A DNA stretch of 47,676 nt from Candidatus Nitrosopelagicus sp. (lineage in GTDB: Archaea > Thermoproteota > Nitrososphaeria > Nitrososphaerales > Nitrosopumilaceae), in NCBI GenBank assembly GCA_028345575.1, contig JAOMDR010000010.1, positions 1-47,676 of the forward strand. Direction: 5' to 3'. Shown here piece after piece: positions 1 through 47,676 of the stretch. The stretch's first letter is position 1, and each line of letters starts with the position of its first letter. The notes under the pieces were generated by a model, which saw nothing but the letters and a program-made list of their open reading frames with translations, was not told the DNA's origin and did no database searches. Made by a program: the position numbers and the translations under genes.

Positions 1-93
1 ATTTGAGAGGTTTATTTTTTCCATTACTTCTCTAAATCTAATTCCAGGATTTCTTTTGATCTCTGAAATGATTAATTCCTCTCTTGATTCCAT
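1..93 (-). CDS. Winged-helix transcriptional regulator, N-terminal fragment (runs off left edge)
   Basis: An open frame starts at the ATG at 93 and leaves the window at base 1, giving 31 residues (begins MESREELIISEIKRNPG). The motif NPGIRFREVMEK followed by INLSN looks like the first two helices of a MarR/ArsR-type winged-helix DNA-binding domain common in archaeal regulators; this is a family-level inference from a short fragment. A TTG at 102 is in frame and could add three residues. It lies 12 nt after the stop of the membrane protein upstream, so the two are probably cotranscribed. Confidence 0.6.
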   Translation of the reverse strand, partial: MESREELIISEIKRNPGIRFREVMEKINLSN

Positions 94-104
94 GTTTGCC
101 AATT

Positions 105-494
105 TCAATCTCTCCTAAATATAGCTAATGCGAGTAGCCCAATCATCGCAAGCATCATTAAATGTGCTATCTCTGATGGTGATTCTAAAATATTGTAAAC
201 GTGAGTTTTAGTTGCATCTAAAAGCTGAACAATCTCTGCTGCTGTAAAGACCATAAATGCAATTGTAGTTATGATCATCTTTTTTGTTCTCATCTTATAG
301 TATGCGTTAACACTGAGAATTGCTAGAAATACTGACAAAATTATTCCTGATGTGTGTAAAAGTAGATGCCAAATGTGTGCACCATGATAAATGTGAGGCA
401 TCAATACTGGAACTGATAATGCTGCAACAGTTGTCAAAATGACTGCAATGAGTAATTTTGGTTTACTTTCAGCAAATTGCTGGTAACTGAACAT
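105..494 (-). CDS. Small four-helix membrane protein, function unknown
   Basis: The 129-residue protein has about four hydrophobic stretches (near residues 13-35, 42-62, 72-92 and 110-126) separated by short polar loops, with several histidines in the first half (HIYHGAHIWHLLLH). I do not recognise a family. It is followed after 12 nt by the regulator fragment, so a membrane sensor plus regulator pairing is possible but unproven. A TATA-like element 26 nt upstream of the ATG suggests a leaderless transcript. Confidence 0.7.
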   Translation of the reverse strand: MFSYQQFAESKPKLLIAVILTTVAALSVPVLMPHIYHGAHIWHLLLHTSGIILSVFLAILSVNAYYKMRTKKMIITTIAFMVFTAAEIVQLLDATKTHVYNILESPSEIAHLMMLAMIGLLALAIFRRD

Positions 495-515
495 ATTTCA
501 TAATCATAGCATTTC

Positions 516-525
516 TAATTTAAAA
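516..525 (-). promoter_or_regulatory. TATA-like promoter element of the membrane-protein/regulator pair
   Basis: On the minus strand the element reads TTTTAAATTA and is centred about 26 nt before the ATG at 494. That is the spacing expected of an archaeal TATA box on a leaderless transcript. Assignment is by position and composition only. Confidence 0.4.
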
Positions 526-564
526 CGATATAGTACAACTGTCGAAAATTTATGAATAGATGGA

Positions 565-1035
565 TTATCTAACGGTGATTACACCTTCCATCCAAGGATG
601 AAGTGTGCAATGGTATTGGTATTTTCCTAATTCATGAAATTTGTAAACAAAATATTCATTTTGTTTTATCACATCTGTTGGGAAATGTAGGTAATTTGGG
701 TCTCCTCTTAGTCTAACATTATGTTCGAATTCATCTTGATTCACAAATAATATCGTCTCACCTACGCCAATTATTTTTTCATAGGGTAAGAAACATGAAT
801 CATCTACCTCACATCCTTGTTTCCATGAATCTTTTACTATTATGATTACATGCTGAGCTCTATCTTTTGTGTTACCGCTATACGGTGCTTCTGTAAAAAT
901 TTCCTTTTCAGAATAGATAGAATCAATTAACTCATTATCTGTATTTTGAATTTCAAAATTCATCATATCTGATATACTTGCATACAAGATCAGAATGGAT
1001 GCGGTAATGATTAAACCTAAGATGATAATTTTCAT
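565..1035 (-). CDS. Membrane-anchored blue-copper (cupredoxin) protein
   Basis: The 156-residue protein has an N-terminal hydrophobic anchor or signal (residues 3-20) and a C-terminal plastocyanin-like domain. Candidate type-1 copper ligands are His105 (EHNV), Cys143, His146 and Met149 (YHCTLHPWM), the classic H...CxxHxxM order. Cys75 and Cys81 could form a disulfide. Such proteins are abundant in ammonia-oxidising thaumarchaea, where they are thought to replace cytochromes as extracytoplasmic electron carriers. Its start abuts the rlmN stop with no gap, so it is probably the downstream member of that transcript. Redox partner unknown. Confidence 0.85.
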   Translation of the reverse strand: MKIIILGLIITASILILYASISDMMNFEIQNTDNELIDSIYSEKEIFTEAPYSGNTKDRAQHVIIIVKDSWKQGCEVDDSCFLPYEKIIGVGETILFVNQDEFEHNVRLRGDPNYLHFPTDVIKQNEYFVYKFHELGKYQYHCTLHPWMEGVITVR

Positions 1036-2097
1036 CTAGTTTGTGTTTACAATATCTGTTCTAAGCTGACCACATGCGGCAGATATTTCAGTTCCTTTCT
1101 CAATGCGAATTGTACAATTCACCCCTGCTTCATTTAAAATTCGTTTAAACTCAAAAACTCTACTTTTTGATGGGCGGTTGAAATTACCTGCTGTTGGATT
1201 TATTGGAATTAAATTCACATGTGATCCATTTCCTCGCAAAAGTTCGGCCAATTCGTGTGCAACATCCCGTGAATCATTTACTCCTTCCATCAATGCATAT
1301 TCAAATGTCACACGCCGTCCTGTCTTTTTAAAATAATAATGTCCTGCATCGATTATCTCTTTAACAGAATCTTTTGTCGCGGTAGGAACCAATTTTTTAC
1401 GTAATTCATTGTTTGGTGCATGTAGTGATATTGCAAGTCCAATCTGAAGATCCTCATTTGCCAATTTTTCAATTCCTTCCTTGATTCCAATTGTTGATAT
1501 TGTAATGTGTCGTTGTCCCAAACCAAATCCTCTTGGGTCTGTTAAAATTTTCACGGCTCTGATCATTTCATCATAATTTGCCATCGGTTCGCCCATTCCC
1601 ATAAAAACTAAATTTGTAATATGCTCTTTTTTTTGCTCAATAATTTCTTCAAAATGAACTACTTGTGCAACAATATGCTCTGCCTTTAGATTTGTTTCAA
1701 AACCCATCTGCCCTGTTGCACAAAATGTACATCCCATGGCACATCCAATTTGAGTTGAAACACATACTGTTGATCTAGGTAGCCCTCCTTCTTTCTCAGA
1801 TTCATATTGCATGAGAACAGTTTCAACAGATTTATCGTTAGTGAGATTAAGTAATAATTTGGTAGTATCTCCATCCTCACTAGTAACTCTGTGAATTTCT
1901 TTTGCTGAACCTATTGTATATCCTGCTTCGACCAATTCTGCAATCATTGTCTTTGGAAGCTGTTTAATGTCTGCAATATTTTTAGGAAATTTGAAATAAA
2001 GTGGCATTAGAATTTGGTCTGCTCTGTACCTTTGATAGCCCATATCAATTACTAATTTCTCCATCTCTTCTGGAAGTAATCTGTATAGATCAGTCAT
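1036..2097 (-). CDS. rlmN: RlmN-family radical SAM RNA (adenine C2) methyltransferase
   Basis: The 353-residue protein matches the RlmN/Cfr family over its full length. It has the radical-SAM cluster motif CxxxCxxC at Cys119, Cys123 and Cys126 (CAMGCTFC), the MGMGEP motif, and the late cysteine near residue 342 (AACGQLR) that carries the methyl adduct in the known mechanism. Bacterial RlmN methylates C2 of A2503 in 23S rRNA and A37 of some tRNAs; the archaeal substrate is inferred. The ATG at 2097 gives a normal N terminus. The cupredoxin gene follows directly on the same strand. Confidence 0.93.
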   Translation of the reverse strand: MTDLYRLLPEEMEKLVIDMGYQRYRADQILMPLYFKFPKNIADIKQLPKTMIAELVEAGYTIGSAKEIHRVTSEDGDTTKLLLNLTNDKSVETVLMQYESEKEGGLPRSTVCVSTQIGCAMGCTFCATGQMGFETNLKAEHIVAQVVHFEEIIEQKKEHITNLVFMGMGEPMANYDEMIRAVKILTDPRGFGLGQRHITISTIGIKEGIEKLANEDLQIGLAISLHAPNNELRKKLVPTATKDSVKEIIDAGHYYFKKTGRRVTFEYALMEGVNDSRDVAHELAELLRGNGSHVNLIPINPTAGNFNRPSKSRVFEFKRILNEAGVNCTIRIEKGTEISAACGQLRTDIVNTN

Positions 2098-2179
2098 ATC
2101 ATAACTAAATCTCCAATTGATATTATAATCTAGCTTCTACTGTTATGAAACAATTGTGAAATTTTTTATAATCATCTAA

Positions 2180-2566
2180 TTGAAAATTTATCATATGATT
2201 ACAGTTGATTGTCATGAAGTTGAATCAATTCAAAATGAATTACTAATTTATGTGGCTGATGATGTGGCAGCAATCCCTAATATCAAATATCATGAATTTA
2301 TTTTGTCTCCTATAGAAGAAGAAGGTGTCATTGATACAAACGAGGTGGTCACATCCATCAAACGATTTTTGGATTCAATTGGTGAACAACGTAACTTTGC
2401 TGTAATTTCTCGAGGTGACATAATATCAATAGAATCTATTGCTGGTAAAACAATTGAACGTGATGCAAAACAATCTGCAGAAGGATTATTCTCTTGCCCT
2501 CATTGTGGTCATATTACTCCATATGAGACGGTACATCAAACTCATATGAAAATTCATTATTTCTAA
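2180..2566 (+). CDS. Hypothetical protein with C-terminal C2H2-like zinc-binding motif
   Basis: The 128-residue protein is not recognised as a whole. Its last 24 residues contain CPHCGHITPY followed by HQTHMKIH, a CxxC...HxxxH arrangement that could bind one zinc ion. The N-terminal part is mixed alpha/beta and acidic. The longest form starts at TTG 2180; an ATG at 2195 would remove five residues, and both are plausible in a genome with TTG starts. It converges on tRNA-Thr, whose 3' end lies 9 nt past the stop. Confidence 0.7.
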   Translation: MKIYHMITVDCHEVESIQNELLIYVADDVAAIPNIKYHEFILSPIEEEGVIDTNEVVTSIKRFLDSIGEQRNFAVISRGDIISIESIAGKTIERDAKQSAEGLFSCPHCGHITPYETVHQTHMKIHYF

Positions 2567-2574
2567 ACTAAGAA

Positions 2575-2649
2575 AGCCAATGGAGAGATTTGAACTCTCG
2601 ACCTATTGATTACAAATCAATTGCTCTAACCAGGCTGAGCTACATTGGC
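2575..2649 (-). tRNA. tRNA-Thr (anticodon TGT)
   Basis: The minus strand folds as a cloverleaf. The acceptor stem is GCCAATG/CATTGGC, the D arm begins AGCTCAG, the anticodon stem ATTGA/TCAAT encloses TTTGTAA with anticodon TGT, and the T arm is GAGAG TTCAAAT CTCTC. The discriminator base is T (U73), as in archaeal tRNA-Thr. CCA is not encoded and there is no intron. Confidence 0.95.
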
Positions 2650-2672
2650 ACTGCATTTTTTACAAATTTGCT

Positions 2673-2682
2673 GTTTTAAAAT
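2673..2682 (-). promoter_or_regulatory. TATA-like promoter element of tRNA-Thr
   Basis: The minus strand reads ATTTTAAAAC, centred about 28 nt before the tRNA 5' end, the expected archaeal TATA position. It sits inside a 12-nt motif that recurs at 2849-2860. Confidence 0.45.
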
Positions 2683-2736
2683 GTTAAGTTTGCTAACTAT
2701 GGCTGTTTTAACAAGTCATACTTTGATCATCTTTTT

Positions 2737-2811
2737 TTATCTTAATCCAAAATACAACAATGCTACCACACTAACGATTAGAAGAACAAACGCGAAGCGA
2801 TATAATCTCAT
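2737..2811 (-). CDS. Very small single-helix membrane protein (24 aa), candidate
   Basis: An ATG at 2811 opens 24 codons ending in TAA at 2737. The product starts MRLYRFAF and is almost entirely one hydrophobic helix (FVLLIVSVVALLYFG) with positive residues at both ends. A strong Shine-Dalgarno (GAGGAG, 2817-2822) lies 5 nt before the ATG. A TATA-like stretch about 26 nt before the putative start of a short leader fits with a leadered transcript. The size is below usual gene-calling limits; conservation has not been tested. Confidence 0.45.
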   Translation of the reverse strand: MRLYRFAFVLLIVSVVALLYFGLR

Positions 2812-2816
2812 ATAAT

Positions 2817-2822
2817 CTCCTC
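2817..2822 (-). promoter_or_regulatory. Ribosome binding site of the 24-aa ORF
   Basis: GAGGAG on the minus strand, 5 nt upstream of the ATG at 2811. It selects this ATG over the one at 2823, which opens only a short frame. Confidence 0.45.
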
Positions 2823-2859
2823 ATTAAACTAGCTAATTTTTGTTATCCTAAAATGTTAA

Positions 2860-2875
2860 GATATTATGAAATATC
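2860..2875. repeat. Perfect inverted repeat GATATT-ATGA-AATATC upstream of the 2902 gene
   Basis: Two 6-nt arms are separated by 4 nt. The element ends 26 nt before the ATG at 2902, overlapping where its TATA box should lie. It could be an operator for a dimeric regulator or an AT-rich chance palindrome. Confidence 0.35.
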
Positions 2876-2901
2876 TACTAGAAAATCTTAACTAACGATT
2901 A

Positions 2902-3291
2902 ATGCATACAAAATCTATGCTGAAAGATCTTCTTTCTGATATTGTTAAGGTTGATGATGTTTTAATGATAGTCAAGAGTAATGGTGCTACAATAGAAATG
3001 AGAAGTAATTCTCTTTCAATAAGACAAAAGGAACAATGGATAACTATTGGAGAAAATGACGGTCCGTGTCACATGCATGTTAACAATGAAATGATAAAAA
3101 ATGCTGAATTTGTAGCAGAACAAAAACCAGAAAGAATTAGTTACAGTATAAGATTTTTTGATGAAAATAATGAACGTGTCTTGGCATGTTTCTTCACAAA
3201 AATGTATGATGAATCTAAAACAATAAAGTCTGAGCGAAAAAAATTGTATGATGACCTGCAGGGAAAATATGGCTCAAAAATTCAGTTCTAA
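2902..3291 (+). CDS. Hypothetical protein, possibly related to ChuX/HutX-type heme-utilisation proteins
   Basis: The soluble 129-residue protein starts at ATG 2902. Its middle (CHMHVNNEMIKNAEF, then EQKPERISYSIRFFD and RVLACFFTKMY) resembles, from memory, segments of the ChuX/HutX heme-binding fold, but I cannot confirm this without a profile search. No signal peptide or transmembrane segment is visible. It stands alone, with a palindrome just upstream that could serve as an operator. An ordinary hypothetical protein is the cautious call. Confidence 0.6.
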   Translation: MHTKSMLKDLLSDIVKVDDVLMIVKSNGATIEMRSNSLSIRQKEQWITIGENDGPCHMHVNNEMIKNAEFVAEQKPERISYSIRFFDENNERVLACFFTKMYDESKTIKSERKKLYDDLQGKYGSKIQF

Positions 3292-3383
3292 TCGTAAGAT
3301 CTTTCTATTAATTTACTCAAACTAGTTTCGCATAACTATCTCCATACTCATAATTTAATAACTTCTAAACTCTGGTTTGATTA

Positions 3384-3635
3384 TTGAAATTAAAATACGT
3401 TCAGCCAAAGAAACTCAAAATTCTCATATTAGTATTCACTGGGGTGGGTCTATGGGGTATTGGATTTGGTTTGTTCCGAGGTAGTATTGATGATTCTGGT
3501 TCAATGAATAATTTCATGATTGTTGTTTTAGGTGTAGTTAATCTATTCTTAGGTGCATTCATGGCATACCTATACTTGACACAAGTTAGAAAAATTGATC
3601 CAAGAAAAGATTCAAAGTACAAACGAAAGAAATAA
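3384..3635 (+). CDS. Small two-helix membrane protein, TTG start
   Basis: The 83-residue protein has two hydrophobic segments (about residues 12-29 and 43-66), a basic N terminus and a strongly basic tail (KYKRKK). No family is recognised. The only start that keeps the whole frame is TTG at 3384; a TATA-like AATTTAATAA lies about 29 nt upstream. Its last 24 nt overlap, in opposite orientation, the 3' end of the convergent CPBP-like gene. Confidence 0.65.
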   Translation: MKLKYVQPKKLKILILVFTGVGLWGIGFGLFRGSIDDSGSMNNFMIVVLGVVNLFLGAFMAYLYLTQVRKIDPRKDSKYKRKK

Positions 3636-4184
3636 CATTCCCACAACCAAAATATTTGTCGCAAAATGCATTGCGTAAGAATGCTTTATTCCTTTTTTAT
3701 CATAAATATACTTGAATACAAATCCAATTGGTATCAAAACCAATGCCATGTGTATCTTTATGCCCATTCCGATGTGGATTAATGCCCATACTAAGACCAT
3801 TTTTTTTGATTTTCTAAAGTAAAATTCTTCAAAATAATTGATATGTAAAAACATGTAAAGCAACAATGGAATAAATGGAATTATTCCTAACATGCCTTGG
3901 TCTGCAAATGGCCCAAACGCAATATTATATCCAAGCCAACTCCAGTTTAGTATTGGTATTTGATCAACATATTCAAACACAAACAAAACGTATACTACTA
4001 AAATTCCAAAAGCTATTGGTGCATATTTGATTGAGCCGATACCTGATCTAAGATCTAAAATTCGTTTCTTTGTATCCTTGATTAAAAGAAGACTTGCTCC
4101 TACTGTTAGTACATAATATCCGATAAGAAATACATCTGAATCAAGAAATGAAAGGTCCAATGTAATCAAAGTGCACACTTTCAT
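3612..4184 (-). CDS. CPBP-type (CAAX protease/Abi-like) integral membrane protein
   Basis: Numbered from the ATG at 4184, the protein has 190 residues and five or six hydrophobic helices. It carries the three signatures of the CPBP intramembrane protease family: EExxxR at 119-124 (EEFYFR), a histidine at 137 (WALIHIG), and HxxxN at 173-177 (HFATN). The family includes type II CAAX prenyl endopeptidases; the substrate here is unknown. An upstream ATG at 4220 would run into the divergent peroxiredoxin gene, whereas the 4184 ATG has a GGAAGGGG Shine-Dalgarno 6 nt upstream. Confidence 0.75.
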   Translation of the reverse strand: MKVCTLITLDLSFLDSDVFLIGYYVLTVGASLLLIKDTKKRILDLRSGIGSIKYAPIAFGILVVYVLFVFEYVDQIPILNWSWLGYNIAFGPFADQGMLGIIPFIPLLLYMFLHINYFEEFYFRKSKKMVLVWALIHIGMGIKIHMALVLIPIGFVFKYIYDKKGIKHSYAMHFATNILVVGMLFLSFVL

Positions 4185-4190
4185 AAATAA

Positions 4191-4198
4191 CCCCTTCC
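4191..4198 (-). promoter_or_regulatory. Ribosome binding site deciding the start of the CPBP-like gene
   Basis: GGAAGGGG on the minus strand ends 6 nt before the ATG at 4184. It supports that start over the in-frame ATG at 4220. Confidence 0.5.
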
Positions 4199-4208
4199 AA
4201 TGGAATAC

Positions 4209-4676
4209 ATGACTCTTCAAAAAGGCGATATGGCTGAAGACTTTGAATTATTGGCACATGATGGAACAACCATTAGATTAAGTTCATACAAAAATTCAAA
4301 AAATGTAGTATTGTGTTTTTACCCAAAAAATCATCTCTTTGCATGTCCTTCAAAAAAAGTCTTTGAGATGGCAAAAAGTGTGATTTCAGTTTATTCTGAA
4401 ATCATTGCAACTGAAACTGTTGTGTTTGCCATATCTGTAGATTCTGTAGATTCTCAGTCTGATTTTATCAAGGAATATGAAATTCCATATGTACATCTAA
4501 GTGATCCAAAGAAAATCGCTTGTAAGAAATACGCCGGAACCAACATCACCGGTCTTGCTAAACGGAGTACCTTTGTAATTGATAAAAATGGAATAATACA
4601 AGATGTAATGAGAGAGATTAATGTAGCATCTCATGGACAGGAAATTCTTAATTCTTTAAAGAAAATCAAACTATAA
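4209..4676 (+). CDS. Peroxiredoxin of the Bcp/PrxQ type with altered active-site motif
   Basis: Numbered from ATG 4209 the protein has 155 residues. It shows the peroxiredoxin order: GDMAEDFELLAHDG strand region, FYPK, catalytic cysteine Cys46 (FACPSKK), a second cysteine at 105, and the late arginine in KRSTFVID. The usual PxxxTxxC loop reads PKNHLFAC, so leucine occupies the threonine position that normally helps bind peroxide. An ATG at 4200 is three codons upstream; 4209 fits the family N terminus and lies 23-24 nt after a TATA-like TCATAAATAA. The pdaD gene follows after 25 nt. Likely a divergent thiol peroxidase. Confidence 0.8.
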   Translation: MTLQKGDMAEDFELLAHDGTTIRLSSYKNSKNVVLCFYPKNHLFACPSKKVFEMAKSVISVYSEIIATETVVFAISVDSVDSQSDFIKEYEIPYVHLSDPKKIACKKYAGTNITGLAKRSTFVIDKNGIIQDVMREINVASHGQEILNSLKKIKL

Positions 4677-4701
4677 ATCACACAATAAAATTATCCGAAG
4701 A

Positions 4702-5253
4702 ATGATTGATTTAGTTGCTAAGGAGTTATTTCTTACACGAGGTATTGGTGTTCATGAAGACAAACTTACAAGTTTTGAATATGCACTACGTGATGCAGGA
4801 ATTGCCGGAACAAACATCGTTTTAATCTCTAGTATATTTCCGCCAAAAGCAAAACTCATTCCTAAAAAGGAAGGTTTGAAGAAGATTAAACCTGGACAAA
4901 TTCTTTTTACAATTTATTCTAGAAATCAAACAAATGAACCTCATAGAATGATCTCTGCATCTGTTGGTTTGGCATTACCAAAAGATCGTACTAGATATGG
5001 CTACTTATCCGAATATGATGCATTTGGACAAAATGAAAAACAAGCAGGTGATTACGCTGAAGATATTGCCGCACAAATGCTTGCATCATCACTTGGAATA
5101 CCTTTTGATATTGATAAAAGCTGGGATGAAAAAAGACAACAATGGTCGATTTCTGGAAAAATTTACAAATCTCAAAATATTACCATGACTGCTAAAGGTG
5201 ACAAATCTGGAAAGTGGACCACGGTATTTTCTGCAGCCTGTTTAATTCTCTAA
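4702..5253 (+). CDS. pdaD: Pyruvoyl-dependent arginine decarboxylase
   Basis: The 183-residue protein matches the PdaD family over its length. The proenzyme self-cleaves between two serines; here Ser43-Ser44 in NIVLISSIFPP is the expected site, leaving the pyruvoyl group on the new N terminus of the alpha chain. Other family segments are HRMISASVGLALP and the QAGDYAEDIAA helix. It converts arginine to agmatine, the first step of archaeal polyamine synthesis. It lies 25 nt after the peroxiredoxin gene, and its stop interlocks with that of the convergent surface-protein gene in a 4-nt overlap. Confidence 0.92.
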   Translation: MIDLVAKELFLTRGIGVHEDKLTSFEYALRDAGIAGTNIVLISSIFPPKAKLIPKKEGLKKIKPGQILFTIYSRNQTNEPHRMISASVGLALPKDRTRYGYLSEYDAFGQNEKQAGDYAEDIAAQMLASSLGIPFDIDKSWDEKRQQWSISGKIYKSQNITMTAKGDKSGKWTTVFSAACLIL

Positions 5254-6476
5254 CGTTTTGGTTTGTATCCTTTTAGATAAAATATTGCAGCACCAATACC
5301 TATTACAATTATGATTGCAAGCACCGCATATTGAGATTGATCATCTCCGGATTCTTTCTTTCCAAAGTCTTCTATTGATTGGTATTCGTCATCATTCTGT
5401 GGAATGTCTTCTACTGAATAAAATGACAGTTCGCTGTTACCATCCCATGATCCTATCTCTACTCTTAATTCATCTTGAGGAATAACTTTACTTTGACCAA
5501 ATAGGAATTTTGCATCAATTGAGTTTCCTGCAGGAGAGCTAAAGAACCAACCTCTTTTTGAAATATTCTCTAATGTGGTTAAATCAGTTATTGCATGTGT
5601 TGCTATTGTATCTATTTTTGCAGGTTCACTTGGAATTACTACTAAATGAATGACTGAATTTAGCGGAACATTTTTTCCATCAAATACATCTGAGCGTGAA
5701 ATTTCGTTTACTCCAAAGTTTTCTAGTACGTTAATTCTTGAAATTTCATCAGCTACCTCTTTCATTTCGTTTGTCACCTTGAAAATGAATAAATTTTCAT
5801 CTCCAGTTTTTATAATGCTAATGGAAATTATTGATTCATCATTTTTTGATAATTTTTTTGAAATATCATAGAAACCTTGTCCATCTCTAATTTCTTTACT
5901 GATTAATTTCCCTGCCAAGTCTGTAAATAAGAAATCAGTTGATTGTTTTGGCATGATAAATGTGGCTGAAACTGCGCCTCTTCCAGAAATTACACCTGAT
6001 GTTTCTAGTAATAGATTTGCATCATCTACTGTATGTATGAATGTGGAATGAAATTCACTTTCTACTCCTAATATTTGATTTAAGTCATTAATTATTTCAT
6101 TTCCCATCTCTCTTGCAGAATCTTGAACCATTCTGATCCCGCCATCACCTTTCAATTGTTGATAATCAAAATTAATCATTATACATTGTTCCTCACTTGT
6201 TACGCCTATCACACATTCTCCTGCATTTGTAAATACCACAGCTCTAATTTTCTCATTATCATTTATTTTTTGGATTAATTCGTCTGTAAATTTTATTTCT
6301 TGATTATCTGTAGTTTCTAGTCCGATTGAGGTTATTATTGAATTTGAATATTGTTGATCATAAATTACAAGTGCACTTTCTTGAAATGTGGCCTTTTCAA
6401 ACAACTGTCCGCTTGCAAATGGTATCATGAGCATTATCCCAAAAATAACTCCAAGTGGAAGTAATTTTCTTTGCAT
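5250..6476 (-). CDS. Secreted, C-terminally anchored surface protein, function unknown
   Basis: The 408-residue protein has an N-terminal signal peptide (MQRKLLPLGVIFGIMLM, then PFASGQ), a large extracytoplasmic region, and a C-terminal hydrophobic helix (about residues 383-401) followed by a basic KGYKPKR tail. The arrangement places the main domain outside the cell, tethered by the C terminus. A Ser/Asp/Gln-rich linker precedes the anchor. No domain is recognised. Its promoter region is the 6477-6694 interval, which also holds a GC-rich hairpin. Confidence 0.8.
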   Translation of the reverse strand: MQRKLLPLGVIFGIMLMIPFASGQLFEKATFQESALVIYDQQYSNSIITSIGLETTDNQEIKFTDELIQKINDNEKIRAVVFTNAGECVIGVTSEEQCIMINFDYQQLKGDGGIRMVQDSAREMGNEIINDLNQILGVESEFHSTFIHTVDDANLLLETSGVISGRGAVSATFIMPKQSTDFLFTDLAGKLISKEIRDGQGFYDISKKLSKNDESIISISIIKTGDENLFIFKVTNEMKEVADEISRINVLENFGVNEISRSDVFDGKNVPLNSVIHLVVIPSEPAKIDTIATHAITDLTTLENISKRGWFFSSPAGNSIDAKFLFGQSKVIPQDELRVEIGSWDGNSELSFYSVEDIPQNDDEYQSIEDFGKKESGDDQSQYAVLAIIIVIGIGAAIFYLKGYKPKR

Positions 6477-6578
6477 GAAACATGAAACTTGTATTATTTT
6501 ATTTAGTTTACTGCTTCATGCTATAACGTTTAAATCACTAATCAAATTTTGCATAATTGACATCGAATTCAAACCGTT

Positions 6579-6623
6579 GGGGAACACGCTGGCAGTCCGA
6601 TGGCTCGGGCTGCCAGCCCCACA
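6579..6623. other. GC-rich stable hairpin in intergenic DNA, candidate structured RNA
   Basis: In otherwise AT-rich DNA, arms 6589-6600 and 6605-6616 form a 12-bp stem (one G-U pair) around a four-base loop TGGC. Outside it, GGGG (6579-6582) can pair with CCCC (6617-6620), leaving six unpaired bases on the 5' side. ACA follows directly at 6621-6623 on the plus strand, recalling an H/ACA guide 3' end, but no kink-turn or two-sided guide pocket is apparent. Strand and function are undetermined. Confidence 0.5.
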
Positions 6624-6649
6624 TTTTAATTATAATTTAGATAGTCCTA

Positions 6650-6685
6650 TCACTTTTTGATATGAATAAATCCAATCTGCCAGAA
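6650..6685 (-). pseudogene. Decayed tandem copy of the pepF 3' end
   Basis: Just past the peptidase stop (6695) and in the same frame, the minus strand encodes FWQIGFIHIKK followed by a stop. The true C terminus has FWQSGFDYIKK 69 nt (23 codons) upstream. Both the DNA and the frame match, so this is a remnant of a tandem duplication of the last 23 codons, or of a formerly longer C terminus. Confidence 0.55.
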
Positions 6686-6694
6686 TTTCAGTAA

Positions 6695-8464
6695 TTATAA
6701 TTTGGCCAGATCGTCTACTTGTTTTTTGATATAATCGAATCCACTCTGCCAGAATTTTGCTTTAGAAATATCCAGTCCGTGTTCTTTTAGCAGTTTTTCA
6801 GGTTTTTGTGAACCACCTGCAGATAAAATATCTGTGTATGTTGAGACAAAGTCATCCCCTTCATTTTTGTATGTCTGGAATAATGACACTGCAAGTAAAT
6901 TGCCAAATGAATAAGAATAGCAGTAAAATGGTGAATGGTAAAAATGTGGAATACAACTCCACTCTATTCCAAAATCATCTGAAATATCTACTGAATTTCC
7001 AAATTGTTCTTTTAGATTTTTTCTATAGATATTTGATATGTCATCAACTGTTATAGAGTTTGCAATTTGGTTGTGGGCTTCAATTTCAAATAATGTGAAA
7101 AATGATTGTCTTCCAATTGTTGCATAGAAATCATCTATCTTATCTGAAAGCATACTGGCTTTTTCACCATCTGAGATTTGATTTGAAATGTTATCGTAGA
7201 GTAATAATTCTGAATATGTAGATGCAGTTTCTGCAAGAGGTAATGGTGCATCTGAAACTAGAATTGATTTATCAGATGCTGCAACACTATGTACTGCATG
7301 TCCAATTTCATGAGCTAGTGTAAACACATCTCTTGATTTTCCTGTATAATTAATTAGAACAAATGGTGTGATGTATGGAAGTGGAGTACTACAGAATGCC
7401 CCATCTCTTTTTCCATGTCTTAATGAATAGTCTATGTGATTTTCATTAAAAACCCGTGATGCATATTCTGCAATTTTTGGACTGAATCTATTAAGAGAAT
7501 CAAGAACAAGTTTTGTTCCTTGATCAAATGTGTAATTTTTTTCTGCTGCACTCTTTTTTGATGGTGCATACAAATCATACCTCCTAAGTTTCTTTACTCC
7601 TACACGTTTTGCTTTTTGTTGGAAATATTTTTGAAATACAGGTGCGTTTTTTTTACACACCTCTAACATAACCTCTATTGTTTTATCATCTACATCATTT
7701 GAAATATTTTGAATTGAAATTGGATTCTTAAATCCTCTCATATCCATTCCTTCATTTTTCCAATTTAGTACAATATTCTGATAAATCTGACCAATTACTC
7801 CTTTATTATCTTGGTATTTTGTTAATAGTGATTTGTAAGCTGCCTCTCTAATTTTTGGATTTTTATTTCTTACAAGTGTTGTAAGCTGTTCTCTTCCCAT
7901 TGTCTTTTTTTTACCATTAACACTTACAGTATAGGTAAACGCATTTGTTATTTTATCATAAATTTTCACTAGTGCAGAAATTCCTGTAACATCCAAAGTA
8001 TTGATAATTTTTTCTTCAGGCTCTGTTAATGCATATTTTGCTACTAGTCTCTTATATCGTAAGTAATCTGATAATTCACCTGCATCTTTAATCAATCTCT
8101 TTGCATTTTTCTCATCTACTTGTTTTTTCCACCATAAATCAAAAAATAGCATCTTATTTTCTATGGTTGAGCCAAATTGAGAAATTCTATTTAGTAGTGC
8201 TGTTGCCTCATCTGATTGGGTATTTTCTGAAAACTTTAATCCTGCATACCCTCCAACCTTACTTGCTTTTTCTGTTATATCTTCAATTTCATGTAGTAGC
8301 TGTAAAAATTTCTTAGATGACATATTTGGTTTTAATTGAGATTTATTTTTTGCAAATTTTTCAGACTGTCTTTGTATCTCATTAATTTTCTTATCGAATG
8401 TCTGTCTAGTTGGATTCTTGACCAAATCATCAAGATCCCATATGCCTTTTTTGTAATTTTGCAC
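6695..8464 (-). CDS. pepF: M3-family oligoendopeptidase F
   Basis: The 589-residue cytoplasmic metallopeptidase carries the zinc motif HEIGH at about residues 385-389, followed by the downstream glutamate in PLAETASTYSELLL, both typical of M3B (PepF/thimet-like) enzymes that cut short peptides. The N-terminal helical region and length fit the family. It probably recycles peptides from protein turnover. The last residues are FWQSGFDYIKKQVDDLAKL; an in-frame partial copy of this end lies beyond the stop. Confidence 0.92.
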   Translation of the reverse strand: MQNYKKGIWDLDDLVKNPTRQTFDKKINEIQRQSEKFAKNKSQLKPNMSSKKFLQLLHEIEDITEKASKVGGYAGLKFSENTQSDEATALLNRISQFGSTIENKMLFFDLWWKKQVDEKNAKRLIKDAGELSDYLRYKRLVAKYALTEPEEKIINTLDVTGISALVKIYDKITNAFTYTVSVNGKKKTMGREQLTTLVRNKNPKIREAAYKSLLTKYQDNKGVIGQIYQNIVLNWKNEGMDMRGFKNPISIQNISNDVDDKTIEVMLEVCKKNAPVFQKYFQQKAKRVGVKKLRRYDLYAPSKKSAAEKNYTFDQGTKLVLDSLNRFSPKIAEYASRVFNENHIDYSLRHGKRDGAFCSTPLPYITPFVLINYTGKSRDVFTLAHEIGHAVHSVAASDKSILVSDAPLPLAETASTYSELLLYDNISNQISDGEKASMLSDKIDDFYATIGRQSFFTLFEIEAHNQIANSITVDDISNIYRKNLKEQFGNSVDISDDFGIEWSCIPHFYHSPFYCYSYSFGNLLAVSLFQTYKNEGDDFVSTYTDILSAGGSQKPEKLLKEHGLDISKAKFWQSGFDYIKKQVDDLAKL

Positions 8465-8514
8465 AGTTTAATTCAAAATGAACTGTTTCTATATCTTTTG
8501 AAAATAATTTAACG

Positions 8515-8524
8515 TCTAAATAAC
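8515..8524 (+). promoter_or_regulatory. TATA-like promoter element of tRNA-Val
   Basis: TCTAAATAAC is centred about 25 nt before the tRNA 5' end. Confidence 0.4.
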
Positions 8525-8544
8525 ACAATTTCAAAAATAATCTT

Positions 8545-8619
8545 GGATCCGTCGTCTAGCCTGGTTTGGATGCTGCACTCACACTGCAGAGGTCGCGAGT
8601 TCAAGTCTCGCCGGATCCA
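8545..8619 (+). tRNA. tRNA-Val (anticodon CAC)
   Basis: The plus strand folds as a cloverleaf. The acceptor stem is GGATCCG/CGGATCC, the D region is GTCTAGCCTGGTT, the anticodon stem CTGCA/TGCAG encloses CTCACAC with anticodon CAC, and the T arm is GCGAG TTCAAGT CTCGC. The discriminator is A. CCA is not encoded and no intron is present. Confidence 0.95.
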
Positions 8620-8624
8620 TTGAA

Positions 8625-8646
8625 TAATTCTAAAAAATTAGAATTA
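8625..8646. repeat. Perfect 9-bp inverted repeat between tRNA-Val and the cbtA-like gene
   Basis: TAATTCTAA, four A residues, then TTAGAATTA. It starts 6 nt after the tRNA and ends about 10 nt before the TATA-like element of the next gene. It may mark a tRNA 3' processing or termination region, or be an operator. Confidence 0.4.
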
Positions 8647-8687
8647 GTACGATAAGGTTTTATTATGAAATACGTTGATTGTTAATA

Positions 8688-9407
8688 ATGAAAACCGGTC
8701 TATTCATAATTGTGGTATTAGTTTCTGGATGTTTTGCAGGAATAATTCATGGCGGAATTAATCTTGTAATCGTAGAACCATACCTTGATCAGGCAATTGG
8801 AATTGAAAATCAGACTCTCTTTGCAATTGGTGAAGAAGAAGACACTCCTGAATTTTGGGTAGAATACAATTCGTATCGTGTCTGGCAAAAGGGTGGTCAA
8901 GTTTTAGCTGGTGCAATACTTGGAACATCTATTGCAGCGTTAGTTGGAATTGTGTTTCTATTTGCAAGAAAAGTATTGCCTGAAGGAAATAATATTAAAA
9001 AAACACTTGTTTTATCCGGATTAATGTGGTTTACAATATTTGTAATCCCTTTCTTGAAATATCCTGCAAATCCTCCTACTGTAGGAGAAACTGAAACTGT
9101 AGTCTTACGCTCAATTCTTTTCCTATCATTTATAGCAATTTCAGGATTAGGGGCGGTTGCATTTTATCAAGTTTACAAAAAGTTACAAAATAAAAAAATT
9201 CTTGCATTTGCAGGATATGCTGTATTCATCAGTGCTGTATTTTTCTTAATGCCGGAAAATCCTGATGAGATAACTGCACCTATGGAACTAGTTGATGGAT
9301 TTAGAGGCGCATCATTTGTGGCAGTAACCGTTTACTGGCTCACATTAGGTTTGATTCTTGGTGGATTTATTGAAAAACTTCAAGAGCGACTTAAGCTGAA
9401 GAATTAG
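8688..9407 (+). CDS. CbtA-like membrane protein, probable cobalt transporter subunit
   Basis: The protein (239 residues from ATG 8688) has about six hydrophobic helices. It matches what I know of the CbtA family, including GIIHGGINL in the first helix and PFLKYPANPP before the third. CbtA is predicted to take up cobalt for cobalamin, which thaumarchaea make; the usual CbtB partner with its histidine motif is not visible nearby. TTG at 8679 is an alternative start, but 8688 lies about 27 nt after a TATA-like GTTTTATTA. A one-helix protein follows after 1 nt, so the two form an operon. Confidence 0.75.
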   Translation: MKTGLFIIVVLVSGCFAGIIHGGINLVIVEPYLDQAIGIENQTLFAIGEEEDTPEFWVEYNSYRVWQKGGQVLAGAILGTSIAALVGIVFLFARKVLPEGNNIKKTLVLSGLMWFTIFVIPFLKYPANPPTVGETETVVLRSILFLSFIAISGLGAVAFYQVYKKLQNKKILAFAGYAVFISAVFFLMPENPDEITAPMELVDGFRGASFVAVTVYWLTLGLILGGFIEKLQERLKLKN

Positions 9408-9408
9408 T

Positions 9409-9717
9409 ATGGTAAATGATCTAAAAACTCCTGGATTTTCAATAATTATTTTATTGGGAAGTATAATGACTCTTGGATTTTTTGTTGTATTTTTTGCATT
9501 ACTTCTAAAAAAAGGGATTAAGATTGAATCTAAAACATTCACTATAGTTGTTTTTGATGTCTATGGAAACCGGGCTCAATTAAGTGGAATTAGAACAAAT
9601 TTCAAAAATCGTGATGTTGCCTTATCTTTTTCCAAATTTTATAAAAAGGAATTTCCTCTCTACACATTTGATGTAATGTCTGCAAATGATGCCAAAAAAC
9701 AAATAATTCTAAAATAA
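9409..9717 (+). CDS. Small single-helix membrane-anchored protein in the cbtA operon
   Basis: The 102-residue protein has one N-terminal transmembrane helix (about residues 10-33) and a soluble alpha/beta tail with FTIVVFDVYG and DVALSFSKFYKKEFP. No family is recognised. Its ATG comes 1 nt after the cbtA-like stop, so translation is probably coupled and a role beside that transporter is possible, by context only. Confidence 0.7.
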   Translation: MVNDLKTPGFSIIILLGSIMTLGFFVVFFALLLKKGIKIESKTFTIVVFDVYGNRAQLSGIRTNFKNRDVALSFSKFYKKEFPLYTFDVMSANDAKKQIILK

Positions 9718-9733
9718 CTCCAAGACAGGATAT

Positions 9734-9743
9734 CCATAAATTA
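9734..9743 (+). promoter_or_regulatory. TATA-like promoter element of the DUF427 gene
   Basis: CCATAAATTA is centred about 26 nt before the ATG at 9765, the leaderless spacing. Confidence 0.4.
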
Positions 9744-9764
9744 TCTAAAATCATATCAAAAGTA

Positions 9765-10043
9765 ATGAAAGCGATATGGAATGATGAAGTAATTGCCGAA
9801 AGTGATGATACTGTAGTGGTTGACGGAAATCACTATTTCCCAGAAAACTCCATAAAAAATGAATTTTTTAGTAAAACCGCAACTAGCACATCATGTCCGT
9901 GGAAAGGAATGGCAAGCTACTACTCTGTCACTGTAAATGGAAAAACAAATACAGATTGCGCATGGTATTATCCTGTTCCAAGTAAAGAGGCTGAAAAAAT
10001 TAAAGGAAGAGTTGCTTTTTGGAACGGCGTTCAAGTAATCTAA
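9765..10043 (+). CDS. DUF427 domain protein
   Basis: The 92-residue protein is a single DUF427 domain: MKAIWNDEVIAESDDTVVV, then YFP, the CPWKGMASYYSV segment, CAWYYPVP and a final GRVAFWNGV. The fold is a small beta sandwich; biochemical function is not established. It stands alone with its own TATA-like element. The stop codon overlaps the promoter of the next small gene. Confidence 0.88.
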   Translation: MKAIWNDEVIAESDDTVVVDGNHYFPENSIKNEFFSKTATSTSCPWKGMASYYSVTVNGKTNTDCAWYYPVPSKEAEKIKGRVAFWNGVQVI

Positions 10044-10047
10044 ATAG
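10038..10047 (+). promoter_or_regulatory. TATA-like promoter element of the 57-aa cysteine-rich gene
   Basis: ATCTAAATAG is centred about 25 nt before the ATG at 10068 and overlaps the DUF427 stop codon. Confidence 0.4.
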
Positions 10048-10067
10048 TAGTTTGTAATACGTTTCTT

Positions 10068-10241
10068 ATGGTTGGTCCGCAAGATGGTGGTTTTGGCTTT
10101 GATCAGTCAAAAAAATACACTAGTGTTGATAATTTGGAAAAAATTTGTGTTCAATGTCAGGCGGGTCAACACAAAAAATGTCTTTTCAAATCTAAAGAAC
10201 AACCTGATTGTGATTGTGAACATTGTCTAATTTACGGCTAG
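10068..10241 (+). CDS. Cysteine-rich small protein (57 aa), probable metal-binding
   Basis: ATG 10068 to TAG 10241 encodes 57 residues starting MVGPQDGGFGFDQSKKY. Six cysteines occur in the second half: CVQC (27, 30), Cys38, Cys48, CDC to Cys50, and Cys53 next to His52, plus His35. The spacing suggests one or two zinc or iron-sulfur sites. It has a TATA-like element at leaderless spacing and a perfect hairpin spanning the stop codon, so it looks like a complete transcription unit. It is shorter than common gene-length cut-offs. No family recognised. Confidence 0.7.
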   Translation: MVGPQDGGFGFDQSKKYTSVDNLEKICVQCQAGQHKKCLFKSKEQPDCDCEHCLIYG

Positions 10242-10254
10242 AATTAGTTCTAGC
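10237..10254 (+). terminator. Hairpin at the stop codon of the 57-aa gene
   Basis: GCTAGAA, loop TTAG, then TTCTAGC: a perfect 7-bp stem containing the TAG stop, followed by an A-rich rather than T-rich stretch. It resembles a 3'-end hairpin, but archaeal termination usually relies on T runs, so the role is uncertain. Confidence 0.4.
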
Positions 10255-10266
10255 TTAGAAAAATAA

Positions 10267-10277
10267 CCTTTAATCAT
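10267..10277 (+). promoter_or_regulatory. TATA-like promoter element of the thioesterase gene
   Basis: CCTTTAATCAT is centred about 27 nt before the ATG at 10299. Confidence 0.4.
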
Positions 10278-10298
10278 AACTATTTCTATAAAACTAAA

Positions 10299-10763
10299 AT
10301 GGAAAAAACTCCTAATGATTCAAAAGCTGAAGTAATTATCAGAATGTTTCCTTCTGATGCAAATCCTGCTGGGAACGTCTTTGGTGGTGCAATTTTAAAA
10401 CACATAGACATGGTTGCAGGAATTGTTGCACAGCGTTATAGTCAGACGAATGCTGTAACTGTTAGTATGGATAAGATAAGCTTCTTAAAACCTGTATTTG
10501 TTGGGAATGTTTTATTTGTAAATGCACGTGTAAATTATGTTCAAAAATCATCTATGGAGATTGAAGTAAACGTTGAAGCTGAAGATATTGCAAAGGGAAC
10601 TCGTGTTCATACTGGAAATGCATATGTTACATTTGTTGCATTAGATGATAACGGTAAACCTACTACTGTCCCAACATTACGTATTGATAACCCTGATGAT
10701 CAAAAGCGTTTTGATGAAGGTAAACTTCGAATGGAACGTAGAATAAAAGAACGAAAAAAATAA
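10299..10763 (+). CDS. Hotdog-fold acyl-CoA thioesterase (YciA/BFIT type)
   Basis: The 154-residue protein is a single hotdog domain. It shows the acyl-CoA hydrolase signature NPAGNVFGGAILKHIDMVAG with Asn26 and Asp37, then the strand SMDKISFLKPVFVGN and the VNYVQKSSMEIEV strand. These enzymes hydrolyse acyl-CoA to free acid and CoA, usually as hexamers. Substrate length cannot be told from sequence. The tail is strongly basic (RRIKERKK). It has its own TATA-like element. Confidence 0.9.
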   Translation: MEKTPNDSKAEVIIRMFPSDANPAGNVFGGAILKHIDMVAGIVAQRYSQTNAVTVSMDKISFLKPVFVGNVLFVNARVNYVQKSSMEIEVNVEAEDIAKGTRVHTGNAYVTFVALDDNGKPTTVPTLRIDNPDDQKRFDEGKLRMERRIKERKK

Positions 10764-10768
10764 CTCAT

Positions 10769-10778
10769 ACTTTAAGTA
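10769..10778 (+). promoter_or_regulatory. TATA-like promoter element of the NRAMP-related gene
   Basis: ACTTTAAGTA is centred about 27 nt before the ATG at 10800. Confidence 0.4.
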
Positions 10779-10799
10779 ATTAATATCAGAATTTTAGAT

Positions 10800-12050
10800 A
10801 TGTCTAATGTTTTCTATCGGTATAGGAAAACTTTTGGTCCTGGAATACTTTTTGCTTGTACTGCAATTGGCGTATCCCATCTTGTACAGTCAACACGTGC
10901 AGGTGCCGAATTTGGTTTTGTAATTTTAGGATTTGTAATTTTAGCAAATGTCATGAAATATCCTTTTTTTGAACATGGGTCACGATACGCTAATGTCACG
11001 GGTACAAGTATTATTGACGGTTATGACAAATTAGGAAGGAAATTCCTTTTTTTATATTTAGGAATAACTTTAGGTTCTATGTTTTTTGTTACCGCCGCTG
11101 TGGGATTTGTAACTGCTGGATTTTTTGAAAATTTATTCCAAATTGAATTTTTGGGAATGTGGACTATGGTTATTTTATTTGCAGTTTGTGGATTTATTTT
11201 ATGTGTTGGAAAATTCGGAACACTAGATGGAATAATTAAGATAATCGGGTTTGTATTGATTATTTCTACAGCTGTTGCATTCATTTTGGCATTTGTTAAT
11301 GGACCTGTTGAACAATCAGAGAATTTCCTTCCTCGTGAATTATGGGATGATTCCGGAATATTTTTCTTAATTGCATTAATGGGTTGGATGCCTACTGCGA
11401 TAGATCTTTCGAGCTGGAATAGTTTATGGACCATTGCACGTATCAAGCAGACAGGTTATAGGCCAAAATTAAAGGAAACTCTAACTGAATTTCGAATTGG
11501 TTATTTTATCACATCATTATTAGCCATTTTCTTTTTGGGACTAGGGACGTTAGTTTTCTTTGGGTCGGGAGATTCTCTGCCCAATAACAATTCATTATTT
11601 GCACACAAAATTGTTACAATGTTTGCTAATACGATTGGTCAGTGGAGCTATATCATAATTGCAGCATCTGCATTTAGTGTGATGTTTGGAACAATTCTTG
11701 CAGTTTTTGATGGTTATTCTCGTTCATTTCAAAAAATAATTCAATTGTTACGAAATAATGAATCTGATGATTCAAGAAAATCATACGTTGGTATCGTTTG
11801 CATACTTGCAATTGGCTCAATTTTAATTATAATGCAGTTTGGAGATAAATTAAAAGAGTTAGTCGATTTTGCAACAACCTTATCTTTTCTGGTTGCGCCA
11901 ATAATTGCAATACTAAATCATAAATTAGTAATAGGTAAATTTCTACCTAAAAATTCACAACCTTCTGTATGGATAAAAGGACTCAGTATGTCTGGTATTG
12001 TATTTTTAACAGGATTTGCATTATTCTTCATCTATACGAAATTTTTCTAG
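10800..12050 (+). CDS. NRAMP-superfamily transporter with non-canonical metal site
   Basis: The 416-residue protein has about eleven hydrophobic helices. The N-terminal GPGILFACTAIGVSH and FEHGSRYANVTG regions are typical of NRAMP-type carriers. The canonical first-helix DPGN and sixth-helix MPHN metal-binding motifs are not present: the equivalent stretches read IGVSHLVQSTRAGAEFG and WMPTAIDLSSWNS. Classical NRAMPs move Mn2+ or Fe2+ with protons; relatives with changed motifs (such as NRMT magnesium carriers) have other substrates. Substrate here is therefore open. It is monocistronic with its own promoter. Confidence 0.8.
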   Translation: MSNVFYRYRKTFGPGILFACTAIGVSHLVQSTRAGAEFGFVILGFVILANVMKYPFFEHGSRYANVTGTSIIDGYDKLGRKFLFLYLGITLGSMFFVTAAVGFVTAGFFENLFQIEFLGMWTMVILFAVCGFILCVGKFGTLDGIIKIIGFVLIISTAVAFILAFVNGPVEQSENFLPRELWDDSGIFFLIALMGWMPTAIDLSSWNSLWTIARIKQTGYRPKLKETLTEFRIGYFITSLLAIFFLGLGTLVFFGSGDSLPNNNSLFAHKIVTMFANTIGQWSYIIIAASAFSVMFGTILAVFDGYSRSFQKIIQLLRNNESDDSRKSYVGIVCILAIGSILIIMQFGDKLKELVDFATTLSFLVAPIIAILNHKLVIGKFLPKNSQPSVWIKGLSMSGIVFLTGFALFFIYTKFF

Positions 12051-12062
12051 AAAATCACACAA

Positions 12063-12072
12063 CTTATAGATA
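12063..12072 (+). promoter_or_regulatory. TATA-like promoter element of the J-like gene
   Basis: CTTATAGATA is centred about 28 nt before the ATG at 12096. Confidence 0.35.
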
Positions 12073-12095
12073 TTCTAAGAGATGAGTGAGTTATT

Positions 12096-13202
12096 ATGGT
12101 AAAAAGTAATTATGAAATTTTAGGTGTGCCTGAAAATGCATCACGAAATGAAATTCGTACTGCATTTAGAAATCTTGCATTAACACATCATGCAGATAGG
12201 GGCGGTCAGGATGAAGAATTCATTATAATCAAACAAGCGTTTGAAGATCTTAAATCAGGAAAAAAATTCCCTGACTCACTTGATGAAAAAAAGCGTAGAT
12301 CGAAATTCTTTTGGGGAACTGATGAAGAAGAACGTCTTCGCCAAAATACATTATTGTCTAATGATGTTGCAAGAGAAATTAAAGTTGCGCAAGAATGGAT
12401 TGATGCATTAACAAGAACTGATGCTACTGGGATTAGATTATTTGGCTCAAATGAATTAGGACAAGTAGAAATTGAGCGAAAACCTACCGGTGCTTTATCG
12501 CTTAAGGGAAAATTCTGGGCTGGAAAAATTTCATACCCTAATCATGTATTCATGTGGGGTAGTATGACTAGTCCTTATTTTTTAGATGGTGATGATTCGA
12601 AAACGATAATACATCTAACACAAGGAACATTCAAACTAATGGAGCCGTTAGAAAATGGTTACAATATAGAAAATGGCTCACACATTATTGTAGATAATGG
12701 TGATATTGTTTGTGGTAATGTAAATGGAATAAGACAACAAGTTCCACATCCCACAGGTCGTGTTGGAATGTCAATAATAAAAGAACATTTTACTAAACTG
12801 GAAGCACCGAATGGAAAAATTATTGCAGGTGATGTACGTGAAACTGTTTTGTTAGATGCGCAAGAAGTTTTGGCACTAAATCTTATTGATAATGTAATTG
12901 TAAGAGGAAAGAAGATTTCTGTCTTTGGTCCTAAGGTTAGTTATGACGTATTTTTTGAGCTAAAGAAAGGTGGAATGATTCGTTTCTATGACAAAGGCTC
13001 TGGATTTGATATTAGTGATGATGCAATATTAAAACTTGAAAATGGAAAGGAATTTTTCTTAGATGATCTTAAAACTAGAAAATTAATTGGATTTGGAGGG
13101 CGAGATATGACATATGAGTTTCTGGATAAATTAGAAGAAAGTAGTGGTGTAATTCCGTCTAATTGGGCATCTAAATTTGCTAGTTTGTTTAAGAAAAAAT
13201 AA
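12096..13202 (+). CDS. J-like domain protein with HPD changed to HAD and a long C-terminal region
   Basis: The 368-residue protein begins with a J domain (NYEILGVPENASRNEIRTAF..., about residues 5-55). The invariant HPD loop reads His32-Ala33-Asp34. The remainder is mostly predicted beta strand with repeated glycine-rich turns and no zinc-binding CxxCxGxG repeats, so it is not a canonical DnaJ. The HPD loop normally stimulates Hsp70 ATPase; its alteration suggests a J-like protein that may not do so. The C-terminal region is not recognised. The gene stands alone, converging on eL40. Confidence 0.75.
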   Translation: MVKSNYEILGVPENASRNEIRTAFRNLALTHHADRGGQDEEFIIIKQAFEDLKSGKKFPDSLDEKKRRSKFFWGTDEEERLRQNTLLSNDVAREIKVAQEWIDALTRTDATGIRLFGSNELGQVEIERKPTGALSLKGKFWAGKISYPNHVFMWGSMTSPYFLDGDDSKTIIHLTQGTFKLMEPLENGYNIENGSHIIVDNGDIVCGNVNGIRQQVPHPTGRVGMSIIKEHFTKLEAPNGKIIAGDVRETVLLDAQEVLALNLIDNVIVRGKKISVFGPKVSYDVFFELKKGGMIRFYDKGSGFDISDDAILKLENGKEFFLDDLKTRKLIGFGGRDMTYEFLDKLEESSGVIPSNWASKFASLFKKK

Positions 13203-13370
13203 TTACTTTTTAATTCCCAGTGCTCTGTTTTTCAATCTTAGTTGAGTACTTCTGCATTTTCTACATCTTGTAGCACTCATATCTAATCTTGCACCACATG
13301 AAATACAAATTTTCATATGAAGTCTTGCTTTTTGCGCAATCTGTTTTTTTAGAGGATCTGCAACTGGCAT
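13203..13370 (-). CDS. rpl40e: 50S ribosomal protein eL40 (L40e)
   Basis: ATG 13370 to TAA 13203 encodes 55 residues starting MPVADPLKKQIAQKARLHMK. Four cysteines in two CxxC pairs (22/25 and 36/39: CISC, then CRKC) bind zinc. The N terminus MPxADPLKK and RLHMKIC are characteristic of archaeal eL40, a large-subunit protein; eukaryotes make it fused to ubiquitin. A TATA-like element lies 26 nt upstream. The gene is short and easily missed. It converges on the J-like gene with no overlap. Confidence 0.93.
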   Translation of the reverse strand: MPVADPLKKQIAQKARLHMKICISCGARLDMSATRCRKCRSTQLRLKNRALGIKK

Positions 13371-13390
13371 AGTAATTCGTGAAAAATCTG

Positions 13391-13400
13391 TTATTTATTC
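13391..13400 (-). promoter_or_regulatory. TATA-like promoter element of eL40
   Basis: On the minus strand GAATAAATAA is centred about 26 nt before the ATG at 13370, adjacent to the sucD stop codon. Confidence 0.4.
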
Positions 13401-13402
13401 TA

Positions 13403-14317
13403 TTAGCTGTTCATTTTTCCAGCTAAGAGTACTGCAACTTCACCTGGTCTTTTTGCAACCGGAATGTTTGCCTTTGCGAACATGGATATCTTTGATTCTG
13501 CAGAACCATAATTTCCCATGACTATGGCGCCTGCATGCCCCATACGTTTTTCTTTTGGTGCTTGACGTCCTGCAATGTATCCAACTATTGGTTTCTTGAA
13601 ACCTGTATCGATGATATGTTGAGCCAAAATCTCTTCAGAGTCTCCCCCGATTTCGCCTACCACTACCATGGCTTCAAGATCTGGGTCATCTTTTACCATA
13701 TCAAATGCATCAATCATTCTTGTACCATTTACTGGGTCTCCGCCTATTCCTATTGTGATATTTTGTCCAAATCCTGCGCTGGTCAAATTATTAGAAATTT
13801 CATAAAGTAGTGTACCGCTTTTTGATAATACTGCAACCTTTCCTGTCGAAAACGGTGTGGCAGGCATAATTCCTACCTTGATTAATCCTGGTACAATCAC
13901 TCCTGGGGTGTTTGGTCCAATAATTATTGCATCCTTTTTCTTTGCAAGTTCAATTGCCTCCATGGCATCTCTAATTGGAACATGTTCTGGAATTGCAACT
14001 AGTAGTTTAATTCCTGACTCTAATGCGTCTTTTGCTGCACCTAGGAAAAATTTTGCTGGAACAAAGACTATTGATATTTCCGCACCTGTTGCATCCACTG
14101 CTTCTTTTACTGATTCATAAATTGGAATTTTATCTTCAAATTTCTGTCCACCTTTTCCAGGTGTAACTCCTGCAACAATGTTTGTACCATACTCTAACAT
14201 TAGTTTTGCATGTGCTGATCCATATTTACCGGTAATCCCTTGAACAATAACAGGTTTTTTTTCATAATTACCGTCAGCATCTTTTTGACCACGAAGAATT
14301 TTATAAATATCTGTCAT
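13403..14317 (-). CDS. sucD: Succinyl-CoA synthetase, alpha subunit
   Basis: The 304-residue protein has the CoA-binding Rossmann domain (VQGITGKYGSAHAKLMLEYG near residue 25) and the ligase domain with the phosphorylated histidine in MGHAGAIV (around residue 260). With the beta subunit it interconverts succinyl-CoA and succinate plus a nucleoside triphosphate in the TCA pathway. Its ATG overlaps the sucC stop by 4 nt, so the two are translationally coupled. Length is normal (about 290-300). Confidence 0.95.
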   Translation of the reverse strand: MTDIYKILRGQKDADGNYEKKPVIVQGITGKYGSAHAKLMLEYGTNIVAGVTPGKGGQKFEDKIPIYESVKEAVDATGAEISIVFVPAKFFLGAAKDALESGIKLLVAIPEHVPIRDAMEAIELAKKKDAIIIGPNTPGVIVPGLIKVGIMPATPFSTGKVAVLSKSGTLLYEISNNLTSAGFGQNITIGIGGDPVNGTRMIDAFDMVKDDPDLEAMVVVGEIGGDSEEILAQHIIDTGFKKPIVGYIAGRQAPKEKRMGHAGAIVMGNYGSAESKISMFAKANIPVAKRPGEVAVLLAGKMNS

Positions 14318-15420
14318 TTGTTTGCCTCCATTACTACTCCATTAATTGCATCTTCTATTGAATCAAACATTTTTGTTTTTGTATCTTTTAGCATTTCTTT
14401 TGCCTCTTTTGATCTTGTACCCATGAGTCTTGCAAAGACTGGTATGTCAATTAAATTATTATTGTATGCTTGAATGAAAGCTTCTGCAACAGTTGTGGTC
14501 TTAACAATTCCGCCATAAAGGTTTACCAAAATACCTGTAACTCTTTTCATTTTACTAATCAGTGTCAATGCTTCATATACTGTTTCTGTTGTTGCACCTC
14601 CACCTACATCAAGAAATGTTGCTGGTTTTCCGCCGTTATCTGTGACCAGATCAAAAGTTGACATAACTAATCCTGCACCATTTCCAATTACTGCAATGTT
14701 TCCTTCTAATTCAACAAGTGAAAATCCACTTTTCTCTGCTTGTTCTTCTAATTCTGATTTTTCTTGATATTGTTGTAATTCATCATGTCTAAAGTTTGAA
14801 TTATCATCTGTCATTACTTTTCCATCAAGTGCGATTAATGTACCATCTTTTAAAATTGCAAGTGGATTAATTTCTGCTAATTCTGCTTCTTTTTCAATAG
14901 TTAATTTTGATAGTTTTTGTAACATCTCTACAAATTGTTCTTCTTGGGAATCCTTCAATCCGATTTCATTTGCAACTTCTTTGGCTGTCTGGGCATCTAC
15001 ATCTCCTAATCCGACCTCGCGAATTGTTTGGCTTTTCACTGATTCAATCTCAACTCCTCCTTCTGATGAGGCTATGATTGTATAGCATCTTTTACTTCTA
15101 TTGAGGAACAGTGATAGATACAGTTCTTTTTCAATGTCAGCCATTTTTTCAAGCAAAATTGCACGTGTTTTTTCACCTTTGATTGACATGTTTAGTAATT
15201 GAGGATATTTGAGTTCAAATTCATCATCACTACTACATTTTTGAATTCCTCCTGCTTTTCCTCTTCCGCCTACTGGTACCTGAACTTTGATTACAAATGG
15301 ATATCCTAACTCCTTGGCATCTTTTCTTCCTTTTTCAATATCTTTTGAGGATATACTTGGTGGAGTTTTAATCCCAAATTCTTTGAATAGTTCTTTTGCC
15401 TGATACTCTAAAAGTCGCAT
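14314..15420 (-). CDS. sucC: Succinyl-CoA synthetase, beta subunit
   Basis: The 368-residue protein begins with the ATP-grasp domain (MRLLEYQAKELFKEFGIKTP; KVQVPVGGRGKAGGI) and ends with the ligase domain (NGAGLVMSTFDLV; LDVGGGATTETVYEA; VNLYGGIVKTTTVAEAF), in family order. It supplies nucleotide binding for the SucCD enzyme. It is first in the sucCD operon, with a TATA-like element 26 nt before the ATG. Nucleotide specificity (ATP or GTP) cannot be read by eye. Confidence 0.95.
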   Translation of the reverse strand: MRLLEYQAKELFKEFGIKTPPSISSKDIEKGRKDAKELGYPFVIKVQVPVGGRGKAGGIQKCSSDDEFELKYPQLLNMSIKGEKTRAILLEKMADIEKELYLSLFLNRSKRCYTIIASSEGGVEIESVKSQTIREVGLGDVDAQTAKEVANEIGLKDSQEEQFVEMLQKLSKLTIEKEAELAEINPLAILKDGTLIALDGKVMTDDNSNFRHDELQQYQEKSELEEQAEKSGFSLVELEGNIAVIGNGAGLVMSTFDLVTDNGGKPATFLDVGGGATTETVYEALTLISKMKRVTGILVNLYGGIVKTTTVAEAFIQAYNNNLIDIPVFARLMGTRSKEAKEMLKDTKTKMFDSIEDAINGVVMEANK

Positions 15421-15440
15421 AAATTTTATCTAAAAATGGA

Positions 15441-15450
15441 CTTTATATTC
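15441..15450 (-). promoter_or_regulatory. TATA-like promoter element of sucCD
   Basis: The minus strand reads GAATATAAAG, centred about 26 nt before the sucC ATG at 15420. Confidence 0.45.
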
Positions 15451-15457
15451 CTATTAA

Positions 15458-15787
15458 CTATTCGAATTGGTCTTCTAACAAATCTACAACTTGACCAAAA
15501 AGGTCTTTACTCTTTTTTAAAAGTCTGTTTGGAAACTCTTCTGTTGAAAATACAATTTGTTGTTTAATCTCTGGAATCACCATTCCGCCAGAAACAATCA
15601 CTTGTTCGATAACATGGTCTTGAGTCAACGTACAGACAATTTCTTCAAAAACGTCCTCTTTCTCTTCAAGTGTTTCTCTGTACAAAACAATTGGTGTGTT
15701 GGTTTGACTGATGAAATTTGTAGCCTTTACCATCAATTCTTGTAAATGATGTATAGACCATGTATCAAGACTGATCTGTTTTACCAT
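15458..15787 (-). CDS. Hypothetical protein, 109 aa
   Basis: A soluble, acidic alpha/beta protein starting MVKQISLDTWSIHHLQELM and ending with a helical DLFGQVVDLLEDQFE tail. No family, cofactor motif or membrane segment is recognised. It has its own TATA-like element at leaderless spacing and lies 37 nt ahead of sucC on the same strand, which has a separate promoter. Confidence 0.7.
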   Translation of the reverse strand: MVKQISLDTWSIHHLQELMVKATNFISQTNTPIVLYRETLEEKEDVFEEIVCTLTQDHVIEQVIVSGGMVIPEIKQQIVFSTEEFPNRLLKKSKDLFGQVVDLLEDQFE

Positions 15788-15806
15788 GCCATATTATAGC
15801 GAATTT

Positions 15807-15816
15807 ATTATTTAAG
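15807..15816 (-). promoter_or_regulatory. TATA-like promoter element of the 109-aa gene
   Basis: The minus strand reads GCTTAAATAATA around here, centred about 25 nt before the ATG at 15787, preceded by GGGG that could act as a BRE. Confidence 0.4.
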
Positions 15817-15863
15817 CCCCGCAGGTACTTGTTAACTAGATGGTTAGTCAACCTTTAGCAAAC

Positions 15864-18800
15864 TTACTCGACTGCGATCCTGATTTTTAGACCGTCAATA
15901 TCATCGTCTTTGTAATTTTTACACGATTCTTCAAAATCTACATTTTTCACTCTAACCAGAAATGCGATATCTTCGGTCTTGTTCTTAATCAAATCAAGTG
16001 ATTCTTGTTCCAAATCTAATATTGATGCCTTTTCTAAAATATCTGTGGGATTGAATCCTTTTTCTTTTCTCAGAGTTTGAATCCGTCTCGCCAAATCTTT
16101 AATCAATCCTTTTGCCATCATTTCATTATCTCTTTCTAATGAAATTACAACAATTAGATTCTGTCTTTTTGCAAATTGATATTTTTCATTAACCTCAAAA
16201 TCTACAATGAAATCTTGTTTGTCTAATACGACTGAGTTATCTCCAATCTGAAATGTGTATTTTTCATTATCCTTTAATTCATTTATGATTAATTCTGGAT
16301 CTGTTTCTGCAAATATTTTTAATAATTTTCCCATGTCTTGTTTTGCTTTTGGACCTATTGCGCTTCTTTCTAATTCTATTTTAGGCACAACTGGCAATCC
16401 ATTTTGTTTTAACTCTAGATATTGTTCTATTCCTTCAGAATTATCAATCTCAAAAATTTCATAATTCTGTATATTCATTTGTGATTTCACAAGTTCTGAA
16501 AGTGATTCTAAGACTTGTTTTTCTCCTTTGTTTAAACAAATTAGTGCTTGATTTAACGGCCATCTTCTTTTTAGCTTACCTTTCATTCTTGCAGCAGATG
16601 TTACCGAAACTGTCTCTTTTAACAAATCAAATGATGTTTCAACTTTCTCATCAATCAATGATGAATCAACCTTAGGCCATGATTCAAGTAAAATATTTTC
16701 TTTTCCAGGAAATATCGTTCTATACAAGTATTGAGAAGTAAATGGTGCAAATGGATGAATCAATATGTTGATTGTTTTCAAAGTTTTAGCAAGAATTGCA
16801 TAAATTGTAAAACGTCTATCTTTTTTTGAATCATCCTCATCCCATAATTCTGACTTGATGATTGGAATGTAGATCTGACTTAGAGAGTTTATCAAAAAGT
16901 CTTCAATAGCTTTTGCAGATTCATGAAATCTACACGAATCATTCATTTCAGTAGTTCGTTCAATCATTCTTTGGAGTTTTGATAGTAACCATACATCTGG
17001 TGGTGTTAGTAATTCTTTTTTCTTTGCCCATTCGATAGTAGATTCTTCTAAATTGAATTTATCATATTCACTATTTTGTTTGTAAAATGTATGTAGGTGA
17101 TATAATGTACTGATTACTTGATATGGTCTTGACATTAATTCTTTAGTGCTAAAGTTTAACGGTTCAATAGGACTTGCTTTCCACATGAAGTAAAATCTCA
17201 CAAGATCTACCGGATATTTTTCCAAAAGTTCTTTTGCTTCTAATACATTTCCTTTACTCTTACTCATTTTATTTCCATTTTCATCTAAAACATGTCCTTG
17301 AAACAAAAATGATTTGTAAGGTGAAACTGATGCGTTGTTGTATATCACATTTTCAATTAAAAGTGTGTATGCCCATCCTCTAGTCTGATCAATACCTTCT
17401 GTAAAAAATGGTGCTGGAATTTTTTCTTTGTATGTGGACTCATCCAAAGATGCAATTGGTGCAGAACCACTATTATGCCACGTATCGAGAACAAACTCTT
17501 CTCTTTGCATGATTGCATCACATTCCTTACACTTTACTTTGATTTTGTCAATCCATGGTCGATGTAATTCAAAGTTCTCACCATCTGGCAATTCTATTGC
17601 TGATTCAATAATTTCTTTTCTTGAAAACAATCTTTCCATGTTTCCACATTCATCACATTTCCAAATTGGTATTGGACATCCCCAAAATCTTTCTCGTGAT
17701 ATACACCATGGGTGTTTTTCTTTAATAATTTCTAAGAATCTATTTTTTGGTTGATCAAAAAAGTATTCTACATCTTCTGCTGCTTTGATAGCTTTGTCTC
17801 CAAGCTTGTCAAGCATATAGAAATATTCTCGACGCGCAAGCCATACTAATCCGTGATTACAACGCCAACATAATGGATATTTGTGCTTAATTTTCCCAAT
17901 TCTTACTAGTGCATTTCTATCTTTTACCGCCTGAACTAGTTTTTCATCTGCATCTCTGACAAAAAGTCCTGCATACTTTCCTGCATCTTCTGTAAATTTG
18001 ACTTCATCATCAATTGGACAGAAAATTGTTACTCCTCGTTTCATTGCAATGTTGTTATCTTCTTCTCCATTTGCTGGAGATAAGTGAACTAATCCACTAC
18101 CTGCATTAACGTCAACAAAGTTTTCTGCTACTGTAACGTGATAGTTATCTTGTTTTGCAATTTCTGCTAATTTTGGTATCTCGTCTAATAATGGATGTAT
18201 GTATTTTTTACCTTCCATCTCGATTCCCAAAAATGTCCTCTCAATTTTATAATCTTCAATTTTTACTTCTGTCATGAATTCTTCTAAACGTGTTTTCCCT
18301 ACAACCCATGTTTCATTTTCCACACGAACTTCCACATACTCTTCTTTTGGATTAACTCCAACCATTGCATCTGTTACAAGTGTAAATGGCATTGTTGTCC
18401 AAACAATCAAAAATTTGTCTTCTTGTGCGAGTTTTACTTTATAGTATAATGATGGATCTTTCACCATATCGTAACCCTGATTAACTTCAGAATGACTTAA
18501 TGATGTTTGACAGCTTGGACAATATGCCACCACTCTAAACCCTTCTGTCATTATTCCATTTTCATGTGCTTTTTTCATTAATTGCCATTCTTTTTCAATA
18601 AACTCATCTTTGTATGTCCAGTATGCTTTGTCTTGATTAAATGACATACCAATTAATTTGTCAACTTCTACCCATTTCGTATGATATTTTTTTACAATGT
18701 TTTTACATTCTGCAACTAATTTTTCAATATCTTCTGTTGATCTAATGTCACTCTTGCCATTTTCAATTCCAAGCTCTTTTTCTGCTTGTAATTCTACTGG

Positions 18801-19064
18801 TAATCCTTGTGTATCCCATCCTGCATTAAAAATGACTTTGTTACCTGCTAAAACATTGTACCTATACCATAGATCTTTGAACACTCTGCCTCTCAAATGA
18901 CCTGCATGTGGAATTCCATTCATCGTTGGAGGTCCCTCGATAAACATTATTTCATTTTTCTTACTCTCATCTTCTTGAATTAATTTTGAAATATCTTTAT
19001 CTTTCAAATCATCTTGTACATTTTTCTCAATTTGTTTAATATCAAAATTCTCTACAAGTTCCAT
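15864..19064 (-). CDS. ileS: Isoleucyl-tRNA synthetase
   Basis: The 1066-residue class I synthetase shows the ATP-binding HIGH motif as HAGH at residues 53-56 (PTMNGIPHAGH) and the KMSKS loop near residue 599 (KMSKSKGN). An editing (CP1) domain lies between them (GWDTQGLPVE; IVWTTMPFTL). Paired cysteines (CRCN-like CWRCNH; CDECGNM; CKECD) suggest zinc binding. It charges tRNA-Ile in the cytoplasm. Length fits the archaeal/eukaryotic type. It stands alone, divergent from purD. Confidence 0.96.
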   Translation of the reverse strand: MELVENFDIKQIEKNVQDDLKDKDISKLIQEDESKKNEIMFIEGPPTMNGIPHAGHLRGRVFKDLWYRYNVLAGNKVIFNAGWDTQGLPVELQAEKELGIENGKSDIRSTEDIEKLVAECKNIVKKYHTKWVEVDKLIGMSFNQDKAYWTYKDEFIEKEWQLMKKAHENGIMTEGFRVVAYCPSCQTSLSHSEVNQGYDMVKDPSLYYKVKLAQEDKFLIVWTTMPFTLVTDAMVGVNPKEEYVEVRVENETWVVGKTRLEEFMTEVKIEDYKIERTFLGIEMEGKKYIHPLLDEIPKLAEIAKQDNYHVTVAENFVDVNAGSGLVHLSPANGEEDNNIAMKRGVTIFCPIDDEVKFTEDAGKYAGLFVRDADEKLVQAVKDRNALVRIGKIKHKYPLCWRCNHGLVWLARREYFYMLDKLGDKAIKAAEDVEYFFDQPKNRFLEIIKEKHPWCISRERFWGCPIPIWKCDECGNMERLFSRKEIIESAIELPDGENFELHRPWIDKIKVKCKECDAIMQREEFVLDTWHNSGSAPIASLDESTYKEKIPAPFFTEGIDQTRGWAYTLLIENVIYNNASVSPYKSFLFQGHVLDENGNKMSKSKGNVLEAKELLEKYPVDLVRFYFMWKASPIEPLNFSTKELMSRPYQVISTLYHLHTFYKQNSEYDKFNLEESTIEWAKKKELLTPPDVWLLSKLQRMIERTTEMNDSCRFHESAKAIEDFLINSLSQIYIPIIKSELWDEDDSKKDRRFTIYAILAKTLKTINILIHPFAPFTSQYLYRTIFPGKENILLESWPKVDSSLIDEKVETSFDLLKETVSVTSAARMKGKLKRRWPLNQALICLNKGEKQVLESLSELVKSQMNIQNYEIFEIDNSEGIEQYLELKQNGLPVVPKIELERSAIGPKAKQDMGKLLKIFAETDPELIINELKDNEKYTFQIGDNSVVLDKQDFIVDFEVNEKYQFAKRQNLIVVISLERDNEMMAKGLIKDLARRIQTLRKEKGFNPTDILEKASILDLEQESLDLIKNKTEDIAFLVRVKNVDFEESCKNYKDDDIDGLKIRIAVE

Positions 19065-19135
19065 CTAACGTTTGAAAAGGTATTTCCTATAAAATCTCTT
19101 TGAGGAATATATACTGGAATCCAGTTGAATAATTA

Positions 19136-20398
19136 TTGATTAATGTCTTAGTTGTAGGTGCAGGAGGACGTGAACACGCATTGTCATGGAAATTATCTTC
19201 TTCTGATAAAATTGATCAAGTATATACTGCGCCTGGAAATGGAGGTACTTCTCAAAACATTGAACTATCTGTTAATGATATTGAAGGGTTGGCTAAATTT
19301 GCTCAAGAGAAAAATTGTTTTACTGTTGTTGGACCTGAAGATCCACTTGCTGCAGGCATTGTAGATGCATTTATTGAAAAAGGACTTCCGGTATTTGGAC
19401 CAACCCAAAATGCTGCACAGTTAGAATCAAGTAAAATTTGGGCAAAAGAATTCATGAAGAGAAATTCTATACCTACCGCTGATTTTCAAATATTTGATGA
19501 TGCACAAAGCGCAAAAGATTTTGTTAAATCATATGAAAAACCTGTTGTAATAAAAGCAGATGGTCTTGCTGCAGGAAAAGGTGTAATTGTTTGTCATAAT
19601 AAAGATGAAGCAAATGATGCAATAGATACAATCTTGACAAAAAAATCATTTGGAGATGCAGGATCAAAAATAATTATTGAAGAAAGAATTGACGGCATAG
19701 AGGCATCTTACATTGCTCTATGTGATGGTAAAATAGGAATTCCTATGGCTACAAGTCAAGATCATAAAAGAATTTTTGATAATGACGAAGGTCCAAACAC
19801 TGGAGGCATGGGTGCTTATTCTCCTACGCCTATAATTGATGAAAAACTTGCATCTGAAATCCAGGAAAAAATAATTAATAAAACAATTAATGCAATGCAT
19901 CAAGAAGGAATTGATTTCAAAGGATTTCTTTATGCTGGAATAATGATAAAAGATGGCACTCCATACGTTCTTGAATACAATGTTCGAATGGGTGATCCTG
20001 AATGTCAACCAATTCTAATGCGTCTTGATTCTGATTTGTATGATTATCTACGTGCTTCATCTGAAGGAAAATTAAACGAGTTGCCTGAAATATCTTGGAA
20101 AAATGATTATTCTGTATGTGTCGTATTGGCATCTGATGGATATCCTAAATCATATCCTACAGGTGATGTGATTTCTGGATTTAATGATATTCCATCAAAT
20201 TCATTTGTATTTCATGCTGGAACAAAAAAACAAGATGATAAAATAATTTCTAATGGTGGTCGTGTCTTAGGAGTTACCGCATTAGGTTCTACATTACAAA
20301 ATGCAATTGATAATGCATATGATGCATGTAAAAAAATACAATGGAGTAACAAGTATCAAAGAAACGATATAGGAAAAAAAGGACTTTCTAGTTTATGA
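19136..20398 (+). CDS. purD: Phosphoribosylamine-glycine ligase, TTG start
   Basis: The 420-residue ATP-grasp enzyme begins VLVVGAGGREHALSWKL, the conserved PurD N terminus. Other family blocks are FGPTQNAAQLESSKIWAK, KADGLAAGKGVIVC, and NVRMGDPECQPI. It makes GAR from phosphoribosylamine, glycine and ATP in purine synthesis. The only start keeping the conserved N terminus is TTG 19136 (MINVLVV). It converges on the 5-formyl-THF cyclo-ligase gene with a 6-nt overlap; other purine/folate genes follow within 3 kb. Confidence 0.95.
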   Translation: MINVLVVGAGGREHALSWKLSSSDKIDQVYTAPGNGGTSQNIELSVNDIEGLAKFAQEKNCFTVVGPEDPLAAGIVDAFIEKGLPVFGPTQNAAQLESSKIWAKEFMKRNSIPTADFQIFDDAQSAKDFVKSYEKPVVIKADGLAAGKGVIVCHNKDEANDAIDTILTKKSFGDAGSKIIIEERIDGIEASYIALCDGKIGIPMATSQDHKRIFDNDEGPNTGGMGAYSPTPIIDEKLASEIQEKIINKTINAMHQEGIDFKGFLYAGIMIKDGTPYVLEYNVRMGDPECQPILMRLDSDLYDYLRASSEGKLNELPEISWKNDYSVCVVLASDGYPKSYPTGDVISGFNDIPSNSFVFHAGTKKQDDKIISNGGRVLGVTALGSTLQNAIDNAYDACKKIQWSNKYQRNDIGKKGLSSL

Positions 20399-20953
20399 TG
20401 TTTTTATAACATCTCTTTCTGTAATTATCCAATCCATTCTGATATCTTCATCTGTAACTGGAACTGACTTAACAATTTGTTTTGAATATGAAAGTGCAAT
20501 CTTAATTGAATCGTTACCTTCAAGATATTTATCATAAAATCCTTGTCCATACCCAATTCTATTTCCTTCCCCATCCAATCCTACACACGGAACTAAAATT
20601 ACATCATGTTTTTCTTGAATTGGTGCATTATCTTTTGGTTCTGGTATGTCAAATTCACCTTTATCTAATTTTGATAAATCATCAATTGTTCTAAATGACA
20701 TGGTGTTACTTGATATTCTAGGCAACGAAACACTCTTCTTTTCGTCTAATAACTGAGTGATTAATTTGACAGTTTGTACCTCACTTCCTATTGAATAATA
20801 ACAAGCAATGGATTTTGCTTCTGAGATTACTTTAGTTTTCATTAATTTTGATAAAATTTTCTCACTATGAATTTCCATCAAATCAAATGATGTTGAATCT
20901 CTTTTTTCTAAAAGATGCTTACGTAAAGCAGCTTTTTCAGGATTTAATGTCAA
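20393..20953 (-). CDS. 5-formyltetrahydrofolate cyclo-ligase
   Basis: The 186-residue protein matches the MTHFS/YgfA family: N-terminal ALRKHLLEKRDS, ACYYSIGSEVQT, and the phosphate-binding end GNRIGYGQGFYDKYLEG. It converts 5-formyl-THF to 5,10-methenyl-THF with ATP, returning a side product to the one-carbon pool. Its start overlaps the folD stop by 17 nt, so it is coupled to FolD, which uses the same product. Confidence 0.9.
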   Translation of the reverse strand: MTLNPEKAALRKHLLEKRDSTSFDLMEIHSEKILSKLMKTKVISEAKSIACYYSIGSEVQTVKLITQLLDEKKSVSLPRISSNTMSFRTIDDLSKLDKGEFDIPEPKDNAPIQEKHDVILVPCVGLDGEGNRIGYGQGFYDKYLEGNDSIKIALSYSKQIVKSVPVTDEDIRMDWIITERDVIKTS

Positions 20954-21821
20954 TTCCCTTTGATATTGCAGCTGCTGTAACAGTATTTTTCAAAAGCATG
21001 GCAACCGTCATTGGTCCCACACCTCCTGGAACTGGTGATGCAAATGAAGTCTTTTCAATAATTTCTGAATAATCTGCATCCCCTGATAATTTTCCTTCGT
21101 ATCTGGTAGTTGCAACATCAATTACTACTGCACCATCTTTTATCATATCTGGTGTAAGCTTGAAAATTTCTCTATTGCCGACTCCTGTTATTATTATATC
21201 TGAATCTAAACAAATTTTCTTTAGATCTTTAGTTTTTGAATGACATGTAGTTACAGTTGCATTATTTTGCAATAATAGATGATACAGTGGTTTTCCTACC
21301 AAATTGCTTCTATTGATTATTACTACATTTTTTCCTTCTAGTTCAATATTGTAATATTTACACATCTCAATTATACCTGAAGGTGTACATGCAACTAACA
21401 TTGCTTTTCCAATTGATAAGAGTCCAACATTCGGTGGTGTTAAACCGTCAACATCTTTTTCAGGTAAAATTTGTGTTGTTGTATTAAACTCACTGAGATG
21501 TGATGGAAGTGGCAGTTGTACTAAAATACCGTGAACCGTCTCATCCTCATTTAATTTTTCAATTAATTGATTCAATTCTTCTTGTGTGATATCAGATGAT
21601 GGTGTATGATCCTTTGTTAATATTCCAACTTCCTCGCATGCTTTGTGTTTATTTCTTACATAAGTTGCAGAAGCTGTATTTTCTCCTACAAGTACCGTTG
21701 CAAGACATGGTGAAACTCCTTTTGATTTCAAATCATTTACAATTTCTGTAACTTTTACTTTGATGCTCTTTGCAACCTCAATTCCGTCAATTTTAACTCC
21801 TGTCAATGTTGCTAAATTCAC
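20937..21821 (-). CDS. folD: Bifunctional methylene-THF dehydrogenase / methenyl-THF cyclohydrolase
   Basis: The 294-residue FolD has the catalytic Tyr/Lys helix (TYVRNKHKACEEVGI), the second signature PEKDVDGLTPPNVG, a Rossmann domain (NVVIINRSNLVGKP) and the C-terminal PGGVGPMTVAMLL. It interconverts methylene-, methenyl- and 10-formyl-THF using NADP, feeding purine formylation. It is first in a two-gene operon with the cyclo-ligase. A TATA-like element at 21842-21853 is shared with the divergent small gene. Confidence 0.95.
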   Translation of the reverse strand: MNLATLTGVKIDGIEVAKSIKVKVTEIVNDLKSKGVSPCLATVLVGENTASATYVRNKHKACEEVGILTKDHTPSSDITQEELNQLIEKLNEDETVHGILVQLPLPSHLSEFNTTTQILPEKDVDGLTPPNVGLLSIGKAMLVACTPSGIIEMCKYYNIELEGKNVVIINRSNLVGKPLYHLLLQNNATVTTCHSKTKDLKKICLDSDIIITGVGNREIFKLTPDMIKDGAVVIDVATTRYEGKLSGDADYSEIIEKTSFASPVPGGVGPMTVAMLLKNTVTAAAISKGIDIKS

Positions 21822-21841
21822 AAAGCGAGTAATAAATCCTT

Positions 21842-21853
21842 GATTATAAAATC
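21842..21853. promoter_or_regulatory. Shared bidirectional TATA-like element between folD and the ABM-fold gene
   Basis: GATTATAAAATC lies about 26 nt upstream of the folD ATG on the minus strand. On the plus strand it would place a start site about 20 nt before the ATG at 21892. Confidence 0.35.
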
Positions 21854-21891
21854 ACAGAAAAGAAATTATTGGGTAAACAAAACGTGATGGT

Positions 21892-22176
21892 ATGTTCGTT
21901 GCAATTGTTGATATTGTTCTTAAAGATGAGAAAAAAGATGAATTTAAGACCTGGATTACCGAATCAAATAAGACTCTATCAAAGTTTGATGGGTTTGTCT
22001 CAAGAAGATTGCTTGAAGCACAAGATGGCGGAAACAGAATTATGGTTGAATTCAATGATATGGAATCTTTTAAAAAAATGCATTCAAGTCCAGAGCATGG
22101 AAAATTTGCTGGTGAAATAGGACAATTTATGGCTCAACCTCCACAGCGTAATTTCTTCCAAGTAGTTGCTGAATAA
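21892..22176 (+). CDS. ABM-type dimeric alpha/beta-barrel protein
   Basis: The 94-residue protein (MFVAIVDIVLKDEKKDEFKT; FDGFVSRRLLEAQDGGNRIMV; HGKFAGEIGQFM) fits the small ferredoxin-like fold of antibiotic-biosynthesis-monooxygenase/stress-responsive barrels, which act as dimers. Members may be heme-degrading, oxygenases or plain stress proteins; activity cannot be inferred. The cupin gene follows after 1 nt, so they are one operon. Confidence 0.75.
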   Translation: MFVAIVDIVLKDEKKDEFKTWITESNKTLSKFDGFVSRRLLEAQDGGNRIMVEFNDMESFKKMHSSPEHGKFAGEIGQFMAQPPQRNFFQVVAE

Positions 22177-22177
22177 A

Positions 22178-22498
22178 ATGAAATTTGAGTATAACACCGC
22201 TGAATACATTAAAAAAATAAACAATGGAAATTCATATTTCAATACATTTCTTGACAAAAATACTCTTGCTGCAGGAATCTTAGTTTTGAAACCTGGTGAA
22301 GAAGATACTCAACTTCCACATGAATCTGATGAAATGTATTATGTTTTAGATGGTGATGGATTTCTCAAAATAAAAAATAAAAAATATAAATTAAAACAAG
22401 GAAAAGCATTCTTTGTACCAAAAGACACTGAACATTATTTTTTTGGAAATAAGAAAAAATTAACTGTATTATATTTTTTTGGTGGTCCAGATTCTTAA
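22178..22498 (+). CDS. Small single-domain cupin
   Basis: The 106-residue protein shows both cupin motifs: HESDEMYYVLDGDGFLKI (His and Glu metal ligands) and FFVPKDTEHYFFG with the second-motif histidine. The ATG at 22178 is preferred; a TTG at 22166 would add four residues overlapping the gene before it. The ligand or reaction is unknown. It ends in a 4-nt interlock with purN. Confidence 0.85.
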   Translation: MKFEYNTAEYIKKINNGNSYFNTFLDKNTLAAGILVLKPGEEDTQLPHESDEMYYVLDGDGFLKIKNKKYKLKQGKAFFVPKDTEHYFFGNKKKLTVLYFFGGPDS

Positions 22499-23115
22499 CT
22501 TGAAATCCTAACTCTTCTTCCTTTGATTGATAGTTTCTTTTTAGCAAAAAGTTCTACTGCTTTTGGATAAATTTCATGTTCTTTTGTAAGAATTTTCTTT
22601 GTCAATGTTTTTTCTGTATCCTTATTTCCAATCTCAACAATTTCTTGTATGATTATTGGACCTGTATCAACACCTTCATCTACAAAATGTACTGTACATC
22701 CTGAATATTTTGCACCAAACTCTATTGCTTGTTTTTGTGCATCTAATCCTGGAAATGCAGGAAGGAGTGCAGGATGAATGTTTAAAATTTTATTTTTATA
22801 TTCTTTAATGAAGTGTGGACTAATAATTCTCATAAATCCTGCCAAGCAAACTAATCCATTTGTAGGTGTTACATTATATTTTCTTAATGTTGCGATAATT
22901 TCTTTATCAAATTGTAATCTCTTTCCTTTGTATTTAGAACTGTCAATTACTACTGTTTGAACTCCCATCTTCTTTGCAATTGTTAATCCTTTTGCATTTG
23001 ATTTGTTTGAAATAACTATTGCTGGGTTTATTGGAATTTTTTGCTTTTTAATTGCTTTAAGAATTGATTCCATATTGCTGCCTCTTCCTGAAATCAAAAT
23101 TCCTAGATTTTTCAA
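22495..23115 (-). CDS. purN: Phosphoribosylglycinamide formyltransferase
   Basis: The 206-residue enzyme shows ISGRGSNMESILKAI at the N terminus, LAGFMRIIS, the catalytic HPALLPAFPG block with its histidine, and VHFVDEGVDTGPII. It transfers a formyl group from 10-formyl-THF to GAR, the step after PurD. The folate enzymes encoded about 1 kb away can supply the donor. The gene ends in a 4-nt stop-codon interlock with the cupin gene. Confidence 0.94.
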   Translation of the reverse strand: MKNLGILISGRGSNMESILKAIKKQKIPINPAIVISNKSNAKGLTIAKKMGVQTVVIDSSKYKGKRLQFDKEIIATLRKYNVTPTNGLVCLAGFMRIISPHFIKEYKNKILNIHPALLPAFPGLDAQKQAIEFGAKYSGCTVHFVDEGVDTGPIIIQEIVEIGNKDTEKTLTKKILTKEHEIYPKAVELFAKKKLSIKGRRVRISS

Positions 23116-23209
23116 TACATGATTTTATTCATGGAATAAATTAAACGCTGTGTTAGTTAACATTCGATCAAACTTGCAATTTATAATCAAAAAGGTATGA
23201 TGTGATATA

Positions 23210-24187
23210 ATGAGAAATGTTAGACTAACAAAAAATGGAATTGAATGTCCTAACTCAAACTCAACTGTATATCTAGATCCAAAAAAAATAAAAAATGAAG
23301 GTATACATTTCGTGTCACACGCTCACATAGACCATCTTCCAAACGGCGGTGATGGAACTATTCTTTCATCTATTGAAACCAATAAAATCGCTGAATTACG
23401 AGGATTCACGCTCAAAAATTCTACTGACACCCTTGATAATTTCACCCTTGTAGATAGCGGTCATATTTTTGGTTCAAAGGGATTACTTTTCGATGATATA
23501 TTTTACACTGGAGATATTTCAACCCGTAACCGTGGGTTTCTAAAAGGTGCAAAAGTTCCAAAATGTAAAACTTTAATCACAGAATGTACTTTCGGTTTAC
23601 CTGAATTTGTTTTACCTTCCGTAACTGAAATTGTTAAACAAGTAAATGAAATAATTGCTAACTTGTACTCTAAAGGAAAACCTGTTATTCTTTTAGGATA
23701 TGAATTAGGAAAGGCACAAACACTTTCTCAGTTATTCGGTGACTGGGATCCAATCTACTATCATGATTCTGTAAAAAAAATGAATGATTTACATCGTTTA
23801 ATGGGTGTTCCACTAAAAGATTCTATAGGTCATACTCAAGCTGAATCAGAAGGATTGTTAAACAAAAAACCCTGGGTTATGGTCGCTCCAATGATGAGTG
23901 CAAAAAATAATTTTATTAAAGATATGAAGTCAAAGTATGACGCAATAACGATTGGTTTTAGTGGATGGGCAAATTCTAAAAAATTTGGTTTTTCAAGAGG
24001 AACTGATTATTCTATTCCATTAAGTGATCATTGTGATTATAATGAATTAATTGAACTTGTGAAAAAATCTGGTGCTGAAAAAATTTATACTATACATGGA
24101 TTTGTTGATGAATTTGCTATGAATTTAAACAAACTTGGATTTTCTGCACAGCCTTTACGTGAATCATCTCTAGATAATTTTTGTTAG
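23210..24187 (+). CDS. Metallo-beta-lactamase-fold nuclease (Ysh1/exonuclease-like)
   Basis: The 325-residue protein has the metal motif HAHIDHLP (HxHxDH), later DSGHIFGS, a TGDIST aspartate and SDHCDYNELIELV near the C terminus, then TIHGF. This is the layout of the COG1236-type mRNA 3'-end processing/ligase-associated exonucleases. It probably cuts nucleic acid with two metal ions; whether RNA or DNA is unclear. It converges on uvrC with a 4-nt stop interlock. A TATA-like element (TTATAATC) lies about 27 nt upstream. Confidence 0.82.
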   Translation: MRNVRLTKNGIECPNSNSTVYLDPKKIKNEGIHFVSHAHIDHLPNGGDGTILSSIETNKIAELRGFTLKNSTDTLDNFTLVDSGHIFGSKGLLFDDIFYTGDISTRNRGFLKGAKVPKCKTLITECTFGLPEFVLPSVTEIVKQVNEIIANLYSKGKPVILLGYELGKAQTLSQLFGDWDPIYYHDSVKKMNDLHRLMGVPLKDSIGHTQAESEGLLNKKPWVMVAPMMSAKNNFIKDMKSKYDAITIGFSGWANSKKFGFSRGTDYSIPLSDHCDYNELIELVKKSGAEKIYTIHGFVDEFAMNLNKLGFSAQPLRESSLDNFC

Positions 24188-25764
24188 TCAAACTTTCTTA
24201 AACTTCTATTGTATGCAACACCAAACCTATGTGTCTCATCTCTTGCATGTTGTAAAATTTTTATCGAATCTTTACTTTTTGGTATAACTATAGATCTTGT
24301 TTTCTTTGGAACAAAAATTTCTTCATTTTCTTTTGCAAGTGATATACATGGAATTTCTACATCTACCTCGTTTAGAGCTGACATTGCAGCACTTAACTGA
24401 CCTTTTCCTCCATCTATTAAAATTAAATCTGGAAATTCACTCTTTTCTTTTTTCAATCGCGAATACCTTCGTCCTACAATTTCGTTAATCATTGCAAAAT
24501 CATCTCTACCTGTAATTGTTTTAATTTTGAATTTTCTATATCCTGATTTATCTGGTTTTGCATCCACAAATCTTGCCATGGAGCCAACCGCATATTCATC
24601 CCCATGATTAGATATGTCAAAGCATTCTATTATGCGTGGAATTGTAGGTAGTTTGAGAATTTCTCTTAATTCTACTAATCCTGGGTCTGCATTTTTACTT
24701 TGTATTAGTTCAATATTTCGGAGTATCAATTCTATCATTTCTTTTCGTTTTCCTTTATTTCCAAGTATGATTTTTACCGGAAATCCAGCTCTATCTGTCA
24801 GTGCTTTTGTAAGTGATTCTTTTTCATTAATTTCTTCACTTGTGACAATAGTTTTTGGAATTTGGTGTGTTGTATAATATTGGTATAAGAAATTTGTAAA
24901 ATTATTATCTCCGATTAAATCAAATGAAAATTTTTCACTGTCTCTAATCACTCCATGTGTTTGTCTGAATGTCATTACAATTGCATCTTGTTTTCCAAAC
25001 TTTATACCAAAATACTCTTCATCTGATTTCTTTGCATCTTCCATTTTCTTTCCTGAATCAATACTACCTAGTCTCTGAAGTGTATCTCTAATTTCTATAG
25101 CTCTCTCAAATTGTTCTGAACTTGATGCATCTTCCATTTGTTTTTGTAATTTTTTAGTAAATTCTTTCATTTGTTGTTTACTTTTCAAAATTGATTCTAA
25201 ATCTGAAATATTTCCATCATATTCTTTTGCTGCTGATTTAAATTCACACGGACCATCACAGTTTCCTATGTGATATTCTAAACATACTTTTTTTGGTAAT
25301 GTTTTACAAATTCTTACTTTGAATGATTTACGTAATGATCCTATTGTTAGTAATTTTGAACTTCCTTTGGTAAATGGACCAAAAATTTTTCCTTTTCCTA
25401 AAAAATCTCCATTACGTGTACGTCTAGCAACTAATAACCTTGGAAATTTCTCATCTGTAATTCGAAGATACGTATACCTTTGTTGATCTTTTAATTCAAT
25501 ATTGTATGTTGGTCTATACCTCTTAATCATATTAGATTCAAGCAAAAATGCTTCACTTTCATTATCTGTTAACACAAATTCAATATCTGCAATTTTTGAA
25601 ACCAATTTCTGTGTTTTATAATTTTGATTTTTTAAAAAATATGATTTAACTCGATTCTTCAAGTTTTTTGCTTTTCCGATATAGATTATCTCGCCTTTGG
25701 AATCTTTCATCAAATAAATTCCTGGTTCTTTAGGTATGGTAATTTTTGATATATCAAATATCAT
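24184..25764 (-). CDS. uvrC: UvrC excinuclease subunit, without the usual C-terminal HhH region
   Basis: The 526-residue protein has the GIY-YIG nuclease (EPGIYLMKDSKG, IIYIGKAKNLKNRV), a cysteine cluster (CKTLPKKVCLEYHIGNCDGPC), the UVR domain binding UvrB (QFERAIEIRDTLQRL) and the RNase H-like nuclease (ECFDISNHGDEYAVGSMARF; LILIDGGKGQ). It stops at HRFGVAYNRSLRKFD, where bacterial UvrC (about 600 aa) goes on to a tandem helix-hairpin-helix domain. It makes the two incisions in nucleotide excision repair. ATGA overlap with uvrA (4 nt). Confidence 0.93.
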   Translation of the reverse strand: MIFDISKITIPKEPGIYLMKDSKGEIIYIGKAKNLKNRVKSYFLKNQNYKTQKLVSKIADIEFVLTDNESEAFLLESNMIKRYRPTYNIELKDQQRYTYLRITDEKFPRLLVARRTRNGDFLGKGKIFGPFTKGSSKLLTIGSLRKSFKVRICKTLPKKVCLEYHIGNCDGPCEFKSAAKEYDGNISDLESILKSKQQMKEFTKKLQKQMEDASSSEQFERAIEIRDTLQRLGSIDSGKKMEDAKKSDEEYFGIKFGKQDAIVMTFRQTHGVIRDSEKFSFDLIGDNNFTNFLYQYYTTHQIPKTIVTSEEINEKESLTKALTDRAGFPVKIILGNKGKRKEMIELILRNIELIQSKNADPGLVELREILKLPTIPRIIECFDISNHGDEYAVGSMARFVDAKPDKSGYRKFKIKTITGRDDFAMINEIVGRRYSRLKKEKSEFPDLILIDGGKGQLSAAMSALNEVDVEIPCISLAKENEEIFVPKKTRSIVIPKSKDSIKILQHARDETHRFGVAYNRSLRKFD

Positions 25765-28580
25765 TTTTTTATCACTTTTTTGAGATACTTTCCTGTATAA
25801 CTTTTTGAAAATTTAGATACCTCCTTTGGTGTGCCTGTTATCACAACATTTCCTCCTTCATCTCCTCCTTCAGGACCTAAATCTATAATCCAGTCTGAAT
25901 TTTTTATAACATCCATGTTGTGCTCAATTACAATTACTGTATTTCCTACGTTTACCAATCTATTCAAAACATCTAGTAATTTCTGAACATCTGCAAAATG
26001 TAATCCTGTAGTTGGCTCATCTAGTATGTAGAGTGTTTTGCCGGTTCCTCTTTTTGATAATTCTGATGCAAGCTTTACTCGTTGTGCCTCTCCTCCTGAT
26101 AATGTGGTTGATGATTGTCCAAGTTTTATGTATCCTAATCCCACATCTACAACTGTTTCTAATTTTTTCTTGATTGTTGGTATATTTTCAAAAAATTCTA
26201 ACGCTTCTTCTACCGTCATTTGTAAAATATCTGCAATGTTCTTTCCCTTGTACATAACTCCTAAAGTTTCAGAATTGTATCTTTTTCCATTACATTCATC
26301 ACATTTGACATAAACATCTGACAAAAACTGCATTTCAATTTTTTTCACTCCATCTCCTTCACATGCAAAGCATCGTCCTACTGCAACATTAAATGAAAAC
26401 TGACCTGGTGTATAACCTCGTTCTTTTGATAATGCTGTGTTTGAAAATAATTCTCTGATTGGAGTAAATGCTCCGATATATGTTGCAGGATTTGATCTAG
26501 GTGTCCTTCCAATTGGAGATTGATCAATTGAAATTATCTTGTCGATGTTTTCTACTCCTGCCACATCTTTATGTTTTCCTGGTAGTCCTGAGGTTTTATA
26601 GAAATAAGATGAAAGTGTTTTAAGAAGTATGTCATTGATTAATGTAGATTTCCCAGAACCTGAAACTCCTGTAACTGAAATTAAATATCCTAATGGAAAT
26701 TCTACATCTATATTTTTTAGATTGTTTTCTTGTGCTCCTTTAACTACGATCTTTCCTTTTTGCTCTCTAATTTTTTCATCAATTTTGATCAAATCATGAT
26801 CTTTTAGATAATCTCCTGTTACTGATTTATGATTATTGAGAATTTGTTTTAATGTTCCTTCGAAAACTACGCTTCCACCATGTACTCCTGCACCTGGTCC
26901 TAAATCCACAATCCAGTCTGAATTTCTGATAATTTCTTCATCATGTTCTACTACTATGACTGTATTTCCTAAATCTCTTAATTTTGATAATGTTTTGATC
27001 AATCTTGCATTATCTCTCTGATGCAAACCTATGGTTGGTTCATCTAGTACATACAAAACACCTGTTAAGTTAGAGCCAATTTGTGTTGCAAGTCTAATCC
27101 TTTGAGATTCACCTCCTGAAAGAGTGGCACTAGATCTATTCAAGGAGAGATAATTTAGACCAACATTTCTTAAAAATTCTAACCTTTCTTTGATTTCTTT
27201 TAAAATATCTCTTGCAATGAACTGTTCTGTTTCATTTAATTCTAATTTATTAAAAAATTCATACGACGAATCTATTGAAAGATCACAAACTTCCATGATA
27301 TTTTTTGAATTAACTTTTACTGCAAGCGCTTCTGGTTTTAGCTTTTTTCCGTGACATGTCAAACATGGTGTATCTCTCATGAATTGTTTTAGCCATTCTC
27401 TTTTTGCTTCGGAATCTGTTTCCATAAATTTACGTTGAAGGTTATTTAGAACTCCTTCAAATGCATCTGTATATTCCCAAAATGAATCACTATTTTTAGA
27501 TTCATATGAAAATTTCATTAAATCTTCTGAACCATGTAATATTATTTTGATCTGTTTTGATTTTATTTGATTTATTGGAGTCATCAGATTGAATCCATAC
27601 TTCTTCCCTACTGCACGTAATTCTTGACGTCTAAATGATGAAAATCTACCACTCCATGGAACAATTGCTCCATCTAGAATTGATTTTGTTTTATCAGGTA
27701 TCACTAAATCTGCATCAAATTCCATCTTAACGCCTAGTCCATTACATTGATTACACATTCCAAATGGTGAATTAAAAGAAAATGTACGTGGTTCTAACTC
27801 TCCAACTGTAATTCCACAATGAGGACATGCATTATTTTGTGAAAAAATCTTTTCATCATTTTCTGATGCTACTAGAACTGAACCTTTTGCAGCTTTCAAT
27901 GCTGTTTGAATTGCCTCAAAGATTCTACTCTTATCTGATTTTGAGGCTACAATTCTATCTACTATGATTTCTATATTATGCCATTTTTGTCTATCCAGTT
28001 TTGGAAATTCCTCTTCAAGTACTATCGTTTCTCCATTTACTCTTGCTCTTGAATATCCATCCTTTTTCATTTGTTCAAATAATTTTTCATAAGTTCCTTT
28101 TTTTCTTTGAACTAATGGCGCTAATACGAGAATTTTCTTTTGTCCAAAATCTTTTATGACTGAATCTGTAATTGATTCAATTGATTGTGATGATATTTTT
28201 CTTCCACAATTTGTACAATGTGGAATTCCAATTCTAGCAAATAACAATCTCAAATAATCATAAATTTCTGTTGTTGTCCCAACTGTGGAACGTGGATTTT
28301 TACTAGTTGTTTTTTGTTGAATGGATATTGCAGGAGATAGGCCGTCTATTGAATCGACATCTGGCTTATCCATCATTTCTAAGAATTGTCTTGCGTATGA
28401 TGATAGTGATTCTACATAACGTCTCTGTCCTTCAGCATAAATTGTATCAAATGCAAGTGTTGATTTTCCTGAACCTGATAGTCCGCTAATCACAATAATT
28501 TTGTTTTTTGGTATATTCACATTGATATTTTTTAAATTATGGTGACGTGCACCTTTAACTCTTAATTCATCATGATTCAT
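25761..28580 (-). CDS. uvrA: UvrA excinuclease ATPase subunit
   Basis: The protein (939 residues from ATG 28580) has two ABC modules with Walker A GLSGSGKSTLAFDTI and GVSGSGKSTLINDIL, two LSGGE signatures, and CxxC zinc modules (CPHCG...CNQC; CFACEG...CDEC). It finds lesions and loads UvrB. The ATG at 28601 is in frame, but 28580 gives the normal MNHDELRVKGARHHNLKN start and has AGGAG 10 nt before it. It overlaps uvrB by 11 nt and uvrC by 4 nt, so the three are one transcript. Confidence 0.95.
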   Translation of the reverse strand: MNHDELRVKGARHHNLKNINVNIPKNKIIVISGLSGSGKSTLAFDTIYAEGQRRYVESLSSYARQFLEMMDKPDVDSIDGLSPAISIQQKTTSKNPRSTVGTTTEIYDYLRLLFARIGIPHCTNCGRKISSQSIESITDSVIKDFGQKKILVLAPLVQRKKGTYEKLFEQMKKDGYSRARVNGETIVLEEEFPKLDRQKWHNIEIIVDRIVASKSDKSRIFEAIQTALKAAKGSVLVASENDEKIFSQNNACPHCGITVGELEPRTFSFNSPFGMCNQCNGLGVKMEFDADLVIPDKTKSILDGAIVPWSGRFSSFRRQELRAVGKKYGFNLMTPINQIKSKQIKIILHGSEDLMKFSYESKNSDSFWEYTDAFEGVLNNLQRKFMETDSEAKREWLKQFMRDTPCLTCHGKKLKPEALAVKVNSKNIMEVCDLSIDSSYEFFNKLELNETEQFIARDILKEIKERLEFLRNVGLNYLSLNRSSATLSGGESQRIRLATQIGSNLTGVLYVLDEPTIGLHQRDNARLIKTLSKLRDLGNTVIVVEHDEEIIRNSDWIVDLGPGAGVHGGSVVFEGTLKQILNNHKSVTGDYLKDHDLIKIDEKIREQKGKIVVKGAQENNLKNIDVEFPLGYLISVTGVSGSGKSTLINDILLKTLSSYFYKTSGLPGKHKDVAGVENIDKIISIDQSPIGRTPRSNPATYIGAFTPIRELFSNTALSKERGYTPGQFSFNVAVGRCFACEGDGVKKIEMQFLSDVYVKCDECNGKRYNSETLGVMYKGKNIADILQMTVEEALEFFENIPTIKKKLETVVDVGLGYIKLGQSSTTLSGGEAQRVKLASELSKRGTGKTLYILDEPTTGLHFADVQKLLDVLNRLVNVGNTVIVIEHNMDVIKNSDWIIDLGPEGGDEGGNVVITGTPKEVSKFSKSYTGKYLKKVIKK

Positions 28581-30507
28581 CTTTTTGTAACTCCTTTTCA
28601 ATTCTTTTTATTTTATCTCTACATCTTATTGCATTTTCAAAGTCTAAATCTTCGGCAAATACTTTCATCTGTGTTTCAACTTCAATTTTTTGTTTACCTA
28701 AATCTGTTTTTGATTTATTTTTTATTTCATCTAATTCTATTTCCTGTTCTGGTATTGATTTGATAATTGTTTTAGGTATTATCTCATGTGTCTCATTATA
28801 CTTCATCTGTTTTTGACGTCTTCGCTCTGTTTCAGAAATTGCTGATTTCATTGATCTAGTTACGTTGTCTGCATACATGATCACCTTTCCTTCTACATTT
28901 CTTGCGGCTCTTCCACAGGTTTGAATCAGACTAGTATCATTTCGTAAAAATCCTTCCTTATCTGCATCCAATATGGCTACAAGTGAAACTTCTGGAATAT
29001 CTAGTCCTTCTCGTAGTAAGTTTATACCTACTAGAACATCAAATTCACCTAATCTCAATTGTCTGATTAACTCTGTTCTTTGTAGCCCTTCTATTTCAGA
29101 ATGAAGATATCTTACTCTTACTTCTTTTTTCGACAAATATTCTGCTAAATCTTCTGCCATTCTCTTAGTTAGTGTAGTTACTAGTGTTCGCTCATTCTTT
29201 TTTGCTCTAATTGAAACTTCTTTAATTAAATCGTCCATCTGACCTTGTGATTTTCTAATTTCAACATTTGGTTCAATTAATCCTGTAGGTCTTACCAATT
29301 GTTCTACAATCTGTTTTGATCTTTTCTTTTCATAATCTCCTGGTGTTGCTGACACAAAAATTACATCTTTGAGTTTCTTTTCAAACTCTTCAAATTTTAA
29401 TGGTCTGTTATCAAACGCACTAGGTAATCTAAATCCATAATCTATCAATGATTTTTTTCTAGAAAAATCACCTTTGTACATACCATGCAATTGTGGAAGT
29501 GTAACATGAGATTCGTCAATTACTAGTAAGAATTCTTTTCCAAAAAAATCTAATAAACAGAATGCGGGTTCACCTGGATTTCTTCCGTCAAAATGTCTAG
29601 AGTAATTTTCAATACCTGAACAGTATCCTAGTTCCTCAATCATTTCTAAATCATATTTTGTACGCATCTCCAACCTTTGTTTTTCTAATTCGGGTAAGGT
29701 GCTTAGTGTTTTTTTTAATTCACTTTTAATTGATTTTACAGCCTTATCTCGAATATCTTTTGCAATTAGATAGTGCTTTGCTGGAAAAATTTTGAATATC
29801 TCTACATCTTTTTTTACATCTAATGATACATTATTTAAAATTGATATTTTTTCAATTTCATCTCCAAACAATGAAATACGTATTACATCTTGTGAATATG
29901 CTGGTATAACATCTAATGTATCGCCTTTAACTCTAAAGTTTCCAGGTATTAGTTCTACATCGTTTCTCTCATATCTGGCATTGATTAATTTTTTAATTAT
30001 TTCTGTTCGAGATATTTTTTCATTTTTGTTTAATGTAATTGCCATGTCTTCCCATTCTTTTGGGGAACCAAGTGAATAGATGCATGATACTGTTGAAATT
30101 ATGATTGTTGGTTCTCCTGAAAGAAGCATTGCAGTAGCTTCTAGTCTTAATTTTTCAATTTTTTCATTAATTTGAGTATCTTTTTCAATGTATGTGTCTG
30201 TTTGAGGTAGATAACTTTCAGGTTGATAATAATCATAATAGCTCACAAAGTATCCCACATTATTTTTTGGGAAAAATTGTTTTAATTCTGAATAAAGTTG
30301 GGCTGCCAATGTTTTGTTATGTGATATGATTAATGCATTTTTTCCAGTATTTGCTATTACATTTGCAACTGTGAATGTTTTACCACTACCTGTCACTCCT
30401 AATAATGTCTGATTCATTTTGGTCTTGGAGCCTTTCACAAGATCATCTATTGCTTGTGGCTGGTCTCCTGTTGGTAAAAATTCTGAATTTATCTCAAATT
30501 TCTGCAT
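28570..30507 (-). CDS. uvrB: UvrB excinuclease helicase-like subunit
   Basis: The 645-residue protein has Walker A GVTGSGKTFTVAN, the beta-hairpin SYYDYYQPESYLPQTDTYIEKD-type region that clamps damaged DNA, helicase motifs (DESHVTLPQ; VSATPG; GINLLREGLDIPE) and a C-terminal UVR domain (DFENAIRCRDKIKR). It is the first gene of uvrB-uvrA-uvrC. A TATA-like element at 30527-30536 lies about 25 nt before its ATG. The UvrABC set is generally viewed as bacterial in origin in mesophilic archaea. Confidence 0.96.
   Translation of the reverse strand: MQKFEINSEFLPTGDQPQAIDDLVKGSKTKMNQTLLGVTGSGKTFTVANVIANTGKNALIISHNKTLAAQLYSELKQFFPKNNVGYFVSYYDYYQPESYLPQTDTYIEKDTQINEKIEKLRLEATAMLLSGEPTIIISTVSCIYSLGSPKEWEDMAITLNKNEKISRTEIIKKLINARYERNDVELIPGNFRVKGDTLDVIPAYSQDVIRISLFGDEIEKISILNNVSLDVKKDVEIFKIFPAKHYLIAKDIRDKAVKSIKSELKKTLSTLPELEKQRLEMRTKYDLEMIEELGYCSGIENYSRHFDGRNPGEPAFCLLDFFGKEFLLVIDESHVTLPQLHGMYKGDFSRKKSLIDYGFRLPSAFDNRPLKFEEFEKKLKDVIFVSATPGDYEKKRSKQIVEQLVRPTGLIEPNVEIRKSQGQMDDLIKEVSIRAKKNERTLVTTLTKRMAEDLAEYLSKKEVRVRYLHSEIEGLQRTELIRQLRLGEFDVLVGINLLREGLDIPEVSLVAILDADKEGFLRNDTSLIQTCGRAARNVEGKVIMYADNVTRSMKSAISETERRRQKQMKYNETHEIIPKTIIKSIPEQEIELDEIKNKSKTDLGKQKIEVETQMKVFAEDLDFENAIRCRDKIKRIEKELQKDES
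28591..28595 (-). promoter_or_regulatory. Ribosome binding site deciding the uvrA start
   Basis: AGGAG on the minus strand ends 10 nt before the ATG at 28580, inside the end of uvrB. It supports this ATG over the one at 28601. Confidence 0.45.
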
Positions 30508-30526
30508 ACTTACTATGATTCTTAAG

Positions 30527-30536
30527 AAAATATATG
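30527..30536 (-). promoter_or_regulatory. TATA-like promoter element of uvrB-uvrA-uvrC
   Basis: The minus strand reads CATATATTTT, centred about 25 nt before the uvrB ATG. Confidence 0.4.
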
Positions 30537-30550
30537 CTAACTATTGAAAT

Positions 30551-31414
30551 TCAGCAAACTGCTTCTCTAATTGTCTGTCCTTCGAAGTTTCTATCAAACC
30601 ATTCCTTGTAACTTGGTTCATTATCGTATCTATCTAGATAATGCTGCAAGTCTTTTTCAGGATCTGGGAATCCTGGAATTATAGTTTCTTTATCGCCTAC
30701 TTGTGGTACTAAGACTTCTCTAATTGTCTGTCCTTCGAAGTTTCTATCAAACCATTCCTTGTAATTCGGCTCATTTTCATATCTATCTTGATAATATTCC
30801 AAATCTTTTCCTGGCGCTGGGAAATTAGGAACTTTTGTGGCTGACACAAGTATTGTTTCATCTTGACATGTTATTCTTTCTTCAATATCTGGTTGTGTTG
30901 AAAATAACTCTGAGCTACTTCCCATGTATGCGGCTCCGCCACCAATAATTATCACTGCAATTATTCCTATTACTATCCCTACAAGTTTTCCTTTACCTGA
31001 CTTTTTTGTAATTGTATTATCTGCTTCTACATGTTCGATAAATTTTTCCTCAATTGTTGGTTCTTTTGATGCTAATTCTTCTTTTTGTGGTTCCGGCTTT
31101 TTTGTTTCTGTTCGTGGCTTAATGTATGGATTTTCTGATGTCGCTTTAACTTCTGTAATTTTAAATGATGACTCTGTTGTTTTTCTAATTCTTGGGAAAT
31201 TAGTTTTTTGTCTATCTGAAGGTTTCATCTTGCTTGTCATTTGTCTATGTCTTGGTGTTAGATATTGCTCAACTAACGCATCAACATATTTTCTATCTTG
31301 CATAGAAATCATGCTTCTTTTTTGAAATGATTCGATAATCTGTTTCAATCTGTCTGGATTACCTTTACCTATTTCCAGTAATCTTAATGCATCATCTATG
31401 GTTGAATCTGACAT
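30551..31414 (-). CDS. Membrane protein with tandem C-terminal repeat, function unknown
   Basis: The 287-residue protein has an N-terminal helical region (about 1-50: GNPDRLKQIIESFQKR, DRKYVDALVEQYL), a charged Lys/Glu-rich linker, one transmembrane helix (about 143-165), and two copies of a 51-residue repeat. Each repeat contains FPxPxKDL, Y-DRY-NEP, YKEWFDRNF and EGQTIRE. The layout suggests a cytoplasmic adaptor head and an external repeat domain. No database family is recognised. It sits upstream of uvrB on the same strand, with 43 nt between. Confidence 0.75.
   Translation of the reverse strand: MSDSTIDDALRLLEIGKGNPDRLKQIIESFQKRSMISMQDRKYVDALVEQYLTPRHRQMTSKMKPSDRQKTNFPRIRKTTESSFKITEVKATSENPYIKPRTETKKPEPQKEELASKEPTIEEKFIEHVEADNTITKKSGKGKLVGIVIGIIAVIIIGGGAAYMGSSSELFSTQPDIEERITCQDETILVSATKVPNFPAPGKDLEYYQDRYENEPNYKEWFDRNFEGQTIREVLVPQVGDKETIIPGFPDPEKDLQHYLDRYDNEPSYKEWFDRNFEGQTIREAVC
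30562..30764 (-). repeat. Direct repeat in the 30551 gene, 153-nt period
   Basis: A 50-nt block at 30562-30611 is repeated base for base at 30715-30764, encoding YKEWFDRNFEGQTIREx in both copies. The rest of each 153-nt unit is diverged but aligned. Perfect identity in only part of the unit suggests recent conversion or selection. Confidence 0.8.
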
Positions 31415-31458
31415 GTACTATCTTCTGTATTGAAATGTTTATAAAAATTAAGACAAAC

Positions 31459-32091
31459 TTACCATTTCACATCTTCTTTCATGACCAGTTTGTCATTCTC
31501 CATGACAAATCCCATTATTTTCACTGTCTCTTTTGCGGTTTTGGAATTTTTATCTAGTATTTTTGTGGCCAATTCTATTTTTTCATTTTCACTCATATTT
31601 TGTCCAATCTTATATTTTCCATTCATTTCTTTTGGTATTACTTTGATTACAGCTGTTGCATTTAGTACGTCCATATCCTCTCTCATTGGGGTGTATCGTC
31701 CTTCTGGCTGATATTTTTTCATCAATCCGTTTAATGCTAGAACTTTTTCTTTTTTGTCTTCCACCAAAATTGCTTCTCCTTTTATCACCACGCTAATGTA
31801 TAATGTATCTGCAAGAGATGCGTCATCTGGATCAGAAAAATATGATGGTAAAAACTCTAAATTTCTATCTACTTCAAAACCAACTTTTGAATTATGTTTG
31901 ATATTTTCTATTTTTTCTCCTCTGATATGTGAGTGCATGTAAACTGAATTATCCAAAAAAACAAAATTCATTGGAATTATTTGAGGAAATCCTTCTTTGT
32001 CAATACTTGAAATTCTACCAGTACTTTCTTCACTCAAAAATTTAATAATCTTATCTTTGGATTTAATAATTAATTTTCCTACTAGTTGCAT
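31459..32091 (-). CDS. Pyridoxamine-5'-phosphate-oxidase-fold flavin/F420-binding protein
   Basis: The 210-residue protein starts with a split-barrel domain: GRISSIDKEGFPQIIPMNFVFLDNSVYMHSH and KIENIKHNSKVGFEVD are typical of PPOX-type FMN- or F420-binding proteins (NimA/PNPOx-like). The last 50 residues are helical and charged. A reductase or oxidase role is likely, with substrate unknown. The luciferase-like gene lies 27 nt upstream on the same strand, so the two flavin/F420-type proteins may be cotranscribed. Confidence 0.8.
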   Translation of the reverse strand: MQLVGKLIIKSKDKIIKFLSEESTGRISSIDKEGFPQIIPMNFVFLDNSVYMHSHIRGEKIENIKHNSKVGFEVDRNLEFLPSYFSDPDDASLADTLYISVVIKGEAILVEDKKEKVLALNGLMKKYQPEGRYTPMREDMDVLNATAVIKVIPKEMNGKYKIGQNMSENEKIELATKILDKNSKTAKETVKIMGFVMENDKLVMKEDVKW

Positions 32092-32118
32092 ACGCTTAGA
32101 AATTTCTTGTTAGTTAAA

Positions 32119-33204
32119 TTATTTTTCTTGATCTTTGAAATATGGAATTACTTTATTTGCAAATTGATCAATAGAACCAAAGTAATTTGAGCCCCAGAAT
32201 CTTATAACAAAATGATTTACCCCTGCTTGAAGGAATTTTTCAAATACTTCAATCACATCGTCTGGTGTACCTACTCCAACTGAAGATCTTGCAATCTTAT
32301 CTGGAATTGTTGTTGCAGCTTCTCTCATCTTTACAATCCAATCTTGGTTTGACATTGAATATTCTGTAAAGTATTTTTTGAAATCAAATCCTTCTACATC
32401 TTTTAATCCGTGAACTCTAAGAACTTCTGGTTTAAACAAACTAACTTTGATTGCTTCTTTCATTTTTGCCCATGATGTCTCTGCATCATCTGAGAAATAT
32501 ACGTCGATATCTAATGCCATCTGGAAATCTTGTTTATCTTCTTCAGTTCTTTCATTTTCATTCATTGACTTAACAATTTGATCTTTATGATCTTCAAATA
32601 ATTCTGGTGTATATCCAATTGGTAACCATCCATCTCCATATTTGCCTGTCATTTTTAGTGTACGTGGTCCTCCAGATGCCATGTAAATTGGAACATGTGG
32701 TTGTCGCACTGATTTTGCTTGAAGACACGCTTCTGTTAATTGATAATATTTTCCTTCCCAAGTTTTTCTATTATCTGGGTCTGAATCGTATAGTTGTTTG
32801 ATAACTTGTAGTTGTTCTTCAAATTTTGATACTGGTTTATCAAATGGAATGTTAAATTCTTTAAGATTTTGTGCTTCTCCTGCGCCAATTCCTAATGTTC
32901 CTCTTCCTTTTGATAGTCTGTCTAATGTAATTGATGCTAGTGCAATGTTTGATGGATGTCTTCGTAATGCATCTGTTACACAGGTTCCTAGTTCTACGTT
33001 ATTTGTAACTGCTGCAATTCCTGCAAGCATAACCCATGGGTCATTGACAATTGCGTTACTCCATTGTGGAACATTTGAGTGGTCCATGTACCAAATTGAA
33101 TGATAACCTGTTTTGTCTGCTAAACTACATGCTGTTAAAATTTGATCTTCAGTTAATCCTAATCTTGCTACGTTTAATCCATTTTGAATTCCGAATTTGA
33201 GCAT
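32119..33204 (-). CDS. Luciferase-like (LLM) F420/flavin-dependent oxidoreductase
   Basis: The 361-residue TIM-barrel protein shows the bacterial-luciferase-like pattern: GYHSIWYMDHSN, NVELGTCVTDALRRHPSNIA, LSKGRGTLGIGAGEAQNLKEF and GKYGDGWLPIGYTPE. Close archaeal relatives are annotated as methylene-H4MPT reductase-like or F420-dependent oxidoreductases. Cofactor F420 is likely in this lineage but not readable from the sequence. A TATA-like CTTTATTAAC on the minus strand lies about 32 nt before the ATG. Confidence 0.85.
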   Translation of the reverse strand: MLKFGIQNGLNVARLGLTEDQILTACSLADKTGYHSIWYMDHSNVPQWSNAIVNDPWVMLAGIAAVTNNVELGTCVTDALRRHPSNIALASITLDRLSKGRGTLGIGAGEAQNLKEFNIPFDKPVSKFEEQLQVIKQLYDSDPDNRKTWEGKYYQLTEACLQAKSVRQPHVPIYMASGGPRTLKMTGKYGDGWLPIGYTPELFEDHKDQIVKSMNENERTEEDKQDFQMALDIDVYFSDDAETSWAKMKEAIKVSLFKPEVLRVHGLKDVEGFDFKKYFTEYSMSNQDWIVKMREAATTIPDKIARSSVGVGTPDDVIEVFEKFLQAGVNHFVIRFWGSNYFGSIDQFANKVIPYFKDQEK

Positions 33205-33295
33205 TTTACCTGAAAATACTCGATAACGGGTGTTAATAAAGCATGGCGGTTTATGTTGCCACTATTAAATAAAAATATAAAAAAGAAATAATGTT

Positions 33296-34240
33296 TTAGA
33301 GATTTCCAGCTTTAATGTCGTTAAGACATTTTACAACGTCTTCTTTTGAAATTGGAATTGGATTTGGATCTAAATGACCTTTGTCTGTCATTACTACATC
33401 TGCTGCTTGATCAACATCTGCTTTTAGTTCTAATTTGTCAAATCCCATCTTCTCGATAATTTCTTTGAATCTGTCATAAAATATCGACTTGTTATGTTTG
33501 TGGGCAACTGTGGTACATGATGACAATGAATAGCCATGTGGTACACCTTCATTTGAAAAGACATATGATAATGCATGTCCTAATGTGGTTGAACAGTTTC
33601 CGAAACCCATTCCTGATAACATGGATCCGTATGGATAATTCTCTGGTTTATCATTCATGATTGCATCATACAATACATCAAATGCTTGTTTACACAATGT
33701 TTTGGTAAGATCATTTCCAAGTTTACTATCATAACCTTCCGTTGCTTGTGCACATGCATCACATACTGAACTTTTGATAACTTGCTCTGGTGTTCCGTCC
33801 ATAAAGTATGAATCAATTACTGCTCTATCTGCAAGGAATCTATCCTCTCGTAACAGTTTCTTTTTTCCATCAAACTTTAGAACACAATATGTTGTCATTT
33901 CTGCACCTGTTCCAAATGTTGTAGGAATTAGAATTTTTTCTACATCCATTTCTGAAGCAGCATATTTTACAACGTCCATTGAACTTCCTCCTCCTAATCC
34001 AATCATTGCACTAATGTTTTTGGATTTGTATTCCTCAATTACCTCTTTAACCATTTCAATTGATGGTTCTGGTTGGACTTTGTCGTACAAGATGTAATCT
34101 TGTATGCCCATTTTCCCTAACCATTTGTCAGATAATTCTGGAGGTACGGTTGTAACTACTAAAGCATTTTTTGGATATTCAGCTTGTGATAATGCATCTT
34201 CCCCAAATTGAATTACTTTGGGAATTCTTACTGTATCCAT
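33296..34240 (-). CDS. Iron-type alcohol dehydrogenase family protein with one metal ligand changed
   Basis: The 314-residue protein has the NAD(P)-binding GLGGGSSMDVVKYAA and the C-terminal metal region GHALSYVFSNEGVPHG. In the family, metal is held by an Asp and three His; here the first pair (DxxxH) reads DACAQ, so glutamine replaces the first His, while the later two remain. Nitrosopumilus uses a member of this family as malonic semialdehyde reductase in the 3-hydroxypropionate/4-hydroxybutyrate cycle; this gene is a candidate, not proven. It is shorter than the usual 380 aa. A TATA element at 34261-34272 precedes it. Confidence 0.8.
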   Translation of the reverse strand: MDTVRIPKVIQFGEDALSQAEYPKNALVVTTVPPELSDKWLGKMGIQDYILYDKVQPEPSIEMVKEVIEEYKSKNISAMIGLGGGSSMDVVKYAASEMDVEKILIPTTFGTGAEMTTYCVLKFDGKKKLLREDRFLADRAVIDSYFMDGTPEQVIKSSVCDACAQATEGYDSKLGNDLTKTLCKQAFDVLYDAIMNDKPENYPYGSMLSGMGFGNCSTTLGHALSYVFSNEGVPHGYSLSSCTTVAHKHNKSIFYDRFKEIIEKMGFDKLELKADVDQAADVVMTDKGHLDPNPIPISKEDVVKCLNDIKAGNL

Positions 34241-34260
34241 ATTTGATATGAAATACTATT

Positions 34261-34272
34261 CTTACTTATACC
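34261..34272 (-). promoter_or_regulatory. TATA-like promoter element of the iron-type ADH gene
   Basis: The minus strand reads GGTATAAGTAAG, centred about 25 nt before the ATG at 34240. The 78-nt gap is shared with the divergent glycerate kinase gene. Confidence 0.45.
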
Positions 34273-34318
34273 TTCCAATATCAAAAACTTAAGTTATTTT
34301 CATTTCAATCATAATTAG

Positions 34319-35602
34319 TTGATCAAAACTCCTTCAAAACTACCTCTCAATCATAATTCTCGTGACATTCTAAAAATATTGAATGAAGGTATGATTGAAT
34401 CAATTCCTTCTACACATCTAAAAAAACACATATTAAAAAATAAAATAAAAACTCCTTCATCTCAAATAGATCTTAAAAAATTCAATCGTGTATTTCTAGT
34501 TGCAATTGGTAAATCTGCAGGTACCATGACCGAATATGTTTCGAAAAAAATTAATTTTGAAAGTGGAATAGTTGTTGTACCAAAAGGGGTTGTACCAAAA
34601 ATAGATACTTCTACTTTTGAAATAATTACCTCCGGGCATCCTCTCCCAAATCACAACAGTCTAAAATCTGGAAAAGCCTTAATCAAATTTTTGAATGACA
34701 CAACAAAACATGATTTTGTATTATTTCTTATTTCGGGTGGTGGGTCTGCATTATCTATATTACCTAATTCAATTTCTTTGCGTGATAAAATACGTGTAAA
34801 CCATGAATTAATCAGATCGGGTGCTAACATTAACGAAATTGCATGCATTCGTAAGCATTTATCACTAATCAAAGGTGGACGTTTAATTCAAAAAATGAAT
34901 TGTAATGGAATATCATTTCTTGTTTCTGATGTAATTGGAGATGATATCGGTTCTATTGCCTCTGGGCTTACTTCATATGATAAATCAACTTTTTCAGATG
35001 CACTTAGAATTGTGAAAAAATTCTCTCTTGAACATAAACTTCCAAAATCTGCATTATCTGTTCTAAAATCTGGGGCTAATGGAGAAATATCTGAAACTCC
35101 AAAAAAACCTAGAATTAAAAACATTATACTCTTAAACAATTTAACATGTCTTACAAAAATGAAAATTAAATCAAAAAAATTAGGTTACAATACAACTATA
35201 ATCTCAAATATTGATAATGGTATAGACGATGTTACAAAACATATTGTAGATGTGGTGATTAAGTCTAGAAATAATTGTCTAGTTTTTGGTGGAGAACCCA
35301 CTGTTAATGTAACTGGAAATGGAAAAGGAGGACGTAATCAAGAACTTGTATTACGTTTGTATGAAAAATTAAAATTTAACAAATATAACTTCACAATTGC
35401 ATCAATAGGTACTGATGGAATTGATGGAAATACAAAATTTGCAGGTTCTCTATTTTCTACTGAATACAAATATGATGGTAAACCATATTTAAAAAATAAT
35501 GATTCTTCATCATTTTTTAAAAAATTTGGAGGATTAATTGAAACAGGTGTTACTCAAAACAATGTAAATGACATCGGTGTGATTATTAGACATAACCTTT
35601 AG
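34319..35602 (+). CDS. Glycerate 2-kinase, MOFRL family, TTG start
   Basis: The 427-residue protein has the two-domain layout of type-2 glycerate kinases: N-terminal DUF4147 (FNRVFLVAIGKSAGTMTEYVS; SGGGSALSILP; CIRKHLSLIKGGRL) and C-terminal MOFRL (FGGEPTVNVTGNGKGGRNQELVLR; GTDGIDGNTKFAGS). It phosphorylates glycerate to 2-phosphoglycerate. The frame starts at TTG 34319. It converges on a hypothetical gene with a 17-nt overlap. Confidence 0.92.
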   Translation: MIKTPSKLPLNHNSRDILKILNEGMIESIPSTHLKKHILKNKIKTPSSQIDLKKFNRVFLVAIGKSAGTMTEYVSKKINFESGIVVVPKGVVPKIDTSTFEIITSGHPLPNHNSLKSGKALIKFLNDTTKHDFVLFLISGGGSALSILPNSISLRDKIRVNHELIRSGANINEIACIRKHLSLIKGGRLIQKMNCNGISFLVSDVIGDDIGSIASGLTSYDKSTFSDALRIVKKFSLEHKLPKSALSVLKSGANGEISETPKKPRIKNIILLNNLTCLTKMKIKSKKLGYNTTIISNIDNGIDDVTKHIVDVVIKSRNNCLVFGGEPTVNVTGNGKGGRNQELVLRLYEKLKFNKYNFTIASIGTDGIDGNTKFAGSLFSTEYKYDGKPYLKNNDSSSFFKKFGGLIETGVTQNNVNDIGVIIRHNL

Positions 35603-36026
35603 AATCTCTTCCTGCAGTATCCTCTTTTGCAAAAAGATGCCTAGTTGCAATATTTTTTTTAGATTCTATAAATTCATAATTTATTTTTAATTTTCTTAAA
35701 TTTGTTAATTGATTTATGAAGTATACTTTATCATTAATTATTTCATTATCATTTTTCTCTCCTTTAGTCATAATTCCAAACATTATTTCTGAATCACACA
35801 TTACATTAACTACATCATTATCTTTGATGATGTTTACGCCTAATCCCCAGTAAATTCCCACATGAAGTGCAACGAATTTGGATTCTTCATTATTTGTTAT
35901 GTTTAATTTTCCTCCAGACCGAAACGCTGGTGGATGCTCTCTTATTTGATTTGCAATATTACTTTCTGTTTTTATTGACCATGAATATTCTTTGGTATTA
36001 CCATCAAAGAAAATTTCATGTTCCAT
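35586..36026 (-). CDS. Hypothetical protein, 146 aa
   Basis: A soluble alpha/beta protein starting MEHEIFFDGNTKEYSWSI, with an AFRSGGKLNITNNEESKFVALHVGIYWGLGV core. I recognise no family or motif. Its 3' end overlaps the glycerate kinase 3' end by 17 nt in opposite orientation. The fully open frame and ATG start support a real gene. Confidence 0.65.
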   Translation of the reverse strand: MEHEIFFDGNTKEYSWSIKTESNIANQIREHPPAFRSGGKLNITNNEESKFVALHVGIYWGLGVNIIKDNDVVNVMCDSEIMFGIMTKGEKNDNEIINDKVYFINQLTNLRKLKINYEFIESKKNIATRHLFAKEDTAGRDSKGYV

Positions 36027-36087
36027 AAGTCAACCAAAAAGGTGTTTTTTGTCTATTTAATTTGTATTCTGGTCTTAATGATCCACA

Positions 36088-36309
36088 TTGAAATTAATTT
36101 TCATGATGAAGTCACATAATTTCTTCAGAAAAATGGTTGATGAATTAGTGGAATTCTCAGCACATGATCCTGAATTAGCTGACGGAATAAAATGGCTAGA
36201 TAGTCAGGCTCAAAAAAAGGGCATCACATTTTATGATATGGTTTTTGAAGTATTATACAGCCACGATGTAAATTCAAAAGCTCAAAACTGGTTGAAAACA
36301 AGAAATTAA
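36088..36309 (+). CDS. Hypothetical helical small protein, 73 aa
   Basis: A small charged alpha-helical protein (FFRKMVDELVEFSAHDPELAD...). Starts are TTG 36088 or ATG 36103/36106; a TATA-like CTATTTAA near 36053-36060 fits a start site close to 36088. No family recognised. The stop abuts that of citrate synthase on the other strand with no gap. Confidence 0.55.
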   Translation: MKLIFMMKSHNFFRKMVDELVEFSAHDPELADGIKWLDSQAQKKGITFYDMVFEVLYSHDVNSKAQNWLKTRN

Positions 36310-37473
36310 TTATTTTCGATCTTCTATTGGTATGTAATTACACCCTTGCGGACCTTCATATTTTCCAACGTATGTCGCTTTAGGTCTGTATAGCATTGGT
36401 TTTGGTGCAGCTTCAGCAAATTTTTCTTCAATGACATGTGCGGTCCATCCTGAAACTCGTGATATCGCAAAAATTGGTGTATTCAAATCCATTGGAATAT
36501 TTAGCATATAGTAAACTGATGCACTGTAAAGATCAACATTTGGAAAAATATCTCTTTCTTTTCTATTCTTCATTATTTCTGCAGTAGTCTCTTCTACCTT
36601 TTTTGTAATCTCAAACCATGGCAATCCTGTTTTTTCAGATAATTTTTTTGATAATTCTTTTAGAACCATTGAGCGAGGATCAACTGTTTTGTAAACTGCA
36701 TGCCCCATGCCCATAATTCTATCTCCATTTTCAATTTTAGATTTAACCCACTCTTTTGCATTATTTTCATCTTTGATATCTAGTAACATTTTCATAACTT
36801 CATAATTTGCTCCTCCATGTAATTCTCCACTTAATGCACCAACTGCTGCACTAACTGCGGAATACATATGCGCTCGAGTTGATGCAACCTCTCTTGCAGC
36901 AAAAGTAGATGCGTTAAATGTATGATCTGCATGTAGAATTAAACAGACATCAAACACACGTTCCATTTCTTTATCTGGTTTGTTTCCTGTTAGCATGTAT
37001 AGAAAGTTTGAAGCATGACTCAATTCTGGATCTGGCTGAATTGGTTCTTTTTCATTTCTGACTCTTTCCCAACTTGAAATAATGGTTGGAACTTTGGCAA
37101 TTAGATTGATTGCTCTTTGTTGACTAATTTCTTTTTCAGTTCCTTGCTCATCATAATAGCCCGCCAACGCTGCAACAAATGCTTGTAACACATCCATGGG
37201 ATGGGCATTTTTTCTCCAGTTTCTCATATTTTTTTGCATTTGTTCAGGAATAGCCCTTGCTTCTTTTAGCTTTGATGTAAACTCCTCAAATTCTATCTTA
37301 TTTGGCAAATGATCATGTAACAGTAAAAAACAGCATTCCTCAAAATTTGAATTTTTTGTTAAATCTAAAACATCAAATCCACGATAAATGAGCTTACCCT
37401 TTTCTCCATCAATTAGGGATATTTTTGTATCTGCAATTGGGATATTTCGTAATCCGATATTTTTAGTTTCCAT
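36310..37473 (-). CDS. gltA: Citrate synthase
   Basis: The 387-residue protein has the family blocks LIYRGFDVLDL, the histidine-containing HADHTFNASTFAAREVAS, GALSGELHGGANYEVMKML, and the catalytic GMGHAVYKTVDPR. It condenses acetyl-CoA and oxaloacetate to citrate in the TCA pathway. Length fits the archaeal/type I short form. It stands alone, with a TATA-like element 27 nt upstream of its ATG. A 2-methylcitrate synthase role cannot be excluded from sequence alone. Confidence 0.93.
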   Translation of the reverse strand: METKNIGLRNIPIADTKISLIDGEKGKLIYRGFDVLDLTKNSNFEECCFLLLHDHLPNKIEFEEFTSKLKEARAIPEQMQKNMRNWRKNAHPMDVLQAFVAALAGYYDEQGTEKEISQQRAINLIAKVPTIISSWERVRNEKEPIQPDPELSHASNFLYMLTGNKPDKEMERVFDVCLILHADHTFNASTFAAREVASTRAHMYSAVSAAVGALSGELHGGANYEVMKMLLDIKDENNAKEWVKSKIENGDRIMGMGHAVYKTVDPRSMVLKELSKKLSEKTGLPWFEITKKVEETTAEIMKNRKERDIFPNVDLYSASVYYMLNIPMDLNTPIFAISRVSGWTAHVIEEKFAEAAPKPMLYRPKATYVGKYEGPQGCNYIPIEDRK

Positions 37474-37495
37474 ACATTCCTCGTAATTTTTCGAC

Positions 37496-37504
37496 TTTTA
37501 AATT
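37496..37504 (-). promoter_or_regulatory. TATA-like promoter element of citrate synthase
   Basis: The minus strand reads ATTTAAAAG, centred about 27 nt before the ATG at 37473. Confidence 0.4.
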
Positions 37505-37610
37505 TTCAAGTGAATTGTCACATATCTGAGAATTCTCAGTCAATACTTTTCGATGTAGTAATCTAAAGAATCAAAGCTTGCGCATAATAGATCATATTTC
37601 ATTAATTTAC

Positions 37611-37802
37611 ATGTCTACCTTATCTGAGCGTGAAATGAGACAGAGAATTGATGAAGAAATTCTTAATGCAACACCTGAATTTTTACAAGTAATTCAAAAA
37701 TTTGATCAAGAAAACCAATTGAATTATTCTACAATTTATGAGATTTATTCCACAATCATTAATTCAGAAAAAACAATATCTGCAAAATCAAAACAGAAAT
37801 AA
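37611..37802 (+). CDS. Hypothetical small helical protein (63 aa)
   Basis: From ATG 37611 the product is MSTLSEREMRQRIDEEILN..., mostly charged helices, with a basic tail. TTG 37578 would add 11 residues of less typical composition, so the ATG is preferred. No family is recognised. It precedes the DHH phosphoesterase gene by 43 nt on the same strand. Confidence 0.5.
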   Translation: MSTLSEREMRQRIDEEILNATPEFLQVIQKFDQENQLNYSTIYEIYSTIINSEKTISAKSKQK

Positions 37803-37845
37803 TCATTTTTGGTTTAAATGTGGGTTCCTCTAATTTTCAACATTA

Positions 37846-38841
37846 ATGGTAGCTAAAATCAAAAAATCAAAAATTGTATGTGTTTCTCATAGAGAGGATG
37901 CAGATGGTATAAGCTCTGCAGCATTAATTAAACAAGCATTTGGTGGTGAAACAATTCTTGTGGATTATCCTGGAATGATGGATAGTATGGAACCACTAAG
38001 AACTGATCAAAAATTAAAAGAATTGTATATCTGTGATGTTGGATTAAATAAAAAAAATGAATCTGATTTTGTTGAACTTTTAACCCAATTAAGAAAGCGA
38101 AGTGTAAAAGTTGCATATATCGATCATCATGATCTTGATAAAAAAATTATCAAACAATTAGAAAAAATCAAAGTCAAAGTTGTTCATGATACAAATGAAT
38201 GTGCATCTGTTCAAGTTTACAATACGTACAAAAATAAATTAAAAGATCACGCTGCATTCATTGCTGCTTGTGCCGCAATAACTGATTATATGGAGGATAG
38301 GCCACTTGGTTCTAAATTATTACAAATATTTGATAGACAATTCGCATTAATCAGTGCAACCGTAATGACATACAATATTGTTGGACATCAAAAAGAACCT
38401 GATTATTTGTTATATTTGGTAGATGAACTTAGTGAATCAAAATACCCACATGAAATTCCAAACTCTTACGAATTTGCACAATTACAAGTTGACAAACTCG
38501 CTCAAATATTTTCAAAAGTGAAAAAAAATATGAAAGTAAAAAAGAATTTAGGTTATATGGAAATCACTGATTCTGGTGCAAGTGGAGCTGTAAATTTTGT
38601 ACTTGGTTTATCTGGAAAAGATGTTGGTATTGCATACAAAGAACGTGTTGATTATGGTGTGTATGCTGTATCTGTTAGAGGTTCAAAACAATGCAAAATA
38701 CATCTTGGAAAATTAGTTAACAAAATAACTGCTGAAATTGGCGGTTCCGGTGGTGGTCATGACAAAGCATGTGGTGCATCAATTCCAAAAGCAAAAATAT
38801 CGAAATTCATCAATGCAATAAATTCTGCATTGGAAAAATAG
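37846..38841 (+). CDS. DHH-DHHA1 phosphoesterase (RecJ-like)
   Basis: The 331-residue protein has DHH motifs SHREDADGISSAALI, DVGLNKKNESDF and AYIDHHDLDK in its first half, and the DHHA1 substrate domain ending GGSGGGHDKACGASIP. Metal ligands are the Asp/His of these motifs. Archaeal relatives include single-strand exonucleases, nanoRNases and GAN/RecJ-type replisome nucleases; which it is cannot be told. A hemerythrin-like gene follows after 1 nt, indicating an operon. Confidence 0.88.
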   Translation: MVAKIKKSKIVCVSHREDADGISSAALIKQAFGGETILVDYPGMMDSMEPLRTDQKLKELYICDVGLNKKNESDFVELLTQLRKRSVKVAYIDHHDLDKKIIKQLEKIKVKVVHDTNECASVQVYNTYKNKLKDHAAFIAACAAITDYMEDRPLGSKLLQIFDRQFALISATVMTYNIVGHQKEPDYLLYLVDELSESKYPHEIPNSYEFAQLQVDKLAQIFSKVKKNMKVKKNLGYMEITDSGASGAVNFVLGLSGKDVGIAYKERVDYGVYAVSVRGSKQCKIHLGKLVNKITAEIGGSGGGHDKACGASIPKAKISKFINAINSALEK

Positions 38842-38842
38842 A

Positions 38843-39397
38843 TTGTCAACTGAATCATTACGTAAAGATCATAAATTAATTGAAAAAGTACTACAGGCCC
38901 TATCTGCAACAATCAAACTTCTAAGAGATGGAAAACAAATTCCTGAACAAATATTACTTCCAACACTTGATTTCACTCAAAATTTCACCGATGTTTGTCA
39001 TCATGGTAAAGAGGAGGAGGCATTATTTCCTGCACTTGAAAAATCCGGAATGCCTACGACCATGGGCCCGATACATATGATGTTAATTGAACATAAAAGA
39101 ACTAAAGAAATTGCAGAGCACATCGGTTTGGCATCAAAAAAGTATCTTGAAAATGGTGATTCGACCTATTTGATAGAAACTTTGGAACTTTACGTTCAAC
39201 ATGTAACTGAACATTTGTGGAAAGAAAATAACCGATTATTCATGATGGCTGATACACGATTAAACTCAACTTCGCATGAAATTGATAAGAATTTGGATCA
39301 TGTAGAAGAAAAAAAACTCACTGAATTAGGAAAAACTCGTTCACACTATGAATCTCTTGTAGATGAATTAGAAAAAAATGTCTCTGAAATTAATTAG
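38843..39397 (+). CDS. Hemerythrin-like (HHE) protein
   Basis: The 184-residue helical protein starts at TTG 38843, 1 nt after the DHH gene stop. It carries hemerythrin-type ligands: His10 (RKDHK), HHGKEEEALFPALE, HMMLIEH, and HVTEHLWKENNRLF, the pattern for a diiron site. Such proteins bind oxygen or nitric oxide, or sense iron/redox. A charged helical tail follows. Pairing with a nuclease gene is by operon position only. It converges on RidA with an 8-nt overlap. Confidence 0.85.
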   Translation: MSTESLRKDHKLIEKVLQALSATIKLLRDGKQIPEQILLPTLDFTQNFTDVCHHGKEEEALFPALEKSGMPTTMGPIHMMLIEHKRTKEIAEHIGLASKKYLENGDSTYLIETLELYVQHVTEHLWKENNRLFMMADTRLNSTSHEIDKNLDHVEEKKLTELGKTRSHYESLVDELEKNVSEIN

Positions 39398-39848
39398 AAA
39401 ATTCTACAATCATATCAATTTCTACTGTTGAATTTAATGGAAGATTTGCTACTCCTACTGCAATCCTTGAATGTTTTGCCATATCTCCAAAAATTTCAAC
39501 TAACAAATCTGATGCTGCATTGATTACTTTTGGCTGTTCTGCAAAATTGGGATTAGAATTAACAAATCCTGAAATTCTAACAAATTTTGTAATCTTATCA
39601 AGTGAACCAAGATTTGCATTTAATTGCGCTAGACCATTAATTATACAAATTTTGGCAGCATCTCTTGCTGACTCTACTGATTGGGTTTCAGGTACTTTTC
39701 CTTCAAAAACTACTTTTCCCTCTTTCATTGGAATCTGTCCTGAAACAAAAGCCAAATTTCCGGTTGTTACCACTGGAATGTAAGATCCTGCTGGACTAGG
39801 AGGTGTTGGAATCTCAATACCTAATTCTTTTAGTTTCTCCTCAATCAT
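39390..39848 (-). CDS. RidA family (YjgF/UK114) protein
   Basis: The 152-residue protein has the family pattern: GSYIPVVTTGNLAFVSGQIP, DAAKICIINGLAQLNANLGSLDKI and the final RIAVGVANLPLNSTVEIDMIVEF. RidA hydrolyses reactive enamine/imine intermediates from pyridoxal enzymes; the usual RidA arginine appears as SRIAVGV. Subfamily and activity need checking. A TATA-like AACTAAATATAC on the minus strand lies about 24 nt upstream. Confidence 0.9.
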   Translation of the reverse strand: MIEEKLKELGIEIPTPPSPAGSYIPVVTTGNLAFVSGQIPMKEGKVVFEGKVPETQSVESARDAAKICIINGLAQLNANLGSLDKITKFVRISGFVNSNPNFAEQPKVINAASDLLVEIFGDMAKHSRIAVGVANLPLNSTVEIDMIVEFSN

Positions 39849-40002
39849 GAACTCTAATTGAAATTTGTATATTTAGTTCTATGTAGAATTATTCTAGGCA
39901 TCAACCTTAATTTCAGTTGAATTAATTTCACCAAAATTTCGATAGCAGTTTACTCTATCTAATACCTAGTCAAATCATGATTGAATTCATCAGTGATATA
40001 GA

Positions 40003-41214
40003 ATGAGTATGGCCCCCCAAGAATTAGAAAAAAGCGCTAGTAAATATGCGGCAGCTGCAATAAGAGCTGATTCACAAGGTGCTGCTGGAATGGCTATAAC
40101 TGACTATCAAAATGCATCTGACACTTTATTGAAATTAATACGACTTTATCCTACGAGTAGTCTAAACAAAATCTACAAGCAAAGTTATCAAAAATATCAA
40201 GAACGTATCCAAGCATTACGTGATAGTAATGGTGGAGATATTGCACCTGCAGTAGATCCTAACGCATCTCCAGAAGAACAAAAAAAGGCTCTTGCTAGAG
40301 CCCAACCTCACAAAGATGATGGTAATGATCTTGAAGATTTAGTTATGAGAGAGAAACCTGATGTAAAATGGTCTGAGGTAATTGGATTAGATGATGCAAA
40401 AGGTGCATTACGTGAATCAATTGTTTATCCTAGTAAAAGACCTGATTTATTCCCATTAGGTTGGCCAAGAGGAATGTTGTTGTATGGTCCACCTGGAACT
40501 GGAAAAACAATGCTTGCAGCAGCCACTGCAAATGAACTTGATGGTTATTTCATTAATGTTGATGCTGCATCAATGATGAGTAAATGGCTTGGTGAAGCAG
40601 AAAAAAATGTATCAAAATTATTCAATATGGCAAGAAAGTATAATGAAAAAGAAGGTAAACCTGTAATCTTATTCATCGATGAAGTTGACTCTCTTCTTGG
40701 AGATAGAAATAGTGAGGTTGGTGGTGAAATTAGAGCAAAAAATCAGTTCCTTTCTGAATTAGATGGTGTAAATGGAAAAGGTAAAGAAACCATGATGTAT
40801 GTAATTGGTGCAACTAACAAACCTTGGAGTTTAGATGAGCCATTTTTAAGACGTTTCCAAAAAAGAATCTATGTATCTCTTCCAGCAATGGATGCACGAA
40901 ATAAATTATTTGAACAATATACTGCTCCTCTAAAAAAATCGACCCGATTTAATCTGGTTAGTCTTGCAAAACAATTTGATGGATACAGTGCAAGTGATAT
41001 CAAAGATGTATGCCAAGGTGCACAATTGTTGGTTGTAAACGAATTATTCCGATCTGCTAATTATCATGAACCTGTTGACGGTGAACCTCCACAAGATCCT
41101 CGTGAGTTGACAATGGCTGATTTCAAAGATATCAAAGCAAGAAGAAAGCCAAGTGTTTCTATAGAGAATATTCGCGCATATCATAAGTGGAGCGAATCTT
41201 TTGGTGCACTCTGA
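40003..41214 (+). CDS. cdvC: CdvC, Vps4-like AAA ATPase of the Cdv division system
   Basis: The 403-residue protein has an N-terminal MIT domain (about residues 5-75), a linker, and an AAA module. Walker A is GPPGTGKT near residue 161, Walker B ILFIDEVDSLLG near 222, and the arginine-finger region FLRRFQKRIYV follows. It remodels ESCRT-III-like CdvB filaments during cell division. In thaumarchaea the cdv genes are dispersed, and no cdvA or cdvB is seen here. The 154-nt upstream gap has no clear TATA at leaderless spacing. An ATG at 40009 is an alternative. Confidence 0.92.
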   Translation: MSMAPQELEKSASKYAAAAIRADSQGAAGMAITDYQNASDTLLKLIRLYPTSSLNKIYKQSYQKYQERIQALRDSNGGDIAPAVDPNASPEEQKKALARAQPHKDDGNDLEDLVMREKPDVKWSEVIGLDDAKGALRESIVYPSKRPDLFPLGWPRGMLLYGPPGTGKTMLAAATANELDGYFINVDAASMMSKWLGEAEKNVSKLFNMARKYNEKEGKPVILFIDEVDSLLGDRNSEVGGEIRAKNQFLSELDGVNGKGKETMMYVIGATNKPWSLDEPFLRRFQKRIYVSLPAMDARNKLFEQYTAPLKKSTRFNLVSLAKQFDGYSASDIKDVCQGAQLLVVNELFRSANYHEPVDGEPPQDPRELTMADFKDIKARRKPSVSIENIRAYHKWSESFGAL

Positions 41215-41242
41215 TCGGTTTTCATACAGAGCACAAAGAAGC

Positions 41243-41250
41243 TTTTAAAT
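41243..41250 (+). promoter_or_regulatory. TATA-like promoter element of carA
   Basis: TTTTAAAT is placed to start transcription near 41272, just past an in-frame stop at 41270-41272. A leader or reading frame starting here contains no ATG, GTG or TTG in the carA frame. Confidence 0.4.
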
Positions 41251-41281
41251 CCTGATTCAAAGAGACTTGTAGAGGGTCACA

Positions 41282-42421
41282 ATAACTACAAAGAAATCCA
41301 AGCATGCAAACAAGTTTGGGAAGCTGATCCTTTCTGATGGAACCGTTCTAGATGGAATGGGTTTTGGCTATTCTACTACTGTTTTCGGTGAAATTGTCTT
41401 CAATACGGGTATGGTGGGCTATACGGAGGCCCTAACTGATCCCTCATACAATGGCCAAATTCTTACGTTAACATATCCTCTAGTTGGAAATTACGGTGTT
41501 CCAGATTCAACCGAAGTTGATGAGGATGGAATTTCTAAATTCTTTGAATCTGATATGATGCAAATTCGAGGTCTAGTAGTTCACGAGTTATCTCAAACTG
41601 CAAGTCATTGGAATCTCAAAATAACCTTAGATGAATGGATGTATAATGAAAAAGTTCCTGGTATCTCTGGAATTGATACTAGGGCAATCACAAAGAAACT
41701 TACAAGCAGTGGTGTGATGATGGCTGCTCTAGTCGTATCTGATACCGAAATTGATGTAGAAGAAATTAAAAAAGAGCTTGAAAATATCACGACCTATACT
41801 TCTGAAAAATTTATGGATGCTGTATCCACAAAAGAGGAAAAAGTATATGGTGATGATGATCAATCTGTAGTAGTTATTGATACTGGAGCAAAAAATGCAA
41901 TTGTTAGAAATGTCCGAGAACTGGGATACAAGGCAATAGTTGTTCCTTGGGATACATCTTTTGATAAAGTGATGTCGCACAAACCAAAAGGAGTTGTTTT
42001 GAGTAGTGGTCCTGGCGACCCGCAAAATTGTCCTGAAACCATTAACACCGCAAAAAAATTAATTGAAAACAATGTTCCTACATTAGGTATTTGTCTTGGT
42101 GCACAAATTATTGGTATCGCAGGAAATACTGAAACTTACAAATTAAAGTACGGACATCGTGGACAAAATAAACCTTGCATCAACTTAGAAACAAATCAAG
42201 TTTATGTTACTAGCCAAAATCATGGTTATGGAATAAAACCTGAATCTTTAGAAAAATCTGATTTCAAATTATGGTTTTCAAATGCTGATGACAAGACAGT
42301 TGAGGGCATAAAACATAAAACTAAAAACTGTATAGCTGTACAATTTCATCCAGAAGCTGCGCCTGGTCCGTTTGACTGTAAATATGTATTCGACGAATTA
42401 AAAAAATTAATGGAGAAATAA
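41282..42421 (+). CDS. carA: Carbamoyl-phosphate synthase small subunit; start codon non-standard
   Basis: The protein matches CarA. Its N-terminal domain has KLILSDGTVLDGMGFG, GEIVFNTGMVGYTEALTDPSY and IDTRAITKKL. The glutamine amidotransferase domain has SSGPGDP, Cys in LGICLGAQ, and QFHPEAAPGPFD. It hydrolyses glutamine and passes ammonia to CarB. The conserved N terminus starts before the first in-frame ATG (41357), but no ATG, GTG or TTG exists between the TAG at 41270 and there. Candidates are ATA 41282 (5 nt after GAGGG), GTC 41276 or CTG 41324; 41282 is a working choice. carB follows after 3 nt. Confidence 0.9.
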   Translation: MTTKKSKHANKFGKLILSDGTVLDGMGFGYSTTVFGEIVFNTGMVGYTEALTDPSYNGQILTLTYPLVGNYGVPDSTEVDEDGISKFFESDMMQIRGLVVHELSQTASHWNLKITLDEWMYNEKVPGISGIDTRAITKKLTSSGVMMAALVVSDTEIDVEEIKKELENITTYTSEKFMDAVSTKEEKVYGDDDQSVVVIDTGAKNAIVRNVRELGYKAIVVPWDTSFDKVMSHKPKGVVLSSGPGDPQNCPETINTAKKLIENNVPTLGICLGAQIIGIAGNTETYKLKYGHRGQNKPCINLETNQVYVTSQNHGYGIKPESLEKSDFKLWFSNADDKTVEGIKHKTKNCIAVQFHPEAAPGPFDCKYVFDELKKLMEK

Positions 42422-42424
42422 AAA

Positions 42425-45400
42425 ATGCCAAAAAATGAATCCCTAAAGAAAATTCTTGTACTTGGAAGTGGTGCAATAAAAATTGGTGAAGCAGGAGAAT
42501 TTGATTATTCTGGAAGTCAATGTTTGAAAGCAATACACGAAGATGGAATCAAAAGTGTACTCATCAATCCAAATATCGCTACAATTCAAACGGACACGCG
42601 ATTTGCAGATCAAGTTTACCTTTTACCTGTAACTCCAGATTATGTTGAATCTATTATTGAAAAAGAAAGACCTGATGGTGTTATGTTGGCGTATGGTGGT
42701 CAAACTGCATTAAATTGTGGTGTAAAGTTAGAAGATGCTGGAATTTTCAAAAAATATGATGTTAAAGTCCTTGGAACTCAAGTAGAGGGAATCAAAAATA
42801 CTGAAGATAGACAGCTTTTCAAGGATTCAATGAAAGAAGCAGGCGTTCCTGTGCTTAAAAGTAGGACTGTTACAAACTTTGAGGATGCAAAAAAGACTGC
42901 CGAAGAACTATCATATCCTGTAATAGTTCGAGTTGCGTATACTCTTGGTGGTAGAGGGGGTGGAATTGCTCATAATGAAATTGAACTGCATGAAATTGTG
43001 GAACGTGGAATTAAGGCAAGTCTTGTAGGTCAAGTTTTAGTTGAAGAATACATTGGACATTGGAAGCAAATTGAGTATGAGGTTATGCAAGACTATGATG
43101 GAAATAATGTAATTGTTTGTAACATGGAAAATGTTCTTTCTATGAAAGTTCATACTGGTGACAATATCGTAGTTGCGCCCTCTCAGACAATTAATAATGA
43201 TGAATACCACATGTTACGTACCGCCGCATTACGTGCTACAAAGCATGTTGGAATTGTCGGTGAATGTAATATTCAGTATGCATTGGATGCTGACTCTGAT
43301 AGATATGTTGCAATCGAAATTAATCCTCGTCTTTCACGTTCATCAGCTCTTGCTAGTAAAGCAACTGGTTATCCACTGGCATACATGTCTGCAAAGATTG
43401 GATTAGGATATAATTTGTCTGAACTAGTAAATAGAATTACAAAAAGCACAACTGCATGCTTTGAGCCATCACTTGATTATATTGTCTGTAAACATCCTAG
43501 ATGGGATTTCTCAAAATTTGAACTTGCTAATCGCAAACTAGGCGTAACAATGAAATCTGTTGGTGAAGTAATGGCTGTTGGCAGAACCTTTGAAGAATCT
43601 TTACAAAAAGCAATTCGAATGCTTGACATAGGAAATGATGGATTAGTCTTAAATCGTTCAAATGGTGAAAAAATTTCCGAAGAAGATCTTGAATACAAAC
43701 TTTCACACCATGATGATCAAATATTGTATAATGTAGCAATCGCATTAAAGATGGGAATAACTGTTGACAGAATATATGAGTTATCTGCAATTGATCCTTG
43801 GTTTATTGAAAAGATTCAAAATATTGTAAATACTGAATCTAAACTCAAGGAATCTGAACTAAATGAATCTGTAATGAGGGAATCAAAAAAGATGGGGTTT
43901 TCTGATAATCAAATTGCACGTGTAAAAGAAAAAACTCCTGATGAGATACGTGAAATTCGAAAAAACTTTGGAATCATCCCTGCTGTAAAACAAATTGATA
44001 CTTTGGCTGCTGAATGGCCTGCAGTTACAAATTATCTTTATTTGACTTATGGTGGAAATTCTAATGATATCAAAGTCTCTCCAGAAGAAAAAGGAATAGT
44101 TGTGGTTGGTGCAGGTCCATATAGAATTGGAAGTAGCGTTGAATTTGATTGGGGAACTGTGAATATGGTATGGGGTCTTCAAGAAAATGGAGAAAAAAAT
44201 ATTTCTGTTGTTAATTGTAATCCTGAAACTGTATCTACTGATTATGATATCTGTACACGATTGTACTTTGAAGAATTAACTCAAGAGAGACTACTCGATA
44301 TTGCTGAATTTGAAAACCCTAAAGGTGTAATCACATGTGTTGGTGGACAGACGGCAAATAATCTGACTCCTGGTCTTGCACAACGTGGAATCAATATTAT
44401 GGGCACAAGTGCGATTGATGTTGACAGAGCTGAAGATCGTTCAAAGTTTAGCGCAGAATTGGATAAACTTCACATCCAGCAGCCAAAATGGCAAGCATTT
44501 TCAAATTTAATTGAAGCGAGAACCTTTGCACAAGATGTAGGATTTCCTGTAATTGTTAGACCCTCGTATGTTTTGTCTGGTGCAGCAATGAAAGTTGTAT
44601 GGTCTCAAGATGAGCTTAAAACTTATGTTAAAGAGGCGACTGATGTTTCCCCGGATCATCCTGTTGTAATATCAAAATTCATGTTAGATTCGCTTGAAGT
44701 GGATGTTGATGGAATTAGTAATGGCAAAGAAGTAGTTATTGGTGCAATCGTAGAACATATTGATTCTGCTGGAGTTCATTCTGGAGATGCAATGATGTGT
44801 ATTCCACCCTGGCGTCTTAATAATAAAATAATTGAAACCATTAATGATTACACAAAAAAAATTGCATTAACATTTAATGTTAAAGGTCCATTTAATTTAC
44901 AATTTCTTATTAACAATGATCATGTCTACGTCATTGAGCTTAACATACGTGCATCTCGTTCAATGCCTTTTGTATCAAAATTGGTAAAAACTAATCTTAT
45001 CGCACTTGCGTCTAAAGCAATTTTAGATAAACCGCTTCCACATGTACCTGAAAACAAATGGCAAAAAATTCATAATTATGGAATCAAAGTTCCACAATTT
45101 TCATTTATGCAATTAGATGGTGCTGATATTGCATTAGGTGTAGAGATGCAATCTACAGGTGAGGCTGCATGTTTTGGAAATAGTTTCTATGATGCATTAT
45201 CAAAAGGTTTGACATCTGTCGGTTACAATTTGCCTGATAAAGGAACTGCTTTAGTTACTGCAGGAGGTTCTCAAAATAAAGAAAAACTTTTGCCTTCAAT
45301 TGCTAAACTTAAACAACTGGGATTCAAGATATTGGCAACAGAACATACTGCTGAATTTTTTGAAGAAAAAGTTGGAGATATAGAAATTGTACATAAAATT

Positions 45401-45667
45401 TCAGAGCCAGAACGTAAACCCAACATCTCTGATCTACTTTATGAGAAAAAAATTGATTTTATCATAAACATTCCAAGCACCTTATCTTTGGAAAAATATG
45501 TTGGAATGTTAGACGACGAATATCAAATTAGACGAAAAGCTCTAGAATTGGGAATCCCGGTACTTACTACCATTGAGTTGGCTGATTCTTTTGTAAAAAC
45601 ACTGGAATGGTTACAAAACAACGAGACTACAAAAGATCCTATCGAACCATATGATATTCTTGAATAA
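42425..45667 (+). CDS. carB: Carbamoyl-phosphate synthase large subunit
   Basis: The 1080-residue protein has two related ATP-grasp halves, as in all CarB: first GSGAIKIGEAGEFDYSG, VRVAYTLGGRGGG and EINPRLSRSSALASKATG; second VGAGPYRIGSSVEFDWG, VRPSYVLSGAAM and ELNIRASRSMPF. A C-terminal MGS-like allosteric domain (FKILATEHTAEFFEE) ends it. It makes carbamoyl phosphate for pyrimidines and arginine. It is coupled to carA with a 3-nt gap. Length is normal. Confidence 0.97.
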   Translation: MPKNESLKKILVLGSGAIKIGEAGEFDYSGSQCLKAIHEDGIKSVLINPNIATIQTDTRFADQVYLLPVTPDYVESIIEKERPDGVMLAYGGQTALNCGVKLEDAGIFKKYDVKVLGTQVEGIKNTEDRQLFKDSMKEAGVPVLKSRTVTNFEDAKKTAEELSYPVIVRVAYTLGGRGGGIAHNEIELHEIVERGIKASLVGQVLVEEYIGHWKQIEYEVMQDYDGNNVIVCNMENVLSMKVHTGDNIVVAPSQTINNDEYHMLRTAALRATKHVGIVGECNIQYALDADSDRYVAIEINPRLSRSSALASKATGYPLAYMSAKIGLGYNLSELVNRITKSTTACFEPSLDYIVCKHPRWDFSKFELANRKLGVTMKSVGEVMAVGRTFEESLQKAIRMLDIGNDGLVLNRSNGEKISEEDLEYKLSHHDDQILYNVAIALKMGITVDRIYELSAIDPWFIEKIQNIVNTESKLKESELNESVMRESKKMGFSDNQIARVKEKTPDEIREIRKNFGIIPAVKQIDTLAAEWPAVTNYLYLTYGGNSNDIKVSPEEKGIVVVGAGPYRIGSSVEFDWGTVNMVWGLQENGEKNISVVNCNPETVSTDYDICTRLYFEELTQERLLDIAEFENPKGVITCVGGQTANNLTPGLAQRGINIMGTSAIDVDRAEDRSKFSAELDKLHIQQPKWQAFSNLIEARTFAQDVGFPVIVRPSYVLSGAAMKVVWSQDELKTYVKEATDVSPDHPVVISKFMLDSLEVDVDGISNGKEVVIGAIVEHIDSAGVHSGDAMMCIPPWRLNNKIIETINDYTKKIALTFNVKGPFNLQFLINNDHVYVIELNIRASRSMPFVSKLVKTNLIALASKAILDKPLPHVPENKWQKIHNYGIKVPQFSFMQLDGADIALGVEMQSTGEAACFGNSFYDALSKGLTSVGYNLPDKGTALVTAGGSQNKEKLLPSIAKLKQLGFKILATEHTAEFFEEKVGDIEIVHKISEPERKPNISDLLYEKKIDFIINIPSTLSLEKYVGMLDDEYQIRRKALELGIPVLTTIELADSFVKTLEWLQNNETTKDPIEPYDILE

Positions 45668-45683
45668 TATTTCAAAAATTTAC

Positions 45684-46433
45684 TCATAAAACCTGCTTAA
45701 TTATTGACTCATTTCCAATTATCGTACCATCCAATGTCAAAATTTTTGCCATTGTAGAATCTTTAATTTTTTCAACTATTGGCGAAATTGATTTTTTATA
45801 ATATTTTTTTTCAGTTGCATAAAAGTATGGATTGAATGAAGGAACTATCGTGATATTAAGTTCTCCTCTTGTGGATGGGAAAATTTTTGATTTATCTGTT
45901 TTAATAGAAATCCAAATTCTTTCTCCATTAAGCAATGAATTCTTATCAAAATAAACCGGATGAATATGTCCCATGATTATATTATTGACACTTGAATAAT
46001 TTTTTGATGGCATCGTATGACCGTGTGTCAATAAAACATCGTCAATAATCATTCCTTTTGAACTGATCACTGTAACATCGCTTGGAATTAATTTATCAAT
46101 ATTTGAATCATGATTTCCTGGAATCAAAATTATTTCTAATGAATTTTTTACCTCTTCAAAAAAATATGGAACGTCTTTCCATTCTGAATTTGTTATAGAT
46201 TGGATACTTGATTTTACATCTCCTAATAGAATTAATGTATCTGGATTTTCTTTTTTAATGATTTTTGTAACATTTGAAATAATTTCATTTATTGATGAAT
46301 TCTTTCTAACCGTATTTTTATTTGATGAAAATTTATGTTCAAATCCAATATGGAGATCAGATATAACTAGATTTTTTCTCTTCTCTTCTACAATCAATGC
46401 CGGTTCGGAATCGATTATTCTCGTAGTTACCAT
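45684..46433 (-). CDS. Calcineurin-like metallophosphoesterase
   Basis: The 249-residue protein has the full motif set: SDLHIGFEH (DxH), LGDVKSS (GD), GNHDSN (GNHD), and THGHTMPS with IMGHIHPV (GHxH). This is the pattern of small archaeal ICC-like phosphoesterases (COG1407 type). Substrate is unknown. An extra ATG at 46436 precedes the chosen one. It diverges from the SWIM-motif gene across a 33-nt gap. Confidence 0.88.
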   Translation of the reverse strand: MVTTRIIDSEPALIVEEKRKNLVISDLHIGFEHKFSSNKNTVRKNSSINEIISNVTKIIKKENPDTLILLGDVKSSIQSITNSEWKDVPYFFEEVKNSLEIILIPGNHDSNIDKLIPSDVTVISSKGMIIDDVLLTHGHTMPSKNYSSVNNIIMGHIHPVYFDKNSLLNGERIWISIKTDKSKIFPSTRGELNITIVPSFNPYFYATEKKYYKKSISPIVEKIKDSTMAKILTLDGTIIGNESIIKQVL

Positions 46434-46466
46434 CAAGATTATACGCTTGTCTTAGATTAATTCCTT

Positions 46467-46769
46467 ATGTCTACAAAACAAGAACGAATAAACTCGATAG
46501 TTGATGAAAGACGAGTAAAACTACATCTGTTTAATCCAAGTAAAAGAGAAATTTGGACCGTTGTTGGTAAAGCTAAAGAACATTGGATTGATCCTATTTC
46601 AAAATTTTGTTCTTGTTCTGGTTATTATTTTGGAATGATAAAAAACAAAAGTCCTTGCTATCATTTAGAATCAATCTTTAAAGCAAAAAAAGAAAATAAA
46701 TTTGAAATTATCGAATTCAATGATGATGAATACGAATCATTCATTTCTGGGATTGTTAGCGATTTGTAA
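46467..46769 (+). CDS. SWIM-type zinc-finger protein
   Basis: The 100-residue protein has the SWIM pattern CxC-x13-CxH: Cys48, Cys50, Cys64 and His66 (FCSCSGYY, then PCYHLESI). SWIM fingers bind DNA or protein partners. The N-terminal half is strand-rich (REIWTVVGKAKEHWID) and the tail acidic. It is divergent from the phosphoesterase gene. Archaeal stand-alone SWIM proteins are poorly characterised; some sit with DNA-repair genes, but no such link is shown here. Confidence 0.8.
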   Translation: MSTKQERINSIVDERRVKLHLFNPSKREIWTVVGKAKEHWIDPISKFCSCSGYYFGMIKNKSPCYHLESIFKAKKENKFEIIEFNDDEYESFISGIVSDL

Positions 46770-46770
46770 T

Positions 46771-47070
46771 CTATTCTAGTTTAATTTCAAAAAGATCATC
46801 TTTTGAAACGCCTTTCCAGACACCAATCATTCCATCAGGTTCACATGCTTCGATTGCTGTGATTTGTTGAACTTTGATATGGTCTGGATTTGGAGGCATC
46901 CAAAGCATTGCCATATAGTCCCCAACTTCACCTGCTTGTTTTGGGTCTGCCATCACTACGTTTTCTTTTTGAAAACCATTACTTGCTAATGCATTCATTG
47001 CTTTTTCATTTAGGTCCATTCTTCCATGAAGAAAGAGATAGACCTTTTTGCTGGAATCTACATCTGCCAT
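46771..47070 (-). CDS. Hypothetical protein, about 99 aa
   Basis: From ATG 47070 the product is MADVDSSKKVYLFLHGRMDLNEK..., a soluble alpha/beta protein with a VWKGVSKDDLFEIKLE end. A TTG at 47094 would add eight residues, but the ATG fits better. No family is recognised. The stop codon lies 1 nt from that of the SWIM gene on the other strand. Confidence 0.65.
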   Translation of the reverse strand: MADVDSSKKVYLFLHGRMDLNEKAMNALASNGFQKENVVMADPKQAGEVGDYMAMLWMPPNPDHIKVQQITAIEACEPDGMIGVWKGVSKDDLFEIKLE

Positions 47071-47122
47071 ACTCTGATTGAGTAAATTCCGCAAATAAAT
47101 CTAGATCGGATAAAAGCATTAG

Positions 47123-47133
47123 ATATTTAAAAT
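47123..47133 (+). promoter_or_regulatory. TATA-like promoter element of the right-edge surface protein
   Basis: ATATTTAAAAT is centred about 26 nt before the ATG at 47153, the leaderless spacing. Confidence 0.45.
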
Positions 47134-47152
47134 ACCTGTAAAAAGCAAGAAT

Positions 47153-47676
47153 ATGGCTGGCGTAGATAAATTTGGAGTAATTTTCTCAGTTGCATTTGTA
47201 GCTGCTATGATTATCATTATGGCTACTGTTTTACAAACTGATAGTAGTTTTACACCATCAACAGATTCAACTCCAACTCAAACATACTCTCCACCACCAA
47301 CTCAAACATACTCTCCACCACCAACACCCCAAGCAGCACCACAAACCTCATCAAGTGACAACTTGAAATACACAATTCGTGGTGGTATAGTTGATTCTGT
47401 TTCTTCAGATGAAAACCATAATGCAGTAAAAATTATGATGGACTCTAGATTGGATGGACAATTAACAATTACACTTACTTCTGACTCAGTTACTCCATTT
47501 GATGATGGAACATATTTTGTAACTGTCGATGGTGAAGAAGTTGAATTTACTCAAGTAGGAAAAAGATTAACAATTGACTTTATGGCAAACTCACAAAAAA
47601 TTATGATTTACGGTGAAGGTTACAAATCTGGTGGACACGATATGAATTCTATGGGTCATTCTGATGATTCAAAAGA
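47153..47676 (+). CDS. Membrane-anchored surface protein with proline/threonine repeats, 3' end beyond window
   Basis: An uninterrupted frame starts at ATG 47153 and leaves the right edge after 174 codons. It has an N-terminal signal or anchor (MAGVDKFGVIFSVAFVAAMI...), then a low-complexity Pro/Thr/Ser stretch with two exact PTQTYSPP units, and a beta-rich domain (NLKYTIRGGIVDSV; GTYFVTVDGEEVEF). The layout suggests an extracytoplasmic domain on a flexible, perhaps O-glycosylated stalk. No family recognised. Confidence 0.75.
   Translation, partial: MAGVDKFGVIFSVAFVAAMIIIMATVLQTDSSFTPSTDSTPTQTYSPPPTQTYSPPPTPQAAPQTSSSDNLKYTIRGGIVDSVSSDENHNAVKIMMDSRLDGQLTITLTSDSVTPFDDGTYFVTVDGEEVEFTQVGKRLTIDFMANSQKIMIYGEGYKSGGHDMNSMGHSDDSK
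47273..47320 (+). repeat. Two exact 24-nt tandem repeats
   Basis: The unit encodes PTQTYSPP and is repeated with no base change, followed by the first bases of a third copy. It lies in the linker of the right-edge surface protein. Confidence 0.8.

Follow-up and report, generated by a model that had tools for sequence, protein, structure and literature searches.

The RNA gene and its hairpin

The hairpin described here lies at 6588–6617 on the forward strand of the window (the whole stretch of 47,676 nucleotides that was analysed, from contig JAOMDR010000010.1 of Candidatus Nitrosopelagicus sp.), and it forms the 3′ half of a free-standing gene for a small RNA, which occupies 6559–6627 on the same strand. 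The inferred transcript is about 65–70 nt long and starts at G6559 (+1), and the matches of the covariance model span exactly these bounds. From 5′ to 3′, the gene consists of a single-stranded and almost invariant arm (GACAUCG..UUCAAACCG..GGGGAACA), the hairpin and a T-rich end; promoter, arm and hairpin are conserved as one unit in two families. The stem is formed by 6588–6599 (GCTGGCAGTCCG) and 6606–6617 (CGGGCTGCCAGC), which make 12 pairs including one U-G and enclose the loop ATGGCT (6600–6605), replaced by RTGCGT in many other genera. In relatives, the stem is continuous over 11–13 bp, and the hairpin is longer in the second family (f8). When the hairpin segment is folded as RNA of the forward strand, its energy is −29.8 kcal/mol (z −4.0 to −4.4), and none of 200 shuffled sequences was equally stable. 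The segment 3′ of the stem (6618–6627), which is T-rich in 134 loci, is probably the end of the transcript; it was not flagged in a scan for sigma-type terminators.

The hairpin is real and under selection. Double changes in the stem amount to 93 cells in 49 sequences and to 101 cells in 20 sequences, with none of 500 shuffles reaching the covariation score, and in each family every one of the 13 main-helix pairs has changed on both sides. The stem contains 56 G-U cells against 5 A-C cells; since G-U variants prevail over A-C ones, the forward strand is the structured RNA.

The original prediction held that the stem was unlikely to be random and hinted at a non-coding RNA, and both views are borne out by the stability relative to shuffled sequence and by the compensatory stem changes, which it had proposed to look for in relatives and which proved to be strong. 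A direct check of the sequence also located the 12-bp stem and the ACA behind it (6621–6623) where they had been described; this ACA is present in the window but lost in many relatives. The boundary of 6579–6623 does enclose the hairpin but is too narrow, the conserved unit being 6559–6627 plus the promoter at 6525–6536. Similarly, the proposed outer GGGG/CCCC pairing is possible in the window, where GGGG (6579–6582) is able to add 3–4 pairs with CCC(C) at 6617–6620 across a one-sided bulge, but it is not general, with pairing in 60% of its cells in a set dominated by f8. GGGG is kept in relatives which have lost CCCC at the foot of the hairpin, so its conservation is not owed to the outer pairing. 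The conserved 5′ arm, overlooked at that time together with its complementarity to rRNA, appears clearly to be the functional centre of the RNA. Two other structures were considered and rejected: a repeat element, as the RNA has a single copy in its own genome, and a conserved 5′ mini-hairpin (CGAA/UUCG, CGAU/AUCG), which only part of the family has.

Promoter and gene neighbourhood

A BRE/TATA box (AACGTTTAAATC) is located at 6525–6536 of the forward strand, with TTTAAAT at 6529–6535, 30 nt ahead of the inferred start. The promoter block from −34 to −23 is conserved in an alignment of 134 loci, with a TTTAAAT-like motif beginning at −30 in 107 of them, and the spacer from −22 to −3 (about 20 positions) shows almost no conservation. 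Behind it come T at −1 and, starting with G+1, a run without variation; the search pattern imposes part of this invariance of the core in the 134 loci, but it does not impose what is seen in promoter and spacer. The conserved block, the unconserved spacer and the T/G at −1/+1 thus correspond to an archaeal TATA promoter with its start site, and from this geometry we infer that the RNA is transcribed from its own promoter.

Both genes flanking the RNA gene in the window are on the opposite strand. In every one of 28 Nitrosopumilaceae loci, the RNA gene points towards the 3′ end of a gene for an M3-family oligoendopeptidase, and in f8 the neighbours are different genes, one of them Alba-like by eye. 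Since the neighbours differ between the families, the RNA gene is free-standing, as would be expected for a trans-acting RNA. Two further observations concern the flanks. At 6626–6757, the end of the M3 peptidase gene (its last ~65 bp) is tandemly duplicated; one copy, which is degenerate, lies between the intact end of that gene and the RNA gene, and this duplication is also found in at least seven related genomes. On the other side, 5250–6476 of the reverse strand encodes a 408-aa protein with an N-terminal signal-like segment and C-terminal membrane segments (by eye), which adjoins the RNA gene in most Nitrosopumilaceae and has no Pfam and no NCBIfam match.

Distribution and losses

Of 31 genomes of the genus searched at the DNA level, 21 carry the segment in the corresponding position. 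With a covariance model built from six sequences, the RNA was detected in 172 of 200 Nitrosopumilaceae genomes, in 113 of the 119 good ones and in 21 of 22 genera. At least 119 matches came from a pattern scan that took one genome from each of about 85,000 species; among the matches listed, the names are thaumarchaeal or those of unclassified archaea, including Nitrosopumilus, Nitrosarchaeum, Nitrosotalea, Nitrosotenuis and Cenarchaeum. No viral contig matched the RNA pattern, and a viral origin of the RNA was rejected on this basis.

A wider covariance model, applied to more than 300 genomes of the order, revealed a diverged form of the RNA in the second family, f8, which is probably Nitrososphaeraceae and whose genomes are mostly 2–4 Mb. 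The f8 loci consist of TACATCGACCAAACCGAWGGGGAACA, then the longer hairpin, then a T-rich tail, with TTTAAAT upstream at about an equal distance. The other families of the order and phylum gave no convincing match by model or pattern, and a single weak model match in family f10 (G339, E 0.006) is probably due to chance.

The RNA gene can be lost, as it is absent from the short gap in two genomes (G027, G008) in which the M3 peptidase gene and the left neighbour are still adjacent. Clean losses in a sub-clade of the genus (L025 1540–1640, L028 1540–1640), with both neighbours kept, are natural deletion mutants, and such sister species make the function directly testable. Another Nitrosopumilaceae genus with 0.8 Mb genomes (g5: G034, G055, G070) has no detectable copy, and the 23S target is unchanged in the two of them that were checked. 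Since the RNA has been lost in some lineages while its target is unaltered, it is not essential everywhere.

Complementarity to the peptidyl transferase centre

The 5′ arm is antisense to the peptidyl transferase centre (PTC) of 23S rRNA, namely to 5′-CCCCGCGGUUUGG-UACC-UCGAUGUC-3′, which, counted from A2503, we take to be about 2481–2507 in E. coli numbering. The first pairing block (GACAUCGA, 6559–6566) is complementary to 23S UCGAUGUC (about E. coli 2500–2507) and the second (UCAAACCG, 6569–6576) to 23S CGGUUUGG. Between them, the linker AU (6567–6568) is variable, missing in f8, and faces the looped-out target UACC. The second block is followed by a variable linker of 2–3 nt (TT at 6577–6578; TTC, ATC, TA, AA, CA or AT elsewhere), then by the invariant GGGG (6579–6582), which would pair with 23S CCCC, its alternative partner being 6617–6620, and by AACA (6583–6586). 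In the latter, ACA is nearly invariant and lies 15–16 nt from the start of the second block in 170 of 172 loci; the preceding A may become G with ACA unchanged. The predicted pairing does not account for this near-invariant ACA.

In most variants folded, the predicted pairing is 8 + 8 + 4–5 bp with UACC (about 2496–2499) looped out; the exceptions are Nitrosotalea-type arms, in which the predicted fold slides slightly, and f8, in which the first block is 7 bp. The duplex energies for three genera are −33.0, −32.5 and −32.4 kcal/mol, the cost of opening helix 89 being ignored in these values, and those of the f8 variants are −28.8 and −30.6 kcal/mol; the arms of the two families are homologous and so do not count as independent matches. 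Among 700 dinucleotide shuffles (mean −22.5, sd 2.0, minimum −30.5) and 1192 29-mers of the window, not one reached the observed energy, although the best unrelated GC-rich 29-mers come close, at −32.9. For each of three lineages, the arm was also moved along both strands of 14 to 47.7 kb of own or related DNA and along the rRNA region; apart from the gene itself, the PTC ranked first in each of them. In the lineage of the window, the PTC has −33.0 kcal/mol, and the next unrelated site in 47 kb has −23.9. Complementarity to 16S rRNA was considered as well and is weaker than that to the PTC site.

The variation of the arm tracks the pairing: paired positions are invariant, and the variable ones are mostly unpaired or wobble. 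For example, every locus has A or G at arm position 8, both of them able to pair with U, and in the f8 second block (CCAAACCG) a U-G wobble has become C-G. An exception is the U at +1 in f8, by which the terminal pair is lost. Of the 19 genomes in which the 23S target was checked, 16 have the identical sequence, some genomes where the RNA was not found among them, and covariation on the target side is impossible since the target itself does not vary.

The window also encodes RlmN, the 23S rRNA A2503 methyltransferase, at 1036–2097 on the reverse strand (TIGR00048 above cut-off), here in an archaeon; its occurrence in the family is patchy. A link with the RNA (4.5 kb away, with A2503 inside the target) was rejected, as RlmN is present in G002 and G105, where the RNA was not found, and absent from the RNA-bearing f8 genomes searched, where no match exceeded the cut-off and one was sub-threshold.

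Relation to known classes of rRNA-pairing RNAs

In a search of the window with Rfam 15, only two tRNAs were above the gathering threshold, and the best sub-threshold matches to the RNA were weak; no H/ACA family matched above threshold. The hint at an atypical H/ACA guide did not hold up as far as a classic H/ACA RNA is concerned, and the accompanying remark that kink-turn and two-sided pocket are missing is upheld in the hairpin of the window and of its relatives. The continuous stem has no internal pseudouridylation pocket, the loops RUGCGU or AUGGCU show on inspection of the alignment no paired GA/AG of a K-turn or K-loop, and the ACA 3′ of the hairpin is not conserved, CCCCATTTT or CGCTTTT taking its place in many relatives. 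With pocket, k-turn and conserved 3′ ACA all missing, a classic box H/ACA sRNA was rejected. What the RNA may share with archaeal box H/ACA sRNAs, in which 14–16 nt separate the target uridine from ACA (PMC7991803), is two arms flanking looped-out nucleotides and an ACA 15–16 nt from the inner end of the 3′ arm. However, it has no hairpin between the arms, and its ACA is 5′ of the hairpin, the remaining architecture being missing.

In the alignment of 64 sequences, inspection showed neither C (RUGAUGA) nor D (CUGA) boxes at conserved positions, and Rfam gave no C/D match. Among guide RNAs, snR4 and snR45 offer cytidines to Kre33, and H/ACA RNAs offer uridines to Cbf5. The bipartite antisense arms of snR4 and snR45 loop out rRNA nucleotides (PMC5464676), but these are box C/D RNAs with an 18S rRNA target, whereas the present RNA is without box C/D and has a predicted target in the PTC of 23S rRNA. 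The chaperone snoRNAs snR190, U3, U14 and snR10 pair with pre-rRNA and are proposed to guide folding rather than modification, snR190 acting in domains I and V near the PTC (PMC8536713). They are antisense to rRNA, as is the present RNA by sequence, and a folding role, which is predicted here, is likewise proposed for them; yet they are eukaryotic box C/D or H/ACA RNPs, while the present RNA is built of a single arm and a single hairpin, with neither set of boxes. In archaea, rancRNA_s194 of Haloferax volcanii binds to the large subunit and is an inhibitor of peptide bond formation in vitro (PMC6104027); it is also intergenic and linked to the large subunit, a likeness by description, and direct antisense pairing with the PTC is what is predicted for the present RNA. 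Since the RNA fits the definition of neither known class of small RNAs that pair with rRNA, and the open-access literature searched yielded no report of it or of any prokaryotic RNA antisense to the PTC, it would belong to a new class, with a function predicted from its sequence.

Possible functions

The reading that we favour, with a probability of roughly 0.55, is that of an rRNA-pairing small RNA of a new class which acts on the large subunit as an assembly chaperone or placeholder, the pairing step included. The stand-alone gene would give rise to a trans-acting RNA of about 68 nt, whose single-stranded 5′ arm would pair, in 23S rRNA, with helix 89 on its 3′ strand and with the peptidyl transferase ring, UACC being looped out, and whose 3′ hairpin would terminate and protect the transcript. 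In vivo, the RNA would bind nascent or immature large subunits, hold the catalytic centre open or prevent its misfolding, and be displaced late in assembly. In the mature subunit, the 23S strand concerned belongs to helix 89 and the catalytic ring and is mostly buried; since the pairing is incompatible with folded helix 89 and active centre, immature subunits would be the likeliest partner.

The same burial weakens the idea that the pairing takes place on mature or recycling 50S subunits, where translation would be tuned or silenced (hibernation, growth-rate control). This is rather unlikely, even though the predicted target is the catalytic centre itself, the RNA is dispensable in some lineages and rancRNA_s194 provides an archaeal precedent (PMC6104027); near-universal presence and a constant promoter suit a housekeeping use equally well.

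It is quite improbable that the RNA guides a chemical change in the looped-out UACC, with the two 8-bp arms offering the loop to an enzyme. A bipartite pairing that loops out 4 nt in nearly all variants would fit, such guidance outside the H/ACA class has a precedent (PMC5464676), and in 170 of 172 loci ACA is separated from the inner end of the 3′ pairing arm by a distance within the archaeal H/ACA range (PMC7991803). Nevertheless, C/D boxes, H/ACA pocket, k-turn and an upper stem between the arms are missing, four nucleotides rather than two are looped out, and UACC precedes UCG, so that there is no CCG acetylation context. A specific form of this idea, equally hard to credit, is a box-less third kind of archaeal rRNA guide, in which the arms would loop out about U2496–C2499 and the fixed ACA would recruit the modifying enzyme; if true, it would be a stripped-down relative or analogue of H/ACA guidance directed at the catalytic core.

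That the RNA is an ordinary regulator acting in trans on one or several mRNAs, and that its match to rRNA is accidental, is more doubtful still. RNAs of this kind are typically built of a conserved single-stranded arm and a terminator-like hairpin, but mRNA-targeting arms usually drift, whereas this arm is near-invariant across two families and varies at the sites that are unpaired with 23S rRNA; besides, the second-best site in 47 kb is weaker by 9 kcal/mol. Finally, a bidirectional terminator or 3′-end element of the convergent peptidase gene, which the orientation towards that gene in 28 of 28 loci would suit, or a leader of the neighbouring surface-protein gene, as once suggested, can practically be dismissed: the leader is ruled out by strand and synteny, with both flanking genes on the other strand and different neighbours in f8, and both readings fail since they leave unexplained the arm, superfluous for termination, and the own TATA box at a fixed distance, apart from the G-U bias that marks the forward strand.

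Significance

Few cells in sea and soil are as abundant as those of ammonia-oxidising archaea, and the RNA is near-universal in two families of them, yet outside every Rfam family. Were the rRNA pairing accidental, it would instead be a new family of ordinary archaeal small RNA. As a small RNA antisense to the catalytic centre of the ribosome and outside both known rRNA-pairing classes, it would add a new way for RNA to control ribosome assembly or activity.
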